Assembly: GCA_002790835.1 (NCBI GenBank)
Contig: PFVX01000031.1
Location: forward strand, 1 to 64,000
Direction: 5' to 3'
Length of the DNA stretch: 64,000 bases
Source of the DNA: a bacterium CG_4_9_14_3_um_filter_65_15
GTDB lineage: Bacteria > Krumholzibacteriota > Krumholzibacteriia > LZORAL124-64-63
Below are positions 1 through 64,000 of this stretch, one piece after another. Numbering within the stretch: the stretch's first letter is position 1; each line of letters starts with the position of its first letter. Made by a program: the position numbers and the translations under genes. The notes below the pieces were generated by a model, which saw nothing but the letters and a program-made list of their open reading frames with translations, had not been told where the DNA came from and did not search any database.

Positions 1-84
1 TTCCATGGCAGCCCTCCTTGGCTGCCCATAGTTTCCCACGTCTCTCCGGCCCTGAACACCATAATTCGTAAGCCTGACTATGCA

Positions 85-702
85 CTAGTCCTCCAGCAGG
101 ATTTCCCGCTTGCGCAGGTAGGCCAGGACCTGCTCGACGCAGGCGGCCACGTCGTGCTTGTCGGTCTCGACCACCAGCTCCGCGTTCTCGGGAGCCTCGT
201 AGGGAGCGCTGATGCCGGTGAACTGCGGGATCTCGCCGGCGCGGGCCTTCTTGTACAGACCCTTGGGATCGCGGTTCTCGCATTCCTCCAGGGAGCACTT
301 GGTGTAGACCTCGATGAACTTGCCCTCGGGGGTGATGTCCCGAGCGGTCTTGCGGTCGACGATGTAAGGGGAGATGAAAGCCGTCAGGCAGATGGTGCCC
401 GCATCCATCATCAGCTTGGCCACTTCGCCGATGCGGCGGATGTTCTCGGTGCGGTCCTCGGGGCTGAAGCCGAGGTCGCGGTTCAGGCCGAAGCGGATGT
501 TGTCCCCGTCCAGGATGTAGGTGTGGGCACCCTTCTTGAACAGGGCCTGCTCCACGGCCTGGGCCAGGGTGGACTTGCCGGCGCCGGACAGGCCGGTGAA
601 CCACAGGATGGCGGCTCCGTGGCCATTGAGTTCGGAGCGGTGCTCCTGGCTGACGTTACCCTCGGTGTAGGTAATATTCTTGCTCTTGATTTCACGGCTC
701 AT
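85..702 (-). CDS. cysC: adenylylsulfate kinase (APS kinase)
   Basis: Phosphorylates adenosine 5-prime-phosphosulfate to PAPS with ATP, in sulfate activation; cytosolic. The 205-aa protein has the P-loop GLSGAGKS at residues 37-44, followed by the DGDNIR and GFSPEDRTENIRR segments and the FISPY motif that define the CysC family. Length is normal for a stand-alone kinase, with no sulfurylase domain. The reading frame stays open far upstream, but the start at 702 is preferred because a GGGAGAAGGA Shine-Dalgarno stretch lies just before it and family homology begins there. No sulfate-reduction genes are adjacent. The gap of 169 bp from ribF holds two hairpins, so cysC may be transcribed separately. 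PAPS could serve sulfation of the glycans made elsewhere in the window, but nothing here shows that. Confidence 0.96.
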   Translation of the reverse strand: MSREIKSKNITYTEGNVSQEHRSELNGHGAAILWFTGLSGAGKSTLAQAVEQALFKKGAHTYILDGDNIRFGLNRDLGFSPEDRTENIRRIGEVAKLMMDAGTICLTAFISPYIVDRKTARDITPEGKFIEVYTKCSLEECENRDPKGLYKKARAGEIPQFTGISAPYEAPENAELVVETDKHDVAACVEQVLAYLRKREILLED

Positions 703-749
703 GACGGAATCCTTCTCCCCCGGGGCCACAGCCGGCCCGTTAGAATCGA

Positions 750-800
750 GACGCCCGGGTTCTGTTTCCCGGGCATGGCAAAGGCCGCCCTGTGCGGCCC
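750..800 (-). other. two tandem hairpins between ribF and cysC
   Basis: Two perfect inverted repeats sit in the 169-bp gap: GCCCGGG (753-759) pairs with 768-774 across an 8-nt loop, and GGCCGC (783-788) pairs with 794-799 across 5 nt. On the minus strand the second is followed by only three Ts, so either is at best a weak terminator of the rbfA-truB-ribF transcript. They could also be leader structures of cysC. Function is unknown. Confidence 0.4.
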
Positions 801-871
801 GCGCAGGACAAGCTAACGCTCCCCCGCCCCAGACGCAAATATCGACACGATCGGACCGGAATTGAACGAAA

Positions 872-1954
872 TCAGGAAGCGAGGGCGTCCCGGGCGGCGT
901 CGGCGTCCTTGGCGAGTTGGGCGGTGAGCTCGGCGACGTCGCTGAACTTGCGTTCGGGACGCAGCCGCTCGACCCAATCCACCTTGACGATGCGGCCGCG
1001 CAGGTCGCCGGCAAACTTCAGCAGGTGGGCCTCGATGCGCGCAATGGCCAACCCGTCGGGGTTGAACGTGGGCACGTGTCCGAAGTTGAGCATGCCCCCG
1101 AAGACGGTCCAGTCCTGGGCGTCGACGCTCAACAGCTGCCCGTCGCGATCCACTTCCGGCAGGGTGCCGGCCACCCGATCCAGCACACCCTCGCTGCCGG
1201 GGTCGGCCGCGTCGCTGGGCACGCTCACCCGTACGGCGTACACCCCGCCTGCGGGCAGCAGCTTCATGGGGTCGAGGGCCTCGATGTTGGCCGTGGGGTA
1301 GCCGATGGTGCGCCCGCGCCCGTCCCCCGGCACGACCTGACCCCACAGGGCGTACGGCCGGCCCAGCATGCGGGCCGCCCGGCGGGGGTCACCCGCGGCC
1401 AGGGCCGCCCGGATGGCCGAGCTGCTGACGATCTCCTGCCCGTCCCGGACCGCATCCATGACCTCCAGCCCGAACCCCAGCTCCCGGCCCAGTTCGCCCA
1501 GGGTGGCGACGGTTCCCAGCCGGTGGTGGCCCAGGTGGGTGTCGCAGCCGGCCACCAGATGCTTCATGCCCAGGTAGTCGACCAGGAAGCGCTCGACGAA
1601 GGTGCGGTAGTCCAGGCGGGAAAGCTGGGGACAGAAATCGGCCGCCACCACGGTCTTGCAGCCCAGCTCCGCCAGCACCGAAAGCTTCTCCCGCCAGGTG
1701 GTCAGCAGGAAGGGTTCGGGGTCCTTCTCCAGCACCAGGCGCGGGTGCTGCTTGAAGGTCCAGATGGCGGCGGCCTCCAGCCCCAGCCGGGCGCGGGCCG
1801 CCTGGGCGGCGTGGATCAGAGCCTGGTGCCCGCGGTGCAGGCCGTCGAAGCTGCCCAGGGTCAGGGCGCAGGGCGGAAGCTTGGGACCGCGGTTGCCGAT
1901 GCTGCCGTCGATGAGTTCGTCGATGTATTCGCTGGTCAGACGGATCAGCCGCAT
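872..1954 (-). CDS. ribF: bifunctional riboflavin kinase / FAD synthetase
   Basis: Converts riboflavin to FMN and then FMN to FAD in the cytosol. The N-terminal nucleotidyltransferase half shows GSFDGLHRGHQ (the GTFDGVHxGH motif) near residue 33 and an SSSAIR segment near residue 174. The C-terminal riboflavin kinase half shows GRGRTIGYPTAN. At 360 aa it is somewhat longer than the usual 300-320. Its ATG overlaps the truB stop by one base (TGATG), so the two are translationally coupled. The truB-ribF pair downstream of rbfA is a common bacterial arrangement. The riboflavin biosynthesis operon itself is far away at 57-61 kb; no FMN riboswitch precedes ribF. Confidence 0.96.
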   Translation of the reverse strand: MRLIRLTSEYIDELIDGSIGNRGPKLPPCALTLGSFDGLHRGHQALIHAAQAARARLGLEAAAIWTFKQHPRLVLEKDPEPFLLTTWREKLSVLAELGCKTVVAADFCPQLSRLDYRTFVERFLVDYLGMKHLVAGCDTHLGHHRLGTVATLGELGRELGFGLEVMDAVRDGQEIVSSSAIRAALAAGDPRRAARMLGRPYALWGQVVPGDGRGRTIGYPTANIEALDPMKLLPAGGVYAVRVSVPSDAADPGSEGVLDRVAGTLPEVDRDGQLLSVDAQDWTVFGGMLNFGHVPTFNPDGLAIARIEAHLLKFAGDLRGRIVKVDWVERLRPERKFSDVAELTAQLAKDADAARDALAS

Positions 1955-2913
1955 CAGACGTCCTTTCGTCCCACCACCGCCGCCAGGCGGGGCAGTCCGG
2001 TCCCGGGTTCGAGCTCGCCCACGGCGATCAGTGTACCATCGGGGGACAGCATGGTGAAGCGACCGTCCACCGCATCGGGGGTTTCCAGGCGCTTGAGCCA
2101 GACCGGCAGGGGTTGCCCCCCGTCCAGCACGGTGCGGGTCTCGGCGGCGGTCATTTCCAGGCGCGGCAGGTGCGGCAGGGCGCGGTCCAGGGGCAGCAGC
2201 CTCTCGCCGATCTGGTCGGCATCCAGGGGCATGACGTCGCAGGCGCCCTCCACGGCGAACGGCCCCACCCGGGTGCGGCGCAGGGCCCGCAGATAGGCGC
2301 AGGATCCGCAGGCACGCCCGATATCACGCGCCAAGGAACGAATGTAAGTTCCACTACCACAGTCGATTTCCAAATCAACCTCATACAGATCATCAAGCCA
2401 GCGGGAGCCGGTCATCTGCAGACGGGAAATGGTCACGGTGCGGGCGTCGGGCTCGGCAACGCCCTGGCCGGCCCGCGCGAGGCGGTGCAGGGTCTGCCCG
2501 TCGCGCTTGAGGGCCGAAAAGATCGGCGGCACCTGTTGGATCTCCCCCGTGAAGCGCGGAAGAACCACAGCCACCCGGTCGGGGGAGGCGGGCGGCTCAG
2601 CACCGGCCACGATCTCGCCCTCGGCGTCGAGGGTGTCGGTCTCGGCCCCGAAGCGCAGGGTGGCGCAGTAGGTCTTGTCCTGATGCAGCAGGAAGGGCGA
2701 AAGACGGGACCCGCGGCCCACCAGGACGATGAGCAGGCCGGTGGCCAAAGGATCGAGGGTGCCGGCGTGACCCACGCGGAACTTGGGCTCGCCGCGGGGC
2801 GGGCGGCCGCCAGCGGCGTTCAGCAACGCCTTGCGGACCCGGCCCACCACCGAGAAGGACGTCACGTCGCGGGGTTTGTCGGCCAACAGAATGCCGTCGG
2901 GCAGATTTGCCAT
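1954..2913 (-). CDS. truB: tRNA pseudouridine(55) synthase
   Basis: Isomerises U55 of tRNA to pseudouridine in the T-loop. The 319-aa protein opens with GILLADKPRDVTSF and contains the catalytic GHAGTLDPLATG motif with its nucleophilic Asp, then the YIRSLARDIG segment near residue 190, all TruB hallmarks. A C-terminal extension of about 90 residues is in the usual PUA-like position. The start overlaps the stop of the upstream rbfA/nrnA fusion by one base, and its stop overlaps the ribF start. The order rbfA-nrnA-truB-ribF matches the classical nusA-infB operon tail, although here infB is separated from it by a terminator. Confidence 0.96.
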   Translation of the reverse strand: MANLPDGILLADKPRDVTSFSVVGRVRKALLNAAGGRPPRGEPKFRVGHAGTLDPLATGLLIVLVGRGSRLSPFLLHQDKTYCATLRFGAETDTLDAEGEIVAGAEPPASPDRVAVVLPRFTGEIQQVPPIFSALKRDGQTLHRLARAGQGVAEPDARTVTISRLQMTGSRWLDDLYEVDLEIDCGSGTYIRSLARDIGRACGSCAYLRALRRTRVGPFAVEGACDVMPLDADQIGERLLPLDRALPHLPRLEMTAAETRTVLDGGQPLPVWLKRLETPDAVDGRFTMLSPDGTLIAVGELEPGTGLPRLAAVVGRKDV

Positions 2914-4313
2914 CAGTCCAGGGTGCCCACCAGATCGGCCACCAGGGTGTCCAGGATGTCGTCGCGCTCGCCCTCCAGGGTGCAGCCGGAGGCCTGCTTG
3001 TGGCCCCCTCCCCCGTAGCGGGCGGCGACCTGCTGCACGTCACCCTCGCCGCGCACACGCAGGGAAGCGCGCCAGACGCCGGGCTCGGTCTCCTTGATGA
3101 AGGCGATCCGTTCGACCCCGTCCACCGCGGTGGCGATGTTCACGAAGCCCTCGGTGTCGGACAGCGTGCCGCCGGTCTCGGCCAGCATGGCCCGGTCGGC
3201 CACGACGGTGAGAACGCGGCCGGCATGGTGATAGGTGAAGCTGTCCAGCACCTTGCCCAGCAGGGCCAGACCCGCGGGCCGGTAGCGGTGCATGGTGGTG
3301 CGCGAAACCCAGGCGACGTCGACGCCGACGGCCGTCAACCGGCGCGCCAACTCGAAGGTCAACGGGTGGGTGTTGGAGAAGCGGAAGCCGCCGGTGTCGT
3401 TGATCAGACCGGCGTAGATGTTGGTCGCCATGTCCAGCGTGAGTTCGAACGGCTCGCGATCCGGCCCCGGTTTCCGGCCCAGGGTGGTGACGACCTGGTG
3501 GATAAGGGTGCAGGTGGAACAGCTGCGCGGCTCGAGCCAGCCGGGCTCGGGGCCTTTGCGCCCGCTAACCAGGTGGTGGTCGACGCACACGCGGTTCTCG
3601 ATGCCGGCCAGGATGTCCTCCAGCGGCCCGGTGCGGTCGATGCGGTGGCAGTCCACCAGCACCAGGGTGTCGGGGGCCTCGTCGGCCAGAAGCTGGGCGG
3701 CCTTGTCGCTGGTCACGACGCGGTCGTAGCCGGGCAGATCCGTCAGACCCAGCGCGGGATCCTCATACCCCACCACGCGCACCTCGCAGCCCAGGGCCTC
3801 CAGCCCCATGGAAAGGGCCAGCGCGGCGCCGATGGCGTCGGGGTCGGGGTTGAAGTGCGGCACCACCCAGGCCCGTCGGGCGGCGCGTAAGGCGTCGAGC
3901 AGTTCGGCCGGCGGGGTGATGTCGTCCAGGGTCAGCTTGCGCATGCGGTCCTCCTCGGTCTCGAACTCGCCCTGGGAGGCCAGGTCCTCCAGCAGGTCGT
4001 CGATCTGCAGGCCGCGCTGAACCGAATCGTCGAACACGAATCGCAACGCCGGGGCGTGGCGCATGCCCAGGGTCCGCCCCAGTCGCCCCTGCAGGAACCC
4101 GCGGGCCTTCTTCAACCCGGCAAAGCTCTTGGACTGCTCCTCCTCGTCGCCCAGAACCGAGTAGAAAACCTCGGCGACGGAATGGTCCCGGTTCAGCTTG
4201 ACCCGGGTAAGGGTCACGAACCCCACCCGCGGATCCTTGACCGCGATCTGCAACAGATCGCTGAGGACCTTGAGGATGGAGTTGTTCATCTTGTTGGTGC
4301 GGTAGGGATCCAT
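2913..4313 (-). CDS. RbfA - DHH/DHHA1 phosphoesterase (NrnA-type) fusion
   Basis: A single 466-aa frame carries two proteins that are normally separate neighbours. Residues about 1-115 are ribosome-binding factor A (30S maturation): the VKDPRVGFVTLTRVKLNRD segment and the C-terminal RFVFDDSVQRGLQIDDLL segment are typical. Residues about 135-466 are a DHH-family phosphoesterase of the nanoRNase/pAp phosphatase type: HFNPDPDAIGA at 153-163, Asp221, the DHH triad at 245-247, NDTGGFRFSNT at 305-315, and the DHHA1 motif GGGGHKQASG at 434-443. All metal ligands are present, so both halves look active. The start at 4313 has GAAGGA about 6 nt upstream and RbfA homology begins at once. No stop or frameshift lies between the halves. 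Known for the families: RbfA acts on 16S rRNA processing; NrnA degrades 2-5 nt RNAs and pAp. The coupling of these jobs is inference. Confidence 0.93.
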   Translation of the reverse strand: MDPYRTNKMNNSILKVLSDLLQIAVKDPRVGFVTLTRVKLNRDHSVAEVFYSVLGDEEEQSKSFAGLKKARGFLQGRLGRTLGMRHAPALRFVFDDSVQRGLQIDDLLEDLASQGEFETEEDRMRKLTLDDITPPAELLDALRAARRAWVVPHFNPDPDAIGAALALSMGLEALGCEVRVVGYEDPALGLTDLPGYDRVVTSDKAAQLLADEAPDTLVLVDCHRIDRTGPLEDILAGIENRVCVDHHLVSGRKGPEPGWLEPRSCSTCTLIHQVVTTLGRKPGPDREPFELTLDMATNIYAGLINDTGGFRFSNTHPLTFELARRLTAVGVDVAWVSRTTMHRYRPAGLALLGKVLDSFTYHHAGRVLTVVADRAMLAETGGTLSDTEGFVNIATAVDGVERIAFIKETEPGVWRASLRVRGEGDVQQVAARYGGGGHKQASGCTLEGERDDILDTLVADLVGTLD

Positions 4314-4353
4314 GGGCGTCCTTCGGGTTCATGCGGCTCGGCCACCAAGGCCG

Positions 4354-4380
4354 GAAAAAGAAACCGCTTCGGTGAAGCGG
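4354..4380 (-). terminator. intrinsic terminator in the rbfA leader
   Basis: On the minus strand the RNA forms CCGCUUC-ACC-GAAGCGG, a 7-bp perfect stem with a 3-nt loop, followed at once by UUUCUUUUU. It lies between the promoter at 4405-4433 and the rbfA start at 4313, so it would cut the transcript short before the first gene unless it is overridden. This looks like an attenuator. Alternatively it ends read-through from infB, but hairpin B already does that. Confidence 0.75.
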
Positions 4381-4404
4381 GAATGCGCTGGCGACTCTTG
4401 GGTC

Positions 4405-4433
4405 AAGATAATCCGGAAAGGGCGCCGGGTAAA
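4405..4433 (-). promoter_or_regulatory. candidate sigma70 promoter for rbfA-truB-ribF
   Basis: Minus strand TTTACC, 17-bp spacer, TATCTT; four of six matches in each hexamer. A start site would fall near 4398, giving an 85-nt leader that contains the intrinsic terminator at 4354-4380. A small perfect repeat (CCGGG/CCCGG, 4425-4439) overlaps the -35 region. Confidence 0.5.
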
Positions 4434-4479
4434 CCCCGGAGCGGTGATCCGGGCAAATGGGCGGTGGTGCGGACAGGGA

Positions 4480-4570
4480 CCTGTCGGTGGGTGTGCGCAA
4501 GGAACCGGGATGTCCTCGTGGCTGAGCCCCTGCGGATTACCCGGTTCCTTGGGCACACCCAGCCGACAGG
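4480..4570. repeat. hairpin element A (constant loop, variable stem)
   Basis: Left arm 4480-4509 and right arm 4540-4570 pair over 29 of 30 positions, with one mismatch and one bulge. The 30-nt loop (4510-4539) contains a small inner stem and is 27/30 identical to the loop of element B on the opposite strand. Outside the shared CCGGG/CCCGG base the arms of A and B are unrelated. There is no T-tract, so A alone is not an obvious intrinsic terminator. It starts 20 nt past the stop of the possible relic gene at 4590, the place where a 3-prime-end structure would sit. Confidence 0.85.
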
Positions 4571-4589
4571 AGCCAGCACCGCGCACGCG

Positions 4590-4655
4590 TCATTTGACCA
4601 GGATCATGCGCTTGGTGGCGTTGAAGAGTCCGGCGCCAGCCCTCTCGCAATCAGC
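4590..4655 (-). pseudogene. possible relic of a secreted-protein C-terminus
   Basis: A minus-strand frame ends in GLFNATKRMILVK and a stop at 4590. That ending resembles the last residues of FlgD-like or T9SS-type C-terminal domains (pattern xATRKMVLxK), which are common in FCB bacteria and present in full in the propeller gene at 39608. Only some 15-20 residues look family-like; upstream the frame runs into hairpin B and has no start with a ribosome site. It could be the tail of a deleted gene or chance. Confidence 0.28.
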
Positions 4656-4760
4656 AGGAAAAGGAGAATCCGTCGCAGCGGTAAACCCTCGGGAAATGTT
4701 CGCATACGGCACAATCATACCACAAAGCGCAGGCGCAACACCACTCGGCGAGCTCGTGAG

Positions 4761-4850
4761 CTTCCGCCTGGGAATAAAAAAGGTGCCGGGTAATCCGCAG
4801 GGGCGAAGCCCCGAGGACATCCCGGCACCATTTTTATTCCCAGGCGGAAG
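4761..4850. terminator. hairpin element B; terminator after infB
   Basis: Arms 4761-4790 and 4821-4850 pair at 29 of 30 positions. The stem contains GGTGCCGGG/CCCGGCACC flanked by an A-rich/T-rich stretch, so on the minus strand the inner stem is followed by TTTTTTATT, 2-3 nt past the infB stop. The same layout works on the plus strand (ATTTTTATT), so it is bidirectional in principle. The loop (4791-4820), read on the minus strand, is nearly the same as that of element A. Termination of the rimP-nusA-L7Ae-infB operon is the most economical role. Confidence 0.85.
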
Positions 4851-4852
4851 GC

Positions 4853-7678
4853 TTACAGCTCGGTCCGCTCTATCTCCTCGATCTCATACGCCTCCAGGAT
4901 ATCGCCAACCTGGATGTCGTAGAAGTTCTGCAGGCCGATGCCGCACTCGTAGCCGGTGGCCACTTCCCTCTGGTCGTCCTTGAAGCGCTTGAGCGAGTTG
5001 ACCTTGCCCTCGAAGACCACGACCTCGTCGCGGACCAGGCGGGCCATGGAGTTGCGTTTGATGACGCCGTCCAGGACCATCGACCCGGCCACCTGCCCCG
5101 TCTTGGGGATGGTGAAGACCTGCCGCACCTCGGCGCGGCCCGTGGAGACCTCGCGCTGGATGCTGCCCAGCAGACCGGCCATGGCCTTCTTCAGGGTGTC
5201 GACGGCCTCGTAGATGATGTCGAAGACCTCGATGGTCACGTGGTGCTTGGTCGCCAGCTCGCGGATGGCGCTGCCGGGCCGCATGTGGAACCCGATGATC
5301 ATGGCGCCGGTGTTGTCGGCCAGCAGCACGTCCGACTCGCTGACCGCACCCACGGCCTTGTACACGATCTTGACCTGCACCTCTTCGGTGTTCAGCTCCA
5401 TGAGCTGGTCGGCCAACGCTTCCACCGAACCGGCCACGTCGCCCTTGATGATGATGGGCAGTTCCTTCAGATCGCCGGTGGTCATCATCTCGGCCAGGTT
5501 CTCCAGGTCGATGACCTGCTTGGGACCGATCAGCTGCTGCTGCCGTTGCAGGCTGCGTCGCTTGGCCGCCATCTCGCGGGCCTCGCGTTCGCTCTCCAGC
5601 ACGTAGAAGCGGTCGCCGGCCTGGGGCACGTCGTGGGAACCGAGAACCTCGCAAGGCTCGCCGGGCTTGACCTCCACCAGGGGCTGCCCGCGTTCGTCCA
5701 GGATGGCGCGCACGCGGCCGTCGGTCATGCCCACCAGGAAGGTGTCGCCCACCTTCAGGGTGCCCTGGTCGATGAGCACGGTGAACACCACGCCGCGGCC
5801 GGCCTCCTTCTTGGCTTCGATGACGGTACCGCGGGCGGCGCCCTTGGGGCTGGCCTTCAGCTCCAGCACCTCGGCCTGCAGATGCACCAGCTCGAGCAGC
5901 TTCTCGATGCCGATGCCCTTCTTGGCCGAGATCTCGGCGAAGAGGTCGCTCCCGCCGAACTCCTCGACGGTGATGCCGTGCTGCAGCAGCTCCTGCTTCA
6001 CCCGGTCGGGGGCGGCGTCGGGAAGGTCGATCTTGTTGACCGCCACGATCAGGGGCACGCCGGCCGCCTTGGCGTGGCTGATGGCCTCGACGGTCTGCGG
6101 CATCACGCCGTCGTTGGCCGCGACGATCAGGATCACGATGTCGGTAACCTGGGCGCCGCGCGCGCGCATGGCCGTGAAGGCGGCATGGCCCGGGGTGTCC
6201 AGGAAGGTGATCGGTCCACCGTCGGTCTGCACCGTGTAGGCGCCGATGTGCTGGGTGATGCCGCCGGCCTCGCCGGCGATCACGTTGGTCTTGCGGATGT
6301 TGTCCAGGAGCGAGGTCTTGCCGTGGTCGACGTGGCCCATGACCGTCACCACCGGGGGCCGGCTGGTCAGGTCCTCCTCCTTGACCTCGTCCTGCTCGAG
6401 AACCTCTTCGCCGTATTCGGTGAGGAATTCGACCTCACGATCGAATTCGGCGGCCAGCACCTCGATGTGGTCCTTCTCCAGGCGCTGGTTGATTGTCGCC
6501 ATGATGCCCATGCCGAACAGCTTGGCGATCAGCTCCTGGCTGCGCACCTGCAGCTTCTCGGCCAGCTCCTGCACGGTGATGAACTCGGTGAGCCTGAGCA
6601 CGCTGGTTTCGACAACCACTTCTTCCTCTTCGCCCACGCCGCCCTTGCGACGCTTACGCTTCCCGCGTCCACCGTCCAGCTCGGCCATGGTCTGCTTCAA
6701 TTGGCGCTCCACCTCGGCTTGGTCGACCTTCTTCTTCTTCTTCCGCGTGCGTCCCTTGCGGGAGGACGTCTCGCGCTCGGCTGCTTCGTCCTGGCGACGC
6801 TGGATGGCGGCCTTGATGGAATCGCGGACCGATTCGTTGCTGACGGGGGCCTCGGCGGCGGCCGGCTTGCGAACCTTGGGCGCGGGCCGGATGACGTCGC
6901 CGATCTTGAAGCCGTCGTTTTTCTTGGTGCCCAGACCGGCCAAACGATCAACCGGTTCCGGCGCTTCCTCGGCGGCGGGTTCGGCCGTTTCCGGCTCGGC
7001 CTCTTCGGTCGCGTCCTCGGCCTCGACGAACGGCGATTCGGACGTCTCGGTTTCGGTCTCGGTTTCCACGGGCGACTCGGCGTCGACCTCAGGGGCCGGC
7101 GGCGCGACCACCGGTTCTTCCTCCTCGACCTCCGCCTTGGCCTTGGCCACATCCGCCTTCTTCACGATGCGGGTGCGGGCGTGCTCGTTGCGCTTGGCTT
7201 CGAGGTCGGCCTCCTGGCGCTCTTTTTCCTCGCGCTTGCGGGCCGCATCCTCGGCCTTGGCCTTTTCGACCTCTTCCTTGGCACTCAGGGCGGCCTTGGC
7301 CACCTTGGTCATGGTGCCGGCCTTCTTGATGACCACCACCTGGGGCTTGGCCGGAGCTTTCTTCTTCTTGGCGACCTTCTTCTTGGGCGCCTTCTTCTTG
7401 GGCTCGGGCTCTTCCTCGGGCTGCGGCCGCTCCAGGGGCTTGAGAGCCGCCACGTCCTTGAGCTGGTCGGGGTTCAGCCCGTGGGCCTTGGCGTAGTTCT
7501 CCCTGGCCAGTTCCCGTTTGCGCTGGAAGACGGCTTGCACACGGTCCACATCGTCGTCCTCGACCACGCTCATGTGGCTCTTGACCTGGACCTTCATCTT
7601 CTGCAGAAGATTCATGATCTGCTTGCTGTCGACACCGTAGTGCCGACCCAATTCGTAGACCCGCAGCTTCTTCGCCAA
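4853..7678 (-). CDS. infB: translation initiation factor IF-2
   Basis: GTPase that delivers fMet-tRNA to the 30S subunit. The 941-aa protein has an N-terminal IF2-N domain (KLRVYELGRHYGVDSKQIM), a long Lys/Glu/Ala/Pro-rich linker (about residues 80-340) of low complexity, a second IF2-N segment (ITVQELAEKLQVRSQELIAKLFGMG), the G domain with G1 GHVDHGKTS, G3 DTPGH and G4 NKID, and C-terminal domains II-IV. I start it at TTG 7678 (then AKKLRVYEL, the family consensus) with GGAGG 9 nt upstream; a TTG at 7684 would sit only 3 nt from that site. Last gene of rimP-nusA-L7Ae-infB; hairpin B follows the stop. Confidence 0.97.
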   Translation of the reverse strand: MAKKLRVYELGRHYGVDSKQIMNLLQKMKVQVKSHMSVVEDDDVDRVQAVFQRKRELARENYAKAHGLNPDQLKDVAALKPLERPQPEEEPEPKKKAPKKKVAKKKKAPAKPQVVVIKKAGTMTKVAKAALSAKEEVEKAKAEDAARKREEKERQEADLEAKRNEHARTRIVKKADVAKAKAEVEEEEPVVAPPAPEVDAESPVETETETETSESPFVEAEDATEEAEPETAEPAAEEAPEPVDRLAGLGTKKNDGFKIGDVIRPAPKVRKPAAAEAPVSNESVRDSIKAAIQRRQDEAAERETSSRKGRTRKKKKKVDQAEVERQLKQTMAELDGGRGKRKRRKGGVGEEEEVVVETSVLRLTEFITVQELAEKLQVRSQELIAKLFGMGIMATINQRLEKDHIEVLAAEFDREVEFLTEYGEEVLEQDEVKEEDLTSRPPVVTVMGHVDHGKTSLLDNIRKTNVIAGEAGGITQHIGAYTVQTDGGPITFLDTPGHAAFTAMRARGAQVTDIVILIVAANDGVMPQTVEAISHAKAAGVPLIVAVNKIDLPDAAPDRVKQELLQHGITVEEFGGSDLFAEISAKKGIGIEKLLELVHLQAEVLELKASPKGAARGTVIEAKKEAGRGVVFTVLIDQGTLKVGDTFLVGMTDGRVRAILDERGQPLVEVKPGEPCEVLGSHDVPQAGDRFYVLESEREAREMAAKRRSLQRQQQLIGPKQVIDLENLAEMMTTGDLKELPIIIKGDVAGSVEALADQLMELNTEEVQVKIVYKAVGAVSESDVLLADNTGAMIIGFHMRPGSAIRELATKHHVTIEVFDIIYEAVDTLKKAMAGLLGSIQREVSTGRAEVRQVFTIPKTGQVAGSMVLDGVIKRNSMARLVRDEVVVFEGKVNSLKRFKDDQREVATGYECGIGLQNFYDIQVGDILEAYEIEEIERTEL

Positions 7679-7737
7679 AACCAACTACCTCCAGCCCTGC
7701 CTGAGCAGGCTTGAGCGGCCGTTTGCCGCAATGCGCA

Positions 7738-8079
7738 CTACGCTTCCAATCCCAATTTCATGATTCCGGCCCGAAAACCCGAATCATACAGACCCGTCAC
7801 CGCCACCTTGTCCCGACCCATGGCTTCCCCCAGGCGGGAACTGTCCAGCGGCAGGGTCAAAACCTTCACCCCGGGCCACCCGTCCACCTGTCGTCGCTGG
7901 GAAGGGCCCATGTCCCGGGCCACCATCACCAGCGCGTCGCTGCGACGATGGGCCATGCGCTCCACGGCGCTGAATCCCACCTCGAGCTTGCCGGCCCGGC
8001 GAGCCAGGCCCAGCAGTTTCAGCACTTCGGCCGCAGGGTCGGACCCCGTGGCGCCATCATGCGGATCGCCGGCAGTCAT
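7738..8079 (-). CDS. L7Ae-family RNA-binding protein (YlxQ-like)
   Basis: A 113-aa protein between nusA and infB. The core LKLLGLARRAGKLEVGFSAVERM followed by DALVMVARDMG matches the L7Ae/YlxQ fold; the family binds kink-turn RNAs, and bacterial members have no settled cellular role. An N-terminal extension of about 18 residues is unlike short homologues. Its start overlaps the nusA stop by one base. In many bacteria nusA is followed by ylxR (DUF448) and then ylxQ; here no ylxR is present. Confidence 0.85.
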   Translation of the reverse strand: MTAGDPHDGATGSDPAAEVLKLLGLARRAGKLEVGFSAVERMAHRRSDALVMVARDMGPSQRRQVDGWPGVKVLTLPLDSSRLGEAMGRDKVAVTGLYDSGFRAGIMKLGLEA

Positions 8080-9608
8080 CAGGCCTCGGGCTCCTTCGGC
8101 TCATCAGACTCATCGGACTCTTCCGAATCTTCAATCTCTTCGGCAGCCGCTTCGTCCGCAGCTTCCGGTTCGGCTTCGGCATCCTCGGTCGGGAGATCCT
8201 TGAACAGTTCCCCTTCCTCGGGGGCTTCCACATTGTGTTCGGTGAGCTCCACGTCCTCCTCGGCGACCGGCTCGTCCATGGCCGATTCATCGAACAGGGG
8301 CAGCTCCTCTTCGGCCTGCTGCGCCAGTTCCTCTCCGACCGCATTCTCGATCATGCGGTTCAACTCGTTGAGGGTCACCGCGGCGGTGGCGCGCAGACCC
8401 TCGGCCTGCTCGGCGTCCATCCCCTCGATGCCCTCGAGCCGCTCCGGATTGGCGCGGGCCAGGTCCTCGATGCTGAGGATGCCCACGGCCTCCAGGAGCA
8501 CGAGCAGTTCGTCGGTCACGCCCTCCATCTCGCCCAGCTTCATGGACATCTCGTTGGTGACACGCTGGCGGGTGTTGTACTCGCGCGTGCTGACCAGATC
8601 GATCTTCCACTCGGTGAGCTTGGCGGCCAGGCGGACGTTCTTGCCCTCCTTGCCGATGGCCTTGCTCAGCTGGTCCTCGTTGACGACCACCGTGGCTTCC
8701 TTGGCGTCCCGGTTGAGGATGATGTTGTTCACGATGGCCGGACTCAGGGCGCGTCCGATGAGCAGGCTGGGTTCGGCGCTCCAGGGCACGATGTCCACCC
8801 GTTCGCCGGCCAGTTCGCGGGTCACCGCCTGCACGCGACTGCCCTTCATGCCCACGCAGGAGCCGACCGGGTCGACCCGGTCGTCGTTGCTCAGCACGGC
8901 GATCTTCGAGCGCGTGCCCGGTTCGCGGGCCACGGCCTTGATCTCGACGATGTTTTCCTGGATCTCGGGCACCTCTTGGTGGAACAGGGCCTTCAGGAAG
9001 CCCGGATGGCTCCGCGAGAGGATCACCTGGGGCCCCTTGGCGCTGTCCAGAACCTCGGTGATGAAGGCGCGCACGGTCTTGCCCTGGTGCAGCTTCTCGC
9101 CGCGGATCTGTTCGCGGTAGGGCATCAGGGCCTCGGTGCGGCCCAGGTTGACCAGCACGTTGCCGCGGTCGACCTGCTGAACCGTGCCCACGATGATCTC
9201 GTTGACCCGGTCCTTGTATTCCTCGAAGATCTGGGCGCGCTCGGCTTCCCGGACTTTCTGGACCAGGATCTGCTTGGCCACCAGGATGGCGTTGCGGCCG
9301 AACTCCTCCAGCGGCAGTTCCCAGCGCACCTCGTCCCCGATCTCCACCTCGTCCCCGAACTCGATGCGGGCTTCCTCCAGGTCGATGTCGGTATCCGGGT
9401 CGTCGACCTCCTCGACCACGGTTTTGACCTGCTCGACGACCATCTCGCCGGTTTCAGGATCAACCCGGGCGTCGATGTTGGCCTCGGTCCCCAGCTTCTT
9501 GCGCGCAGCCGACTGCAGACCCGCCTCGAGGGACTCGATGATGACGGCCTTGTCGATGTTCTTTTCCCTGGTGATCTGACTCAGGGCGTTCATGACGTTG
9601 TGATCCAT
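8079..9608 (-). CDS. nusA: transcription termination/antitermination factor NusA
   Basis: Binds RNA polymerase and modulates pausing, termination and antitermination. The 509-aa protein has the N-terminal polymerase-binding domain (REKNIDKAVIIESLEAGLQ), an S1 domain (GTVQQVDRGNVLVNLG), and two KH domains including DPVGSCVGMKGSRVQ and LSKAIGKEGKNVRLA. A helix-hairpin-helix-like stretch (LEAVGILSIEDLARANPERL) follows, then a very acidic tail of about 80 residues. The start at 9608 is preceded by AGGAGAA. It follows rimP by 36 bp in the same operon. A terminator in this operon's leader makes feedback by NusA an attractive inference. Confidence 0.97.
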   Translation of the reverse strand: MDHNVMNALSQITREKNIDKAVIIESLEAGLQSAARKKLGTEANIDARVDPETGEMVVEQVKTVVEEVDDPDTDIDLEEARIEFGDEVEIGDEVRWELPLEEFGRNAILVAKQILVQKVREAERAQIFEEYKDRVNEIIVGTVQQVDRGNVLVNLGRTEALMPYREQIRGEKLHQGKTVRAFITEVLDSAKGPQVILSRSHPGFLKALFHQEVPEIQENIVEIKAVAREPGTRSKIAVLSNDDRVDPVGSCVGMKGSRVQAVTRELAGERVDIVPWSAEPSLLIGRALSPAIVNNIILNRDAKEATVVVNEDQLSKAIGKEGKNVRLAAKLTEWKIDLVSTREYNTRQRVTNEMSMKLGEMEGVTDELLVLLEAVGILSIEDLARANPERLEGIEGMDAEQAEGLRATAAVTLNELNRMIENAVGEELAQQAEEELPLFDESAMDEPVAEEDVELTEHNVEAPEEGELFKDLPTEDAEAEPEAADEAAAEEIEDSEESDESDEPKEPEA

Positions 9609-9644
9609 GACGAGTTCTCCTGCGCTCCAGCGGGGAGCGGCGGC

Positions 9645-10280
9645 TCAGGCGTCGGAATTTCCGGACGCGTCGTCCTTCTTCCTACGGGGCCGGGCTTTCC
9701 GGCCGGCCTTCTTGTTTTTCGCGCGCTCGGCGCGGCGCTCATCCTTGCGCCGCCGGCGGTCGGCGTTGATCAGTTCCTGCGGGTCGAAATCGGCATCGAG
9801 ATTGCCTTCCAGGACCCGTCCCACCTTCACCGTGACCGGCTCGGCGTCTTCGCCCGGCGGGGTCACTTCCAGGGTGTCGCCCTCCGCTTTGGTCAGCACG
9901 CCCTTGACGCGAACGGAACGCTCACGGCCGGAAACCTTCAGGTCCACCTTCTGCCCCACCACGGCGGCAAAGTGGTCCGCGGTGCGCAGAGGCCGCCGGA
10001 TGCCGGGCGAAGAGACTTCCAGGACGTAGCGGTCATCGACCAGATCGGCCTGGTCCATGACGATGCTCACGGTACGCGAGGCTGCTGCCACCTCGCCCAG
10101 GGAGATGCCGTCGGGAGTGTCGACGGAGATGCGGATCTGCAGACGGCCACCGCCCCGGAAAATGCGCACGTCCAGCAGGGAATAGCCCTCCCGCGCCAGT
10201 TCCGGCTCCAGCAGGGCCAGGACCTTGCGTGCCAGTTGCCGGGGGTTTTCCGGTTGCCGGGGGTTTTCCTGCGCATCCAC
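9645..10280 (-). CDS. rimP: ribosome maturation factor RimP
   Basis: Needed for 30S subunit maturation. The 211-aa protein contains the RimP N-domain (LLEPELAREGYSLLDVRIFRGG, then LQIRISVDTPDGISLGEVA) and the YVLEVSSPGIRRPL motif, followed by the SH3-like C-domain and a basic tail rich in Arg and Lys. I start it at GTG 10280, with GAGAGGAAGG about 11 nt upstream; the frame runs on upstream inside recG but without homology. Residues 4-15 include a duplicated ENPRQP, caused by an 18-nt tandem repeat. First gene of rimP-nusA-L7Ae-infB, a near-universal order. Confidence 0.93.
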   Translation of the reverse strand: MDAQENPRQPENPRQLARKVLALLEPELAREGYSLLDVRIFRGGGRLQIRISVDTPDGISLGEVAAASRTVSIVMDQADLVDDRYVLEVSSPGIRRPLRTADHFAAVVGQKVDLKVSGRERSVRVKGVLTKAEGDTLEVTPPGEDAEPVTVKVGRVLEGNLDADFDPQELINADRRRRKDERRAERAKNKKAGRKARPRRKKDDASGNSDA

Positions 10281-10304
10281 CAGCGGTGAGACCTTCCTCT
10301 CAAC

Positions 10305-10328
10305 AAAAAAAGTGGGCTTTAGCCCACT
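10305..10328 (-). terminator. intrinsic terminator in the rimP leader
   Basis: Minus-strand RNA forms AGUGGGC-UAAA-GCCCACU followed by a run of U, a textbook intrinsic terminator. It ends only about 25 nt before the rimP start and lies downstream of the promoter at 10370-10398. Right after it, TGAGA-GGAAGG-TCTCA can fold so that the rimP ribosome site is in the loop. The terminator may serve recG, but because the promoter lies between recG and the hairpin it would also act on the rimP transcript. Confidence 0.85.
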
Positions 10329-10369
10329 CCTGACGATCCACCCGTTCAGGGGGATGGGGAGATGCGCGG

Positions 10370-10398
10370 AATATAGCGTTTTTCCCGTATTTTTGCAA
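10370..10398 (-). promoter_or_regulatory. sigma70-like promoter for rimP-nusA-infB
   Basis: Minus strand TTGCAA, exactly 17 bp, TATATT; five of six matches in the -10 and four of six in the -35. A start near 10363 gives a leader of about 83 nt with the terminator at 10305-10328. A run of 12 C (10409-10420) lies 10 bp upstream of the -35. Confidence 0.7.
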
Positions 10399-10419
10399 CC
10401 GGAAAGTTCCCCCCCCCCC

Positions 10420-12534
10420 CTACCCGGCCTGGAAGGGAGCAAGGCGCGCGTAGGCTTCCTGCAGGGCGAGCCGGACCGGGGCCGAGGTGGGAGCGGCCAG
10501 ATCGGGGTCCGACTCCAGCAGATTCTGGGCGTCGTCGCGGCACATCCGCACCAGTTCATTGTCGCGCAGAGGGTTGGCCAGACGGAAGCCGGGCGCCCCG
10601 TGCTGGCGGAGCCCCCAGGCGTCTCCGGGGCCGCGCAGCCGCAGGTCCTGTTCGGCCAGGGCGAAGCCGTCGGCATGGTCGGCGAAGAAGCGGATCCGCT
10701 CGAAGCTCTCCTGGCCGACGAAGCGGTCGCACAGCAGCCAGCAGGTGGAAGCGGCCTGCCCCCGGCCGATCCGGCCGCGCAGCTGGTGCAGCTGAGCCAG
10801 CCCGAACCGCTCCGGGTGGTGGATGACCATGGCCGTGGCGTTGGGGACGTCCACCCCCACCTCGATCACCGTGGTGGCCACCAGAACCCGGGTTTCCCCG
10901 TTGCGGAAGGCGGTCATGGCCGCGTCCTTCTCGTCGCCCTTCATGCGCCCGTGCAGCAGGCCCACCGGAACGTCGGGGAAAATCTCCGCCTGCAGGCGGT
11001 CGTGTTCGGCGGTGGCGGCCTTGAGGTCGGTGCCCTCGGTTTCCTCGATCACCGGATAGATGACGTAGACCTGATGACCGGCTTTCAATTCCCGGCGGCA
11101 GCCCTCCCACATCCCCTGTTCCCCCTTGGCGTCCACGCGCGTGGTGGTGATGGGGCGGCGGCCAGCCGGCAGCTCGTCGATGAGCGAAAGGTCCAGGTCG
11201 CCGTACAGGGTCAGGGCCAGGCTGCGGGGAATGGGCGTAGCGCTCATGACCAGCAAGTGGGGCAAGGGTCCCGTCCCCGCCGCGGCGCTGCGTCCCCGCT
11301 GCTGCACGCCGAAACGGTGCTGCTCGTCCACGATGGACAGCCCCAGGCGCGGCAGCAGCACGTTCTCGCCGATCACCGCGTGGGTCCCCACCAGCAGGTC
11401 GATCTCACCGGCGGCCGCTCCGCGCAGGATGGCGCGGCGCTCGGCCGCGGGGGTCGAACCGGTCAGGGTCTCCACGTTCACCTGCAGCGGCTCGGCCAGG
11501 TGTCGCAGGGTGTGCCCGTGCTGTCGGGCCAGCACTTCGGTCGGCGCCAGCAGGAGGGCCTGATGCCCCTGCTCGATGACGAAAAGGGCGGCGATGAAGG
11601 CCACCAGGGTCTTTCCCGACCCCACGTCGCCCTGCAGCAGGCGGTGCATGGCCCGGCCGGAGCGCATATCGGCCAGGATCTCCGCCAGCACCCGGCGCTG
11701 GGCACCGGTGAGGGTGAAGGGCAGGGCCTCCACCAGGCGACGGGTCAGGTCACCCGGCTTGTCCAGGCGCAGCCCGGCCTCCTTCTGCCGCGACAGACGG
11801 CGCACCGCCATGAGCACCTGGACCAGGAACAACTCCTCGTACACCAGCCGTCGCCGGGCCTGTTCCAGCACCGCGGCATCCGCGGGAAAATGGATCTGCC
11901 TCAGCGCTTCGGCGCGCCCGAGCAGCCCGCGCCGCCGCATCAGACCCGGCGGCAGGGATTCGCTCAGCCCCGGCCCGGTCCTCTCGATAGCCTGGTTGAC
12001 CAGGGCGCGCAGCCAGTGCTGACCGATACCCGCAGTCAGGCCGTAGACCGGAACCATGCGCCCGGTGTGCAGGTGGGCCGTCCCGCCATCGGCCTCCGCA
12101 TCCGCGTCGCTCCCGGGGCCGGTCAGCAGTTCGTAGTCCGGGTGAACGAGTTGCCAGCGCCCCTGGTGCCGCTGGGGCATGCCGCTGGCCATGACCCGCA
12201 GGCCGGCGCGGAAGGCCTTGAGGATGTGGGGTTGGTTGAACCAGACGCAGAACACCACACCGGTGTCGTCCCCGATGGTCACCGTCTGCAGGGAACGCCC
12301 GCCGCGGGTCCGCCGTTGCCCGCAGGTCAGCACCTCTCCCTGAACGGTGGCCTCCTTGCCGGCGGCCAGCCCGTTCATGGCCTGGCAGGAGGTGCGGTCG
12401 AAGTAGCGCCGGGGGTAATGGGCCAGCAGATCCCCCACGGTGACCACGCCCAGCCGGGCCAGCGCGCGCGCGCGAGCCGGCCCCACCGAGCGGAGGAATT
12501 GCACCTGGGTGGTCAGGTCGACGCCGGCGGTCAT
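10420..12534 (-). CDS. recG: ATP-dependent DNA helicase RecG
   Basis: Branch-migrating helicase that reverses stalled forks and processes recombination intermediates. The 704-aa protein has the N-terminal wedge/OB domain (VTVGDLLAHYPRRYFDR), the Walker A motif GDVGSGKT, the DEQHRFGVQQR helicase box characteristic of RecG, motif III SATPIPRSLALTLYGD, and the C-terminal motifs VGVDVPNATAMVIHHPERFGLAQLHQLRGRIGR. Length is normal. Transcribed alone on the minus strand, divergent from rpmB, from overlapping promoters. Its stop codon abuts a run of 12 G (coding sense). Confidence 0.97.
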   Translation of the reverse strand: MTAGVDLTTQVQFLRSVGPARARALARLGVVTVGDLLAHYPRRYFDRTSCQAMNGLAAGKEATVQGEVLTCGQRRTRGGRSLQTVTIGDDTGVVFCVWFNQPHILKAFRAGLRVMASGMPQRHQGRWQLVHPDYELLTGPGSDADAEADGGTAHLHTGRMVPVYGLTAGIGQHWLRALVNQAIERTGPGLSESLPPGLMRRRGLLGRAEALRQIHFPADAAVLEQARRRLVYEELFLVQVLMAVRRLSRQKEAGLRLDKPGDLTRRLVEALPFTLTGAQRRVLAEILADMRSGRAMHRLLQGDVGSGKTLVAFIAALFVIEQGHQALLLAPTEVLARQHGHTLRHLAEPLQVNVETLTGSTPAAERRAILRGAAAGEIDLLVGTHAVIGENVLLPRLGLSIVDEQHRFGVQQRGRSAAAGTGPLPHLLVMSATPIPRSLALTLYGDLDLSLIDELPAGRRPITTTRVDAKGEQGMWEGCRRELKAGHQVYVIYPVIEETEGTDLKAATAEHDRLQAEIFPDVPVGLLHGRMKGDEKDAAMTAFRNGETRVLVATTVIEVGVDVPNATAMVIHHPERFGLAQLHQLRGRIGRGQAASTCWLLCDRFVGQESFERIRFFADHADGFALAEQDLRLRGPGDAWGLRQHGAPGFRLANPLRDNELVRMCRDDAQNLLESDPDLAAPTSAPVRLALQEAYARLAPFQAG

Positions 12535-12623
12535 GACCCCAGCCCTTTCCCGGGCAAACCCGGATTCTCCCCATCCGGCCCAAGGTCACCGAAAGCGGGA
12601 AGTCGATCCCTGCAGAGAAAAAC

Positions 12624-12652
12624 TTGCTGTCCTGGATGGAGGATGTTAAATT
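12624..12652 (+). promoter_or_regulatory. candidate promoter for rpmB
   Basis: TTGCTG, 17-bp spacer, TAAATT on the plus strand; the start would be near 12659, about 65 nt before the rpmB ATG. Its -10 shares bases with the recG promoter -10 on the other strand. Confidence 0.5.
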
Positions 12653-12671
12653 CCGACCCTTGTGATTGCAA
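12643..12671 (-). promoter_or_regulatory. candidate promoter for recG
   Basis: Minus strand TTGCAA, 17-bp spacer, TAACAT; four matches in each hexamer. The start would be near 12636, about 100 nt before recG. It overlaps the rpmB promoter, so the two could not be occupied together. Confidence 0.45.
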
Positions 12672-12723
12672 CCCATGGGAATTGCCGGTCCGCCCGGCGC
12701 GCGACCGATCGAGGAGAATTGTC

Positions 12724-12915
12724 ATGAGCAGGAAGTGCTCCGTCTGCGATAAGGGTCCCCAGTACGGCAACCGGGTCAGCCACGCCCACAACCAGACCCG
12801 TCACCGCTGGCTTCCCAATCTGCAGAAGATCCGTTTCGAGCAGGACGGAAAGGTTCAGCGCGCCTACGTATGCACGCGCTGCATCCGCACCGGCACGGTC
12901 AAGAAGGTCGTCTGA
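12724..12915 (+). CDS. rpmB: 50S ribosomal protein L28
   Basis: A 63-aa ribosomal protein beginning MSRKCSVCDKGPQYGNRVSH. It keeps both Cys pairs (CSVC near the start and CTRC near the end), so this is the zinc-binding C-plus form of L28. The ATG at 12724 has GAGGAGAA 7 nt upstream. One of only two plus-strand genes in the window; monocistronic, not joined to rpmG. It ends 22 bp before the convergent TPR/parvulin gene. Confidence 0.97.
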   Translation: MSRKCSVCDKGPQYGNRVSHAHNQTRHRWLPNLQKIRFEQDGKVQRAYVCTRCIRTGTVKKVV

Positions 12916-12937
12916 CCCGACCGGCCTCTTCCCCTCC

Positions 12938-14380
12938 TCAGGGAATCCGCTTGAACAGGTGATACAGCCCTCCGGTCACGACCGGGGGGCTGGTTTCGTT
13001 GAGCCCCAGGGCCACGATGGCCTCCCGCAGGGGGCTTTTCATGTCTTGCGGCGTGACCCACCCGATGTCTCCTCCACGGGAGGCGGCCGACCCGCTGGAA
13101 AACCGTGCGGCCAGCGAGCCGAAATCGCGGCCCTCGGCGAGCAGGGTGACCATGCGGTCGGCGTCGCTGCGGCTGCCCAGCACCATGTGCAGCAGGTGCA
13201 CCTTGCCCGCGGCGCTGGCGCTCGCGGCGGCGGCCTCCTGGGCGTCTAACCGCAACAGCCAGTTGGTCAGATCGGGGATGTTGTCCGGATCCTGGCCCTG
13301 CAGGAGGAGAACCTGCTCACGGGCGCCGGCGAAATCCCCGTTGGATTCCTTCATCTGGGCCAGGACGATGCGGGCGTTGAGCATGGTCGGTTCCAACTCC
13401 AGGGCCTTGGTCACTTCCTGCATGCCCTCGGCCGTCTGTCCCAGCTTGCCCAGGTGGATGCCGAAGTTGAAATGGCCCACCGCATCGTCCGGCTGCTGGG
13501 CCAGGAACCGCCTGAACCACTGGCCGGCTTCGGTGTACAGCCCGGAGACTTCCAGGGTGTTGGCCAGATTGAAGACAAAACGAGGATCTGGGTCGGTTCC
13601 CTTGACCGCCCGCCGCAGATACACCAGGGCCGAATCCATGTTCTCGGAAGCGAAATAGGCCTCCCCCAAGGCGCCGTAAGTGGCCTCGCCCGGCTCCTTG
13701 GCCACGGCGCGCCGACCGAAGTCGACCCCCTGGGCGGTCTTTCCCGCCATGATGCTCAGCTGGGAGGCGGTCATCAGGTCCTCAGGCGTCTCGCCCTCCT
13801 TGGCCATGGCGGCCTGCAGGTGCCCCAGGGCCTGGTCCCACAAACCCTTGCCGGCCGCGAGGTCGCCCAGCAGGCGATGCAACCACGGTTCGTCCACGCC
13901 CTGGCGCCGGATCTGCTCCAGAAGATTGTACGCCTGGGCGGGTTTGCCCTCCTGAAGCGACAGACGGGCCAGCCCCTCCAGGATGCCCTTGTGGGTGGTG
14001 GAGATCTGCATGCCCTTTTCCCACTGGGAGCGGGCATCCTCGACCCGTCCCCTGCGCAGGAGGGACCGTCCGTACCAGTACCGGGCCTCCGGATCATCCG
14101 GCGCCACTTTCACCGCCCGGTCGCCCAGGGCGACCGCGTCGTCCAGGCGCTTTTCCTGCATGGCCATGACCGTCAGGGGCAACAGCACTTCCACCTGATC
14201 GCCCGCATCCTGCAGACATTGTTCAAGGGCGATGCGGGCGGCGGCAAATTCCCCCTTGCGATAGAGATCCTTGCCCGTCTGGCAGGGATCGTCCGCCAAC
14301 TGGGCCGGGGCGGGGCCGGCCATACCGAGCAGAATCAGGATCAACCAGGGAAGCTTTCGCCGAGTCAGGGTTGGGATCAT
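12938..14380 (-). CDS. exported TPR protein with C-terminal parvulin-like domain
   Basis: A 480-aa protein. It starts with a signal peptide (basic LTRRK, then the hydrophobic LPWLILILLGMAGPAPA), so it is exported. Residues about 30-390 form some ten tetratricopeptide repeats (for example WDQALGHLQAAMA, MDSALVYLRRAV). The last 85 residues look like a PpiC/parvulin rotamase: KVHLLHMVLGSRSDADRM, FGSLAARFSSGSAASRGGDIGW and a closing YHLFKRI. Parvulins isomerise prolyl bonds and assist outer-membrane protein folding; here TPRs precede rather than follow the usual N-terminal chaperone domain. The ATG at 14380 has GGAAAGGA upstream. Divergent from the response regulator. The physiological partner is unknown. 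Confidence 0.85.
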   Translation of the reverse strand: MIPTLTRRKLPWLILILLGMAGPAPAQLADDPCQTGKDLYRKGEFAAARIALEQCLQDAGDQVEVLLPLTVMAMQEKRLDDAVALGDRAVKVAPDDPEARYWYGRSLLRRGRVEDARSQWEKGMQISTTHKGILEGLARLSLQEGKPAQAYNLLEQIRRQGVDEPWLHRLLGDLAAGKGLWDQALGHLQAAMAKEGETPEDLMTASQLSIMAGKTAQGVDFGRRAVAKEPGEATYGALGEAYFASENMDSALVYLRRAVKGTDPDPRFVFNLANTLEVSGLYTEAGQWFRRFLAQQPDDAVGHFNFGIHLGKLGQTAEGMQEVTKALELEPTMLNARIVLAQMKESNGDFAGAREQVLLLQGQDPDNIPDLTNWLLRLDAQEAAAASASAAGKVHLLHMVLGSRSDADRMVTLLAEGRDFGSLAARFSSGSAASRGGDIGWVTPQDMKSPLREAIVALGLNETSPPVVTGGLYHLFKRIP

Positions 14381-14541
14381 CGGGGAACGGTCCTTTCCCG
14401 CCAGGAATTCAGGGTTAAAGTCCAGGGCTCTGCAGCCGAAACCGGGATATGGAACCCGCGGCCAGGCCCCAGGTTCCGAGCCCTTCGCCCCCAGGGGCCG
14501 CACCCGGAGGGAAAGCGGTCCGGAAAGGCCAAGATACGCTC

Positions 14542-14934
14542 ATGGCAAACGATGTGAAACCCAGAATCCTGATCGTCGAGGACGATCCGGACCTGCGCAC
14601 CATCCTCAGGCTGCAACTGCTCAGTCAAGGCTGGGAAGTGGTCGAGGCGGTCAACGGAGCCGAGGGCTTCGAAGTGGTCAAGCGGGATATCCCCGACTGC
14701 GTCATTCTGGATCTGATGATGCCGGTCATGGATGGGTTCGGTTTCCTGAAGCGGGCCCGCAGCCTGATGGATCTGCAAGATGTGCCCATCCTGATCCTGA
14801 CCGCCAGTGAGGACGAGCGCAACAAGCTCAAGGGCTTCCAGTACCAGGCCGATTCCTATATGAGCAAACCGTATGATCTCGAGGAGCTGACGGTCGAGGT
14901 GCAGCGCCTGCTGACCACCGAACGTCTGGTCTGA
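14542..14934 (+). CDS. single-domain response regulator (CheY-like)
   Basis: A 130-aa receiver with no output domain. The acidic pocket is Glu13-Asp14-Asp15, the phospho-acceptor is Asp57 in VILDLMMPVMDG, the switch Thr is T87 and the conserved Lys is K109 in MSKPYD; all catalytic residues are present. It should be phosphorylated by an unlinked histidine kinase and act by protein-protein contact. The start at 14542 (MANDVKPRILIVEDD) matches the family; its ribosome site (GGAAAGG) is a little distant. No kinase is adjacent. It converges with the TPR gene that ends the dcw cluster. Confidence 0.93.
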   Translation: MANDVKPRILIVEDDPDLRTILRLQLLSQGWEVVEAVNGAEGFEVVKRDIPDCVILDLMMPVMDGFGFLKRARSLMDLQDVPILILTASEDERNKLKGFQYQADSYMSKPYDLEELTVEVQRLLTTERLV

Positions 14935-14955
14935 GCCCCCGCACCTGCCGGCGGA

Positions 14956-16665
14956 TCAGGACAGCCACTTGCGTACCGAATGCAGCCAGAAATCCGGCCG
15001 CAGGAACATCCCCACCAGATTTTCCGGATAGAGCGTGGCGATCGGACGCAGATGGGCGTTCGCTTGTCGGTTATCATCGCGGCGCAGGTGCAGGGCGCAG
15101 GCCCCGCTGATACACCGGGTCGGCAGCACCGCCGGCGGACTCCAGTCGACCGGGGAAATCGCGTTCTCTGCGCACTGCAGCATGAGATCCAGGGAGCGCT
15201 CGCACACCAGTCCCTGCGCTTCCAGTTCCTGGCACAACCGCCAGCAATCCTGATCAGCGCCCCGGAGAAAAGCCGCTTCCGCCCGCACCATCGTCCAGGC
15301 TTCCCGAGGCATCACCCGGGGGATCACACCCGGGTCGTGGCCGTCGCCTTCCCTCGCATCGCCTTCCCTTGCGTCGCCCGCGGCCAGGGCCGAGGCGGGA
15401 AGCTCCGGCTGGTGCCCCTGGGCCAAGCTCAGCCTGGCCCGCAGATACAGGGGGCGCTGGTCCGGCTCGGAGACGTCTTCCCGCGGCCATTCATCCAGGA
15501 TCGAGGCGGCCTTCTCGAATTCGCCGGCGGCCAGATGACGGCAGGCCAGCAGGTAGGCATATTCGGGGTCGGCAGGCCAGGCCCGGGCCAAGGCCGTCAA
15601 CCTCAGACCGCAGGCCTGATGTCGCCCGCGCAGGGTGTCGGCCGCCGCCAGCAGAAGCTCGGCCCAGGCAAAATCGCGGACCAGATCCTGCCAGCGTTCC
15701 AGGCGTGGAGCCACCGTTTCGGGGCGCCCCAGCAACAGATCCAGAACCCCGAAAAGATAGGCTCCGAACAGGGCCTCCAGGGAACCGGGATTCTGGCCCG
15801 TACGCACCGACTCGTTCTCCTGCAGATAATCCCGGGCCTCCCGGAAGCGGCCCATGTCGGCCAGGATCAAGGCCTTCAGATCCAACGCCGCGGCATAACC
15901 GTCGTGCAACGCCAGGGCCGCCTCGACTTCCAGCAACGCCTCGTCGAGGGATCCCACCTGGAACAGGGCTGCCGCCAGGCGCGTGCGGTAATCCGGATAG
16001 CGGGGCCGCTTGCGGACAAGTTCGCGGAAAACGGCGGTTCCCTGCTCCCAGTCCCCGGCCCGGCACAGGGCCACCGCCGCGGCGAGCCGGTCCTTTTCCG
16101 ACTCTCCCTTGACCACCTTTTCCAGCGCCACAGCCAGGTCGTCCGGAAGGTTCTCGGCGGTGAACTCGGGGGTGTCGTCCCAGCGGCGGGTCAACCAGTG
16201 GTCCTGGCGCCGCCCCGATTCCCGCAGGGACATCAGGGAACGCGCGGCCTCCCGGCGGCGATCCAGCGCCGTCAGGGCCGCCGCCTCCAGGAGTCGGGCT
16301 TCGGGGTACTCGGGGTTGCGCCGCAAGGCGGCGGCGGCTGCCGTCAGGGCGCCGTTCCAATCGCCGGACAGGCCGAGGGCCGTTCCGTGCCACCATTGCA
16401 GGTCGGGATAGGCATTCCAGATTTCGGCGGCTTCGCCGAGGTAACCGACGGCTTCGGCAGGGCGTCCTGATCTCAGAAGCCGGCGGCCCTCGGCCTGCAG
16501 CGCCCTGCGCAGCAGGTTTCCCCCCAGGGAATCGGGGCGGGCGGACTCCCCCGCCCGGCGCAGGATATCCACCGCCTCGGCGTATTGACCCTGCTCGAGA
16601 AGAGCCAGGCCCTCATCGTAGGCCCGGGTGCGGTTGGATCGGAAGAGCCGGTCCAGGAGCGACAT
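14956..16665 (-). CDS. large TPR protein at the end of the dcw cluster
   Basis: A 569-aa protein made of degenerate tetratricopeptide-like helices from start to end, for example YDEGLALLEQGQYAEAVDILRRA near the N-terminus. No signal peptide, no membrane segment and no enzyme motif is visible. It starts 1 bp after the ftsZ stop, so it is co-transcribed with the division genes, and a role as a scaffold in division or envelope assembly is a fair guess only. A short in-frame tandem repeat (GDAREGDAREGDGHD) from two 15-nt units lies near 15350-15385. I do not recognise a named family. Confidence 0.75.
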   Translation of the reverse strand: MSLLDRLFRSNRTRAYDEGLALLEQGQYAEAVDILRRAGESARPDSLGGNLLRRALQAEGRRLLRSGRPAEAVGYLGEAAEIWNAYPDLQWWHGTALGLSGDWNGALTAAAAALRRNPEYPEARLLEAAALTALDRRREAARSLMSLRESGRRQDHWLTRRWDDTPEFTAENLPDDLAVALEKVVKGESEKDRLAAAVALCRAGDWEQGTAVFRELVRKRPRYPDYRTRLAAALFQVGSLDEALLEVEAALALHDGYAAALDLKALILADMGRFREARDYLQENESVRTGQNPGSLEALFGAYLFGVLDLLLGRPETVAPRLERWQDLVRDFAWAELLLAAADTLRGRHQACGLRLTALARAWPADPEYAYLLACRHLAAGEFEKAASILDEWPREDVSEPDQRPLYLRARLSLAQGHQPELPASALAAGDAREGDAREGDGHDPGVIPRVMPREAWTMVRAEAAFLRGADQDCWRLCQELEAQGLVCERSLDLMLQCAENAISPVDWSPPAVLPTRCISGACALHLRRDDNRQANAHLRPIATLYPENLVGMFLRPDFWLHSVRKWLS

Positions 16666-16666
16666 T

Positions 16667-18148
16667 TCAATCCATGTACTTGCGGGTGTAGGCCGGCGCG
16701 TTCAGATCGTCGCCGGGTGTCGCCGACCCCAGGCCCGCCGTGGGGCGGCCTTGGGGACGAACCCGATTCGGATCCGGATCGGGGACTTCCACTTCCCCGA
16801 TATTCCGCGTTCCGACCTGTTTCAAAAAGGACGTGACCGCGGTCGACGGTCCGGTCGGAGCCGGCCTCGGCGCCGGCACGTCGGATCCGCCACCCCGTGC
16901 CACCCAGGCCAAGGGCTCGGGTTTCGCTTCGGCGGCCGGTTCGGGTTCCGGCTCCGCATCCAGGGCTGCTGCGGGATGCGCTTGGGCCGGCATTTCGGCG
17001 ATGAAGTGCTGCGGTTCAGCCTCGTACTCGGCCTCGACCGCTTCAGCCTCCACCACTTTTTCCGCCACCACTTCGGCCTCCACCACCAGGGCTTCTTCCC
17101 GGAGCACCGTTTCTGCGGCCTCCACCGGAGGATCGCGCCGGGGCTCCGGGGCCGTGGCCGCCGCGCTGGCGCCGTAGGATCCGCAGGCCCCTTCGCCCTG
17201 GAAACCCGTCGCAATCACGGTGACCTGGAGCATCTCGCCCATGGTCTCGTCGGTGCCGTAGCCGAAGATGACGTGGGCCTCGGGCCCGGCCGCCTCCTGG
17301 ATGTACTGCATGGCCGCGGCCGTGTCCTGCAGACCGACCTCGCGGCCCAGGACGTTCACCAGGACGGCCTGGCTTCCGTGGATGTCGATGTCCTCCAGCA
17401 AGGGGGAACTGATGGCGGCCTTGGCGGCCTCCAGGGCGCGATTCTCGCCCTCGGCCCGGCCCGTGCCCATCATGGCCTCGCCCATGCCCCGCATGACCGA
17501 GCGCACGTCGGCGAAGTCCAGGTTCACGTGGTCGTGGCGGGAGATGATCTCGTAGATGCCGCGGGTGGCTTCGTAGAGGACGTTGTCCGCGATGCGGAAG
17601 GCTTCCTGCATGGACGTGCTCGCCGGCACGACCTGGAGCAGACGCTCGTTGGGGATGATGATGAGCGTGTCGACGGCCTCGCGCAGGCGTTCGATGCCGG
17701 CGGCGGCCTGCCGCGTGCGCACGCTGCCTTCGAAGCCGAAAGGCGTGGTCACGATGCCGACGGTCAGCGCCCCCATCTTGCGGGCGATCTCCGACACCAG
17801 AGGAGCGGCGCCGGTGCCCGTGCCCCCGCCCATACCGGCGGTGACGAAGACCATGTCCGCCCCGTCCAGGGCGGCCGTGATCAGGTCGCGGCTTTCCTCC
17901 GCGGCGGCCTGGCCCCGGGACGGATCACCGCCCGAGCCCAACCCCTTGGTGAGCTGCGTGCCGATCTGGATGGTCTGGTGGGCCTGGGAATCCTTGAGAA
18001 CCTGCAGGTCGGTGTTGATGGCCAGGAATTCGACTCCCGTCAACCCCGCTTCGATCATGCGGCCGATGGCGTTGCCGCCTGCTCCGCCTACGCCGGCAAC
18101 CTTGATGTTGGCCAGGCGTTCGGTATCTTCGGCATACTCAAACATCAT
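16667..18148 (-). CDS. ftsZ: cell division protein FtsZ
   Basis: Tubulin-like GTPase that forms the Z ring. The 493-aa protein has the N-terminal [16 protein letters not shown], the tubulin signature [10 protein letters not shown], the synergy-loop region and NDTL-type segments. The GTPase core ends near residue 320; then a linker of about 150 residues, long and rich in Glu, Ala and Pro, leads to the C-terminal peptide [14 protein letters not shown], the FtsA/ZipA-binding tail. A strong GGAGGAGGAGG ribosome site precedes the ATG. It is separated from ftsA by 145 bp, the widest gap in the cluster, so extra promotion there is possible. Confidence 0.97.
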
Positions 18149-18293
18149 GCCGCCCTCCTCCTCCGTGAGTTGGGTCGAATTCGGTGCGGAGCCCGCGGTG
18201 ACCGTCCTTGGACCGCGAATGGCTGCCCCGCATCATTCCTCTTGTAAGTAGCACACACCCGGCGCGGCACCAAGGACTTTTTCCGGTTTCGGA

Positions 18294-19538
18294 TCAGCCT
18301 TCGGCCTCCAACGCCACAGCCTTGCGACGCGAGGGCAATAGCCCCTTCAGTTTGCCCAGGATCCCGCTCGCGCCGCTGCGGTCCTGGTCGGCCACCGCGG
18401 CGGTCTCGGCCGCCGCGCCCAAGGTCAGCCCGATGGCCGTGGCCCACTGGCCGGGGGGAAGCTCCTCCGCACCCGGCAGATCCGCCGGCAGGTAGCGTTC
18501 CTGGGCCGGCAGGTCGAACACTTCTTCGCAAAGCCGGCGCGTTCCCCGGCAGCGGCTGCCTCCGCCGGTCAGCACCACGCCCGCCTGCAGGCGAACCAGT
18601 TGCCCCAGGTCGCCGTAGTCCTCTTTGACCAGGGTGAAGATCTCTTCCATGCGCGGTTCCAGAACCGCCGCCACGAGACCCGGCGTCACTTCGGGACGCT
18701 CTTCCTCGAAGAGCAGGCGCACCGGCACGTGATCCACCAGGCTGCGCAGGACCACGCCGCCTTCGCGCTTGACCCGTTCGGCCTCCTCGTCGTCGAGGCG
18801 CAGTCCATGAGCCAGATCCCGGGTCAGGTTGTCGCCCCCGTAGGGCACCGACCCGGTGGCCAGGAGAGCCCCGTCGGCGAAGACCACCCAGTTGGTCAGT
18901 TGGCCGCCCACATCCACCAGCATGACGCCGCGGGCCCGTTCCACAGGAGTCAGCAGGGCCCGCGCGGCGGCGAGAATGTCGACCTCCTCGCCCACGGGCT
19001 TGTAGCCGGCGTTGTCGATGGCGTGTTCGATGTTGGCCAGCACGCTGCGGGATCCGGTCACCAGGTGGGCTTGCATCTCCAGTTGGCTCGCCACCCGGCC
19101 CAGGGGATCGACGATTCCCCGCACACGGTCCACGACGTATTCCAGCGGGGTCACCGCCAGGATCTTCTGGTCGAACGGCATGGCCAGGGAACGCACGCGC
19201 ACGCGGGCTTCCTCCATGTCGGCCTCGCGGATGGGCCGGGGTCCCGGCCCGATGGGAACCTGGGCCGTGGAGCGCAGGCCGCGCAGGTGGGAGCCGGAAA
19301 TGTTGTAGGTGAATCCCCTGATGTAGGTCTGGGAAGCGGCTTCCAGGGCCTTGATGGTCTCGGCGATGCACAGGCTGCCGGAGCCCAGGTTGACGAAATC
19401 CCCGTCCTGGAAACCGCGCGCGGGTCCCCGGGCGTGGGCCGTGATATAGAAATTGCCGGAAGCGTCGACCTCGGTGACCAACCCGCGGAACGTGGTTGAT
19501 CCGAAATCGCAAGCGACGATGAGGCGTTCCTGGCTCAT
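18294..19538 (-). CDS. ftsA: cell division protein FtsA
   Basis: Actin-fold membrane tether of the Z ring. The 414-aa protein opens with LIVACDFGSTTFRGLV (phosphate 1 loop), has the SHVF/SHA insert domain (YNISGSHLRGL), the phosphate 2 loop VMLVDVGGQLTNWVVF and the adenosine motif VVLTGGGSRCRG. The C-terminus has a basic segment (KLKGLLPSRRKAVALEAEG) in the position of the membrane-targeting helix, although it ends acidic. GGAAGGAG lies just before the ATG. Between ftsQ and ftsZ, as usual. Confidence 0.96.
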   Translation of the reverse strand: MSQERLIVACDFGSTTFRGLVTEVDASGNFYITAHARGPARGFQDGDFVNLGSGSLCIAETIKALEAASQTYIRGFTYNISGSHLRGLRSTAQVPIGPGPRPIREADMEEARVRVRSLAMPFDQKILAVTPLEYVVDRVRGIVDPLGRVASQLEMQAHLVTGSRSVLANIEHAIDNAGYKPVGEEVDILAAARALLTPVERARGVMLVDVGGQLTNWVVFADGALLATGSVPYGGDNLTRDLAHGLRLDDEEAERVKREGGVVLRSLVDHVPVRLLFEEERPEVTPGLVAAVLEPRMEEIFTLVKEDYGDLGQLVRLQAGVVLTGGGSRCRGTRRLCEEVFDLPAQERYLPADLPGAEELPPGQWATAIGLTLGAAAETAAVADQDRSGASGILGKLKGLLPSRRKAVALEAEG

Positions 19539-19594
19539 GGTGCGGCTCCTTCCGCAGCGATGGGATCAAAGCGAGGGCGACGGTCGCGGGCTGT

Positions 19595-20425
19595 TTATCC
19601 GCTGCCGTGGGCCGTCCGCTCGGGACGGCGGACGGTTACCCGGTCGGCGAAGCGCAGGTCCACCTCCAGACCCGGCTCCAGATGCGGGCGGGCGATGAGG
19701 TAGCGCTCGAGGCGTGGGGTGAACTCCTTCCGACCCACCTGCAGCCGACCTTGGCCGTCTGCCAGCACAATAGCGCATCCTTGCGGTCCGACAACAACAA
19801 AATCCACCGGGGCCACGGTCTCCAGGCCGACGGTGGCCATGGCGCCGAACAGATCCAGTAAACCGGCTGTCGCCGTGGAATCCGCGGCCAGGGTCCCACC
19901 GGACTCGTGGATCTCCAGCCCCGTCAGAGTGGGCAGGGCGGGAATCTCCAACTCCGCGGGAAATTCCAGCAAGGCGCCGTTGTCCCCCAGCACCCAGGCC
20001 CGGGACCGGCGCGCGCGGGGCAAATCGGCCTGGGCGAGCACGGCCAGCGGCCGCCACTCCCGGAAATCCACCGCCAACGTCCCCGGCAGGCGCCGTCCGA
20101 TGCGCAGGTCGCGCACCCAGGCCAGGGTCGCCAGGGAATCGGCCACCTCCGATTTGCCGACGGTCAACAGGTTGCGGCCCAGGAACGGTCCCAAGGCCGC
20201 GTCCAGGGCGGCGGGGGAAGTGAAGCGGTAGTTTCCCGTTTCGATCCGAGTGACGGCCAGAAGCTCCGAATGCGCCGCCCAGTAGATGGCGCCCACGCCC
20301 AGACCGGCTGCCAGGACCAGGGTGGTGATCAGACCCAGACGACGGCGCGAAGGGCGGGTCGATGGCTTGCGGCGCACCGCGAAAGACGCGCCGCCGGGTT
20401 CTGCCCTGCCCTTCCGGGTGGTCAC
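19595..20425 (-). CDS. ftsQ: cell division protein FtsQ/DivIB
   Basis: A bitopic division protein of 276 aa: basic cytoplasmic N-terminus (residues 1-30), one membrane helix (about 31-50, LGLITTLVLAAGLGVGAIYW), a POTRA domain (ELLAVTRIETGNYRFTS through WVRDLRIGRRLPGTLAVDF) and an extracytoplasmic beta domain. It bridges FtsA/FtsZ and the FtsL-FtsB-FtsI-FtsW complex. It starts at GTG 20425, overlapping the murC stop (GTGA). Sequence conservation is low, as is typical; position and topology support the call. Confidence 0.9.
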   Translation of the reverse strand: MTTRKGRAEPGGASFAVRRKPSTRPSRRRLGLITTLVLAAGLGVGAIYWAAHSELLAVTRIETGNYRFTSPAALDAALGPFLGRNLLTVGKSEVADSLATLAWVRDLRIGRRLPGTLAVDFREWRPLAVLAQADLPRARRSRAWVLGDNGALLEFPAELEIPALPTLTGLEIHESGGTLAADSTATAGLLDLFGAMATVGLETVAPVDFVVVGPQGCAIVLADGQGRLQVGRKEFTPRLERYLIARPHLEPGLEVDLRFADRVTVRRPERTAHGSG

Positions 20426-21807
20426 GCGCCCGACCTCCGGTCCAGCTGGGTCATGATGTCCGGAACCAGGCGCCCGATGTCACCCGCGCCCAGGGTCAGC
20501 AACAGGTCCCCGTCGGGCACCCGGGCGTCGAGCCATGCCGCAACGTCCTCGAGGCCCGCCAGCAGGTCGCAGCGCCCCGGCAGGACGGCCTGCAACCGGT
20601 CGGCGATCAAACCGCTGTCCACGCCTTCGGTCGCCGGCTCGCTGGCCGCGTACACCGGGAGCAATCCCACCCGGTCGGCGCGGGCCAGCACGTCGGCGAA
20701 TTCCCGCGCGAACATGGCGGTGCGGCTGTAGCGATGGGGCTGGAACAGCACCGTCACCGGGCGACCGTAGGTGTGGGCCACCTCCAGGGTCGCGGCGATC
20801 TCGGTGGGGTGGTGACCGTAATCATCCAGCACCAGGACCCCGCCGTGCTCGCCGTGGAACTCGCAACGACGGCCCACCACCAGGTCTCCCGCCAGACCCT
20901 TGCCGATGGCGGCGAAGGGGATTTCCAGTTCCCGGCCCACGGCCACCGCGGCCAGGGCGTTGCGCAGGTTGTGGGTGCCGCGTAGCGAAAGCTTCAAGAC
21001 CCCCAGTTCGCGATCGCCCTCCCAGACCACCGCTTCCTGGCCCGCCTCCGTCGCCACGATGGTCCCCGGTTCGCAGCGCACCTGCGCCGCGGGATCCAGG
21101 CCGTAGGTCACCACCTTGCGGTCGATGTGCGGGATCAGCGCGCGGGTCTCCGGATCGTCGGCGCACAGCACGCAGGTGCCGTAGAAGGGAACCTGCTGGA
21201 CGAAGCGCCGGAAGGCGTCGCGGAGCGAATCCAGGTCGGGATAGAAATCGACGTGCTCATGGTCGATGTTGGTGACCACGGCGATGGTCGGAGTCAGGTG
21301 CAGGAAGGTGCCGTCGCTTTCGTCGGCCTCGGCCACCAGGTGTTCGCCGCCGCCGAGAATGGCGTTGCTGCCGACGGCGCGCACGACCCCGCCCACGATC
21401 ACCGTCGGGTCCATGCCGCCGGCTCCCAGCACGCCGGCCACCAGGCTCGTGGTGGTGGTCTTGCCGTGGGACCCGGCGATGCTGATGCCCTGCTTCAGGC
21501 GCATGAGTTCGGCCAGCATCTCGGCACGCCGGATGACGGGAATCCGCGCCCGGCGAGCCGCGTCCACCTCGCAGTTGGCTTCGGTCACCGCCGACGACCG
21601 CACCACCACGTCCGCCCCCTTGATGTGGGCCGGGTCGTGTCCGATGTGGACCACCGCCCCGAGTCCGCGCAGGCGCACGGTGGCGGCGTTCTCGCGCAGG
21701 TCGCTGCCGCTGACGCTGAAGCCGAGGTTCCACAACACTTCGGCGATACCGCTCATGCCGATACCGCCGATGGCGACGAAGTGGATGTGACGGGTGTTAC
21801 CGAACAT
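20422..21807 (-). CDS. murC: UDP-N-acetylmuramate--L-alanine ligase
   Basis: Adds L-Ala to UDP-MurNAc, the first amino acid of the stem peptide. The 461-aa protein begins FGNTRHIHFVAIGGIGMSGIAEVL (the MurC Rossmann signature) and carries the ATP-binding AGSHGKTTTTSLV motif, DEADES-type AEADESDGTF, and the C-terminal HPTEIAATLE and HRYSRT motifs. The start at 21807 has AGAGGAAGG upstream and overlaps the end of murG by 11 nt. In many genomes murB and ddl follow murC; here ftsQ follows directly. Confidence 0.97.
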   Translation of the reverse strand: MFGNTRHIHFVAIGGIGMSGIAEVLWNLGFSVSGSDLRENAATVRLRGLGAVVHIGHDPAHIKGADVVVRSSAVTEANCEVDAARRARIPVIRRAEMLAELMRLKQGISIAGSHGKTTTTSLVAGVLGAGGMDPTVIVGGVVRAVGSNAILGGGEHLVAEADESDGTFLHLTPTIAVVTNIDHEHVDFYPDLDSLRDAFRRFVQQVPFYGTCVLCADDPETRALIPHIDRKVVTYGLDPAAQVRCEPGTIVATEAGQEAVVWEGDRELGVLKLSLRGTHNLRNALAAVAVGRELEIPFAAIGKGLAGDLVVGRRCEFHGEHGGVLVLDDYGHHPTEIAATLEVAHTYGRPVTVLFQPHRYSRTAMFAREFADVLARADRVGLLPVYAASEPATEGVDSGLIADRLQAVLPGRCDLLAGLEDVAAWLDARVPDGDLLLTLGAGDIGRLVPDIMTQLDRRSGA

Positions 21808-22954
21808 GGCCTTCCTCTGACCCCGGGTCCTGGTCAACGTGGAGCGGTTTCCCGGCGGGATGCTCCGCCAGCGCCAGCAGGTCCGCGGCGATGTGCGCAG
21901 CGGCTTCGGGCCGCGCCATCGCTCGTGCGGCCGACCCCATCCTCGCCAGTTGCGGCCCATCGCGCAAGATCTCATCCACCCGCCGGGTCAATTCGTCCGG
22001 GGTGCAGGCGGCGTCGGCGATGAGGACCGCCGCCCCGCCATCAACACATGCGGCCGCGTTGTGGGTCTGATGGTCGTCGGTGGCATGGGGAAAGGGCACC
22101 AGCAGGGCCGGCTTGCCCGCGCACTGGATCTCCGCCAGGGTCATGGCCCCGGCGCGGCACACCACCAGATCCGCCCGGAGCAACTCGCTCGCCATATCCT
22201 CGATGTACGGGGTCACGGTGATGTTGTCCGCCTCGGCGCAAGCCCTGGTGACGTCGGCCAGGTCCTCCGGCCCGGTCTGCACCAGGAAGGTGCACCGGTT
22301 CCATGCGGCCCAGGTCGCGGCCGCACCCATGACCGCCCGATTCAGGGTTCGCGCGCCCCGGCTGCCGCCGAACAGCAGCACGTGTCGATCCTCGTCGCCG
22401 GAATTCTCGGCCGGGGCCGCCTGGGCGGAGGCGACGACGGCGGCGCGCACGGGATTTCCCGTGAACCGGCAGCGCACTTGGGGGAAAAAGCGGCGCGCCC
22501 CGTCGAAACCCAGATAGATCTTCCGCATGCGTTTGCCCAGCAACCGATTGGTGGAACCGGGAATCGAATTCTGTTCCTGCATGGCGCAGGGGATCCCCAG
22601 CATGATCGCCGCCACCAGGGCCGGCACGCTGGCGTATCCTCCGGTGCCGAGAACGACCTGGGGACGATGCCGCAACAGGGCCAGGCTCGCCTTGGCCACG
22701 CCGCCGATGAGGTTGCCCATGAAGGCCAGCCTGGCCGGCACCCCCAGCCCGCGAAACCCCGACGCGGGCAAGATCAGAAGCGGGTATCCCGCCGCCGGAA
22801 CGATCCGGGCTTCCAGGCCCCGCGCCGTGCCCGCAAAGACGATCTCGGCCTCCGGAGCCAAACGGGTCAAGGATTCGGCCACGGCCAGGCCGGGGTAGAC
22901 GTGCCCACCGGTCCCTCCCCCGGTGATCAGGATCCTGACGGGCGAGCGTTTCAT
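21797..22954 (-). CDS. murG: UDP-GlcNAc:lipid I GlcNAc-transferase (MurG)
   Basis: Makes lipid II from lipid I at the inner face of the membrane. The 385-aa GT28 enzyme has the G-loop GGTGGHVYPGLAVAE at the start, the second GTGGYASVP loop, the EQNSIPGSTNR motif and, in the C-domain, GGSRGARTLNR and AGAMTLAEI with the HATDDHQTHNA segment. The ATG overlaps the ftsW stop as ATGA. Confidence 0.97.
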   Translation of the reverse strand: MKRSPVRILITGGGTGGHVYPGLAVAESLTRLAPEAEIVFAGTARGLEARIVPAAGYPLLILPASGFRGLGVPARLAFMGNLIGGVAKASLALLRHRPQVVLGTGGYASVPALVAAIMLGIPCAMQEQNSIPGSTNRLLGKRMRKIYLGFDGARRFFPQVRCRFTGNPVRAAVVASAQAAPAENSGDEDRHVLLFGGSRGARTLNRAVMGAAATWAAWNRCTFLVQTGPEDLADVTRACAEADNITVTPYIEDMASELLRADLVVCRAGAMTLAEIQCAGKPALLVPFPHATDDHQTHNAAACVDGGAAVLIADAACTPDELTRRVDEILRDGPQLARMGSAARAMARPEAAAHIAADLLALAEHPAGKPLHVDQDPGSEEGHVR

Positions 22955-24114
22955 CGCACGCCCCGGCTTTTCCAACGGTGCTTCCAAAGGTGATAGGATC
23001 GGCTGTTGCGCTCGATCCCCAGCAGCAATCCCACCGCGGCCAGACAGCCCACCATGGCGGTGCCCCCGTAACTGATGAACGGCAGCGGCACGCCCACCAC
23101 GGGCAGGATGCCCAGGACCATGCCGATGTTCACGAGGCCGTAGATGGCCAGGCCGGTGGTCAGTCCCGCCGCAACGCAGCGTCCGAAACCGTCGCCGGCG
23201 CGGGAGGCGATGCCGTAACCCCGCCACAGCAGCAGGCCCAGCAGGATGATCACGGGGATGGTGCCCAGCAGACCGAACTCCTCACCCAGCAGGGAGTAGA
23301 TGAAGTCGGTGTGCGCCTCGGGCAGGAACGCGAACTTGTTGTGACTCTGTCCCACGCCCAGGCCGTGCCAACCTCCGGCGCCGAGCCCCGTCAGGGAAGC
23401 CTTGACCTGATAGCCATAGCCGCCCTCCTGCAGCCCCTTGAGCACGCCCTCCAGGCGGTCCCTGACCTTGCCCGAGATCGCGATGATCAGAAGGACGGCC
23501 ACCGGCGGCAGAACCAGGGCCGACCAGCGGATGCGATCCGGCAGGTCCGACACCGTCAGGATGATCACGGTCATCCCCACCACCACCATGGCGTTGCCGT
23601 AGTTGGGTTGCAACGCCAGCAGGGCCAACAGCGGCAACACGCCGCACCCCAGGGCGATCCCCGCGTCGCGCGCCGAAGCGGTCGCGCGCCCGCGATCCCC
23701 GCCCACCCGGCCGGCCACGAACGTGACCAGGGCGATCTTGGCCATCTCCACCGGTTGCAGGGAGAATCCCATGACGGTGATCCAGCGGTTGATGGCGCGG
23801 TCCCCACCCGTCAGCAGGGTCAGGGCCACCAGCCCGTCGCCGATCAACAACAACGACCAGGCGACCACCGGGTGTCGGAAAATGTGGTAGTCGAGGCGGA
23901 ACAGCAGGCCGGCGATGACCAGCCCGATGCCGATCATCACCAGATGCTTGCTGATCAGGTAGTAGGAGCCCACCAGTGTGGCCGCGTGGCGGTTGAACGA
24001 CCCGGCGCCGTAGACCATGAGCAGGCCGTAGAGCAACATGCCCGCCACGACGAACACCAGGGTCAGGTCCGTGCTCTCCAGGGTGCCGGCCAGGTGTCTC
24101 AGTTTGCGGCGCAT
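22951..24114 (-). CDS. ftsW: peptidoglycan glycosyltransferase FtsW
   Basis: SEDS-family lipid II polymerase of the divisome, in the inner membrane with about ten helices. The 387-aa protein carries GGDRAINRWITV and LQPVEMAKIALV in the first half, the HTDFIYSLLGEEFGLLG segment that includes the conserved acidic residues, and the closing PLPFISYGGTAMV motif. It sits between murD and murG and works with FtsI encoded upstream. Confidence 0.96.
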   Translation of the reverse strand: MRRKLRHLAGTLESTDLTLVFVVAGMLLYGLLMVYGAGSFNRHAATLVGSYYLISKHLVMIGIGLVIAGLLFRLDYHIFRHPVVAWSLLLIGDGLVALTLLTGGDRAINRWITVMGFSLQPVEMAKIALVTFVAGRVGGDRGRATASARDAGIALGCGVLPLLALLALQPNYGNAMVVVGMTVIILTVSDLPDRIRWSALVLPPVAVLLIIAISGKVRDRLEGVLKGLQEGGYGYQVKASLTGLGAGGWHGLGVGQSHNKFAFLPEAHTDFIYSLLGEEFGLLGTIPVIILLGLLLWRGYGIASRAGDGFGRCVAAGLTTGLAIYGLVNIGMVLGILPVVGVPLPFISYGGTAMVGCLAAVGLLLGIERNSRSYHLWKHRWKSRGVR

Positions 24115-24164
24115 GGGGCTCCTTCCCTCGCCGAACGGGCCTCGGGCCCTCGGATGAGTGCGGC

Positions 24165-25553
24165 TCAGGGCCGCGGGTCGATCATTTCCGCTCCCAGGTC
24201 GGCCACCGCTGCGGCAAAGGCGCGACCCCGATCACGGTAGTTCGCGAACATGTCGAAACTGGCGCAGGCGGGGCTCAACAGCACGACGGCGTCCCGCGCC
24301 GTGGCGATGTCCGCGGCCCGGGCCACGGCGTCATGCAGATTATCCTTTTCCTCCACCGGCACCCGATCGCGCAGCGCCTCGGCGATGCGCGGACCTTCGT
24401 CGCCGATGGTCAGGACCGTGACCACCGCACCCATGGCCGCGGCCAGCGGGGCGAAATCCTCGCCCTTGCCGCTGCCGCCGGCGATCAGCACCACCGGCCG
24501 GGGATAACCCGTCAGCCCCGCGCACACCGCGTGCACGTTGGTGGCCTTGGAATCGTTGATGAACTCCACCGCGCCCAGTCGGCCGACCACCTGGTGGCGG
24601 TGGGCCAAGCCGGGAAAATCGCGCAAACCCGCGGCGATCCGCTCACGGTCCAGGCCGAGGGACAGACCCAGGGCGGCGACCGCCTGGGCGTTCAAGACGT
24701 TGGGCGGGGACTTGAGGGACAGGTGCGCCGTCGGCAGGATCCGCCGGGCGCAGCCGGCGTCGTCCCGCGCCATCAGCCATCCTTCGTCAAGGTACACCGT
24801 CGTGTCCTGCGAGGGGTCGCCATAGAGCACCCGGCGTCCGACCGTCGGCCAGGCCACCGCCTCGGGACATCCCGTCCATACCACGAGGCTGCCGCCGGCG
24901 GGGACAAGGCCGGCCATGATGCGCTTGGCTGCGCAGTAATCCTGCAGGGTGGCGTAGCGATCCAGATGGTCGGGGGCCAGGTTCAGGATCGCCGCGGCCC
25001 GAGGAGAGAAGGTCCGCATGGTCTCCAGCTGGAAGCTGGAAACTTCCACCACCGCCGCATCCTCCGCTTCGAGTTCGTCCGCCACCAGAGCCAGGGGACG
25101 GCCCAGGTTGCCCACGGCCTCCACGCGGCGTCCCTCGTGCCCGAGCACGTGGGCGCACCAGGCCGTGGTGGTCGACTTGCCGTTGGTGCCGGTGATCGCC
25201 ACCAACTCGGCGCGACAGAAGCGGGACGCCAATTCCAGTTCCCCCATGACCTCGACGCCGGTGGGAAGTCCGGCCAGCAGGTCGTGCCCGCCGGGCACCC
25301 CGGGACTGACGATCACCGCCCGGGGCAAGGGTTGTTCAGCAGGGCGGAGGCCGCCGGTCAGGAGTTCGTCGAAAGCCCGGGGTGCCAGATCGGTCAGGCC
25401 TTCACGCTCCCACCGGCGGCCCAGGTCCGCCTCCTGCTGATCGTCGATGCCGACGACCACCGCGCCGTGACGGCGCAGCAGGGCCCCGGCGGCGCAACCG
25501 CTGCGGGCGGCCCCCAGGATCCAGAAAACCTCGTCGCGCACCTTGTCGGCCAA
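24165..25553 (-). CDS. murD: UDP-N-acetylmuramoyl-L-alanine--D-glutamate ligase
   Basis: Adds D-Glu to UDP-MurNAc-L-Ala. The 462-aa protein has the ILGAARSGCAAGALL nucleotide fold, the ATP motif AITGTNGKSTTTAW, VVEVSSFQLE, NLAPDHLDRY, and FINDSKATN with the carbamylated-Lys region. I start it at TTG 25553: AGGGGAA lies 4 nt upstream, and homology begins about 8 residues later. A GTG at 25541 is the alternative, but it has no ribosome site. It follows mraY by 11 bp. Confidence 0.95.
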   Translation of the reverse strand: MADKVRDEVFWILGAARSGCAAGALLRRHGAVVVGIDDQQEADLGRRWEREGLTDLAPRAFDELLTGGLRPAEQPLPRAVIVSPGVPGGHDLLAGLPTGVEVMGELELASRFCRAELVAITGTNGKSTTTAWCAHVLGHEGRRVEAVGNLGRPLALVADELEAEDAAVVEVSSFQLETMRTFSPRAAAILNLAPDHLDRYATLQDYCAAKRIMAGLVPAGGSLVVWTGCPEAVAWPTVGRRVLYGDPSQDTTVYLDEGWLMARDDAGCARRILPTAHLSLKSPPNVLNAQAVAALGLSLGLDRERIAAGLRDFPGLAHRHQVVGRLGAVEFINDSKATNVHAVCAGLTGYPRPVVLIAGGSGKGEDFAPLAAAMGAVVTVLTIGDEGPRIAEALRDRVPVEEKDNLHDAVARAADIATARDAVVLLSPACASFDMFANYRDRGRAFAAAVADLGAEMIDPRP

Positions 25554-25564
25554 AACGTTCCCCT

Positions 25565-26653
25565 CTACTGCAGCTTGAGCGAGGACATCCCCACCACCAG
25601 CAGCAGAATGCCGATGATCCAGAACCGGACCACCACCTGGGTCTCGGACCATCCGCCCAGTTCGAAATGATGATGCAAAGGAGCCATGCGGAACAGCCGC
25701 TTACCGCCCGAGCGCCGGTAGTAGAAAACCTGGATCATCACCGACAGGGCTTCGGCCACGAACATTCCCCCGATGATCACCAGCAGGAACTCCCGCTTGA
25801 CCAGGATGGCCACCGTGCCCAGGGCGCCGCCGAGAGCCAGGCTGCCCGTATCGCCCATGAAGATCCGTGCGGGGTGGGCGTTGAACCACAGGAAGCCCAG
25901 ACCCGCCCCCACGACCGCGGCGCAGTACACGGCCAGCTCGCCGGCCTCGGGAATCGGCACGAGGTTCAGGTAGGCTGCGAAGCCCGCGTGACCGCTCAGG
26001 TAGGCGATGGCCCCGAAGCCCACGAAGGCCAGGCTGCTCAGCCCGATGGCCAGGCCGTCCAGGCCGTCGGCGAGGTTGACGGCGTTGCTGGTACCGGTGA
26101 CCACGCAGATCACCAGCGGAATGTAGAGCCAACCCCAGGGCACCAAGGCGTCCTTGATGAACGGCACGGTGCTGCTGGTGACCAGGTCGCCGCCACCGGA
26201 TCCGTAGACCAGGATCGTGCCCAGCAACAGTCCATAACTGACCTGCCCCACCAGTTTGAAGCGTCCGATCATGCCCTTGGGCCGTTTCTTGACCACCTTG
26301 AGGTAGTCGTCGATGAAACCGATGATCCCCATCCACACCGTCCCCAGCAGGGCCAGTTGGACGTAGTGGTTGGTCAGGTCCGCCCACAGCAGGGTCGGCA
26401 CCACGCACGCGGTCAGCACCAGGACCCCGCCCATGGTGGGCGTGCCCGACTTGGCCTGATGATGGGCGGGGCCGTCGCTGCGAATGGTCTCGCCGATCTG
26501 CAGTTTCTCGAGCCGGCGGATCACCCACCCGCCGAACAGGAAGCTGATCAGCAGGGCCGTGATCGCGGCATAGGAAGCCCGGAAGGAGATGTACTTGAAA
26601 ACGTTCAGGGCGGACCAGGCGTTGTGCAGCGGATAGAGCAGGTGATAGAACAT
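25565..26653 (-). CDS. mraY: phospho-N-acetylmuramoyl-pentapeptide transferase
   Basis: Transfers phospho-MurNAc-pentapeptide to undecaprenyl phosphate to make lipid I. The 362-aa integral membrane protein of about ten helices shows GTPTMGG, the catalytic FIDDYLKV, NAVNLADGLDGLA and MAPLHHHFELGGWSETQVV, with all catalytic Asp and His residues. It starts 3 bp after the murF stop. Confidence 0.97.
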   Translation of the reverse strand: MFYHLLYPLHNAWSALNVFKYISFRASYAAITALLISFLFGGWVIRRLEKLQIGETIRSDGPAHHQAKSGTPTMGGVLVLTACVVPTLLWADLTNHYVQLALLGTVWMGIIGFIDDYLKVVKKRPKGMIGRFKLVGQVSYGLLLGTILVYGSGGGDLVTSSTVPFIKDALVPWGWLYIPLVICVVTGTSNAVNLADGLDGLAIGLSSLAFVGFGAIAYLSGHAGFAAYLNLVPIPEAGELAVYCAAVVGAGLGFLWFNAHPARIFMGDTGSLALGGALGTVAILVKREFLLVIIGGMFVAEALSVMIQVFYYRRSGGKRLFRMAPLHHHFELGGWSETQVVVRFWIIGILLLVVGMSSLKLQ

Positions 26654-26656
26654 GGC

Positions 26657-28120
26657 CTATGGTCCTTTGCGCGCCGGGGCGACGCCCGGCAGGTGATCCA
26701 GAATTTTTTCCAGGGCCTCGCTCCGCGATCCCTTCAGGAGGATGACATCTCCCGGCCGGGTCATCGTGCGGATCCACTGTGCCGCGCCGGCATGATCCGC
26801 GCAATAGTGGGCTTCGCCGCCCTGCGCGTCAAAGCCCCGTCCCAGGGCCTCGCCTCCGCTGCCCACCGCCACCAGGGCGCCCAATCCCAGCTCGGCCAAC
26901 CGGGCCCCCGTTTCCCTGTGCAGGGTGAGGGAATCGGCGCCTAGTTCCCCCATGCCGCCCACGATGGCGATGCCTCCTCCGTTCACCGCCAGATCGCGCA
27001 GGGCCGCTGCCGCCGCCAGCATGCTGACGGGGTTGGCGTTGTAGCAATCGTCCAGCAGCAGCCGCCCTTCCCAATCCAGCAGCAGGCCGCGGTGGGCAGA
27101 CCCCGCAAAGCCCTCCAGGCCCCGGCGCGCTTCGGCGTCGCTCAGGCCGGCGGCGCGGGCAGCCAGCAGGGCGGCCGTGAGGTTGGCGCCGTTGTGGCGT
27201 CCCGGCAACGGCGTCAGCCAACTTTCGCCGTCGATCTCGGTTTCCCAGCCGCGTCCCGGAACCGCGCGCCAGGACCAACGGCAGTCGCCATCGCCGGATC
27301 CCCACGAAACGACCGGGCACCGCGCACGGGCAAACCAGTCGGAGAAACCCGGGCTGTCGGCGTTGAGAATCGCGGTTCCGGTTGCCGGCAGGACGTCGAG
27401 CAACTCACCCTTGCCGCTGATGACTCCCTCCAGGGAACCGAATTCGGCCAGATGGGCGGAGCCGGCGTTGGTGATCACGCCGATGTGGGGACGGGCAAGG
27501 TCGGCGAGGGTCCCGATGTGCCCCACCGCGGAAGCCCCCATTTCGATGACCGCGAATTCGTGGTGCGGCGCCAGTTGCAGCAGGGTCAGGGGAACGCCCA
27601 GGCGGTTGTTGTGGTTGCCCCGCGTGAAGCACACCGGGTCGCGCCCGCCGAGCATGGCGGCGCAGAAATCCTTGCAGGTTGTCTTGCCGTTGGTCCCGGT
27701 CACGCCGATGACGGTCCCGCCCCACCGGCTGCGGTTGCAGACGGCGAGCCGGGTGAATCCCGCGATCCCGTCCGCGCAGACCAGCACGCCCGACCCGGGC
27801 GCCGCCGGCATCCCCGCCAGATCCTCGGCGTCATCCCATCCGGCCTCCAGCCCGGCCAGAACCCAATGTCCCCGGGCCAGGGCCTGATCGAGGAAACGCC
27901 GGCCGTCGGCACGCTCGCCCGGCAGGGCCACGAAGAGTTCGGTCCCCTCGAGGGTGCGGGAATCCAAGGCAGCCCCGGCAAAGCCTCCGGCCGCTTCTTC
28001 CAGATCCTCGGCGCCGGCAGGGACCAACCGGCCCCCATCTTCACGCAGGACCCGGACCAGCAGATCCACCTCGGCCAGGTCCCGGGCAGCGGTTCGGGCG
28101 CTGTACAGATCCGGCTTCAT
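26657..28120 (-). CDS. murF: UDP-MurNAc-tripeptide--D-Ala-D-Ala ligase
   Basis: Adds D-Ala-D-Ala to complete the stem pentapeptide. The 487-aa protein carries the N-domain DSRTLEGTELFVALPGERADG, the ATP motif GVTGTNGKTTCKDF, RGNHNNRLGVPLTLL (MurF signature) and LLLDDCYNANPVSM. The start at ATG 28120 makes an ATGA overlap with murE; the frame is open for a further 700 nt upstream but that is the shadow of murE. Confidence 0.97.
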   Translation of the reverse strand: MKPDLYSARTAARDLAEVDLLVRVLREDGGRLVPAGAEDLEEAAGGFAGAALDSRTLEGTELFVALPGERADGRRFLDQALARGHWVLAGLEAGWDDAEDLAGMPAAPGSGVLVCADGIAGFTRLAVCNRSRWGGTVIGVTGTNGKTTCKDFCAAMLGGRDPVCFTRGNHNNRLGVPLTLLQLAPHHEFAVIEMGASAVGHIGTLADLARPHIGVITNAGSAHLAEFGSLEGVISGKGELLDVLPATGTAILNADSPGFSDWFARARCPVVSWGSGDGDCRWSWRAVPGRGWETEIDGESWLTPLPGRHNGANLTAALLAARAAGLSDAEARRGLEGFAGSAHRGLLLDWEGRLLLDDCYNANPVSMLAAAAALRDLAVNGGGIAIVGGMGELGADSLTLHRETGARLAELGLGALVAVGSGGEALGRGFDAQGGEAHYCADHAGAAQWIRTMTRPGDVILLKGSRSEALEKILDHLPGVAPARKGP

Positions 28121-29634
28121 GCCCCGCCTCCCTGTGCGGCGATCCACTCCCGCACGATCCTGCGGTCGTCCAGAGGCAGCACCTGATCGCCGACCAGCTG
28201 GTAGTCCTCGTGCCCCTTGCCGGCGATGACCACCACGTCCTGGTCTCCGGTGGCGCCCAGGGCGTCCGCGATGGCTGCGGCACGATCGGGGATGACCACC
28301 CGGCTCCGGGCACGCGGGGCCGGGACCCCATCGATGCCCGCCAGGACCTCCGCAATGATCGCCTCGGGATCCTCGGTGCGCGGGTTGTCGGAGGTGACCC
28401 AGACCGCATCGGCCAGATCGGCGGCGGCCCGCCCCATGAGGGGTCGCTTGCCCCGATCCCGGTCCCCCCCGCAGCCGAAGACAACCAGGATCCGGCGGGA
28501 CGTCAATTCCGCGCAGGCGCGCAGGACCGCGGCCACCGCTTCGGCGGTGTGGGCATAATCGACCACGGCCAATCCGCCCGAGGGCAGGACGAAACGTTCC
28601 ATGCGTCCGGGCACCTGCTCCAGGCTTTCCAGGGCGGCAACAGCCCGGTCCGGGTCGAATCCCGCACCCAGGACGGCGGCCAGGGTCGCGGTCAGGTTTT
28701 CCACGTTGTAGCGACCGACCAGCGGGCTCTTGACCGTCAACGGCCGGCCCCGCCAGGTGAAATCCACCCGTGACCCGGACCGGTCGAGCCGGCTGTCGGT
28801 CACCGTCAGGTCGGGGATTCGCTTTCCGCACGGTCGACCCGTGGCCGAAAACAGAATGGGCTCACTGAGGCCGTCGACCAGATCGCTGAACGCAGGGTCA
28901 TCGGCGTTGATCACGGCCGCGCCGCCGTCGGGATCCAGATGGTCGAAGATGCCGGCCTTGGCCGCCAGGTACGCGGCCAGATCCCGGTGGTAATCCAAAT
29001 GGTCCCGCCCCAGGTTGGTCATCACCGCCACGTCCAGCCGCAAACCCGCCGCACGCCCCTGGTCCAGGGCGTGGGACGACAATTCCATGGCCACGCTGCG
29101 GCAGCCCTCCTGCACCATCAGGCCCAGCCAGCGATACAGTTCAGGTCCCGCCGGAGTGGTCAGAGGCGCCGGCTCCTGGAGGTCGCCGGCCTGATAACGG
29201 ATCGTGCCGAGCAACCCGCAGGGTCCCCGGAGCCGGCCCAGAACGCTCTGCAGGAGGAACGAAACGGTGGTCTTGCCGTTGGTGCCGGTCACCCCGGCGG
29301 TGAAGAGCTGTGCGTCCGGAGCGCCGGCCAGGGTGCGGGCCAGGAGCGCGGGCGCAAAACGGGTGTCGGCAACCCGGACCAGGGCGGCGAAACGTGCCCG
29401 CAGGGCCGGGTCGAGGGTGGCCGCCGCCTCGACCGAAACCACCGCCGCTCGGCATCCCCGCTCGAGTGCGGTCGGGAGGAATCGGTGGCCGTCGGCCGTT
29501 GTTCCCTTGACGGCCACAAAGAGGGTATCGGGTCCGGCGGCGCGCGAGTCGGCGGTGACCGCCGTGACCTCCAGGTCTTGGGTTCCGTCCCACTGGACCA
29601 CCTCGATCGCTTGTGTCAGGTCCACCAGCTTCAC
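28117..29634 (-). CDS. murE: UDP-MurNAc-L-Ala-D-Glu--meso-DAP ligase
   Basis: Adds the third stem residue. The 505-aa protein contains DSRAAGPDTLFVAVKG, GVTGTNGKTTVSFLLQ, TTPAGPELYR and MELSSHALDQGR. The DNPR motif in WVTSDNPRTEDPEAI marks the meso-diaminopimelate-specific type rather than the Lys type, which supports a Gram-negative-type murein. It starts at GTG 29634, overlapping the ftsI stop (GTGA); homology starts at VDLTQAIEV. Confidence 0.96.
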   Translation of the reverse strand: MKLVDLTQAIEVVQWDGTQDLEVTAVTADSRAAGPDTLFVAVKGTTADGHRFLPTALERGCRAAVVSVEAAATLDPALRARFAALVRVADTRFAPALLARTLAGAPDAQLFTAGVTGTNGKTTVSFLLQSVLGRLRGPCGLLGTIRYQAGDLQEPAPLTTPAGPELYRWLGLMVQEGCRSVAMELSSHALDQGRAAGLRLDVAVMTNLGRDHLDYHRDLAAYLAAKAGIFDHLDPDGGAAVINADDPAFSDLVDGLSEPILFSATGRPCGKRIPDLTVTDSRLDRSGSRVDFTWRGRPLTVKSPLVGRYNVENLTATLAAVLGAGFDPDRAVAALESLEQVPGRMERFVLPSGGLAVVDYAHTAEAVAAVLRACAELTSRRILVVFGCGGDRDRGKRPLMGRAAADLADAVWVTSDNPRTEDPEAIIAEVLAGIDGVPAPRARSRVVIPDRAAAIADALGATGDQDVVVIAGKGHEDYQLVGDQVLPLDDRRIVREWIAAQGGGA

Positions 29635-31745
29635 GGCCACACCTTTTCCATGGTCACCCTGACTGCCCGTCCCCGCAGGGGCTCGCCCGGGTTCACGTCC
29701 TGGCCCGTGGCGTATCCGTTGCCCTGCAGGTCCACCCGGATGCCCAGCCTTCCCGCCAGGCCCCGGACCTGACGGTCGCTCAGGCCGTGAAAATCCGGGC
29801 AGAAGGATTTCTCCGCCATCTGTTGGGGTTGCCGTGGTCCCACCGTCAATTCGACCGTGGCCCCCGGCGCACAAAGAGTACCCGGGGCCGGCACCTGCTG
29901 GACAACCAGGCCTTCGCGTTCGGCGCCGGCCAGGGCAAAACCCCGGGCCCCCAGACGCTGAGCCGCCGCAGCCACGCCCAGGAACAGGACGTCAGGAACT
30001 TCGACCTGCTGCCGCGGGCTGGGCGCCTCCACCACGGCGGTCCGCGAGCCCGGCACGTCGGTCAGCCAGGCGGTCTCATTGCGGATCTCCTGGATGATGT
30101 CCCGGAACAGGGGCGCCGCGCTCTGGGAGGCGAAATGGTAGATGCCGTGGGGTCGGTCCAGGATGGTCAGGATCACCAACCGCGGATCATCCAGGGGCAC
30201 CACCCCGCCGAAACTCGCCATGTAGGCGCCCCGCGCGAAGGTCCGCCCGTCCAGACTGACCTGGGCCGTGCCGGTTTTGCCGCCGGTGGTGATCCAGTCC
30301 AGCTTGGCGTCGACGCCGGTCCCTTCCTTCACCACACGCCCCAGGGCCACGCGCAGCAACTCCGCCAATTCCGGGGCCATGACCCGCCGCAAGGCCAGCG
30401 GCGGCCCGGCTTCGATGCGTTCGCTCCCCGGGTCGGTGATGGCGCGCACCAGGCGAGGCGCGTAAAGGGTCCCGCCGTTGGCCACGGCGCACAACCCCAG
30501 CCCCAACTGCAGCGGGGTGACGGCGATCTCCTGACCGATGGCCAGGGTGGACTTGGAGCGCCGGCTCCATTGGGATGGTTCGCGCAGGGTTCCGGACACC
30601 GTCCCCCGGTAGGGAAGGTTGGTGGGCTGGCCGAACCCGAAGGCCACCAGGTCGCGGTAGAATTCCTGATCGCTGAGATTGCCCACGGCGCGGGCGAAGT
30701 AGATGTTGGACGACTTGGTGAACGCCCGCATCAGGTTCAGGTTTCCGTACCGGTGGTGGTTCTCGTTGTCGATGGTATAGCCTTCGAAGACGGGATCGCT
30801 GCAGTCGAATACGGTGGCGGTGTCGATGGCGCTGTTGCCCAGCAGGGAAGCCATGCTGAAGACCTTGAACACCGACCCGGGCTCGTACTGGCTGATGAAG
30901 TTCCGGTTGTTCCAGACGGCCCCGTCCGGGTGGGACCCCCCGCGGGTGGGAACCAGGGGCCAACTCGCCGCAGCCAGGATGTCTCCGTTGCGGGGGTCGA
31001 GGATCAGCACCGATCCCCCCTGGGCGCCGCAGCGTTCGATCGAGGCGGCGAGCTGTTGTTCGCAGATCCCCTGCAGGGCGATGTCCACCGTCAGAGCCAC
31101 ATCCTGCCCCGCGACCGGCTCCTGCTGGACGATATGGCCCAGATCCCGACCACCCACCGGCGTCTTGATCAAACGCGCCACCCCGGGTTGCCCGGCCAGG
31201 TGGGAATCCAGGCTGTACTCGAGGCCCGTGGCGACGGTGTCTCCGGCGCCGTAGCGGAAGAACCCCACCAGCGAGGCTCCCACCCCGTCGTGGGGATAGA
31301 CCCGGGTGACGACGGGATCCAGGGTCACCGAGCGGTCACGGTCCAGGGCCCGCTTCTGTACCCGGCTGAGCACTACCTTCTGGTCCAGGCGCAGGAACCG
31401 GCCCTTGGCCTGCGCCAGGCGTTGTTGCAGCTCCCGGCTCGGCACGCCCAGGACTTCCCCGACCAGCGCGGCGGTCGCCGCCGCATCCGACATCAGGGAT
31501 GTGGCCACACCGACATCCCAGGTGGTCACCGATAGGGCCAGGGGGTTTCCGCTGCGATCGAGAAGGGTTCCGCGGGCGGGGTGCAGGGGGACGGTCTTGC
31601 CCCACACCACCTGGGCGATCTGACCGTAATGGTCGTGGGCAAAGACCTGGATCTGGACGACGCGCACCGTGAGCAGGATACAAACGAACACGACCAACAG
31701 GCGCAGGGTCTGGAAGACCCGATTCCTGTCGGTCGTTCCGCTCAC
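29631..31745 (-). CDS. ftsI: penicillin-binding protein FtsI with two PASTA domains
   Basis: Division-specific class B transpeptidase. The 704-aa protein has one N-terminal membrane helix (about 10-32), a dimerisation/pedestal domain, and the transpeptidase motifs SVFK at 291-294 (nucleophile Ser291), SSN at 345-347 and KTGT at 490-493. Two PASTA domains occupy about residues 570-704. PASTA-bearing class B PBPs are typical of Gram-positives and some diderm phyla but absent from enterobacterial FtsI. GTG 31745 overlaps the ftsL stop (GTGA). Confidence 0.96.
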   Translation of the reverse strand: MSGTTDRNRVFQTLRLLVVFVCILLTVRVVQIQVFAHDHYGQIAQVVWGKTVPLHPARGTLLDRSGNPLALSVTTWDVGVATSLMSDAAATAALVGEVLGVPSRELQQRLAQAKGRFLRLDQKVVLSRVQKRALDRDRSVTLDPVVTRVYPHDGVGASLVGFFRYGAGDTVATGLEYSLDSHLAGQPGVARLIKTPVGGRDLGHIVQQEPVAGQDVALTVDIALQGICEQQLAASIERCGAQGGSVLILDPRNGDILAAASWPLVPTRGGSHPDGAVWNNRNFISQYEPGSVFKVFSMASLLGNSAIDTATVFDCSDPVFEGYTIDNENHHRYGNLNLMRAFTKSSNIYFARAVGNLSDQEFYRDLVAFGFGQPTNLPYRGTVSGTLREPSQWSRRSKSTLAIGQEIAVTPLQLGLGLCAVANGGTLYAPRLVRAITDPGSERIEAGPPLALRRVMAPELAELLRVALGRVVKEGTGVDAKLDWITTGGKTGTAQVSLDGRTFARGAYMASFGGVVPLDDPRLVILTILDRPHGIYHFASQSAAPLFRDIIQEIRNETAWLTDVPGSRTAVVEAPSPRQQVEVPDVLFLGVAAAAQRLGARGFALAGAEREGLVVQQVPAPGTLCAPGATVELTVGPRQPQQMAEKSFCPDFHGLSDRQVRGLAGRLGIRVDLQGNGYATGQDVNPGEPLRGRAVRVTMEKVWP

Positions 31746-32257
31746 GGGCGGCCGACCTCACGCGCAGCGGGAGCCAGGAAAACCATTGATCCTGCGGCCG
31801 TACCCGCCAAAGGGTCGGTGGCCGCTTCCAGGGTCTGGCCGCCGCCGAAACGCGCCAACATCCGCTGCCACAAGCCCGGATCCTCCCGGGAACTGCGGGG
31901 AGCCTGCACCAGGACCATGCTCGGTTGCCGGGGGATTTCGAGCCCGATCTCGCGATGCGCCCGATCCTGAATGACCCGGGACGCGGTCACGGTATTCCAA
32001 CGCGCCTGCAGCAAGGCGGTGCGGGCTTCGAGGAACTCGCGACGGTCTTCCAACCGGGAGACGTTCAACCGGCAGGCCACAACCTGGTTCGACACATAGA
32101 CCGCCCCGGCCAGCAGCGCCACGCCCACCAGGATCAGGGGCACGGCCAGGGCCGTCCCGCGGCAAAACATGTCACGGCGCTGAGCCATGAAACCGCAGGC
32201 CAGCATACCGGACTCGCCGGCGGAATGGGAATGGGACGGAACGCGACGGTTCATCAT
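31742..32257 (-). CDS. ftsL: FtsL-like single-pass division protein
   Basis: A 171-aa protein between rsmH and ftsI, the position of ftsL. It has a basic cytoplasmic stretch, one membrane helix (about residues 36-58, ALAVPLILVGVALLAGAVYV), then a leucine- and Arg-rich helical segment (CRLNVSRLEDRREFLEARTALLQARW) suited to a coiled coil with FtsB. The tail of some 60 residues beyond the coiled coil is unlike short FtsL proteins. The call rests on position and topology, since FtsL has almost no sequence signature. ATG 32257 overlaps the rsmH stop (ATGA). Confidence 0.72.
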   Translation of the reverse strand: MMNRRVPSHSHSAGESGMLACGFMAQRRDMFCRGTALAVPLILVGVALLAGAVYVSNQVVACRLNVSRLEDRREFLEARTALLQARWNTVTASRVIQDRAHREIGLEIPRQPSMVLVQAPRSSREDPGLWQRMLARFGGGQTLEAATDPLAGTAAGSMVFLAPAAREVGRP

Positions 32258-33192
32258 GTCCGGGACCCCTTCTTCAGTTTGCGGGCCGCACGCAACCGGG
32301 CGCTGCGGGAGCGGGGATTGCGCTGCTGCTCCTCGGCCGAGGCCTGGATCGCTTTGCGGGAAATCGGTTCGAGACTGGCCTGATGGCCGCAGGTGCAAAC
32401 CATCGCTTCGGGCGGACACAGGCAGTCCCGGGTTTCACGGGCGAGGAACTTCTTGACCAGCCGGTCCTCCAGCGAGTGGTACCCGATGACCGCCAGAACA
32501 CCCCCCGGAGCCAGCAGGGCCGGAGACTTGGTCAGCGCCTCCTCCAGCGCCCCGAGCTCGTCGTTGACGGCGATCCGCAGAGCCTGGAAAACCCGGCTGA
32601 GCACCGGCTCAATTTTGCGCCCGCGGGGAACGACCCTTTCGACGATCTCCCGCAGGGCGGTCGTCGTGGCCACCGGTTCAACGGCCCTGGCGGCGATCAC
32701 CCGACGCGCGATGCGGCGGCTGCCCCGCTCCTCGCCGTACTTCCAGATCAGATCCGCCAGATCCCTCTCGTCGAGAGCGGCCACCAGGTCGGCGGCACTT
32801 TGTCCCCGGGTCTGATCGAATCGCAAGTCCAGGGGGCCGTCCTTGCGGTAGCTGAACCCCAGGTCCGGATCATCGAGTTGCAGGGAGCTGACTCCCAGGT
32901 CCAGCAGGATCCCATCGACGGCGGTCCAGCCGGCCTCCGCAGCCCACCGGTCCAGATGGCGGAAGGAACCGCACCGACAATGCAGGCGTGGTTGCGATTC
33001 CCGCAAGGCCGCGCAGGCGGTGCAGGCGTCCGCGGACAGGTCCAAACCAAGCACCTCGGCGCCTGCGTCGAGCAGGGCCGAGGCGTGTCCCCCGAAACCG
33101 AAGGTCCCGTCGATGAATCGCTTACCCGGCCCCGGTGCGAGGCAGTCCTGAGTCTCGACCGCCAACACCGGGGTGTGCCGGGCATCGCTCAT
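32254..33192 (-). CDS. rsmH: 16S rRNA m4C1402 methyltransferase RsmH (MraW)
   Basis: N4-methylates C1402 of 16S rRNA. The 312-aa protein starts ARHTPVLAVETQDCL (family HxPVL), has the SAM-binding FIDGTFGFGGHASALL, DGILLDLGVSSLQLDDPDLGFSYRKDGPLDLRFD, and the C-terminal IGYHSLEDRLVKKF. The ATG at 33192 makes an ATGA overlap with the STAS-like gene, which here separates it from mraZ. Confidence 0.97.
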   Translation of the reverse strand: MSDARHTPVLAVETQDCLAPGPGKRFIDGTFGFGGHASALLDAGAEVLGLDLSADACTACAALRESQPRLHCRCGSFRHLDRWAAEAGWTAVDGILLDLGVSSLQLDDPDLGFSYRKDGPLDLRFDQTRGQSAADLVAALDERDLADLIWKYGEERGSRRIARRVIAARAVEPVATTTALREIVERVVPRGRKIEPVLSRVFQALRIAVNDELGALEEALTKSPALLAPGGVLAVIGYHSLEDRLVKKFLARETRDCLCPPEAMVCTCGHQASLEPISRKAIQASAEEQQRNPRSRSARLRAARKLKKGSRT

Positions 33193-33602
33193 GTTCGGGT
33201 GACATCCATCGCCGTCGCCGGACGGCGATAGATGGCAAGCCCGGGTTCGGGCGCCCCCAATTCGCGTTCCCAGTCCTCCATGACCAGGATCGCCTTGAGG
33301 TAATCGCTCCAGTTGCGCAGATAGAGTTGGTGGCCGTACTGCTTGAGGGTCCGGTTCCAGGCCAGGAGGGGGCCCGTGCACCGGTAGTCCATATGAATCA
33401 ATCCGGTACCGTCCAGCACGATGCGGCGGCCCCGGTCACCCAGCTTGAGCGCGATCCTGCCCAGCATGGCGTCGAGGCCGGGGCGATCCAGGATGCCCGA
33501 GAGAGAGACCCACACAGTCCTGTCCCTGTGCGTGATCTCCATATCCAGCGTGCTGCGTGCGGCATCCTGCCTCGCGGACTGCTGGGTGCTCTCTCTCGGC
33601 AT
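33189..33602 (-). CDS. STAS-like domain protein inserted between mraZ and rsmH
   Basis: A 137-aa protein that reads as one STAS domain (residues about 22-128): VWVSLSGILDRPGLDAMLGRI, RIVLDGTGLIHMDYRCTGPLLAW, then GHQLYLRNWSDYLKAILVME. STAS proteins such as SpoIIAA bind anti-sigma kinases or form signalling complexes, regulated by phosphorylation of a Ser in the DSxG loop. Here that loop reads MDYRCTG: Asp72 is kept but Tyr73 and Arg74 replace the Ser pair, so canonical phosphoregulation looks lost (Thr76 remains). GGAAGGA precedes the ATG, and the stop overlaps rsmH. Its position implies co-expression with cell wall genes; the partner is unknown. Fold assignment is from pattern only. Confidence 0.68.
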   Translation of the reverse strand: MPRESTQQSARQDAARSTLDMEITHRDRTVWVSLSGILDRPGLDAMLGRIALKLGDRGRRIVLDGTGLIHMDYRCTGPLLAWNRTLKQYGHQLYLRNWSDYLKAILVMEDWERELGAPEPGLAIYRRPATAMDVTRT

Positions 33603-33669
33603 GGCGGGATCCTTCCCTGGCTCGGCCCCTCCGTGGGCACGGATCTCATGGCGTGGTCGCGATAGGGTC

Positions 33670-33709
33670 CCCGGGCGGGCGCCGGTCCTTCGGCGCCCCG
33701 TCGCCCGGG
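33670..33709. other. GC-rich hairpin between mraZ and the STAS-like gene
   Basis: CCCGGGCG (33670-33677) pairs with 33702-33709 and GGCGCCG (33678-33684) with 33691-33697, leaving a 6-nt loop and a small bulge. No T-tract follows on either strand. It lies within the 156-bp gap and may be an mRNA processing or stabilising element; function unknown. Confidence 0.4.
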
Positions 33710-33758
33710 ATTCTCCGGTCGGCCTCCGTGCCGCCGGCTTCCATCCGCCGCCTCCCAG

Positions 33759-34244
33759 CTAGCGGAAGAATTCGTTGGTCAGGTCCTCGCTCACGTCCAA
33801 GGGGCTCTCCCCCACGTCGGGCAAGGCCTCGGGCGCCCACAGCTCCATGTAATTCCCCACGCCGATGACGATGACCTTGCGGTCGATCCCGGCGGAAACG
33901 AGATAGCGGGAAGGAACCGCGATGCGGCCCTGGCTATCGGGGGTCACCTCATGGCTGTTGCGGGACATCATGCGCTTGAAACGGCGCTGCTCGGCGCCGG
34001 CCGGCCCCGCCTGGGTGCGGTTGAAGCTCTCCAGCCACACTGGATACGGCATCAGGGCCAAAGCCCCGTCGGGACCCAGGGTGATCATGTACTTCTCGTC
34101 CTCGGGCCCAGGCATGGTCCGCCGAAAGCGGAAGGGCAGGTTGAACCGGCCCTTGGCGTCGATTGCACGCTCGTACTCCGAATTGAAGTTGTAGGCTTGC
34201 GTGCTCACTTGCCCTGCCTCTTCGAAGTGATCCATGCTCTCCAT
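33759..34244 (-). CDS. mraZ: transcriptional regulator MraZ
   Basis: First gene of the dcw cluster; a DNA-binding protein of the AbrB-like fold that in several bacteria represses its own operon. The 161-aa protein has the two tandem SpoVT/MraZ domains, with FNSEYERAIDAKGRFNLPFRFRR in the first and HEVTPDSQGRIAVPSRYLVSAGIDRKVIVIGVGNYMELW in the second (the DxKGR and DxQGR motifs). The start may be ATG 34244 or the ATG at 34235 three codons on; GGAG lies close to the second. Repeats in its own promoter (34342-34366) fit autoregulation. Confidence 0.95.
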   Translation of the reverse strand: MESMDHFEEAGQVSTQAYNFNSEYERAIDAKGRFNLPFRFRRTMPGPEDEKYMITLGPDGALALMPYPVWLESFNRTQAGPAGAEQRRFKRMMSRNSHEVTPDSQGRIAVPSRYLVSAGIDRKVIVIGVGNYMELWAPEALPDVGESPLDVSEDLTNEFFR

Positions 34245-34341
34245 ACCGGGCCGGGAAGGAATTTGGCGGGATCTTTATCCGTCCCTGGAAAGTGCGCCGC
34301 TCCTGCGGCCACCCGCCAATCCCTGGTCGATCGTCATTTTC

Positions 34342-34366
34342 ACCACTTTTCACCACTGCCAACCAC
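34342..34366 (-). promoter_or_regulatory. three GTGGT repeats at 10-bp spacing; likely MraZ operator
   Basis: On the minus strand GTGGT occurs at 34362-34366, 34352-34356 and 34342-34346, exactly one per 10 bp, directly downstream of the mraZ -10. The last two units read AGTGGTGAAA-like. Known MraZ sites are direct repeats of TGGGN or AAAGTG-type units with about 10-bp period at the mraZ promoter, so the fit in layout and position is good. Confidence 0.65.
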
Positions 34367-34369
34367 CGG

Positions 34370-34399
34370 ACTATAGCCTTCCCCCACCAGGGCGGTCAA
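34370..34399 (-). promoter_or_regulatory. sigma70-like promoter of the dcw cluster
   Basis: Minus strand TTGACC, 18-bp spacer, TATAGT; five of six matches in each hexamer. The start would be near 34363, inside the GTGGT repeats, giving a leader of about 120 nt before mraZ. It is the only well-formed promoter seen for the 18-kb cluster. Confidence 0.75.
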
Positions 34400-34499
34400 G
34401 CCTCTTTTTCACGATTTGTCGATTATTTCGCATTATTTTTCATCGTGTTGCAATAAAAGAGGTTATGCGGAAATCCGGAGTGCTGAACGGCGGGTGGGG

Positions 34500-34523
34500 A
34501 AAAAAGGTGAGGCTACGGTCTCA
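34500..34523 (-). terminator. weak terminator candidate after the polysaccharide operon
   Basis: Minus-strand TGAG/CTCA (4-bp stem, 8-nt loop) followed after CC by six T, 46 nt beyond the flippase stop. The stem is short, so efficiency is doubtful. Confidence 0.3.
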
Positions 34524-34569
34524 TGGGGATGTTCAGGGGCATTTCCCCCCGATAACCATCAGGCGGAGC

Positions 34570-35886
34570 TCAGGAGGTGCGTTTTCCCAGGATCAGATCA
34601 GCCAGGGACAGGTCCCCGGACCGCAGGAAACGGGTGAGCATCAGGATCGTCCCGCAGGCGTAGGCCAGGCTGCTGGACCACCCCGCGCCCACGGCGCCGT
34701 ACCGGGGAATGAGCCAGAGACCCAACCCGATATTCAGGAGCAGGGTGATCAGGCTGGCCTGGGTGTTCCAGTGCGGACGCCCCCGGCCGATGAAGTCGCC
34801 CGCCAGGACCGTTCCGGGCGCAAAGGCCACGATGCCCGGCAACAGGGCGCGCAGGGCGCCGGCCGACGAGGCATAGGCGCCCCCCGCGAGCAACGGCAGC
34901 AGGGGGCCGGCCAGGAAGTACAGAGGCAGCCCGGCCAGAAGCGTCACCGCGAAACCCCACCGGACCGCGCGCAGGGAATCGGCATCCCGGTCCGTGCTGG
35001 ATCCCGCAGCTGCGGCGCTGTGCACCAGCAGGGGTGTCAGGGCGCCCGGCAACAGCCACAGCATCTCCCCGAAATACACGGCCACCGAGTACACCCCCAC
35101 CTCGGCGGCCCCGTGGAAGTGTTCCAACAAACCCTGATCCAGGCGCAACAACAGGAAGTAGGCCACCGCCGACAGTTGTCCCAGCCATCCCTGACGGGCC
35201 AGAAGCCCGGCCAAACGGAGCGGTGTCGCGGTCTCGGGGAGGTCGGGCCCCGCTTGCGCGCCCTCGGCCTTGGGCGACCGGCGACGCCGGATCTCGGTCA
35301 CCGTCACCAGCACCAAGGCGATACCACCGAGGACCTGGGCGACGGCCACCAACCCCACGGCGCCACTCAGATTCAGGGTTCCGAGCAGGATCAACACCCC
35401 GACCAGCAACAGGTGGAAGACCGCGCGGAAACCGTTGATCACCGCTCCGACCACCAGTCGGCCGCAGGCCAGGAGGTCGTAGGAGAAGATCTCGAACAGC
35501 AGGATGCCCAGCACCGCAACGGCCACCACGAAACCCAGACCCGTCGGCCAGCCCAGGTGGTCAGCCAGGAAGCGGGCCGGTCCCGCGGTCGAGGTGAACG
35601 CGGCCAGGATGCTCAGCACGGCCACGGCGGCGCCGACCCACAGGATCTGCGCCTCCCAAATCCTGCGGGCCGGGATAATCGTGCGCCGCAAGTGGGGCAC
35701 CGCCGCAAGACCCTGCCCCCCCGCCAGCACGGACGCCACCAGCAAACCCACCGCAACGGTGAGACTGTAGTGCCCCTGCCCCACCGGCCCCAGCCGCGTG
35801 GCCACGAGCAGAACTACCGCGGCGTTGGCCGCCACCTGGATCAAACGGCTGGCCAGGATGCGGGCTCCGGGCGCAAGGAGTTTCAT
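34570..35886 (-). CDS. Wzx-like polysaccharide flippase
   Basis: A 438-aa membrane protein with about 12 helices of the MOP/Wzx type: it begins RILASRLIQVAANAAVVLLVATRLGPVGQGHYSL, the common opening of O-antigen flippases, and keeps the paired-helix pattern to the end (RYGAVGAGWSSSLAYACGTILML). These proteins move undecaprenyl-linked repeat units across the inner membrane. Last gene of the eight-gene operon that starts at 47482; its ATG overlaps the upstream stop (ATGA). No Wzy polymerase is recognisable in the operon. Confidence 0.82.
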   Translation of the reverse strand: MKLLAPGARILASRLIQVAANAAVVLLVATRLGPVGQGHYSLTVAVGLLVASVLAGGQGLAAVPHLRRTIIPARRIWEAQILWVGAAVAVLSILAAFTSTAGPARFLADHLGWPTGLGFVVAVAVLGILLFEIFSYDLLACGRLVVGAVINGFRAVFHLLLVGVLILLGTLNLSGAVGLVAVAQVLGGIALVLVTVTEIRRRRSPKAEGAQAGPDLPETATPLRLAGLLARQGWLGQLSAVAYFLLLRLDQGLLEHFHGAAEVGVYSVAVYFGEMLWLLPGALTPLLVHSAAAAGSSTDRDADSLRAVRWGFAVTLLAGLPLYFLAGPLLPLLAGGAYASSAGALRALLPGIVAFAPGTVLAGDFIGRGRPHWNTQASLITLLLNIGLGLWLIPRYGAVGAGWSSSLAYACGTILMLTRFLRSGDLSLADLILGKRTS

Positions 35887-36974
35887 GGGCGTTCCGGCTC
35901 CCTGTCATGCCAGCGATTGGCCTGCTCGCCGCGCTTGCGGAGCCGGTCCCGAACCTGTTCGGCAAACTTCAGGGCCGCTCCCCTGCTGGTGTAGAAACCC
36001 CGCAACTGGAGTTCGGCGCCGAAGGACTTCTTGAAACCCAGAAGGGAGCCGGCCACTTCGCTGGCCCCCAGGTCCAACCACCGGGCGCCCCGCTCACACG
36101 CGGCGGACAGATCCCCCCAGATGCACAGGGTGGACGGGAAATGGGTGCGCGCCAGGGCGGGATCCGTCACCCCGGCCCACGCCAGGACCCGGTCGCCCAG
36201 ATGCAGGTTCAGGTGGGCGCCGATGACTTCTCCCTCGAGGGTCGCGCAGGTCAGGAACGCTTCGCCCACTTGGTCGGCAAGGCCGCTTCCGCGCAGAAGA
36301 CCCTGCATGAAGGCCTCGGGAACCGGTTCGATCCCCCAGTGGGCGGCAGCCTTGCGATAAAGGGGATAAAAGCGGCTCAGGTCCTGCGGATCGTTCGTGA
36401 CGAACACCTCGGCCCCGCGCCGCAGCCCGCGGTTCCGTTCGTTGCGTTTGGTCTTCGCCATGCGTTCGCGGTCCACCCGCTCCAGCCCGCCGTCCAGGGA
36501 GATCGCCGCCGTGGAAATCTCCCGGCGGCTCCAGCCACCGAGCCCGCACACCCGGGACCCGAACTCCTGTTCGTGGGCGGGGCAGAGCGCCAGGCCAAGC
36601 GTGGTCAACGGCCCGCGGCGCTCGCGGGCGAAGCGTTCGAATAGGAGCAGGAAAAGCCGGGCGCGGAGCGCGGGATCCAGGGAGTCGAGGACGAGCGGAC
36701 CGCCCGAGGTGCCGTCCAGACTGCTGTCCAGATGCAGGATCGGGCCCTTGCGCCGCGCCACCGCGGCCAGGCCGGCCACCAGCCGGTCTCCCCGGCGCAC
36801 CGTCAGGACAACCAGGCGGGCGCCCCGGTAGTGACGCCGCGCGCACAGCAACCAATGGGCGGTCTGGGTGTATTCGGCGGTCGCGCACCCCCGCACCAGA
36901 TCGTCCCAGTCCTGCGGCAATTCCGCGGACCGGTCGAGGGTCTCACTGGTCTGGGCAGCGGCGGAAGTCATCAT
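35883..36974 (-). CDS. GNAT/FemAB-like acyltransferase
   Basis: A 363-aa soluble protein of the BioF2-like/FemAB GNAT group. The C-terminal half shows the core: ETEFxxxS-like KTKRNERNRGLRRGAEVFVTN, then GEVIGAHLNLHLGDRVLAWAGVTDPALARTHFPSTLCIWGDLSAACERGARWLDLGAS and LLGFKKSFGAE, typical of the Acetyltransf_6 domain. Such enzymes acylate sugars or transfer amino acids in envelope biosynthesis. It follows a sugar aminotransferase, so N-acylation of the amino sugar made by that enzyme is a reasonable inference. ATGA overlaps on both sides. Confidence 0.75.
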   Translation of the reverse strand: MMTSAAAQTSETLDRSAELPQDWDDLVRGCATAEYTQTAHWLLCARRHYRGARLVVLTVRRGDRLVAGLAAVARRKGPILHLDSSLDGTSGGPLVLDSLDPALRARLFLLLFERFARERRGPLTTLGLALCPAHEQEFGSRVCGLGGWSRREISTAAISLDGGLERVDRERMAKTKRNERNRGLRRGAEVFVTNDPQDLSRFYPLYRKAAAHWGIEPVPEAFMQGLLRGSGLADQVGEAFLTCATLEGEVIGAHLNLHLGDRVLAWAGVTDPALARTHFPSTLCIWGDLSAACERGARWLDLGASEVAGSLLGFKKSFGAELQLRGFYTSRGAALKFAEQVRDRLRKRGEQANRWHDREPERP

Positions 36975-38167
36975 TTCCGGGAAGCTTCCACGCTGGCCCG
37001 TACCACGGTGACCACGTCGGTCACGTCCTGGTCGGTCATGGCCGGAAACAGCGGCAGGCTCACGGCCTCGGCGAAGTAGCGCTCGGTCTCCGGCAGTTTG
37101 TCCCCGAACGTTGCGGCCAGGTCGGTGAAGGCCGGATGGTGGTGCAAGGGAATGAAGTGAACCGAAGACCCGATGCGGTTGGCGGTCAGGTCGGCGATGA
37201 GGCCGTCACGCCCGCCGGGCACCACGCGGGGGTCGATGCGCAACAGATAGAGGTGCCACGCAGGGGTCATGCCCGGCAAGACCTGCGGCACCTGCACCCC
37301 GGGCAGATCACCCAGCTCGGCGTTGAAGCGTTCGGCGACGGCCGTGCGGCGGGCCATGAAATCGTCGGCGCGGCCGAGTTGTCCCAGCCCCAGGACGGCA
37401 GCGGGATCGCCCAGGTGGTACTTCCATCCCGGCTCGAGGATCTCGTAGTACCAGCGCCCCTTGTCGCCGTATCGCTGCCAGGCGTCGCCGTCCATGCCGT
37501 GCACGGCCAGACTGGCCATGCGGGCGGCCAGGGCGGCGTCGTCGCAGGTCACCAGGCCGCCGTCGCCGGTGGTGATGCACTTGGTGGCGTAGAACGAGAA
37601 GACCGTGGCGTCGCAACCCTGGCCGACCAGGCGGCCGTGTTCGCGGGCGCCGAAGCTGTGGGCCGCGTCACGGACGATGCGCAGATCGTGCTGACGGGCC
37701 AGATCGCCCAGCCCGGCCATGTCGCAGGGATGACCGCCCATGTCCACGGGCATGATCGCCCGGGTGCGCGGGGTCAACAAAGGCGCGCAGGTGGCGGGGC
37801 TGATGCAGAGGCTGACCGGATCGATGTCCGCCAGCACGGGGGTTGCTCCCCGGTGCAGCACGGCCGAGAGGGTCGCCACGAAGGTCAGCGCCGGCAGGAT
37901 GACCTCGTCCCCCGGACCGATGTCCAGGGCCTCGAGGGCCAGGTGAAGGCCGGCGGTGCAACTGCAGACCGGCACGGCGCGATCCACTTCGAGATACTTG
38001 GCGCACGCCTGCCCGAACTCGTGCACCTTGGCGCCGTAGGTCAACCAGCCGCTGCGCAGCACTTCGCCCACGGCGGCGATCTCTTCTTCGCTCACATCGG
38101 GCCGGAAAAACCGCAGGTGATCCTGTCGCTCGATGAACACGCGCCCTTCGCGACGGTCAGCTCCCAT
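36971..38167 (-). CDS. DegT/DnrJ/EryC1-family sugar aminotransferase
   Basis: PLP enzyme of 398 aa that aminates a nucleotide keto-sugar. Motifs: SGWLTYGAKVHEFGQACAKYL, CTAGLHLALEAL, GDEVILPALTFVAT, RDAAHSFGA and the PLP-lysine region FSFYATKCITTGDGG. ATG 38167 is chosen because GGGAGGTGG lies just upstream; it overlaps the dehydratase gene by 11 nt. Coupled to the upstream CapD-like 4,6-dehydratase, it would give a 4-amino-4,6-dideoxy sugar (inference from the pairing). Confidence 0.9.
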   Translation of the reverse strand: MGADRREGRVFIERQDHLRFFRPDVSEEEIAAVGEVLRSGWLTYGAKVHEFGQACAKYLEVDRAVPVCSCTAGLHLALEALDIGPGDEVILPALTFVATLSAVLHRGATPVLADIDPVSLCISPATCAPLLTPRTRAIMPVDMGGHPCDMAGLGDLARQHDLRIVRDAAHSFGAREHGRLVGQGCDATVFSFYATKCITTGDGGLVTCDDAALAARMASLAVHGMDGDAWQRYGDKGRWYYEILEPGWKYHLGDPAAVLGLGQLGRADDFMARRTAVAERFNAELGDLPGVQVPQVLPGMTPAWHLYLLRIDPRVVPGGRDGLIADLTANRIGSSVHFIPLHHHPAFTDLAATFGDKLPETERYFAEAVSLPLFPAMTDQDVTDVVTVVRASVEASRK

Positions 38168-39608
38168 TTCCACCTCCCGGCCCCATCCGCAAGACATCCA
38201 TCCCGACCAGGTCGGCCAGCAGGCTGCGCAGGCGGGGAATGTCGCCCGCGACGGCGGCTTCCAGAAGTTCGGCTTGGCCGTCGGTGGACAAGGGCTCGTC
38301 GGGCGCGGTGATGACGGCCTTGCCGATGAGGGGGTTGCCGCTGGCGGTCAGGTTCTCGTACTCCTCGTGCAGGGCTTCGTGGAGCCGCTCGCCTGGCCGC
38401 AGGCCGGTGAAGGAAATCTGGGGCCAGAAATCGTCCGCCGATGCGGCGGCGCCCGAGAGCACCAACAGGTTCTTGGCCAGCTCGAGGATGGACACGGGCG
38501 AGCCCATCTCCAGGATGTAGGTCGCGCCCGACTCGCCCAGCACCATGGCCTCGATGACCAGCAGGGCGGCTTCCTTGATGGTCATGAAGTAGCGCGTCAT
38601 CTCCGGGTGCGTCAGCGGCAGGGGCAGGCCCGCGGCGATGCGCCGCTGGAAGAAGGGAATGACCGAACCCCGGCTCCCCAGGACGTTCCCGAAGCGCACG
38701 GTCATCAGGCGGGTGGGGCCGCCCTGGCGGGCCGCCCGTCTGACCACCTCTTCGGCGAGCTTCTTGGTGGCGCCCATGACGCTGGCCGGAGCCACCGCCT
38801 TGTCGGTGCTGATGAGCACGAAGCGCTCGGCCCCCACGGCACGGGCGAAATCCACCATGTTGTCCGTCCCCCCCACGTTGACCAGGACCGCTTCCTCCGG
38901 GTTGGTCTCCATCAGGGGAACGTGCTTGTGGGCCGCCGCGTGGAGAATCAGATCGGGCTTCATGCGTCCGGCCAAAACCTGCAGGCGGGCTCGGTCCCTC
39001 ACGTCGGCGATGACCAGTTCGAGGTCCGCCTCCGGGTCATCGGCCCGCAGCTCGGCATCCATCTCGAACAGGCTGTTTTCGCCACGGCCCAGCAGGATCA
39101 ACCGGCGGGGACCCAGGGTCAGCAGGCGGCGGCACAACTCCCCGCCGATGGAACCGCCGGCTCCGGACACCAGGACGGTGCGGCCGGCGACGACCAGTCG
39201 GGCGGGCTCCTCGCCGAAATCCACGCTCTCGCGTCCCAGAAGGTGTTCGGGCCGGACCTCGGCCACCTGTTGGTAACTGACGTCGCCCAGGATGATGTCC
39301 CGCAAGCCGGGCACGATGCGCAGGGGCAGACCGGCCTGCTTGGCCAGCAGGACCATGCGCCGGATCAGGGGACCGCCCGCAGAGGGGATCGCCAGCAGGG
39401 CTTGTTCGGCGCGCGACCGGGCGGCCGCCTCCGGCAAAGCGTCGGTTCCGCCCAGCACCGGCAGGCCGCAGATCTCGGTTCCCTGCAGGGCGGGGTCGTC
39501 GTCGAGAAAGGCCACCGGCTGCACCGGAAGCTGTTTGTCCCGGATTTCCTGGACCAGGGAGCGCCCGGCGGAGCCGGCGCCGACGATCAGGATCCGCGTG
39601 CGTGACAT
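38157..39608 (-). CDS. CapD/FlaA1-like nucleotide-sugar 4,6-dehydratase
   Basis: A 483-aa protein with two Rossmann-type domains. The first (about 1-125) starts SRTRILIVGAGSAGRSL and is CoA_binding_3-like. The second is a short-chain dehydrogenase with GAGGSIGGELCRRLL, HAAAHKHVPLMETNP, the STDKAVAPASVMGATKKLAE active-site region and VRFGNVLGSRGSVIPFF. It lacks the four N-terminal membrane helices of full-length WbpM/PglF/CapD proteins, so it is the soluble form. It uses Met in SVMGATKK, the WbpM-type active site. The start is ATG 39608 or GTG 39611, both overlapping the propeller stop. Confidence 0.88.
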   Translation of the reverse strand: MSRTRILIVGAGSAGRSLVQEIRDKQLPVQPVAFLDDDPALQGTEICGLPVLGGTDALPEAAARSRAEQALLAIPSAGGPLIRRMVLLAKQAGLPLRIVPGLRDIILGDVSYQQVAEVRPEHLLGRESVDFGEEPARLVVAGRTVLVSGAGGSIGGELCRRLLTLGPRRLILLGRGENSLFEMDAELRADDPEADLELVIADVRDRARLQVLAGRMKPDLILHAAAHKHVPLMETNPEEAVLVNVGGTDNMVDFARAVGAERFVLISTDKAVAPASVMGATKKLAEEVVRRAARQGGPTRLMTVRFGNVLGSRGSVIPFFQRRIAAGLPLPLTHPEMTRYFMTIKEAALLVIEAMVLGESGATYILEMGSPVSILELAKNLLVLSGAAASADDFWPQISFTGLRPGERLHEALHEEYENLTASGNPLIGKAVITAPDEPLSTDGQAELLEAAVAGDIPRLRSLLADLVGMDVLRMGPGGGNGS

Positions 39609-42037
39609 CACCGCACCACGCCCAAGGGAACGGTGAACGACTGCCCCTCCCAGGTCACCCGCACCAGGTACATGCCCGTCGCCACGGCATCGCCGTACCG
39701 GTTGAGCCCGCCCCAGAAACCGGATTCCGGCAGCACGCCTTCGGCCCTGTAGACCATCTCCCCCTCGACGTTGTAGATCTCCGCGGTGAAGCCGTCCGTG
39801 GCGCCGTCAGGCAGGCCGCCGATGTGCAATTCACCCGATCCCAAATCCGGGACCCAGGGGTTGGGATAACAGTACACCCCGCCCAGGGAGGCCGATCCGC
39901 CCGCTTGATCCTGACCCACGTCGATCAGGACCGCGCCCCGGTCGGACGTCACCAGCACCTGTTTGCCATCGGGTGAAACCGCCATGTCCCGGTAGGTTGT
40001 ACCGGGCAACGGTGCGATGACCCCGATGGAATAGAGCAAACCGAAGTTGTTGTTGGCCAGATAGTTGCCCTGGTCGATCCAGGCGTCCACGGTGGTCTGC
40101 CCCCCCCGGGTGCGGATCCGGTTTAAGCCGGCGGTACAGGAAGCCCAAACGTCCCCGTTGCCGTCCACGACCACGTCCGCCACCGAACCGCTGACCAGAC
40201 CCGGCACCACGGTGCTGACCTTTTCCCCATACGATTCCACCGCGGAAGCGGAACCCGAAATTTCGTTGAAGGAGATTCTGGTCAGCCCGTTGCCCCCGGC
40301 CCAGATGGTCCCGTCCGGCGCCAGGGCCAGACCCTTGACGCTCCGGGGGTCGTTGCCGGTCCCCGACAGGGAGGCGAAGGGACCGTCCCAGCTGTCGTCG
40401 GTGAAATCGCCCCAGGTCAAGGGGTCGTCCGGACCGGCGGCATCGCCGTTGATGTCCCAGCGCAGCAGCCCGTAATCCTCGGCCGCGAACCAGACCACAT
40501 CCCGCCGCTGCACCACGGCGCTCCAGATGCGGTTGGTGCTGGTGATTCCGCCCTCATCCACCGGCAGGGTCAGCCATTGGAGGGGGTCATCGGCATGGTC
40601 GGGATCCAGGAGGATGTCGATCTTTTCCGGATAGACCGCGCCCTCCTGCCAGGCGATGTCGTGGGTGATGATCAAGGGCCCGTCCGGGTGGACGACCATG
40701 TCCAGGATGTAGGCGCCCGACATGCCGCTGCCATGCTTGGTGAAGTAGGCATCCAGCCCGGTGACCGGGTCATGGCGGATGAGACCGGTGGTGTACTGGG
40801 AAATCCAGATCTTCCCCTGCAGATCACTGGCCATGGCCAGGATATTGGAAGAATAATTGAACAGCCCGCGGTCCTCCTCCGTGTTGGAGTCCAGTTCATA
40901 GATGCTGGTCCAGCCGTCGTCTCCGAGGCTACTGACGGCGTCGGCCACGTACGATCCGATCCAGGGATCGCCGGACGGGTCGAAGGTCACACCCTCGGCG
41001 TTGCGGACCAGGGAAGACGTCAGGGTGGTGGTGGCGAACCCCCCCTGTGCTCCGCCCCGCGCCAGGTAGGCGAGTCCCCCCGCGTTGGTCATGCCGGCCA
41101 TGTTGACCCGCCCCCCGACCCACAGGTTCTGTCCCGCGGCAACGGCTCCACAAAGCGGCTTGGGCAAGGTCACCGTCAACCAGGCGCCGGCGTCCCAGCG
41201 GGACAGGCGCGGCGAGGTGCCGCCCCGCAGGGCAAAGAGACCCAGAGAACCGGAGGCCAGGTCGGTGACGGCCGACCCGATGCTGCCTTGAGCCGACCAG
41301 GTGGAGGTATCGGGATCCCAGGCGAAAACGCCCGCAGGGGTGCCCGCGACCAGGACGCCGTCTTCCGTCACCACAAGATCGGAAACTTCTGCCTCGGGAA
41401 GTCCCTCGTTCACGGTCACGAACAGGTTGGAGGAGAAACGGGAAACTCCGTCCGTCGTGGCGATGAACAGGTCGTTTCCCAGCAGGGCCAGGGCGGTGAC
41501 GTCGTTGCCGACCAGACCATCCTGCTCGGCGGTGTAGATGTTTCCGGAGAGGCCGTCAACGATCTGACCCAGGCCGCCTTCGCTCATGCCGTAGTAGACG
41601 CGCTCGCTTTCGCCGATGACCGCGCCGGCGACCGCGGTGACGTCGAGGCTGCCGAGGTTGCTGGTGTAAGGGCGGAATTCGGGGTCACCGCCGGGGTCGT
41701 TCACCCGGGTCAGCCCGCCGTCAGCGGTCGCCACCCAGAGATGACGCCCGGTCCAGGCGAGGTCGGTCACCTCGTTGCCGCCCAATTCCTCGCCCGCATA
41801 CCACGTCCGATAGTCCGCCGGGCTCGAGGTGGGCGCCACCACCAACCCGCCGCCGTCCAGGCCCGCAAATACGGTGCCCTCCAGTTCGAGCAAGGCGGTG
41901 GTTTCATGCGCGGCGAGCAGGGGAGTGAACTGGGGTTCGGCCGTGGCGATGGCCCCGACCAAATACCAAGCCAACACCACCAGCACCGCCGGCCAGATCC
42001 TCGTTCCACCGCTTGCGGCTATGCGCCCGTCCATCAT
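39608..42037 (-). CDS. secreted beta-propeller protein with FlgD-like C-terminal domain (PorZ-like layout)
   Basis: An 809-aa exported protein. Signal peptide at 1-33 (WPAVLVVLAWYLVGAIATA). Residues about 35-700 hold many propeller-blade repeats of the two-component-regulator type (VTDLAWTGRHLWVATADGGLTRV, VTALALLGNDLFIATTDGVSRF and others), enough for two propellers. The last 95 residues are a FlgD-Ig/T9SS-type C-terminal domain: YCYPNPWVPDLGSGELHI, AEIYNVEGEMVYRAEG, GMYLVRVTW. The layout of two propellers plus CTD at about 800 aa matches PorZ, which in Porphyromonas carries anionic LPS to the PorU sortase. That it lies in a polysaccharide operon makes this parallel notable, but homology to PorZ is not proven here. 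Confidence 0.78.
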   Translation of the reverse strand: MMDGRIAASGGTRIWPAVLVVLAWYLVGAIATAEPQFTPLLAAHETTALLELEGTVFAGLDGGGLVVAPTSSPADYRTWYAGEELGGNEVTDLAWTGRHLWVATADGGLTRVNDPGGDPEFRPYTSNLGSLDVTAVAGAVIGESERVYYGMSEGGLGQIVDGLSGNIYTAEQDGLVGNDVTALALLGNDLFIATTDGVSRFSSNLFVTVNEGLPEAEVSDLVVTEDGVLVAGTPAGVFAWDPDTSTWSAQGSIGSAVTDLASGSLGLFALRGGTSPRLSRWDAGAWLTVTLPKPLCGAVAAGQNLWVGGRVNMAGMTNAGGLAYLARGGAQGGFATTTLTSSLVRNAEGVTFDPSGDPWIGSYVADAVSSLGDDGWTSIYELDSNTEEDRGLFNYSSNILAMASDLQGKIWISQYTTGLIRHDPVTGLDAYFTKHGSGMSGAYILDMVVHPDGPLIITHDIAWQEGAVYPEKIDILLDPDHADDPLQWLTLPVDEGGITSTNRIWSAVVQRRDVVWFAAEDYGLLRWDINGDAAGPDDPLTWGDFTDDSWDGPFASLSGTGNDPRSVKGLALAPDGTIWAGGNGLTRISFNEISGSASAVESYGEKVSTVVPGLVSGSVADVVVDGNGDVWASCTAGLNRIRTRGGQTTVDAWIDQGNYLANNNFGLLYSIGVIAPLPGTTYRDMAVSPDGKQVLVTSDRGAVLIDVGQDQAGGSASLGGVYCYPNPWVPDLGSGELHIGGLPDGATDGFTAEIYNVEGEMVYRAEGVLPESGFWGGLNRYGDAVATGMYLVRVTWEGQSFTVPLGVVR

Positions 42038-44190
42038 GGTTCATCCACCTTGTTGTTCCCGGTATCGGGGTTCTCCCCCGATCCGGCAGCGATATCGGTT
42101 TCCAGTTCTCCCGGTCGCATCCAGAAGCGCCGCCAGGGACCCAGCTCCCCGGAATCGTGGTCTCGCGCCGGCCCGCCCCATAACGCGCAGGGAGCGGGCT
42201 CACCCCGCCAGAAGGCCAGCTTACTCTCGGGATCCGGCTCACGCCAGTGCAGACCATCGGCCAGGCTGAAGGTTCCCCACAGGGTGATCCGACCGGTCAG
42301 CAACGCCTGGACCAACCCCCATTGCCGGACAAGGGGGCGCACCCTTCCGTCGGCCGTGTAGGCGATCACGACCCGGGGATTGCGGCCCCACGGGTCCCGC
42401 AGAACGACGGACTTCTCCACCGCCCGGCTTCCCCGGTCGCCGCGCATCCGTTCTCCCAGCCGCAGCACTCCGCAGGGGATCGCCAGGACCGAGCCAGCGG
42501 CAAGGTCCATCAGGCGACGCAAGGCCGACCGGAACAATCGAGACTGTCCCGACCCGCGCACCACGCCCAGGGCGCCGCCGAAAACCTCGGCACGTTCCCC
42601 GGCCGCCAGCAACCAGGCCTGCTCGGTCATCCACCGCAACCGCACCCCCATACCCCGCAGGGTGCCCCACAAGCGCAGGGATTCCGGGTCGGCGTCGGCC
42701 TCGGACCAGATCACCACCTGGCTGGCGCGATAGCGTCGGACCACCTCCGGCAGCTCCGCCGGCCGACCGAGCCAGGGAATGCGGCCGTTGCCGAGCGGCG
42801 GCAGGGTGCCGGACCCCGGACAGGCGCAGACGTATCCCACCGGATCCACACCATCGCCGGTCAGATCGCCACAATCTTTCAACCAGCCGGCGATGCGGAC
42901 CTCAGACCCGGCCAGCAGGGTCCTTTCGAGGGCCAAGTTGCCTCTTTCCAGCCGCTGCCGGATTCCCTGCAGGAAGCGTCGCGTCCCAAGGACCCCGACG
43001 ACCAGGATCGGCAGGAAGATCAGCAACACCGCCCGGCTGATCACGTCCATATGGCCCAGATACGTGCTGGCCAGCACCAGCACGAAAATGGTTCCGGCCC
43101 GCTGCAGATCCGCCACCACCGTCCGACCCGCGCGCAGCGCACCGGCTGCGTAACGTCCGCTGCTCCAGAATACCACCGTAGCCAGCAGCAGGGAGTAGAC
43201 CAGCAGGGGCGCGTACTCGGCAAAGGGGAACAGCGGTTGGTTGAACCAGGGACCGCCCAGCCGGCGCACCAGATAGGCCAGGCAGAAGCCACCGGCCAGA
43301 GCCGCCAGGTCCGTCAGCCAGAACATCAGCATCAGCAGGGGATCCCGCCAGCGCTTGATCAACCAGACCAGCAGGCCCCACTTCTCGTAGAACGAGATCA
43401 GGCTGGCCAGATGCAGCCAGAATGAACGGTTGAGTTTACCCGTTGCGCTGGTGCGGCGATGGCGATGCAGGAACCGGGCGTCCGGGGTGTACAGGACTTC
43501 GCAACCGGCCTGCCACATGCGGTAACACCAATCCACATCCTCAAAATAGAGGAAGAAGCGCTCGTCCATGGGGCCGGTGCGCTCCAGGGCGCGGTGGCTG
43601 ACGAGTATGCAGCCGCCCAGCACCCAATCCACCGGCTGCACGGAAAGGTGGTCGAAATCCCGCATCAGATGCCGTTTGACCACCTCGCTGCGCGGGAAAA
43701 TGCGCCCCAGGAATGTGCGTCGCAGCAGCAGGGTCCGCAGGGTGTAGAAGCGCCGGCACGATTCCTGGATGGTGCCGTCCTCGTTGAGCAACTGGGGTCC
43801 GATGACCCCGGCCCGCGGGTGGGATCGACCGCAGGCCAGCAGCGCATCCAGGGCTCCCGGATGAACGACGATGTCCGGGTTCAGCACCAGGTACCACTCG
43901 GCCGGATGCGCGGCCAGGCCGCGGTTGCAGCCCTTGGCGTAACCCGTGTTCTGGCGGTTGAGGATCCAGTCGACCCCGGTGAAGCGCGTCCGGACCTCTG
44001 CCAGTCCGGGGTCGGTGGAGGCGTTGTCGACCACGGTCACGCCGAAGGAGCAGGCCGGCGGATGGGCGAAGATGGATTCCAGGCAGCGGTGCAGATCCTC
44101 GCTGGTGTTGTAGTGGACGATGACGATCCCGAGTTCGAGGTTTCCGCTCGCATGGTTGTCCTGGGGCAGCGGCACCGAAACCGACCTCAC
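42034..44190 (-). CDS. GT2 glycosyltransferase fused to a degenerate polyprenyl glycosylphosphotransferase module
   Basis: A 718-aa protein. Residues about 15-280 are a GT2 of the rhamnosyltransferase type: GIVIVHYNTSEDL, VVDNASTDPG, LNRQNTGYAKGCNRG, LNPDIVV and FLYFEDVDWCYR. From about 285 onward it resembles the WbaP/EpsE phosphoglycosyltransferase family: membrane helices, ISRAVLLIFLPILVVGVLGTRRFL, a CoA_binding_3-like Rossmann region (ASQVVIWSEADADPES) and ALRRLMDLAAGSVLAIPCGVL in the place of the membrane hairpin. The expected catalytic DELPQLxNVLxG is represented only by RQWGLVQALLTG, so Asp-Glu is Trp-Gly. GTG 44190 (GTGA overlap) is the likely start; GTG 44175 is possible. Confidence 0.8.
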   Translation of the reverse strand: MRSVSVPLPQDNHASGNLELGIVIVHYNTSEDLHRCLESIFAHPPACSFGVTVVDNASTDPGLAEVRTRFTGVDWILNRQNTGYAKGCNRGLAAHPAEWYLVLNPDIVVHPGALDALLACGRSHPRAGVIGPQLLNEDGTIQESCRRFYTLRTLLLRRTFLGRIFPRSEVVKRHLMRDFDHLSVQPVDWVLGGCILVSHRALERTGPMDERFFLYFEDVDWCYRMWQAGCEVLYTPDARFLHRHRRTSATGKLNRSFWLHLASLISFYEKWGLLVWLIKRWRDPLLMLMFWLTDLAALAGGFCLAYLVRRLGGPWFNQPLFPFAEYAPLLVYSLLLATVVFWSSGRYAAGALRAGRTVVADLQRAGTIFVLVLASTYLGHMDVISRAVLLIFLPILVVGVLGTRRFLQGIRQRLERGNLALERTLLAGSEVRIAGWLKDCGDLTGDGVDPVGYVCACPGSGTLPPLGNGRIPWLGRPAELPEVVRRYRASQVVIWSEADADPESLRLWGTLRGMGVRLRWMTEQAWLLAAGERAEVFGGALGVVRGSGQSRLFRSALRRLMDLAAGSVLAIPCGVLRLGERMRGDRGSRAVEKSVVLRDPWGRNPRVVIAYTADGRVRPLVRQWGLVQALLTGRITLWGTFSLADGLHWREPDPESKLAFWRGEPAPCALWGGPARDHDSGELGPWRRFWMRPGELETDIAAGSGENPDTGNNKVDEP

Positions 44191-44942
44191 CGGATTCGCC
44201 GCAAACGCAGAGCCCAGACCATGAACATGGCTTCCAGGATGATGCGCCGCGACATTTTCGAAACGCCGACCTGGCGGTCGACGAACATGATGGGGATCTC
44301 CTTGATGGCCAGCCCCCGCTTCCAGCAGTAGTAGTTCATCTCGATCTGGAAGGAGTAGCCGTCGCTCTTGATGCGTTCCAGGGGAAGCATTTCCAGGGTC
44401 GAGCGCCGGAAGCACTTGAACCCGCCGGTGCTGTCCTTGAGCGGAAGGCCGGTGACGAAGCGGGCGTACATGTTGGCGCCCACGCTCAGGATCAGCCGCC
44501 TGAGCGGCCAGTTGACCACGGTGATCCCGTACAGATAGCGGCTGCCCAGCACCAGGTCGTGGGTTTCGATGTGCTCCAGGAACAACGGCAAGGCGGCGGG
44601 GTCGTGGCTGAAGTCCGCGTCCATCTCGAACACGGCTTCGAAATCGGTGTTGGCCAGGATCCACTGGAAGCCCGCGATATAGGCGGCGCCCAGGCCCTCC
44701 TTGAGCGGTCGTTCGAGGATCAGGATGCGGTCGCCGAAACCGGGCAGGCTCTTGACCACATCGGCGGTCCCGTCAGGCGAACTGTCGTCCACCACCAGCA
44801 CCGAAAGCCGCGGATCCTGGTCCAGGATGGCCGGCAGCAGGCGACCGACATTGTCGGCCTCGTTGTAGGTGGGAACCACCACGACGGCCTTGCGCAGGTT
44901 CAGCGGGGGCACCGCCCGCGTGGCGCCGGAATTTTCCTTCAT
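44187..44942 (-). CDS. polyprenol-phosphate mannosyl/glycosyltransferase (DPM1-like)
   Basis: A 251-aa GT2 protein with VVVPTYNEADNVGRLLPAIL, VVDDSSPDGTADVV, GLGAAYIAGF, EMDADFSHDP, GSRYLYGITVVNW and STGGFKCFRRSTLEML, the dolichol-phosphate mannose synthase pattern. It has no C-terminal membrane helices. It would load a sugar from its nucleotide onto undecaprenyl phosphate as donor for periplasmic transferases such as the YfhO or DUF2723 proteins (inference). ATGA overlap with the YfhO gene; stop overlaps the next start. Confidence 0.9.
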   Translation of the reverse strand: MKENSGATRAVPPLNLRKAVVVVPTYNEADNVGRLLPAILDQDPRLSVLVVDDSSPDGTADVVKSLPGFGDRILILERPLKEGLGAAYIAGFQWILANTDFEAVFEMDADFSHDPAALPLFLEHIETHDLVLGSRYLYGITVVNWPLRRLILSVGANMYARFVTGLPLKDSTGGFKCFRRSTLEMLPLERIKSDGYSFQIEMNYYCWKRGLAIKEIPIMFVDRQVGVSKMSRRIILEAMFMVWALRLRRIR

Positions 44943-47482
44943 GCCTGAGCACCTCCGGGGCCGGACCCTCGCCGGCAAGCGAGATAACCGCCCAACAACA
45001 GGAGCAGGGTGATGATCAGCCCCGCGCAGGTCAGGATCAACCCCTGCTTGACCGCGGGATCGCCGAATATGAAGCGGACCTCGTGGCGCCCCGGCTCCAG
45101 GTAGACTCCCCGCAGAACGAAATCCGCCGTCAACATCGGGCGGGGCCTGCCGTCCACCTCCACCCGCCAACCGGGAGTGGTCATGTCGGCCAACACCAGC
45201 ACGGCCTGCTGCGAGGATCCCGTCTTCAGGATCACCTCGTCCAGGCCGTCGACAAGATACTCCACCGAGGCCGAGGAGTCCGGTGCAACATCCATGACCG
45301 CAGGAAGTTCCGCCATTTCCGCGGTGGGCAGATGCACCGTGGTGCCCGGATCCATCCTCCCCGCTTGCACCTCATCCAGGAAGTCGTCGAAGGTGGCCCC
45401 ACCGGTCTCCCAGCGGTTCACCAGCCGCGCTCGCGGCAGGTAGGAACGCAGGCGGTAAAGAACAGGGCCCTCGGTCGCCAGGGGAGCCGGATCGAGGTCC
45501 AGGCCCTCCTGCGCAAGCAATTGCTGTTCCTGCGCGGTGAAAGCTCGGTCGAAACTCACCACCCCTGCACCCAACCACAAAGCCAGGCGGCCGGCGGGAC
45601 GTGCCCCGTACAACCTCTTGCGGATGGACTCGTAGGCGGCCGGCTTGGCCGGATGGTAGCCCCCCAGGCTGCGGATTCCGTCGGCCATCCAGGTGTTGCG
45701 GCCCCCGTTCTGCCCCAGGGGATAGAGACGGTCGTGGGGCAAAGCGCGTTGCAGGAGCGCGGCGTGCGGCCCCGGTTCGGCTCGGGCCGGCTGGAATTTC
45801 GCTACCAGGGGACTCGCCGGCAGCAGCACCGCTTGCCCGGAAGCCCCTCGTCCCACGCGCAGCAGGGACCGTTCGGGATGGGTGATGCGGGCGTCCACTC
45901 CCATCAGATCCACCACCACCAGCAGGCACAAGGCCCAGGGCAGACCGGACCGGGCGAATCCGGGGCGAAGCCGGGCCACCTGGAAGGCGCCCCCGGCCAG
46001 CAGCAGCACGATGCCGATGCGCACCAGATCACTGCGGTGCAGCGTCCACGCCGCATCCAGCAGGACCGGAACGGTCGGTTTGCCTGCGGCGGCGGCAAGC
46101 TTTTCCAGGCTGCCCACAAAAACCCCATGGCCCAGGCCGACGGCGGCCAGCGAAAGCACCGCACCCAGTCCGGCGCAGATCAGGGGAGCCAGACGGCGCG
46201 GCCAGCGGCTTTCCCCGGCGACCCAGGCCTCGACCCCGCGGGGGGCGGCCAGGGCGAGGCAAAACGCCACCAGGATCAGGATCATCGACGGCACGCGGAA
46301 CTTGTTGAAGAACGGCAGCCAGCGGTAGAGCAGCTCGTAGAAGCCGAAGCCGTAGTTGCCGAAGGCCGTGAATACCGCCAGGACGGACAAGGCGAGGGTG
46401 ACGATCAGCCAGCGGCGCCGCCCCGGCCCCCAGGCCAGGGCGGCCAGCAGCAGGACCAGGAATCCGAAGTAGTTGGGATAATCATTGAACGGCATCATCC
46501 CCAGGTAGGTCGTCTGGCCGAAGCCAGCGGCCGAGGGCAGCACGAAGGTGGGCAGTTCCCGTGGTGACAGGGACCAGCCGGTGGCGTAGTCCAGCCCCAC
46601 TCCGCCCCCGCCGGCGGTATCCTGACCGCGGATGGACAGTCCGGAGTACTGGTACACGGGGACCAGGAGGATGCCCGCGATGAGGAACCCCAGCGCCAAT
46701 CCCACCGCCAGCTTTCCCACGCGCAGCCATCGGACCGGGGGTTGCAGGGAACGCCACGCCGCTTCCAGGGGCCAGACGGCGCCCCAGAAGGACAACCACG
46801 CCACCACGCCCAGGCTGTAATAGGCGATCTGGATGTGGCCGCGCAGAAGCTGAAGCCCCAGCAGCAGGCCCAACATGCCGGCGGAACTCCAGCGCCCGCG
46901 ATCCAGAATGCGCAGGGACCACCCGACCAGCCAGGGCAGATACATGGCCGCACCGAGCTTCGAGCCGTGGCCGTGCACCCCCCAGGCGGCGACCTTGGGA
47001 AACAACAGCCAGATCGCCACGCCCAGCAGGATCGCGCCCTGGCTGGGGTGCCAGCGCCGCAGCAGCCAGGCCATGCCCAGCCCCCCGAACAGCAGGTGGC
47101 CGAGCAGCCAGGTCAGAGGGGGAAATCCCAGCCGGGTCTGCAGGAAATCGAACAGGACCGAGGGCGGGTAGAGGAATTTCGCATAGGCCAGCGAGCCGAA
47201 GCTGGGCATGCCGGCGAACAGGTAGGGATTCCAGAGGGGATAGTGCCCCTGCTCCAAAGACCGGTCGCCGACGCTGGCGAAGGCCAGGGAATTGCCGGCA
47301 TCGCTGCTGCGAAACACCTCGCCCTGGAACATGGCGCCCGGATAGATGACGGCCAACAGGACCAGGATCAACAGGGTCTGCCGCAGCCACCAGGTCCAGC
47401 CGGACTCGGAAATCCACCACGCGGGCAGACTCGGGCCCGCCGCGCTGGTCGGCGTACGGTCACGGTCGCGGGATTTGGCCAC
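44939..47482 (-). CDS. YfhO-family membrane protein
   Basis: An 847-aa polytopic protein, about 12-14 helices followed by an extracytoplasmic domain and a final helix near the C-terminus (LILTCAGLIITLLLLLGGYLA). The N-terminal half carries YPGAMFQGEVFRSSDAGNS, HYPLWNPYLFAGMPSFGS and NKFRVPSMILI, hallmarks of the YfhO family, thought to be GT-C-type glycosyltransferases using polyprenyl-linked sugars. Start is GTG 47482 with AGGAGGA directly upstream. First gene of the polysaccharide operon, behind the promoter at 47551-47579. Confidence 0.87.
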   Translation of the reverse strand: MAKSRDRDRTPTSAAGPSLPAWWISESGWTWWLRQTLLILVLLAVIYPGAMFQGEVFRSSDAGNSLAFASVGDRSLEQGHYPLWNPYLFAGMPSFGSLAYAKFLYPPSVLFDFLQTRLGFPPLTWLLGHLLFGGLGMAWLLRRWHPSQGAILLGVAIWLLFPKVAAWGVHGHGSKLGAAMYLPWLVGWSLRILDRGRWSSAGMLGLLLGLQLLRGHIQIAYYSLGVVAWLSFWGAVWPLEAAWRSLQPPVRWLRVGKLAVGLALGFLIAGILLVPVYQYSGLSIRGQDTAGGGGVGLDYATGWSLSPRELPTFVLPSAAGFGQTTYLGMMPFNDYPNYFGFLVLLLAALAWGPGRRRWLIVTLALSVLAVFTAFGNYGFGFYELLYRWLPFFNKFRVPSMILILVAFCLALAAPRGVEAWVAGESRWPRRLAPLICAGLGAVLSLAAVGLGHGVFVGSLEKLAAAAGKPTVPVLLDAAWTLHRSDLVRIGIVLLLAGGAFQVARLRPGFARSGLPWALCLLVVVDLMGVDARITHPERSLLRVGRGASGQAVLLPASPLVAKFQPARAEPGPHAALLQRALPHDRLYPLGQNGGRNTWMADGIRSLGGYHPAKPAAYESIRKRLYGARPAGRLALWLGAGVVSFDRAFTAQEQQLLAQEGLDLDPAPLATEGPVLYRLRSYLPRARLVNRWETGGATFDDFLDEVQAGRMDPGTTVHLPTAEMAELPAVMDVAPDSSASVEYLVDGLDEVILKTGSSQQAVLVLADMTTPGWRVEVDGRPRPMLTADFVLRGVYLEPGRHEVRFIFGDPAVKQGLILTCAGLIITLLLLLGGYLACRRGSGPGGAQA

Positions 47483-47550
47483 GGGTCCTCCTGGAACGCC
47501 CCCGAGCGGGGAATCATGGCAAACCGGGCGCCGGAAACGCCCACAGGACA

Positions 47551-47579
47551 ATCATATCCCAACTATCGCGGTCTGTCCA
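47551..47579 (-). promoter_or_regulatory. promoter of the eight-gene polysaccharide operon
   Basis: Minus strand TGGACA, exactly 17 bp, TATGAT; five of six matches in each hexamer. The start would be near 47544, giving a 62-nt leader with a GGGCG/CGCCC hairpin (47526-47542). All eight genes downstream to 34570 overlap or abut, so this one promoter probably serves 13 kb. Confidence 0.7.
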
Positions 47580-47613
47580 TCATCCGGCGCAGGGAAGCTC
47601 CCGCGCAACGCAA

Positions 47614-48537
47614 TCAGTAGGGTCGGCCGCGAATCTCATCCAGGATCCCCAGCCAGACGGCCGCGGCGGTCTGCACGCGCCCGTGCCACAGGTGGAAGGC
47701 CGTATGCCCGGCCAGGTAGGCGAACTGGCACACCGCCAGCAGCGGCCAGTGATACCACCGCCAGTGCTTGCGCAGCAACCGCAGGTGACTGCGACTGCGC
47801 AGCCAGACCTTCAGCGGCGAGGATTCTCCCACGGACATGCTGACCTTGTGGAGCACGATGGACCGGGGCACGTGCAGGATGCGGCCGCCGGCGGCCAGGA
47901 TGCGCAGGGAATAGTCCGTGTCCTCGCCGTAAAAATGGAAGCCCTCGTCGAACAGTCCCACCTGGTCGCGGGCCCGCCGATCGAGCAACAGCGCGCAACC
48001 GGTGCCGTAATCGATGAAGCGCGACGCCAGCGGCATGTCGCCGGCCACGCTGCGGATCCCGTGGTGGCGGACCCACCCGCACCAGCGACCGATGATCCCG
48101 CCCTCGTACCAGATGCGACCCGGATCGGATGCGTAACAGATACGGGGAGTCGCCGCCCAGGCCCGTGGTTCGTCCAGCAGTCCCTGGACCAGCAGGCGCA
48201 TGCTGCCTTCGGGAACCACGGTGTCGTTGTTCAGCATCAGCACGGGCCCGCCAAATCCCTCGGCATTCAGCGCCTCGAGGGCCAGGTTGCAGCCCCCGGC
48301 CCAGCGCAGATTCTCCGGCGACTCGATCAGTTCGACGTCGGGGTGATGCCGCCGCACCCAGGCCAGCGAATCGTCGGTCGAGCCGTTGTCCACCAGGATG
48401 AGGCGCAGATCGGGGTAGGTATCCTGGGCCAGGGAACCCAGGCAGTCGGCCAGCACCTCGCGGCCGTTCCAGTTGACCACCACCACCGCCAGGGGCGGCA
48501 TGGCGTTCGACGGATCCTGAGGTTCGCGATCAGGCAC
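47614..48537 (-). CDS. GT2 glycosyltransferase (rhamnosyltransferase-like)
   Basis: A 307-aa GT2 enzyme: AVVVVNWNGREVLADCLGSL, LVDNGSTDDS, GGCNLALEAL, LNNDTVV as the DXD-like metal site, and HFYGEDTDYSLR carrying the catalytic base. The pattern is that of WbbL/RfbF-type transferases working on lipid-linked sugars. No clear transmembrane domain apart from a hydrophobic stretch near the C-terminus. GTG 48537 overlaps the upstream stop by 8 nt; ATG 48501 is the alternative start. Last gene of the DUF2723-epimerase-GT2-GT2 set. Confidence 0.85.
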   Translation of the reverse strand: MPDREPQDPSNAMPPLAVVVVNWNGREVLADCLGSLAQDTYPDLRLILVDNGSTDDSLAWVRRHHPDVELIESPENLRWAGGCNLALEALNAEGFGGPVLMLNNDTVVPEGSMRLLVQGLLDEPRAWAATPRICYASDPGRIWYEGGIIGRWCGWVRHHGIRSVAGDMPLASRFIDYGTGCALLLDRRARDQVGLFDEGFHFYGEDTDYSLRILAAGGRILHVPRSIVLHKVSMSVGESSPLKVWLRSRSHLRLLRKHWRWYHWPLLAVCQFAYLAGHTAFHLWHGRVQTAAAVWLGILDEIRGRPY

Positions 48538-49483
48538 GGTGGGCGATCCGGTAGTCGCGTTCGGGCCGCCGACCCGCCACCACGAGTTCGGCGATCAGCC
48601 CCAGGCTGATGAACTGGAACGAGAGGATGATCAGCACCAGGCCCAGCAACAGCATGGGCCGCAGATGCAGGCCGTTGCCCAGCATCCAGTAGACCAGGAA
48701 GTAGAGGCTGATCCCGCCGCCTCCGGCCAGGAACGTGAGGCCCACGCGGCCGAACATGTGCAGGGGCGAGGTGCGCCGGGCGTGCAGGAAGTACACCGTC
48801 AGCAGGTCCAGGAAGCCGTTGACGAAGCGGGCCGGGCCGTACTTGGTGACGCCGTACTTGCGGGCGTAATGGCGCACGGGCTGCTCGGTAACCCGGAATC
48901 CCTCCAGATGCGCCAGGGCCGGCACGTAACGGTGCATCTCGCCGTAGACCCGGACCCTCTCGACCACCCGGCGGCGATAGGCCTTCAACCCGCAGTTGAA
49001 ATCGTGGAGTTTCAGCCCGCACATTCGGCTGGTGAACCAGTTGAAGACGCGGCTGGTCTTGTTCTTGATGAAGCTGTCCTTGCGGTCCTGCTTCCACCCC
49101 GAGACCAGGTCCCATCCCTCTTCGATACGGGCGATGAGCCCGGGGATCTCCGCCGGGTCGTCCTGCAGGTCGGCATCCATGGTGATGACGATTTCGCCGC
49201 CGGCCTCGTGGAAGCCGGCGGCCAGCGCGGCCGCCTTGCCGAAATTGCGTCCGAAGCCCAGACCGTGCACCACGGGGTGGCGGGCGGCCAAATCCGCGAT
49301 GACGGCGAAGGTGTCGTCGGTGCTGCCGTCGTCGATCAGCCAGACCCCGAACGAACGGCCCATGGGTTCCAGGACGGCGCGAATGCGGTCGACCAGTTCG
49401 GGCAGGGATTCGGCCTCGTTGAAGGCCGGCACCACGACGGCGATCTCGAGCCTTTCGTCGGCCATGGCGGAGTCACCGGTCAC
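48530..49483 (-). CDS. GtrB-like polyprenol-phosphate glycosyltransferase
   Basis: A 317-aa GT2 with VVVPAFNEAESLPELVDRI, LIDDGSTDDT, FGRNFGKAAALAAGF, DADLQDDPAEIP and FIKNKTSRVFNWFTSR, then two C-terminal membrane helices (about 230-300). This is the bactoprenol glucosyltransferase/GtrB form, which makes undecaprenyl-phosphate sugar for use outside the membrane. GTG 49483 is chosen for its GGAGAGGG ribosome site; an ATG at 49465 is weaker. Follows the epimerase by 1 bp. Confidence 0.88.
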   Translation of the reverse strand: MTGDSAMADERLEIAVVVPAFNEAESLPELVDRIRAVLEPMGRSFGVWLIDDGSTDDTFAVIADLAARHPVVHGLGFGRNFGKAAALAAGFHEAGGEIVITMDADLQDDPAEIPGLIARIEEGWDLVSGWKQDRKDSFIKNKTSRVFNWFTSRMCGLKLHDFNCGLKAYRRRVVERVRVYGEMHRYVPALAHLEGFRVTEQPVRHYARKYGVTKYGPARFVNGFLDLLTVYFLHARRTSPLHMFGRVGLTFLAGGGGISLYFLVYWMLGNGLHLRPMLLLGLVLIILSFQFISLGLIAELVVAGRRPERDYRIAHRA

Positions 49484-49484
49484 G

Positions 49485-50525
49485 TTACCCTCTCCTGGCA
49501 ATGGCCCACTCCGCCTCGCGGACCAGGCCTTCCTTGAAGGGAATGGTCGGCCGGTAGCCGATGACGGCTTCGACATGGCTCCGGTCGGCAAAGGTGTTCT
49601 TCACGTCGCCCTTGGCGGTCTCCCCATAGGCGATGGTCGCGGTCAGCCCGGGAACCCGCGCGGTCAGGATCTCCCGCAACAGATCCAGCGCCTCGCCGAA
49701 AACCACTCGGCTCCCGCCGCCGGTGTTGAAGACTTCCCACGGACTGTCGCAGGCCACGGACAACAGGTTGGAGCGCACCGCGTCCCCCACGTAGGTGAAA
49801 TCCCGGGTCTGGGAGCCGTCCCCGTAGACATCGAAGGTCCGCCCGTCGAGGGCCGCTTCGATGTACTTGCGAAAGGCCATGTCCGGACGCTGACGGGGAC
49901 CGAACACCGTGAAGTAGCGCAGGCTGCTGGTGGGCACCCCGAAGTTCATGCTGTAGAGAACACACAGGTGTTCGGCGGCCATCTTGGTGACCCCGTAGGG
50001 TGAACGGGGCTGCGGCAGCGCCAGTTCGGTGACCGGAAGCTCGTCCTGGTCGCCATAGACCGAACTGCTGCTCGAGTAGACGAAGCGCACCAGATCCCCG
50101 GCGACCTCATCCCGTTTGCAGGCCTCCAGCAGCCGCTGGGTGGACATGATGTTGCACCCGACATACTCGGCGAAGGTCGAGCCCCAGCTCGCCCGCACCC
50201 CGGCCTGCGCGGCCAGGTGGAAACAGACCCGTTGGCCCCGCAGCAGCTGCGCCGCGTCGACGTCCTGCAGGTTCTCCTGCACGAATGTGAAGTCGGGGTG
50301 CTCGGCAAAGCCGGCCATGTTCTCCCGCTTGAGGGCGATGGCATAGTAATCGGTCAGGCAATCCACTCCCGTCACCCGGCAACCGAGCTCCAGCAGGGCT
50401 TCGGTCAGGGTGCTGCCGATGAATCCGGCGCAGCCGGTGACGATCACCGGGGCGCCGGGCTCAAGGATGCTGCGCACCCGCTCCGGCAGGTCTGTGGTGA
50501 TCGCCTGCAATTCAGTCTTGTCCAT
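49485..50525 (-). CDS. NAD-dependent nucleotide-sugar epimerase
   Basis: A 346-aa extended short-chain dehydrogenase: VIVTGCAGFIGSTLTEALL (NAD loop), FHLAAQAGVRASWG, VYSSSSSVYGDQDELP and the catalytic YGVTK, then DFTYVGDAVR. The pattern is closest to UDP-glucuronate/UDP-glucose 4-epimerase groups; exact substrate cannot be read from sequence. An N-terminal extension of about 30 residues precedes the fold. The start at ATG 50525 overlaps the DUF2723 gene by 14 nt. Confidence 0.88.
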   Translation of the reverse strand: MDKTELQAITTDLPERVRSILEPGAPVIVTGCAGFIGSTLTEALLELGCRVTGVDCLTDYYAIALKRENMAGFAEHPDFTFVQENLQDVDAAQLLRGQRVCFHLAAQAGVRASWGSTFAEYVGCNIMSTQRLLEACKRDEVAGDLVRFVYSSSSSVYGDQDELPVTELALPQPRSPYGVTKMAAEHLCVLYSMNFGVPTSSLRYFTVFGPRQRPDMAFRKYIEAALDGRTFDVYGDGSQTRDFTYVGDAVRSNLLSVACDSPWEVFNTGGGSRVVFGEALDLLREILTARVPGLTATIAYGETAKGDVKNTFADRSHVEAVIGYRPTIPFKEGLVREAEWAIARRG

Positions 50526-53307
50526 CACCTTTTTCCCCCACTGCATCATCGATGCGCTGCTGTTCCCTTTGCAGGGCGGACTGTTTCATGGTCTCCAGGG
50601 CCTGCGACATGGCCGCATCCTGTTCGCCGCTGTGCTGTTCCCATTTCTCCATCACCTGCTGGGCCAGGTCGCGCCGGCCCATGGCCTGGTAGATGGTGAA
50701 TTCAAGCTCGTAATAGAATTTGCGGTCCGGGTAAAGCGCGATCTGCTCCTGCGCCCAGTCCGTGGCCAGGTCGGTCACGCCCGCGCTGAGAATTCCCCGC
50801 ATGCAGGCGAAGACGACCTGCTCTTCCCTGTCCTCGGACACGTTCCCGACCAGGGAGCTGAGGAAGACCTTCGCGTCATCGTCGCGGAACGCCTGCACCA
50901 GCAACAGGGGGTACATTTCCAATGCCTGATCATTGAACGGAGCGATGGCCAGGCTCGTCTCGAAACACCTCAGGGCCTTGGTCAGGTTCTCGTTGTAGAC
51001 CATGGTGTCCTTGCCGGCGATCGCATCGGCCTTCATGTAGAATTCGTAGCCCGCCCGGTTAAGCGCCGCGGGATAGTTGCCCAGCAGGTGCACCGCATTG
51101 CTGTTGCGGAAGATGTCCGTGCGGGCCCGGCCCAGCATCCCCACCAGGCTGTCCAGTTGCGCGATGTCCAGGCCCCGCCCCTGTTCCCCCAGGACCGGCT
51201 TCTGGTCCTCGTCCAGCCCCACTCCGGTCATCTGCGCGTAGGCCACCCGGCGGGCCGGCGTGTCGCCGTCCATGAGCGAGCCGAGTTCGTAAACGCCCAG
51301 GATGTTCTCCAGAACCTTGTCCGGGTCGGTGGACGGCAGGCCGTTGGGGCCCTTTTCCTCGACCAGGCGGTAGGCCATGCCCTCCATGCGCAGATTGTTG
51401 TAGTAACGTTCCATGTTTTCCTGCGGGATGGTCACCGCAAAGAAAACCGGCCGGTTGGCTTTCGCCTGATTGGTCGTGATGATGTCGTGCAGGGCGAAAT
51501 CCTTCACCATCACCAGGGTGCGTTGTTTGGTCTTGGGATCTTCGAACACGGTCGGCTGCAGCTTGTCGATCTCGGCGTCGCTGCGCCGCATGTCCACGCC
51601 GTGCTCCATGTGCTTGATCTGCTTGATGTACCAGGGCAGGTTCACGAGGGACAGGTTGACCACCGATACGTCGGGGCGGAATTTCTCCACCATCTGCAGA
51701 TACCAGATGGGGAAGGTGTCGTTGTCCCCGTTGGTGAAGATGATCGCGTCCTTGTCAAGACCCGCCAGGATGTTCCAGGCGTATTCGTAGGCGATCTTGT
51801 TCTCGGACCTGTCGTGCTCGAAGAGCTTGGTCTGGCCGGGACCCAGGGGCAACAGGGCCACCAGACACAGCAGCAGGGCGGCCGCCTTGACCGGAATGCC
51901 CGCCGGCACGCGGACGGCCTTGCGCCAGTCCTGGCCCTCGGCCTGCAGCTGGACGGCCGTGCGCCCCTCGCCTCCGGCCAGGTAGCGCAGGAGCGCGCTC
52001 GCGCCCAGCCCGATGAACACGGCGAAGAACATGAAGGCCGCGAAGTAGAAATAGTCCCGGTCCCGGACTTCGTGGTCGGTGAAGTTGAGGTACAGGGTCA
52101 GGATTTCCCCGTTGATCACATAGGCGACCAGGGGCACCAGGATCAGGGTGCGGATGCGCCGCAGCCCCTGGAACAACCCCACCAGGGCCAGAAAGATCGG
52201 CCCCAGAACGGTCGAGACCACGGTCAAGGGGCCGTGCCCCGGCCCGAGGAAATAGAATTGCTTGAGCAGGAATTTGTCGTAGTAGCCGAACTGCCAGCCC
52301 AGCGAAGCCCGGCGCACGAAGGGATCCATGGGCGGATACTGTTCCCGCCTGATCACCGACAGCAGCGTGTGGAAATTGTCGGGGTCGGTTTGGTTGATCA
52401 GGGGTTCGGGATTCGCCCCGGCGCGGATCATCATCATCATGTGGACCGTCAGCCCCACGAAGAACAGGCCGCTACCCAGCAACGCGAATTTCCGGCCCTG
52501 AAAACTGCGGGCCAGCACCACCACCAGGTAAACCACGAGCAGGAAGATGATGGTCGTGTTGTTCTTGCTGATGGTGGAGAACAGGAAGACGGCCAGACCC
52601 ACGCTCATGAGCATGAGGTCGAAGACGGGAAGGCGGTTGGGCCTCGCCAGCAGGACCAGCAGGAAGATCCCGGGATAGACGAGCAGCGTACCCAGGTGGA
52701 AGCCCACCCCCAGGCCCAGCAGATAGATGATCAGCAACAGCAGGTTCTGGCTGCGGGCCTCCTCGCGCGCGTCGTACCAGCGCACCGCAAGCCAGGAAAG
52801 CAGGGCCATCATGAATCCCGCCAGGCCGTAGACCTCGGCCTCGATGGCGTTGTTCCAGAAGGTGTCGGAGAAGGCCAGGAAACAAGCGCCGATCACCGCC
52901 CCCGCATGGGCAATCCAGCCGGAGTCGGGATCGCTGCGGCGGGCCAGTTCCCAGATCAGCAGGTAGATGAAAGCCACGGCCAGTGCGCTGAAGAACGCCG
53001 ACATGAAATTGATGGCGCGGGCCGTCCGGTAGCTCGCCGTCGTGATGTCCGCCTGGCCCAGGATGATGTCGAAGACCCGCCCGACCAGGACGTACAGCGG
53101 GGTTCCCGGCTGATGCGGGATGCCCACGATGTGGCTGGTGGTGATGAATTCGCCGCAGTCCCAGAAGTTGGAGGTCGGGCCCATGGTGCTGGAATAAACC
53201 GCCAGGGACAGGATGAAGACCCCCAGAGCGACCAGGAACTGGGGGCGGGTAAAGGTCGATCTGTTCAAGTCTTCACCTTTGGCAAGCGGGTTCACCGGGG
53301 CGGGCAC
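50512..53307 (-). CDS. DUF2723 (TMEM260-like) membrane protein, probable O-mannosyltransferase type
   Basis: A 931-aa protein with about 12-14 helices in the first 480 residues, including STMGPTSNFWDCGEFITTSHIVGIPHQPGTPLY, the DUF2723 signature with the acidic residues of a GT-C loop. The rest is a soluble domain ending in TPR-like helices. The human relative TMEM260 is an O-mannosyltransferase; bacterial members are abundant in the FCB group and mostly unstudied. Glycan transfer to proteins is a plausible role here, next to two lipid-sugar synthases. GTG 53307 gives the longest frame; TTG 53268 (then NRSTFTRPQF) has a better ribosome site (AAAGGTGA) and may be the real start. Confidence 0.88.
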   Translation of the reverse strand: MPAPVNPLAKGEDLNRSTFTRPQFLVALGVFILSLAVYSSTMGPTSNFWDCGEFITTSHIVGIPHQPGTPLYVLVGRVFDIILGQADITTASYRTARAINFMSAFFSALAVAFIYLLIWELARRSDPDSGWIAHAGAVIGACFLAFSDTFWNNAIEAEVYGLAGFMMALLSWLAVRWYDAREEARSQNLLLLIIYLLGLGVGFHLGTLLVYPGIFLLVLLARPNRLPVFDLMLMSVGLAVFLFSTISKNNTTIIFLLVVYLVVVLARSFQGRKFALLGSGLFFVGLTVHMMMMIRAGANPEPLINQTDPDNFHTLLSVIRREQYPPMDPFVRRASLGWQFGYYDKFLLKQFYFLGPGHGPLTVVSTVLGPIFLALVGLFQGLRRIRTLILVPLVAYVINGEILTLYLNFTDHEVRDRDYFYFAAFMFFAVFIGLGASALLRYLAGGEGRTAVQLQAEGQDWRKAVRVPAGIPVKAAALLLCLVALLPLGPGQTKLFEHDRSENKIAYEYAWNILAGLDKDAIIFTNGDNDTFPIWYLQMVEKFRPDVSVVNLSLVNLPWYIKQIKHMEHGVDMRRSDAEIDKLQPTVFEDPKTKQRTLVMVKDFALHDIITTNQAKANRPVFFAVTIPQENMERYYNNLRMEGMAYRLVEEKGPNGLPSTDPDKVLENILGVYELGSLMDGDTPARRVAYAQMTGVGLDEDQKPVLGEQGRGLDIAQLDSLVGMLGRARTDIFRNSNAVHLLGNYPAALNRAGYEFYMKADAIAGKDTMVYNENLTKALRCFETSLAIAPFNDQALEMYPLLLVQAFRDDDAKVFLSSLVGNVSEDREEQVVFACMRGILSAGVTDLATDWAQEQIALYPDRKFYYELEFTIYQAMGRRDLAQQVMEKWEQHSGEQDAAMSQALETMKQSALQREQQRIDDAVGEKGDGQD

Positions 53308-53398
53308 GGTCCGTCGAAACTAACACACGGCCGCCGCGTCAACAACAAGCGCCCTGGGGCCGGGCGGCGGAACCTCCGCCCCGGGTGGAAGTTCCCGG

Positions 53399-54376
53399 TC
53401 ATCGGCGCCGGACCAGGAGCATCACGCCCCCCGAAAGGCTGAACAAAACCTGGACCAGGTAGGCCGCCACTTCCAGGGCCACGACCTCGGGGCCGGCCAG
53501 ACCCGTCCAGGTCAAAAGGTTGGCCGAGATCGATTCCCGCAGGCCGATGCCGTTGATGGTCACCGGGAGCGTGAGGCTCACCGCGAGCACCGGCACCAGC
53601 ACCAGCAACTGCACCGCCTGCTGCGAGGTGAGGGCCGAACCGAGGCCCAAGGCCACCAGGATGTGGGTGGCCATGCGCAGGAACTGCACCCCCACGCTGA
53701 ACAGGAACACCAGCTGCAACCAGCGCACGCGCGGCCGGTAAAGCGCCAGTTCGCCCGTAACGCGCTGCAGCGGGGCGGCCAAGGTCCCCAGATGCAGCCT
53801 TTCCAGGAGAGCCACACCCCAGGCCCCCAGGCGGCGAGACAGCAACACCATCAGGATCACCGCCAGCAGCAGGAGCACCGGGACCATCACCAGGGCCACC
53901 TGGGGCAGGGGAATGCCCCAGCCGGATGCGGCGGCCAGCACCAGGACCGCCAGCAGGGCCAGGGCTCCCAGGCCGATGAGCCGGTCCAGCAGGGTGGCGC
54001 AGAACACCCCCAACCGCCGGCCTTCCTGTCCGCCCAGATCGACGATCTTCCAAGCGTCGCCGCCGATGTTGGCCGGCAGGAAGTTGTTGAAGAACAGCCC
54101 GATGAAATAGACGCGCAGGATGCGCGACCGGGAAACGGGGATCCCGCCGGCCCGCAGGATCCAGGCCCACTGCAGGGATCCGGCCAGGGCCGACACGCCG
54201 TAGACCGCGAAGGCGGCCAGCAGCATCTCCCACCGGGGATGGGTCATGGCGGCCTTGATCCCGGTCAGCGACTGACGAGAGAGCACAAACCAGATCAGCA
54301 ACGCGCTGACCGACACCTTGCCCCAAAAGACAAGGAGCGACCGACCCCTGCTGCGGCGTCCGTCCTGGTCGTTCAT
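53399..54376 (-). CDS. YbhN/UPF0104-family membrane protein (LPG synthase TM-like)
   Basis: A 325-aa protein with about eight helices. FFNNFLPANIGGDAWKIVDL and LPVTINGIGLRESI are the two signatures of the lysylphosphatidylglycerol-synthase transmembrane family (YbhN, AglD-like). There is no C-terminal aminoacyltransferase domain, so lysine transfer is not implied. Family members often sit beside glycosyltransferases and may move lipid-linked substrates. ATGA overlap with the GT4 gene; last gene of the nusB-methyltransferase-GT4 string. Confidence 0.87.
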   Translation of the reverse strand: MNDQDGRRSRGRSLLVFWGKVSVSALLIWFVLSRQSLTGIKAAMTHPRWEMLLAAFAVYGVSALAGSLQWAWILRAGGIPVSRSRILRVYFIGLFFNNFLPANIGGDAWKIVDLGGQEGRRLGVFCATLLDRLIGLGALALLAVLVLAAASGWGIPLPQVALVMVPVLLLLAVILMVLLSRRLGAWGVALLERLHLGTLAAPLQRVTGELALYRPRVRWLQLVFLFSVGVQFLRMATHILVALGLGSALTSQQAVQLLVLVPVLAVSLTLPVTINGIGLRESISANLLTWTGLAGPEVVALEVAAYLVQVLFSLSGGVMLLVRRR

Positions 54377-55497
54377 AATCGCTTCTTTCCCGTGGCGACC
54401 TGGTCGAACAAGGTCAGGGATTCCTCCACGCAGCGCTGCCAGCTGAAGCTTCCGGCCCAGCGTCGGGCGGCATCGCTCATGGCCAGCCAGCGATCCTCGT
54501 CGCGCAGCAGGCCCAGGGCGGCATCGGCCATGGCGGCAGGATCGCCATAGGGCACCAGCAGTCCCGTTTCCCCGTCACGCACCGAATCCTTCAGGCCCGG
54601 GCGGTCACTGGCAACCACGGGCAGGCCGCACTGGTTCGCCTCGATCACCGTCAACCCCCAGCCCTCCTTGGGGCTCGGGTTCAAGAAGACCCGGCACTGG
54701 TGCAGGGTGCGCACCAGTTCGTCCCAGGGCTGGAAGCCGCGGAACTCCACCCAGTCGTCCAGGCCCAGCCGCGTGCACAGGCGACGCAACCGTCCCTCGT
54801 CCGGTCCCCTGCCCATGACCAGCATGCGCGCGGCCGGCATGTCCCGGTGGATCCGGGCGAACGCGTGCAGGGCGACGTCGAGGCTCTTGTAGCGCCGCAG
54901 TCGGCTCCAGGTCACCACCAGGGGTTCGGTGGCGCGCGCCGGCGGGTCGGCCAAGGTGAAACGCTCGTGGTCCATGCCGCAGTAGATGGTGCGGATCCGC
55001 GCGGGGTCCAGCCCCCGGGCCACCAGATCGTCCCGGGTCGAGGGGCTGATCACCTCGAAATCCACATCCCGATACAGCCGCGGGATCAGGCTCTCGGCGC
55101 CGTAGACGTAGGTCGCGGTCAAGGGGTTGGTCTCGCGGTAGACCGTGCGCCCGAACAGGTGGGGAACGATGGCCACCAGGGGCGTCGAGCCGCGGTAAAG
55201 CGGAGTGTAGAAGGGGATCTTGTTGATGTCCTCGACCAGCAGATCGTAGCGCCGGCTGCGCAACATGCGCCGCACCAGGGGCGGCAGGACGAAATTGGCC
55301 ACCGCCCAGTGGCCGTGACGCCGGATGTGCACGCCGTCGATGGTCTCCTCGGCCGCAGCGCCGGGATAGGAGCTGCACACCAGGTCCACTTCCCAGCCGG
55401 CCGCAGCGGCGCCCTTGAGGATGTGGTGCAGGTGCAGCTCGGCCCCGCCCCCCAAGGGGTCACCGATATCCCGCCAGTTGACCGCCAGCAGCTTCAG
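54373..55497 (-). CDS. GT4 glycosyltransferase, probable CTG start
   Basis: A 374-aa retaining glycosyltransferase of the GT4 fold: LKLLAVNWRDIGDPLGGGAELHLHHILKG at the N-terminus, SRLRRYKSLDVALHAFARI, GRGPDEGRL, FLNPSPKEGWGLTVIEANQCGLPVVASDRPG with the EX7E region. No ATG, GTG or TTG is near the expected start. A CTG at 55497 lies where relatives have Met, exactly 6 nt after GGAGG, and overlaps the preceding stop (CTGA), the same overlap style as the neighbouring genes. The acceptor is unknown. Confidence 0.85.
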   Translation of the reverse strand: MKLLAVNWRDIGDPLGGGAELHLHHILKGAAAAGWEVDLVCSSYPGAAAEETIDGVHIRRHGHWAVANFVLPPLVRRMLRSRRYDLLVEDINKIPFYTPLYRGSTPLVAIVPHLFGRTVYRETNPLTATYVYGAESLIPRLYRDVDFEVISPSTRDDLVARGLDPARIRTIYCGMDHERFTLADPPARATEPLVVTWSRLRRYKSLDVALHAFARIHRDMPAARMLVMGRGPDEGRLRRLCTRLGLDDWVEFRGFQPWDELVRTLHQCRVFLNPSPKEGWGLTVIEANQCGLPVVASDRPGLKDSVRDGETGLLVPYGDPAAMADAALGLLRDEDRWLAMSDAARRWAGSFSWQRCVEESLTLFDQVATGKKRL

Positions 55498-56324
55498 GGC
55501 GAACCTCCGGCGGCGTCTCCCCCCGCCATGGCCGGCTTGCGGCCGATGACCCCGATGGTGGGCGTGGTATAGAGCGCCAGGCGCCGACGGCCGAACCAAT
55601 CGCGCCACCTCTGGCCCAGGCGCCCCAGGAAGGGCACCGGGTCCGGATGCATGGGCAGCTTCCAGCCCAGCCGGGTGACCAGGATCTTGCGCAGGGCGCG
55701 GTACCACAGCCCCGGGATCATCCAGTCGCCGTAACTGCGCACGTGGTCCAGGCCTTCGGCGGCCACCAGGTGTTCCAGCTGGCCGACCGTGAACTGGGTC
55801 TCCCAGCCGGCGAACCAGCGGTTCAGCGCGATGAGGACCTGCTTGCCCAGAGTGTAGTAATGGAAGGTCTGGGGCACGTCCACCACCAGGCAACCGCCGG
55901 GCCGCAGGATGCGGATGTTGTCGCGCAACAGTGGACCCGGATCGCGAAAATGTTCCAGGAGGCCCTGGTGGAAGACGACGTCGAAGGTGTCGTCGGCGAA
56001 GGGGGAACCCAGGCCGTCGCCGCACACCGGATGCACCGTCACGGCGGACTGGGCTGCGGCCTTGGCGGTCAGATCGAGGGAACCGCGCACGTAGTCCAGG
56101 GTGATGACTTCGGCCCCGGCGCTGGCCAGGGTGACGGCGTCACGCCCGCTGCCGGCCCCCACTTCCAGGATGCGCACCCCGGCCAGGTCACCGCGCTGTT
56201 CCAGGCCCAGCAAGCGGGTGATCTCCCGCACCAGGCGGCCGTCGTTGTCGTAGACTTCGTCCAGGTCGATGGCCTCGGCCTGGTCCCAGAATCGTTGCCA
56301 GTGCTCGGGAGTCGATGCTCTCAC
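55494..56324 (-). CDS. SAM-dependent methyltransferase (class I)
   Basis: A 276-aa methyltransferase: RILEVGAGSGRDAVTLASAGAEVITLDYV is the SAM loop, DTFDVVFHQGLLEHFRDP is motif II and RILRPGGCLVVDVPQ motif III (Methyltransf_11/23 type). The C-terminal part is unassigned. It starts at GTG 56324, overlapping the nusB stop (GTGA) with GAGGGG upstream. Being coupled to a GT4, it could methylate a sugar or lipid head group; that is inference. Confidence 0.87.
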   Translation of the reverse strand: MRASTPEHWQRFWDQAEAIDLDEVYDNDGRLVREITRLLGLEQRGDLAGVRILEVGAGSGRDAVTLASAGAEVITLDYVRGSLDLTAKAAAQSAVTVHPVCGDGLGSPFADDTFDVVFHQGLLEHFRDPGPLLRDNIRILRPGGCLVVDVPQTFHYYTLGKQVLIALNRWFAGWETQFTVGQLEHLVAAEGLDHVRSYGDWMIPGLWYRALRKILVTRLGWKLPMHPDPVPFLGRLGQRWRDWFGRRRLALYTTPTIGVIGRKPAMAGGDAAGGSP

Positions 56325-56767
56325 GGGGTCCCCTCGTCCTTGTCGGCCGCCGGTGCCGCTGCGGTGACTTGCGATGCCGCCTTGTCCAGCACCCCGTTGA
56401 CGAAACCCACCGAACCGTCTTCACAGTAGCGGTGGGCCAGTTCGAGGGCTTCGTTGATGACCACGGCGTGGGGCACGTCGGGGCTGTACCGCAACTCCGC
56501 CAGCCCCATGGAAAGGATGACCATTTCCAGGGAGCCGAGCCGGTCGGGATCCCAGCTGCCGGTCACGAGGGTCCGGAGCCAGCGGTCGATATCGCCGCTG
56601 TGGAGTTTGACCTTGCCGGCCAGGTCACGCGCAAAGGTCGCCGATTCAGGCGCGGATTCCCGCCGCTGGATCTGGTCGTCAAGGACATCGAGAAGGGGCG
56701 CCCCGCTGATCAGCGACGCGTACATGGATTGCAGGACGATCTCGCGTCCCTTTCTGCGCTTGCCCAA
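56321..56767 (-). CDS. nusB: transcription antitermination factor NusB
   Basis: A 148-aa all-helical protein that binds boxA RNA with S10 in rRNA antitermination. It opens GKRRKGREIVLQSMYASLISG and has LRYSPDVPHAVVINEALELAHRYCEDGSVGFVNGVLDKA, the conserved NusB C-terminal segment. It starts at TTG 56767. Downstream of the rib genes as in many bacteria, but a DinB-like gene and a terminator come between, while its stop overlaps a methyltransferase of the glycan group. Confidence 0.95.
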   Translation of the reverse strand: MGKRRKGREIVLQSMYASLISGAPLLDVLDDQIQRRESAPESATFARDLAGKVKLHSGDIDRWLRTLVTGSWDPDRLGSLEMVILSMGLAELRYSPDVPHAVVINEALELAHRYCEDGSVGFVNGVLDKAASQVTAAAPAADKDEGTP

Positions 56768-56871
56768 GATCCTATTCCCCTGTCAAAGAGCGCCCACCGG
56801 GCCGGCGAACCGCCGGATCTCCGCCAAATCACTCGCCCCATACCGTTACCAGTCACAACCGCCAAACAGAA

Positions 56872-56890
56872 GGGAAGGCGGAGCCTTCCC
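56872..56890 (-). terminator. terminator between the DinB-like gene and nusB
   Basis: GGGAAGGC (56872-56879) pairs perfectly with 56883-56890 across a 3-nt loop. On the minus strand it is followed by TTCTGTTT, a moderate U-tract. It lies 63 nt past the DinB-like stop and would end the rib operon. nusB then needs its own promoter, for which I see no clear candidate in the next 100 bp. Confidence 0.6.
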
Positions 56891-56952
56891 GTGCCCTATT
56901 TTAACCCACGGCCAGGCCGTTGGCAACGCCGCTCAGCATGCCCCGGTTCCCT

Positions 56953-57486
56953 TCAAACGTCCAGCCCGTAGCGATCCCGCAGAACATCCAGGTGATGCCG
57001 CTCGTGCCCGGCGACCAGCCAGGGCACGGCGCCGGCGGTCAATTCCGCCCCGTTGCACACTCCCCGGCGCTCGCGCATGTCCGCGTCGAAGCTCCGCCAC
57101 AGGTAGATGTGGTCGGTGCGGCACACGTGCTGCTCCCGGCGCAGGCCAGCCAGACTCCGGGCATGGGCGCCGCTCGCGCCGGCCCACCGGTTCTCGTCCA
57201 TGCCCGGTTGCTCGCCCGCCGCCCCGCGGGCCAGCCACAGGCTGCGGAAAGCAAACAGCCGCTCGGTGTCGATGAGGTGTCCGACCACCTCTTTGACGGA
57301 CCACTTGTCCGGGGCGTAGCGCCGGGATGCCGCCTCCTCGTCGAGGGAGCGCATGAGGTTGAGCACGACCAGACCCTGGCTCTTGAGATGCCGGACGATG
57401 TCCGTCACCTGTGGCGGCACCAGGTCGAGGTACTGCTGGTAGTACGAATCGAACTGCCCGGGTTGGGGGCGCTTCCACTCACTCAT
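56953..57486 (-). CDS. DinB-family (DinB_2) protein
   Basis: A 177-aa four-helix protein: APDKWSVKEVVGHLIDTERLFAFR in the middle, and WLVAGHERHHLDVLRDRYGL at the C-terminus. The His in VVGHLIDTE and the HERHH pair form the metal-binding triad of the DinB/YfiT superfamily, whose characterised members are thiol-dependent transferases or metal-binding proteins induced by damage or stress. Nothing indicates a specific substrate. It starts 10 bp after the ribH stop, inside what is normally a ribH-nusB pair. Confidence 0.85.
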   Translation of the reverse strand: MSEWKRPQPGQFDSYYQQYLDLVPPQVTDIVRHLKSQGLVVLNLMRSLDEEAASRRYAPDKWSVKEVVGHLIDTERLFAFRSLWLARGAAGEQPGMDENRWAGASGAHARSLAGLRREQHVCRTDHIYLWRSFDADMRERRGVCNGAELTAGAVPWLVAGHERHHLDVLRDRYGLDV

Positions 57487-57496
57487 GTCGCCACCC

Positions 57497-57970
57497 TCAT
57501 CCTGCGTCGATGGACGCGCACAGGTCGATCATCTCCAGGGCCGTCAGGGCGGCATCGAAGCCCTTGTTGCCGGCCTTGGCGCCGCTGCGCTCGATGGCCT
57601 GATCCAGGGTCTCGGCCGTCACGATGCCGAACACCACCGGGATGTTCGAATCCAGCGAAACCTGGGCGATGCCCTTGGTCACCTCGCTGGCCACGTAGTG
57701 GAAGTGCGGCGTGTCGCCCTGGATGATGCAGCCCACGCAGATCACGGCGGCATAGCGCCCCGATCCCGCGAGTCGTTTGGCTGCCATGGGAATCTCGAAA
57801 CCCCCGGGCACCCATGCGGTGTCGATGTTCTCCTCCTGCACCCCGTGGCGTTGGAGGCAATCCAGCGCGCCATCCATGAGTTCGCGGGTGAAGAAGTCGT
57901 TGAAACGACTGCCGACGATGGCGATCTTGCGGTCGCCGGCGTTGAACTTGCCTTCGAAGGTCTTGCCCAT
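57497..57970 (-). CDS. ribH: 6,7-dimethyl-8-ribityllumazine synthase
   Basis: Condenses the pyrimidine and the four-carbon phosphate to lumazine, the penultimate step of riboflavin synthesis; forms oligomeric shells. The 157-aa protein has VGSRFNDFFTRELMDGAL, WVPGGFEIPMAAKRL, GCIIQGDTPHFHYVASEVTKGI with the catalytic His, and PVVFGIVTAETLDQAIERSG. Eleven bp after ribBA. Confidence 0.97.
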   Translation of the reverse strand: MGKTFEGKFNAGDRKIAIVGSRFNDFFTRELMDGALDCLQRHGVQEENIDTAWVPGGFEIPMAAKRLAGSGRYAAVICVGCIIQGDTPHFHYVASEVTKGIAQVSLDSNIPVVFGIVTAETLDQAIERSGAKAGNKGFDAALTALEMIDLCASIDAG

Positions 57971-57981
57971 TGTCAGCTCCT

Positions 57982-59208
57982 TTACAGGTGATCGAGGATG
58001 TGGCCCATGCGGGCCTTCTTGGTCTTCAGGTAACGTTCGTTGCGCAGGTTGGGCGCGATCTCCAGGGGTTCCCGGTCGACCACCTCCAGGCCGTAGCTCT
58101 TCAGGCCCACGATCTTGCGTGGGTTGTTCGTCATCAAGCGCATGCGGCGAACGCCCAAGTCACGCAGGATCTGCGCCCCGATGCCGTAGTCGCGCAGGTC
58201 GGCGGGAAAGCCGAGCTTCTCGTTGGCCTCCACGGTGTCGGCCCCTTCGTCCTGCAGGCGGTAGGCTCTCATCTTGTTGACCAGCCCGATGCCGCGTCCT
58301 TCCTGGCGCATGTACAGGAACACGCCGCGGCCCTCGGCCGCGATCCGGCGCAGGGCCGCATCCATCTGCTGACCGCAGTCGCAGCGCAGGCTGTGGAACA
58401 GGTCGCCGGTCATGCACTCGCTGTGGACCCGAACCAGAACGGGTTCCTCGGGGTCGATCTCCCCTTTCACCAGGGCCACGTGGGTGGACCCGTCGACGCG
58501 CGTGGTGAAGGCGGTCATCTGGAATTCGCCCCACTCGGTGGGCAGCGGCACTTCGGCCTCCCGCACCACCTGCACCTCGTTGCCGCGGCGCCAGGCGATC
58601 AGGTCGGCGATGGAGATCAGTTTCAGGTCGTGCTCGGCAGCCAGCTCGCGCAGTCGCGGCAGCCGGGCCATCTCGCCGTCGTCGTCCATGATCTCACACA
58701 GTAGCCCCGCCGGGTACAGGCCTGCTGCTCCGCACAGATCCACCACCGCCTCGGTGTGTCCGGCGCGCTGCAGGACGCCGCCCGGCTGGGCTTCCAGGGG
58801 GAAGATGTGACCGGGCCGCGCCAGGTCAGCCGGCCGGGTCTTGGGGTCGATGAACACCTTGACGGTGCGGGCCCGATCGGCGGCGCTGATCCCTGTGGTG
58901 ACCCCCGCCGCGGCGTCGATGCTCACGGTGAAATTGGTCCCTAGGGATGCGGTATTGCGCGTGACCATGGGCTGGATGTCCAGTTCCCTAAGCCGATCAC
59001 CAGGGGCCGCCAGGCAGATCAACCCGCGCCCGTGCCTGGCGATGAAGTTCACCGCCTGGGGCGTCACCTTTTCGGCGGCGATGATGAAATCGCCCTCGTT
59101 CTCCCGGTCCTCGTCGTCCACCACGATGACGATGCGCCCGGCCCGGAGTTCATCCAGGGCCTCGGCGATAGGGTCGCAGCTTCGTTGCTGGTCTGGGGAT
59201 TCGCTCAT
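57982..59208 (-). CDS. ribBA: bifunctional DHBP synthase / GTP cyclohydrolase II
   Basis: Supplies both precursors of riboflavin. Of 408 aa, residues about 15-215 are 3,4-dihydroxy-2-butanone 4-phosphate synthase ([17 protein letters not shown], the [11 protein letters not shown] segment). Residues about 220-408 are GTP cyclohydrolase [23 protein letters not shown] gives the three zinc Cys, and [19 protein letters not shown] is the active-site segment. ATG 59208 forms an ATGA overlap with ribE. Confidence 0.97.
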
Positions 59209-59909
59209 GATTTTCCTTTGCGTGTGCGACGGCCGTATCCGGCCGCCAGGATGCGCTCCATGGTCAGGCTGCTCTCCGGGACGGGCGACGCCGCGTCCCC
59301 ACCCCCCCCCGCGGCAAGGGGATGCCCTTGCCCGGAGCGGACGGACTTGACCAGAACGTCCATTTCCAGGTTGACCAGGGACCCCGCCCGCAGGAGGGAG
59401 AAACACGTCTCGGCCATGGTGTGGGGTATGAGGTTGACCGTGAAGGTCCCGGTAAAGGGTCCCTCGTCCACGGTCAGCGATACCCCGTCAACGGCCACCG
59501 AGCCCTTGGGCGTCAGGAAACGGCCCAGTCCGGGCGGGTAGGCGATGGTCAACGAGTGTCCGCCTCGCGCCCTGCCCAGGGAACGGACCCGGCCCGTGCC
59601 GTCCACGTGCCCCTGCACCAGATGCCCGTCAAGGGCGTCGCCCAGGCGCAGCGCGGGTTCCAGGTGCAACAGGCGACCGGGACGCCAGGAACCGAGGGTG
59701 GTCAGACGTCGGGTTTCGACCGCGGCCTCCACGCTGAACCCGACCCGGTCGCGACCGACCACGGTCAGGCAGATCCCCTGGACGGCCACACTGTCGCCCA
59801 CCTCCACGCCGGAGGCCGTCCGCGGGGCATGAATCCGCAGGCGCAGCACGTCACCGCGGGTTTCGCTCCCGCGCAACTTTCCGATCTCGCGCACCAGACC
59901 CGTGAACAT
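59205..59909 (-). CDS. ribE: riboflavin synthase, alpha chain
   Basis: Dismutates two lumazines to riboflavin plus the pyrimidine. The 234-aa protein is the usual two lumazine-binding barrels: [12 protein letters not shown] with [13 protein letters not shown] in the first, [13 protein letters not shown] with [12 protein letters not shown] in the second. A tail of some 35 residues, Gly- and Ala-rich, extends beyond the family norm. The tail includes a Gly run encoded by a string of ten C on the plus strand (near 59300), a spot prone to length errors. Follows ribD by 25 bp. Confidence 0.96.
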
Positions 59910-59934
59910 CTTCAGCGCCCTTTCCGCGGCCGCA

Positions 59935-61092
59935 TCACGCCATCACCTTCAGGAGCTGGTCCAGGAAACTCATGCGATCGTACACCGCCATGGTGTCCTG
60001 CCCGCAGCGGGTGACTTGGGTCAGGGAGAATGAATCCTTGGCACCCCGCTCCGCCGGCCAGCCGACCCCTGTTCCCAGCACCACCGGAGCGGTGAACAGG
60101 GTCCAGCGGTCCACGACACCGGCCTGGAGGAAGGACGCGGCGAGGCGCGGTCCGCCCTCGAGCAGCGCGGTGCGCAGGCCGGCCTCGTTCAGCGCGTCCA
60201 GCACGCCCTCGGGATCCAGACGACCATTGCGCGTCGGGACCGCCACCACCTCGGCGCCCGACCTGGCAAGATCGCGCGCACGCCGGCCGGAGAGGGCCGC
60301 GCTTCCGGTCAGGACCAGCCAGGGATCGCTCACCAGGCTGGGATCCAGACTCAGATCGGAGTCCAGACAAACGGGGCGGGGCCGGGCGCGCGGTCCGTCG
60401 CCGGGCTTCCCCGCCAGCCGGGCGTCCAGGCGGGGCCGGTCGGCCAGGACGGTGCCCTCGCCCACGATCACCGCGTCCATCCAGCAGCGGCGGCGGTGCA
60501 CTTCCACCCGTGACAGGGTGCCCGTCAGGTAGACCGGAGCGTGGGAATCCCTCCGCCGGGGATCCGGGGCGAACAGCCCGTCCAGGCTCTGGGCCAGTTT
60601 CAATTCCAGGTAGGGGCGACCGAACCCGCCGGTCACCACGAAGGGCCAGACCAGGTCCAGGGCCTCGCGGGCCATGACCCCCAGCTGGACGGCCACTCCC
60701 CGTTCAGACAGGAAACGGCAACCCCCTCCGGCCACCCGAGGGTTGGGATCGCGGATGGCCGCCACGACCCGACGGATGCCCGACCGGACCACCGTCGGGG
60801 CGCAGGGCGGGGTGCGCCCCTCATGGTTGCAGGGTTCAAGGGTCACGTACAGGGTGGCCCCCGCCGCCTGGGCGCCGGCCTGGGCCAGGGCGACCTGCTC
60901 GGCGTGGGGCTGACCGGCCCGTTGGTGTGCGCCGGAGCCCACGACCTGGCCGTCCTTGACGACGACCGCACCCACCGGCGGGTTGGGCCAGGGCCGCTCA
61001 CCGATGACGCGGGCGACATCGAGAGCCGCCGCCATGAAATTTTCGTCCTGGATCCGGTTCGGATCCACTGTCCGCGTATGAAGGTTGCCCAT
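59935..61092 (-). CDS. ribD: bifunctional pyrimidine deaminase / reductase RibD
   Basis: Catalyses the second and third steps of riboflavin synthesis. The 385-aa protein has the zinc deaminase domain (PNPPVGAVVVKDG, PHAEQVAL, PCNHEGRTPPCAPTVV) and the reductase domain (PYLELKLAQSLDG, DAVIVGEGTVLADRPRLDARL, LLEGGPRLAASFL). ATG 61092 is chosen; its ribosome site is weak and a GTG at 61101 is also possible. First gene of the rib operon, under an FMN riboswitch. Confidence 0.95.
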   Translation of the reverse strand: MGNLHTRTVDPNRIQDENFMAAALDVARVIGERPWPNPPVGAVVVKDGQVVGSGAHQRAGQPHAEQVALAQAGAQAAGATLYVTLEPCNHEGRTPPCAPTVVRSGIRRVVAAIRDPNPRVAGGGCRFLSERGVAVQLGVMAREALDLVWPFVVTGGFGRPYLELKLAQSLDGLFAPDPRRRDSHAPVYLTGTLSRVEVHRRRCWMDAVIVGEGTVLADRPRLDARLAGKPGDGPRARPRPVCLDSDLSLDPSLVSDPWLVLTGSAALSGRRARDLARSGAEVVAVPTRNGRLDPEGVLDALNEAGLRTALLEGGPRLAASFLQAGVVDRWTLFTAPVVLGTGVGWPAERGAKDSFSLTQVTRCGQDTMAVYDRMSFLDQLLKVMA

Positions 61093-61135
61093 GCTTTTCA
61101 CGGGGCTCGGCGGTGGGGAAAGGGGAACACACGAC

Positions 61136-61153
61136 AGGCGCAGGGCTGCGCCT
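61136..61153 (-). other. hairpin between the FMN riboswitch and ribD
   Basis: AGGCGCA (61136-61142) pairs with TGCGCCT (61147-61153) over a 4-nt loop. It lies 17 nt past the riboswitch and 43 nt before ribD, with no T-tract. It could be part of the expression platform, either Rho-dependent or translational; it is not a standard intrinsic terminator. Confidence 0.4.
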
Positions 61154-61170
61154 TCGTTTGCGTCCTCCAA

Positions 61171-61303
61171 CTTCTCCCATCCAGACTTTCACTGTCGGCC
61201 CCGGAATCACACCGGATCAGCAGGCGCGGTCCAGGGGTCTGGTGCGCGAGCTCGCGGGCTGTTACCGCCGGTGGGGATTTCCACCCCGCCCCGAAGTTGA
61301 GGG
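61171..61303 (-). promoter_or_regulatory. FMN riboswitch (RFN element)
   Basis: The minus strand carries the conserved blocks of the RFN element in order: TTCGGGGCGGGGTG, CCGGCGGTAACAGCCCGCGAG, GATCCGGTGTGATTCCGGGG, CCGACAGTGAAAGTCTGGAT and GGGAGAAG. All paired regions P1-P6 can be drawn. It sits directly upstream of ribD, so FMN should repress ribD-ribE-ribBA-ribH. Confidence 0.96.
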
Positions 61304-61345
61304 CTCGGACCCGGACGGACCGGGTCATTCGGGTTTTCAACAAAA

Positions 61346-61374
61346 AGTTAACGCTCCGGCACGGTGCGCGTCAA
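61346..61374 (-). promoter_or_regulatory. candidate promoter of the rib operon
   Basis: Minus strand TTGACG, 17-bp spacer, TTAACT. The -35 matches five of six, the -10 only three. The -35 overlaps the stop of the upstream 438-aa gene. A start near 61339 would place the riboswitch about 36 nt downstream, a normal layout. Confidence 0.5.
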
Positions 61375-62687
61375 GAATCCTTCCGCCGGCGAGGTTCCAC
61401 GTAGCTCGGCTCGGCGATATCTTCGGCGACCGCGGCGAAGCGGCTGCGGGCGACGGCGTAGAAGTCCCGGGCGGGCATCCGGCTGTATCCCAGCTTGATA
61501 TCCGCAACCGGCTCGCCCTGCAGGAACCGCCAATGGTTGAGCAGGGTGGGTTCGACGGCCGGCCACTCGATCTGGATGAAGCGCCGATGGGAAGAGCTGA
61601 GGGTGATGACGGGGTCGTTGCGTTTGGCCGCGAAGTGGATCAGGTCCAGGATGGCCCTGTCATCCACCAGGGGCCGGTCCTCACGGTCCAGGAAGCGGCG
61701 CTGGATGGTCCGGGCCAGATCCGTATCCTGGCCGCCCCAGGCCAGGTCGACCACGTACTTGTCGTAGGTGTCCATGGCGTCCATGGTGAAGGCGCCCAGC
61801 ATGGCGTCGAAACCGTAGCGGCGGCCGATGTACATCAGGGCCAGGTCGTCGCTGACCCCATCGCCTGCGCAACGCCGGAAATACACCTGATCATGCTCGG
61901 GGTATCGGTAGGCCACATCACGGCGATTCACGATCACCCCGGCGTCCACCAGCCCCCGCAGCCGGTCGTCCCCGAATACCGTCTGCCCGGTATCCCCCAG
62001 CCCGCACAGGTTGAACTTTTCCCGATCGACGATGAGGATCTCCCCGCCGCCGATGTGGAACGGCCCGCCGCCGAAGGCCCGCTTGTGATGCATCATGGTC
62101 GTCTCGCGGTAGGTCCAATCGTCCATGAAACCCGCCAGCACCATGCCCGTCAGGAAAGCCCGGGTCTCCACCTTGCGGCCGGCAAAAAGCTCGACGCCGA
62201 ACACCGGACCGTCAGCCAGCACCAGCTCCAGCTCCGGGGTCCACAAGTTGTCCAGGATCCAATCCGAGAATATGCGCAACATGTCGCCGCGCCGTTTGCG
62301 CACCAGATCGCCCCTGGCGTGGGGGGCGGACGCTTCCAGGACCGTCAGCACCCGGTCGAAGGTGGCATCGGGAAACTGCAGGCAGGTGCCCCATTCATCG
62401 GTGAACCAACCGTGCCCGTTCTGGGCCCGGCCCAGCACCGACTGGGGCAGAAGGTCGGTGAGGTTGCGGTGCCCCACGGCAAACCGCTGGCGCATGAGGT
62501 AATCGTAATCCGACCGGACAAGGCGCTCGAACAGTTCACGATTGCGTGGAATGTCCAGAACCCGGATTCCGCTGCGATTGCTTTCCTTGCGGTCGCCCCG
62601 CTCGCGGCTCCCTTTTCCACTGACCCGGTCCAGGAGATCCTCCAGCCGGCCTGCGGGCGACCGTTTTCGTCTGGGTCGTCTGGCCAC
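61371..62687 (-). CDS. unrecognised 438-aa protein after ftsY
   Basis: I do not recognise this family. The first 35 residues are basic (RRPRRKRSPAGRLEDLL). The rest looks like a soluble alpha/beta protein with many acidic and aromatic residues, for example LVRSDYDYLMRQRFAVGHRNLTDLL, FMDDWTYRETTMMHHKRAFGGGPFHIGGGEILIVDREKF and VITLSSSHRRFIQIEWPAVEP. His, Asp and Glu clusters (MMHHK, PFHIGGGE) could bind metal, but no known motif is clear. No signal peptide or membrane helix. The start is GTG 62687 or GTG 62690, with AAGGAGG upstream, 16 bp after ftsY, so probably in one operon with it. Confidence 0.7.
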   Translation of the reverse strand: MARRPRRKRSPAGRLEDLLDRVSGKGSRERGDRKESNRSGIRVLDIPRNRELFERLVRSDYDYLMRQRFAVGHRNLTDLLPQSVLGRAQNGHGWFTDEWGTCLQFPDATFDRVLTVLEASAPHARGDLVRKRRGDMLRIFSDWILDNLWTPELELVLADGPVFGVELFAGRKVETRAFLTGMVLAGFMDDWTYRETTMMHHKRAFGGGPFHIGGGEILIVDREKFNLCGLGDTGQTVFGDDRLRGLVDAGVIVNRRDVAYRYPEHDQVYFRRCAGDGVSDDLALMYIGRRYGFDAMLGAFTMDAMDTYDKYVVDLAWGGQDTDLARTIQRRFLDREDRPLVDDRAILDLIHFAAKRNDPVITLSSSHRRFIQIEWPAVEPTLLNHWRFLQGEPVADIKLGYSRMPARDFYAVARSRFAAVAEDIAEPSYVEPRRRKDS

Positions 62688-62703
62688 CACGCCCTCCTTC
62701 GGC

Positions 62704-63744
62704 TCAGGAGCCGGTGTCATCGCCTTCATCGCCTGCGGCCCAATCGGCGAACAGAGCGGCGGTGAACTGGTCGGGGTCGAAGACGGCGAAATCATCCACC
62801 TTCTCGCCCATTCCCACATACTCCACGGGCAAGCCGAGGGACTCGGCGATCGCCACCACGATCCCGCCCTTGGCCGTACCGTCGAGTTTGGTCAGGATGA
62901 GACCCTGCACGGGAATGGTTTCAGCGAACACGCGCGCCTGGCTCAGACCGTTCTGGCCCGTATTGGCGTCGACGACCAGGAGGGTCTCCGGGTCCCGACC
63001 GGTGCGCTTGCGGATGACCCGCGCCACCTTGCCCAGCTCGTCCATGAGGTTGGCCTTGGTGTGCAGGCGGCCGGCGGTATCGACGATGAGCACGTCGCAA
63101 CCGCGGGCAGCGGCGGCGTTGAGGGCGTCGAAGACCACGGCGGCCGGGTCCGCATTCTGGCCCTGGGCAATGCAGGGGACATCGATGCGCTCGGCCCAGA
63201 TCTGCAGTTGTTGCACGGCCGCCGCCCGGAAGGTGTCCCCGGCCGCAAGCATGACCTTCTTCCCCTGCTGTTGCAACATGTGGGCGAGCTTGGCGATGGA
63301 GGTGGTCTTGCCGGTGCCGTTGACGCCGACGACGAAGATCACGCGCAGCCCCGTAACGGGAGGGGCTGACTCAGCGAGGATCGGTTCACGCTGGGCCTTC
63401 TTTTTCTTCTTCTTGCCCCCGTCGTCCTCCGGGTTCCAGGACACCGGTTTGAATTTGGGTTCGGCGGTGGTCAGGATCCGGCGCACGTCCTTGCCGATGA
63501 CTTCCAGCACCGACTCCAGCGTGGCTTCACCGCCTTCCTCCTTGAGCCTGGTTTCGATGTTGCGCGTGATGGCCACCGCCGACTGCACGCCCATGTCGGC
63601 GGAAATCAGCAACTCCTCGATCTGGTCCAGGGTGTCCTCGTCAAGGCGCACCCGGCCCCCGAACATGTCGCGCATCCGGCCCACGAAACCCTCGCGGGTC
63701 TTGCGCAGACCCTGGCGGAAACGATTGATCACGCCCTTGATCAT
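62704..63744 (-). CDS. ftsY: signal recognition particle receptor FtsY
   Basis: SRP receptor GTPase that docks ribosome-SRP complexes at the membrane. The 346-aa protein has the NG domain only, with no long acidic A domain: N domain about 1-95, P-loop GVNGTGKT at 140-147, DTFRAAAVQQL, DTAGRLHTKANLM, and TKLDGTAKGG near the end. Between N and G domains is an insert of about 25 residues with six Lys in a row (111-116), unusual for the family. ATGA overlap with the preceding acidic-tailed gene. Confidence 0.97.
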   Translation of the reverse strand: MIKGVINRFRQGLRKTREGFVGRMRDMFGGRVRLDEDTLDQIEELLISADMGVQSAVAITRNIETRLKEEGGEATLESVLEVIGKDVRRILTTAEPKFKPVSWNPEDDGGKKKKKKAQREPILAESAPPVTGLRVIFVVGVNGTGKTTSIAKLAHMLQQQGKKVMLAAGDTFRAAAVQQLQIWAERIDVPCIAQGQNADPAAVVFDALNAAAARGCDVLIVDTAGRLHTKANLMDELGKVARVIRKRTGRDPETLLVVDANTGQNGLSQARVFAETIPVQGLILTKLDGTAKGGIVVAIAESLGLPVEYVGMGEKVDDFAVFDPDQFTAALFADWAAGDEGDDTGS

Positions 63745-64000
63745 TCGCTGGCCTCCAGGCTCCGAGTTTCGTCGTCGTTCTCGTCGTCCTCGTCGTCCTC
63801 GTCGAACCCGTCCTCGACCTCCTCGCCCAAGGTCGAGGGATCGTCGGTCGCTTCGGTCTCCTCGACCGTTTCCTCTTCCCGGGAAATCTCCGCCTCGGAG
63901 ACCTCGGGCACCGGCCCGACCTGGACGTCCAGGTTGCGGCGCCGACGGGCGATGGCGTCGCCCAGATCCTGGTCGCTGCGCGTCTCGGCCACGTCGTGGA
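63741..64000 (-). CDS. partial gene with highly acidic C-terminus, upstream of ftsY
   Basis: Only the last 86 codons are in the window. A GTG at 63992 could start a short 83-aa protein, but the frame stays open to the window edge and no ribosome site is visible, so this is more likely the tail of a larger protein. About 50 of the last 60 residues are in Glu/Asp-rich runs (FDEDDEDDENDDE). smc often lies upstream of ftsY, but nothing in this tail identifies SMC. The stop overlaps the ftsY start (ATGA). Confidence 0.55.
   Translation of the reverse strand, partial: HDVAETRSDQDLGDAIARRRRNLDVQVGPVPEVSEAEISREEETVEETEATDDPSTLGEEVEDGFDEDDEDDENDDETRSLEASE

What the first reader, a model, noticed from the sequence alone, without database searches (positions are those of the whole stretch)
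4480..4850. Two hairpins with a constant 30-nt loop but unrelated 30-bp stems
Element A (4480-4570) and element B (4761-4850, opposite orientation) each pair 29 of 30 arm positions, yet their arms share no sequence except the CCGGG/CCCGG next to the loop. The loops are 27/30 identical, and the differences fall in the small apical stem. Conserved unpaired bases on stems that change but keep pairing is the covariation pattern of a structured RNA or a protein-recognised DNA cruciform, not of a simple copied repeat. B also acts as an intrinsic terminator for infB. I know no described family with this layout; DNA-uptake-sequence terminators are the nearest analogy but there the stem is conserved.
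Basis: seen in the sequence. Interest (0 to 1): 0.78.

Follow-up and report, generated by a model that had tools for sequence, protein, structure and literature searches.

The report
Gene-end hairpins sharing one internal motif
Just after the stop codons of many housekeeping genes, two distant groups of bacteria carry very long, near-perfect hairpins whose stems differ from copy to copy but which all display the same short motif, apparently an undescribed kind of gene-ending signal that some cell factor should recognise.

Summary
A and B carry a 27/30-identical loop on unrelated, nearly fully paired arms. They belong to a large family. The own genome, a Krumholzibacteriota MAG, has at least 18 copies. 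About 30 of 38 genomes of its family carry copies, and I read 156 of them.

Every copy shows GTCCTC(G/A)...CTG(C/T)GGA with a U·C mismatch and a bulged U when folded. The lower stem is free in sequence (median 36 bp) but pairs; covariation scores are 0.68-0.79 against 0.16 shuffled. Copies sit about 39 nt after stop codons, in sense (69 sense-only, 13 antisense-only). The same genes carry them in different genera (infB, gatD, peroxiredoxin, RNase G). Neighbouring copies are nearly always head-to-head (17 of 18). Coriobacteriia have the same motif on other arms after groEL, PFOR and thrB.

Rfam has no match, and I found no description in the open-access papers searched. Best reading: gene-3'-end terminator or mRNA-end hairpins with a factor-binding internal loop. 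Family and motif are shown; termination and factor are inferred. G·U pairs are rarer than A·C mismatches, so a DNA-level or both-strand role stays open.

The parts
4480..4509 (+). Element A, left arm (free stem)
   Evidence: pairs with 4540-4570
4510..4539 (+). Element A, constant 30-nt apex ATGTCCTCGTGGCTGAGCCCCTGCGGATTA; invariant motif GTCCTCG...CTGCGGA at 4512-4536
4540..4570 (+). Element A, right arm
4821..4850 (-). Element B, left (5') arm; its base is 2 nt after the infB stop codon
4791..4820 (-). Element B, constant 30-nt apex ATGTCCTCGGGGCTTCGCCCCTGCGGATTA; motif at 4794-4818
4761..4790 (-). Element B, right (3') arm, with CCCGGCACC then TTTTTT (4776-4781 on +) as in an intrinsic terminator, then further pairing
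4853..7684 (-). infB (translation initiation factor IF-2), the gene that B follows
   Evidence: ORF; orthologues in 33 of 38 family genomes, several followed by the same element
2913..4313 (-). next gene, RbfA-like N-terminus fused to a DHH-phosphoesterase-like part; A lies antisense upstream of it
   Evidence: ORF; family name from my own reading of the sequence, not searched

Best explanation
A and B are members of an undescribed family of gene-3'-end hairpins. Shown: a near-invariant motif, 5'-GUCCUC(G/A) ... CUG(C/U)GGA-3', which in the fold has a U-C mismatch and a bulged U flanking one C-G pair, is carried on a long stem whose sequence is free but whose pairing is kept. The elements lie just after stop codons on the strand of the gene, stay at the same genes across genera, and face each other in pairs. 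Inferred: the element is transcribed as the 3' end of the mRNA. In Krumholzibacteriota the 9-10 bp GC-rich inner stem followed by a U-rich stretch acts as an intrinsic terminator; in Coriobacteriia, which lack that U-tract, it would resemble U-less ('I-shaped') terminators. The long outer stem closes the mRNA end or stops transcription arriving from either side. A trans-acting factor binds the asymmetric motif, which is why that part alone cannot change. Head-to-head pairs such as A and B would insulate an intergenic region from both sides.
For: 156 unique copies with the motif nearly invariant. Covariation 0.683 vs 0.164 and 0.792 vs 0.159 shuffled, and collapse when partners are slid by one column. 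ORFs of 200 aa or more end within 120 nt on the sense side only at 69 sites, antisense only at 13, p 2e-10. Stop-to-core distance has a median of 39 nt. T is enriched and A depleted 12-20 nt past the core, mirrored on the left. Elements follow infB in G036-G039 and G061 as well as here, and gatD, peroxiredoxin, RNase G, acetate kinase, SdhB and citrate synthase in various genera. 17 of 18 neighbouring pairs are head-to-head. In genera without it, infB is often followed by another hairpin. In Coriobacteriia the same motif follows thrB, groEL and PFOR at 32-62 nt.
Against: No transcript data. Inside the stems G-U pairs are fewer than A-C mismatches (30 vs 57, p 0.005 without correction for shared ancestry), the reverse of what selection on the sense RNA helix alone predicts. 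If RNA polymerase stopped at the U-tract the outer right arm would not be transcribed, yet it pairs. A and some other copies follow no gene in sense. No binding protein was identified.
Confidence: 0.55

Rival explanations
1. The element works as DNA: the palindrome extrudes a hairpin or cruciform and a protein recognises the mismatched motif, somewhat as integron integrase reads extrahelical bases of attC sites.
For: Stem pairing is strict Watson-Crick; G-U is no more tolerated than A-C. The motif's non-paired positions appear only in a folded strand. Contigs often end at elements, which fits strong palindromes.
Against: Strong bias to the coding strand and to ~39 nt after stop codons; U-tract at fixed distance. 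Strict pairing would also follow if transcripts of both strands must fold.
Confidence: 0.2
2. It is a mobile repeat (REP/MITE-like) whose motif spreads into or with terminator palindromes.
For: Multi-copy, patchy between phyla; identical apex in Krumholzibacteriota and Coriobacteriia. At thrB, L292 carries an element plus the right half of a different, older one, so new elements do arise.
Against: Copies share no arms and no target-site duplication was seen. The same genes keep elements across genera. The REP-transposase family PF01797 is absent from the own genome and from 35 of 38 family genomes. No copy in viral contigs for two patterns. The one apparent empty site (L291) reads as a centre deletion at a GCCCC repeat.
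Confidence: 0.12
3. The stems are kept perfect by mutation, not selection: template switching during replication copies one arm onto the other (quasi-palindrome correction), while only the motif is selected.
For: Between orthologous copies 75 pair positions changed on both sides against 31 changed on one side. G-U intermediates are rare. Stems run into the coding sequence of the upstream gene.
Against: At infB in one genus a single pair is C-G, C-A (mismatch) and T-A in three species, and another C-A mismatch is shared by three species: stepwise change, uncorrected. Arms diverge no faster than the DNA beyond them.
Confidence: 0.1
4. Ordinary strong terminators whose loops look alike by descent, with no factor.
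For: Location and U-tract.
Against: Motif invariant in 154-156 of 156 copies at most positions while everything around it turns over. Non-paired bases are conserved. Recurs in another phylum. In ~190 kb of element-containing regions of the own genome almost every long perfect hairpin carries the motif.
Confidence: 0.08

Closest known systems
Intrinsic (Rho-independent) terminators, including U-less 'I-shaped' ones reported for actinobacteria (from memory)
   Same: hairpin just after the stop codon; GC-rich stem then U-rich stretch in Krumholzibacteriota
   Different: stem 2-4 times longer, U-tract buried in the stem, and a sequence-constant internal motif
DNA-uptake-sequence terminators (Neisseria, Haemophilus; from memory)
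   Same: constant sequence at gene ends, often as inverted pairs
   Different: there the constant sequence forms the stem and there are hundreds to thousands of copies; here the stem is free and copies number about 1-30 per genome
REP/BIME repeats with RAYT transposase
   Same: dispersed palindromes downstream of genes
   Different: REP stems are conserved; here they are not, and the transposase family is missing
L17 downstream element (PMC2864571) and other 3'-UTR structured RNAs
   Same: conserved structure in potential 3' UTRs
   Different: tied to one gene and rich in G-U pairs; here many genes and almost no G-U
Integron attC sites (from memory)
   Same: structure-conserved palindromes right after stop codons, with asymmetric unpaired bases
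   Different: attC keeps its base and varies at the tip; here the tip motif is constant and the base free

Membership tests
Intrinsic terminator | GC-rich hairpin followed at once by a U-tract | tested here: met
   Krumholzibacteriota: T 0.37-0.46 at most positions 12-20 nt past the core, after a GC-rich inner stem
Intrinsic terminator | U-tract also present in the Coriobacteriia members | tested here: not met
   no T enrichment at that place
Intrinsic terminator | transcripts end there | not testable with these tools
   no RNA data
REP/RAYT | conserved stem sequence | tested here: not met
   arms differ from copy to copy
REP/RAYT | Y1 transposase in the genome | tested here: not met
   absent from own genome, present in 3 of 38
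Any Rfam 15 family | score above gathering threshold | tested here: not met
   only microRNA-like and other sub-threshold matches
Integron attC | conserved core sites at the stem base | tested here: not met
   no shared sequence at the stem base
Integron attC | IntI integrase in the genome | not tested
   not searched
DUS terminators | constant sequence in the stem, very high copy number | tested here: not met
   18 strong copies, arms free

The most novel reading that the evidence does not exclude
A previously unknown, sequence-specific gene-ending system shared by Krumholzibacteriota and Coriobacteriia: one dedicated factor recognises an asymmetric internal-loop motif shown on an arbitrary double helix, so that any palindrome carrying the motif becomes a terminator, mRNA cap or boundary, possibly reading the structure on both strands.
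Probability: 0.35. Interest if true: 0.88.

Novelty: new variant of a known kind. Interest (0 to 1): 0.74.

Why it matters
A constant motif on free stems, kept at the same genes over large evolutionary distance and recurring in another phylum, implies a recognition partner that nobody has named. It would show how high-GC bacteria end or protect messages without a classical terminator. It also gives an unusually clean natural data set on how long palindromes evolve: stepwise compensation or copying.

Tried and rejected
Chance. Sequencing-adapter or assembly artefact: rejected because the elements lie at orthologous genes in many independent assemblies. REP/RAYT mobility: no transposase. Spread by viruses: no hits in viral contigs for two patterns. 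Known Rfam family: none. Block replacement of arms: arms diverge no faster than the flanks. Insertion of the motif into pre-existing plain long hairpins: almost no plain long hairpins in the own-genome regions scanned, and L291 looks like a deletion. A motif copy without arms (C12:161626) was found but only one. Streptomyces-like G715 has one copy in which the UCC:GGA pairs appear changed to UGC:GCG; the other 9 long hairpins of its 379-kb contig lack the motif. Literature: Krumholzibacteri + terminator gave none; Collinsella/Coriobacteri searches and three structured-RNA papers, searched by term, gave no matching description.

Full report
OBSERVATION. A and B exist as described. Both strands of each fold with z-scores from -9 to -12. 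The 40-nt core pattern occurs twice in the window and in none of 100 shuffles. The only detail to adjust is that A's outer pairing needs a one-base offset.

THE FAMILY. Six copies in the own genome match the 30-nt pattern exactly. Printing their flanks showed near-perfect arms that share no sequence. A covariance model (R1) found 18 strong copies in the own genome and copies in about 30 of 38 genomes of the same family, none above noise in the other families of the phylum. I read about 155 sites in full. In 156 unique copies the motif GTCCTC(G/A)...CTG(C/T)GGA is invariant or nearly so; the stem has a median of 36 pairs, and the part above the motif varies from 3 nt to about 40 nt. Six of the 26 pairs of the first alignment, all in the apex, never vary, and 17 covary. 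In 33 distinct Coriobacteriia matches the outer 16 pairs all covary. In ~190 kb of element-containing regions of the own genome almost all perfect hairpins with arms of 14 bp or more carry the motif.

POSITION. Elements lie in sense just after stop codons (69 sense-only, 13 antisense-only, 37 both, 16 neither). The stop-to-core distance is 33-46 nt in the middle half of cases. In 38% the stop codon lies inside the stem, so the right arm is complementary to the last codons. The genes are housekeeping: infB, gatD, peroxiredoxin, RNase G, a response regulator, acetate kinase, SdhB, citrate synthase, glutamate-type dehydrogenase, a TPP-dependent (2-oxoacid oxidoreductase-like) enzyme and others. 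The same genes have elements in different genera. Neighbouring elements are head-to-head in 17 of 18 cases, 132-1000 bp apart, usually between convergent genes. A/B and a second pair in this genome (C7:20745/20892) are exceptions: there the second element is antisense, upstream of the next co-directional unit, rbfA in the window and the tmRNA gene in the other. The tmRNA copy has counterparts in two genomes of another genus.

HOW THE ARMS EVOLVE. At infB in one genus the arms are recognisably orthologous and change stepwise; one pair is C-G, C-A (mismatch) and T-A in three species, and another C-A mismatch is shared. Over 22 ortholog pairs, 75 pair positions changed on both sides with pairing kept and 31 on one side, and simultaneous changes drop from 81 to 31-34 when partners are slid by one. 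The arms diverge no faster than the DNA beyond them. So the arms are inherited and drift under a pairing constraint. The single-sided mismatches are A-C more often than G-U (57 vs 30). A sense-RNA helix should tolerate G-U, so the constraint may act on both strands or on DNA. This is the main unexplained point.

TERMINATOR FEATURES. In Krumholzibacteriota the inner 9-10 pairs are GC-rich and the right arm is T-rich 12-20 nt past the core. B has CCCGGCACC-TTTTTT there. Pairing continues for another 15-25 bp, which ordinary terminators lack. Related genomes without the element at infB often have other hairpins in the same place, including a second family with a three-way apex on long free outer arms.

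BEYOND THE PHYLUM. A scan of 84,980 species genomes for the exact apex hit only Krumholzibacteriota and two Coriobacteriia contigs, where it follows groEL and PFOR on unrelated arms (gene names from my own reading of the ORFs). The model hits 52 of 300 Coriobacteriia genomes at E<=1e-4 and almost nothing else in 397 Actinomycetota. At thrB the motif can be an internal loop under a free 25-bp upper stem. One strain lacks exactly the centre of the palindrome. A Streptomyces-like genome has one copy whose motif-flanking pairs appear changed together.

MECHANISM. Shown: family, motif, pairing constraint, position, pair orientation. Inferred: transcription through it, termination, factor binding. 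I put 0.55 on a terminator or mRNA-end hairpin with a factor-binding internal loop, 0.20 on DNA-hairpin recognition, and the rest on the other rivals.

NOVELTY. No Rfam 15 family matches. Searches of open-access papers found no description; subscription papers and supplementary files were not searched, so a prior description cannot be excluded. By position it works like a terminator; the constant internal motif on free long stems sets it apart, hence 'new variant of a known kind'.

Noticed in passing
L112, L114, L115, L122, L123 (infB 3' ends of genera g8 and g9); likely also L121, L124, L127: A second gene-end element: constant three-way apex (CGCCGGCC..., GCCATCCATGGC..., CAGACACCC) on long, near-perfect, free outer arms, in the same place as the motif-bearing hairpin in other genera.
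   Followed up: partly
all Krumholzibacteriota elements; G000 gene set: Genes before elements avoid TGA: TGA 30/131 and TAG 78/131, against 35/56 and 15/56 in operon-terminal genes of the own genome without elements; in Coriobacteriia 0 TGA among the listed upstream genes. Unexplained.
   Followed up: partly
L007:5746-5807 (+), L015, L156: An antisense copy sits just upstream of the tmRNA gene in three genomes of two genera.
   Followed up: partly
window 4364-4380 (-): A small intrinsic-terminator-like hairpin with a T-tract lies about 50 nt upstream of the rbfA-like start; possible attenuator.
   Followed up: no
window 2913-4313 (-): RbfA-like and DHH-phosphoesterase-like sequences appear joined in one ORF.
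   Followed up: no
window 61165-61302 (-): FMN riboswitch (Rfam RF00050, 109.7 bits).
   Followed up: no
G058:C52, G037:C608, G039:C34, G039:C60, G037:C353 and others: Many contigs end within or just after an element, so copy numbers from MAGs are underestimates.
   Followed up: no
L292: An element at thrB is followed by the right half of a different, L286-like element: evidence of turnover.
   Followed up: partly
G000:C12:161626-161648 (+): An intact motif without long arms, the only clearly armless copy seen in the own genome.
   Followed up: no
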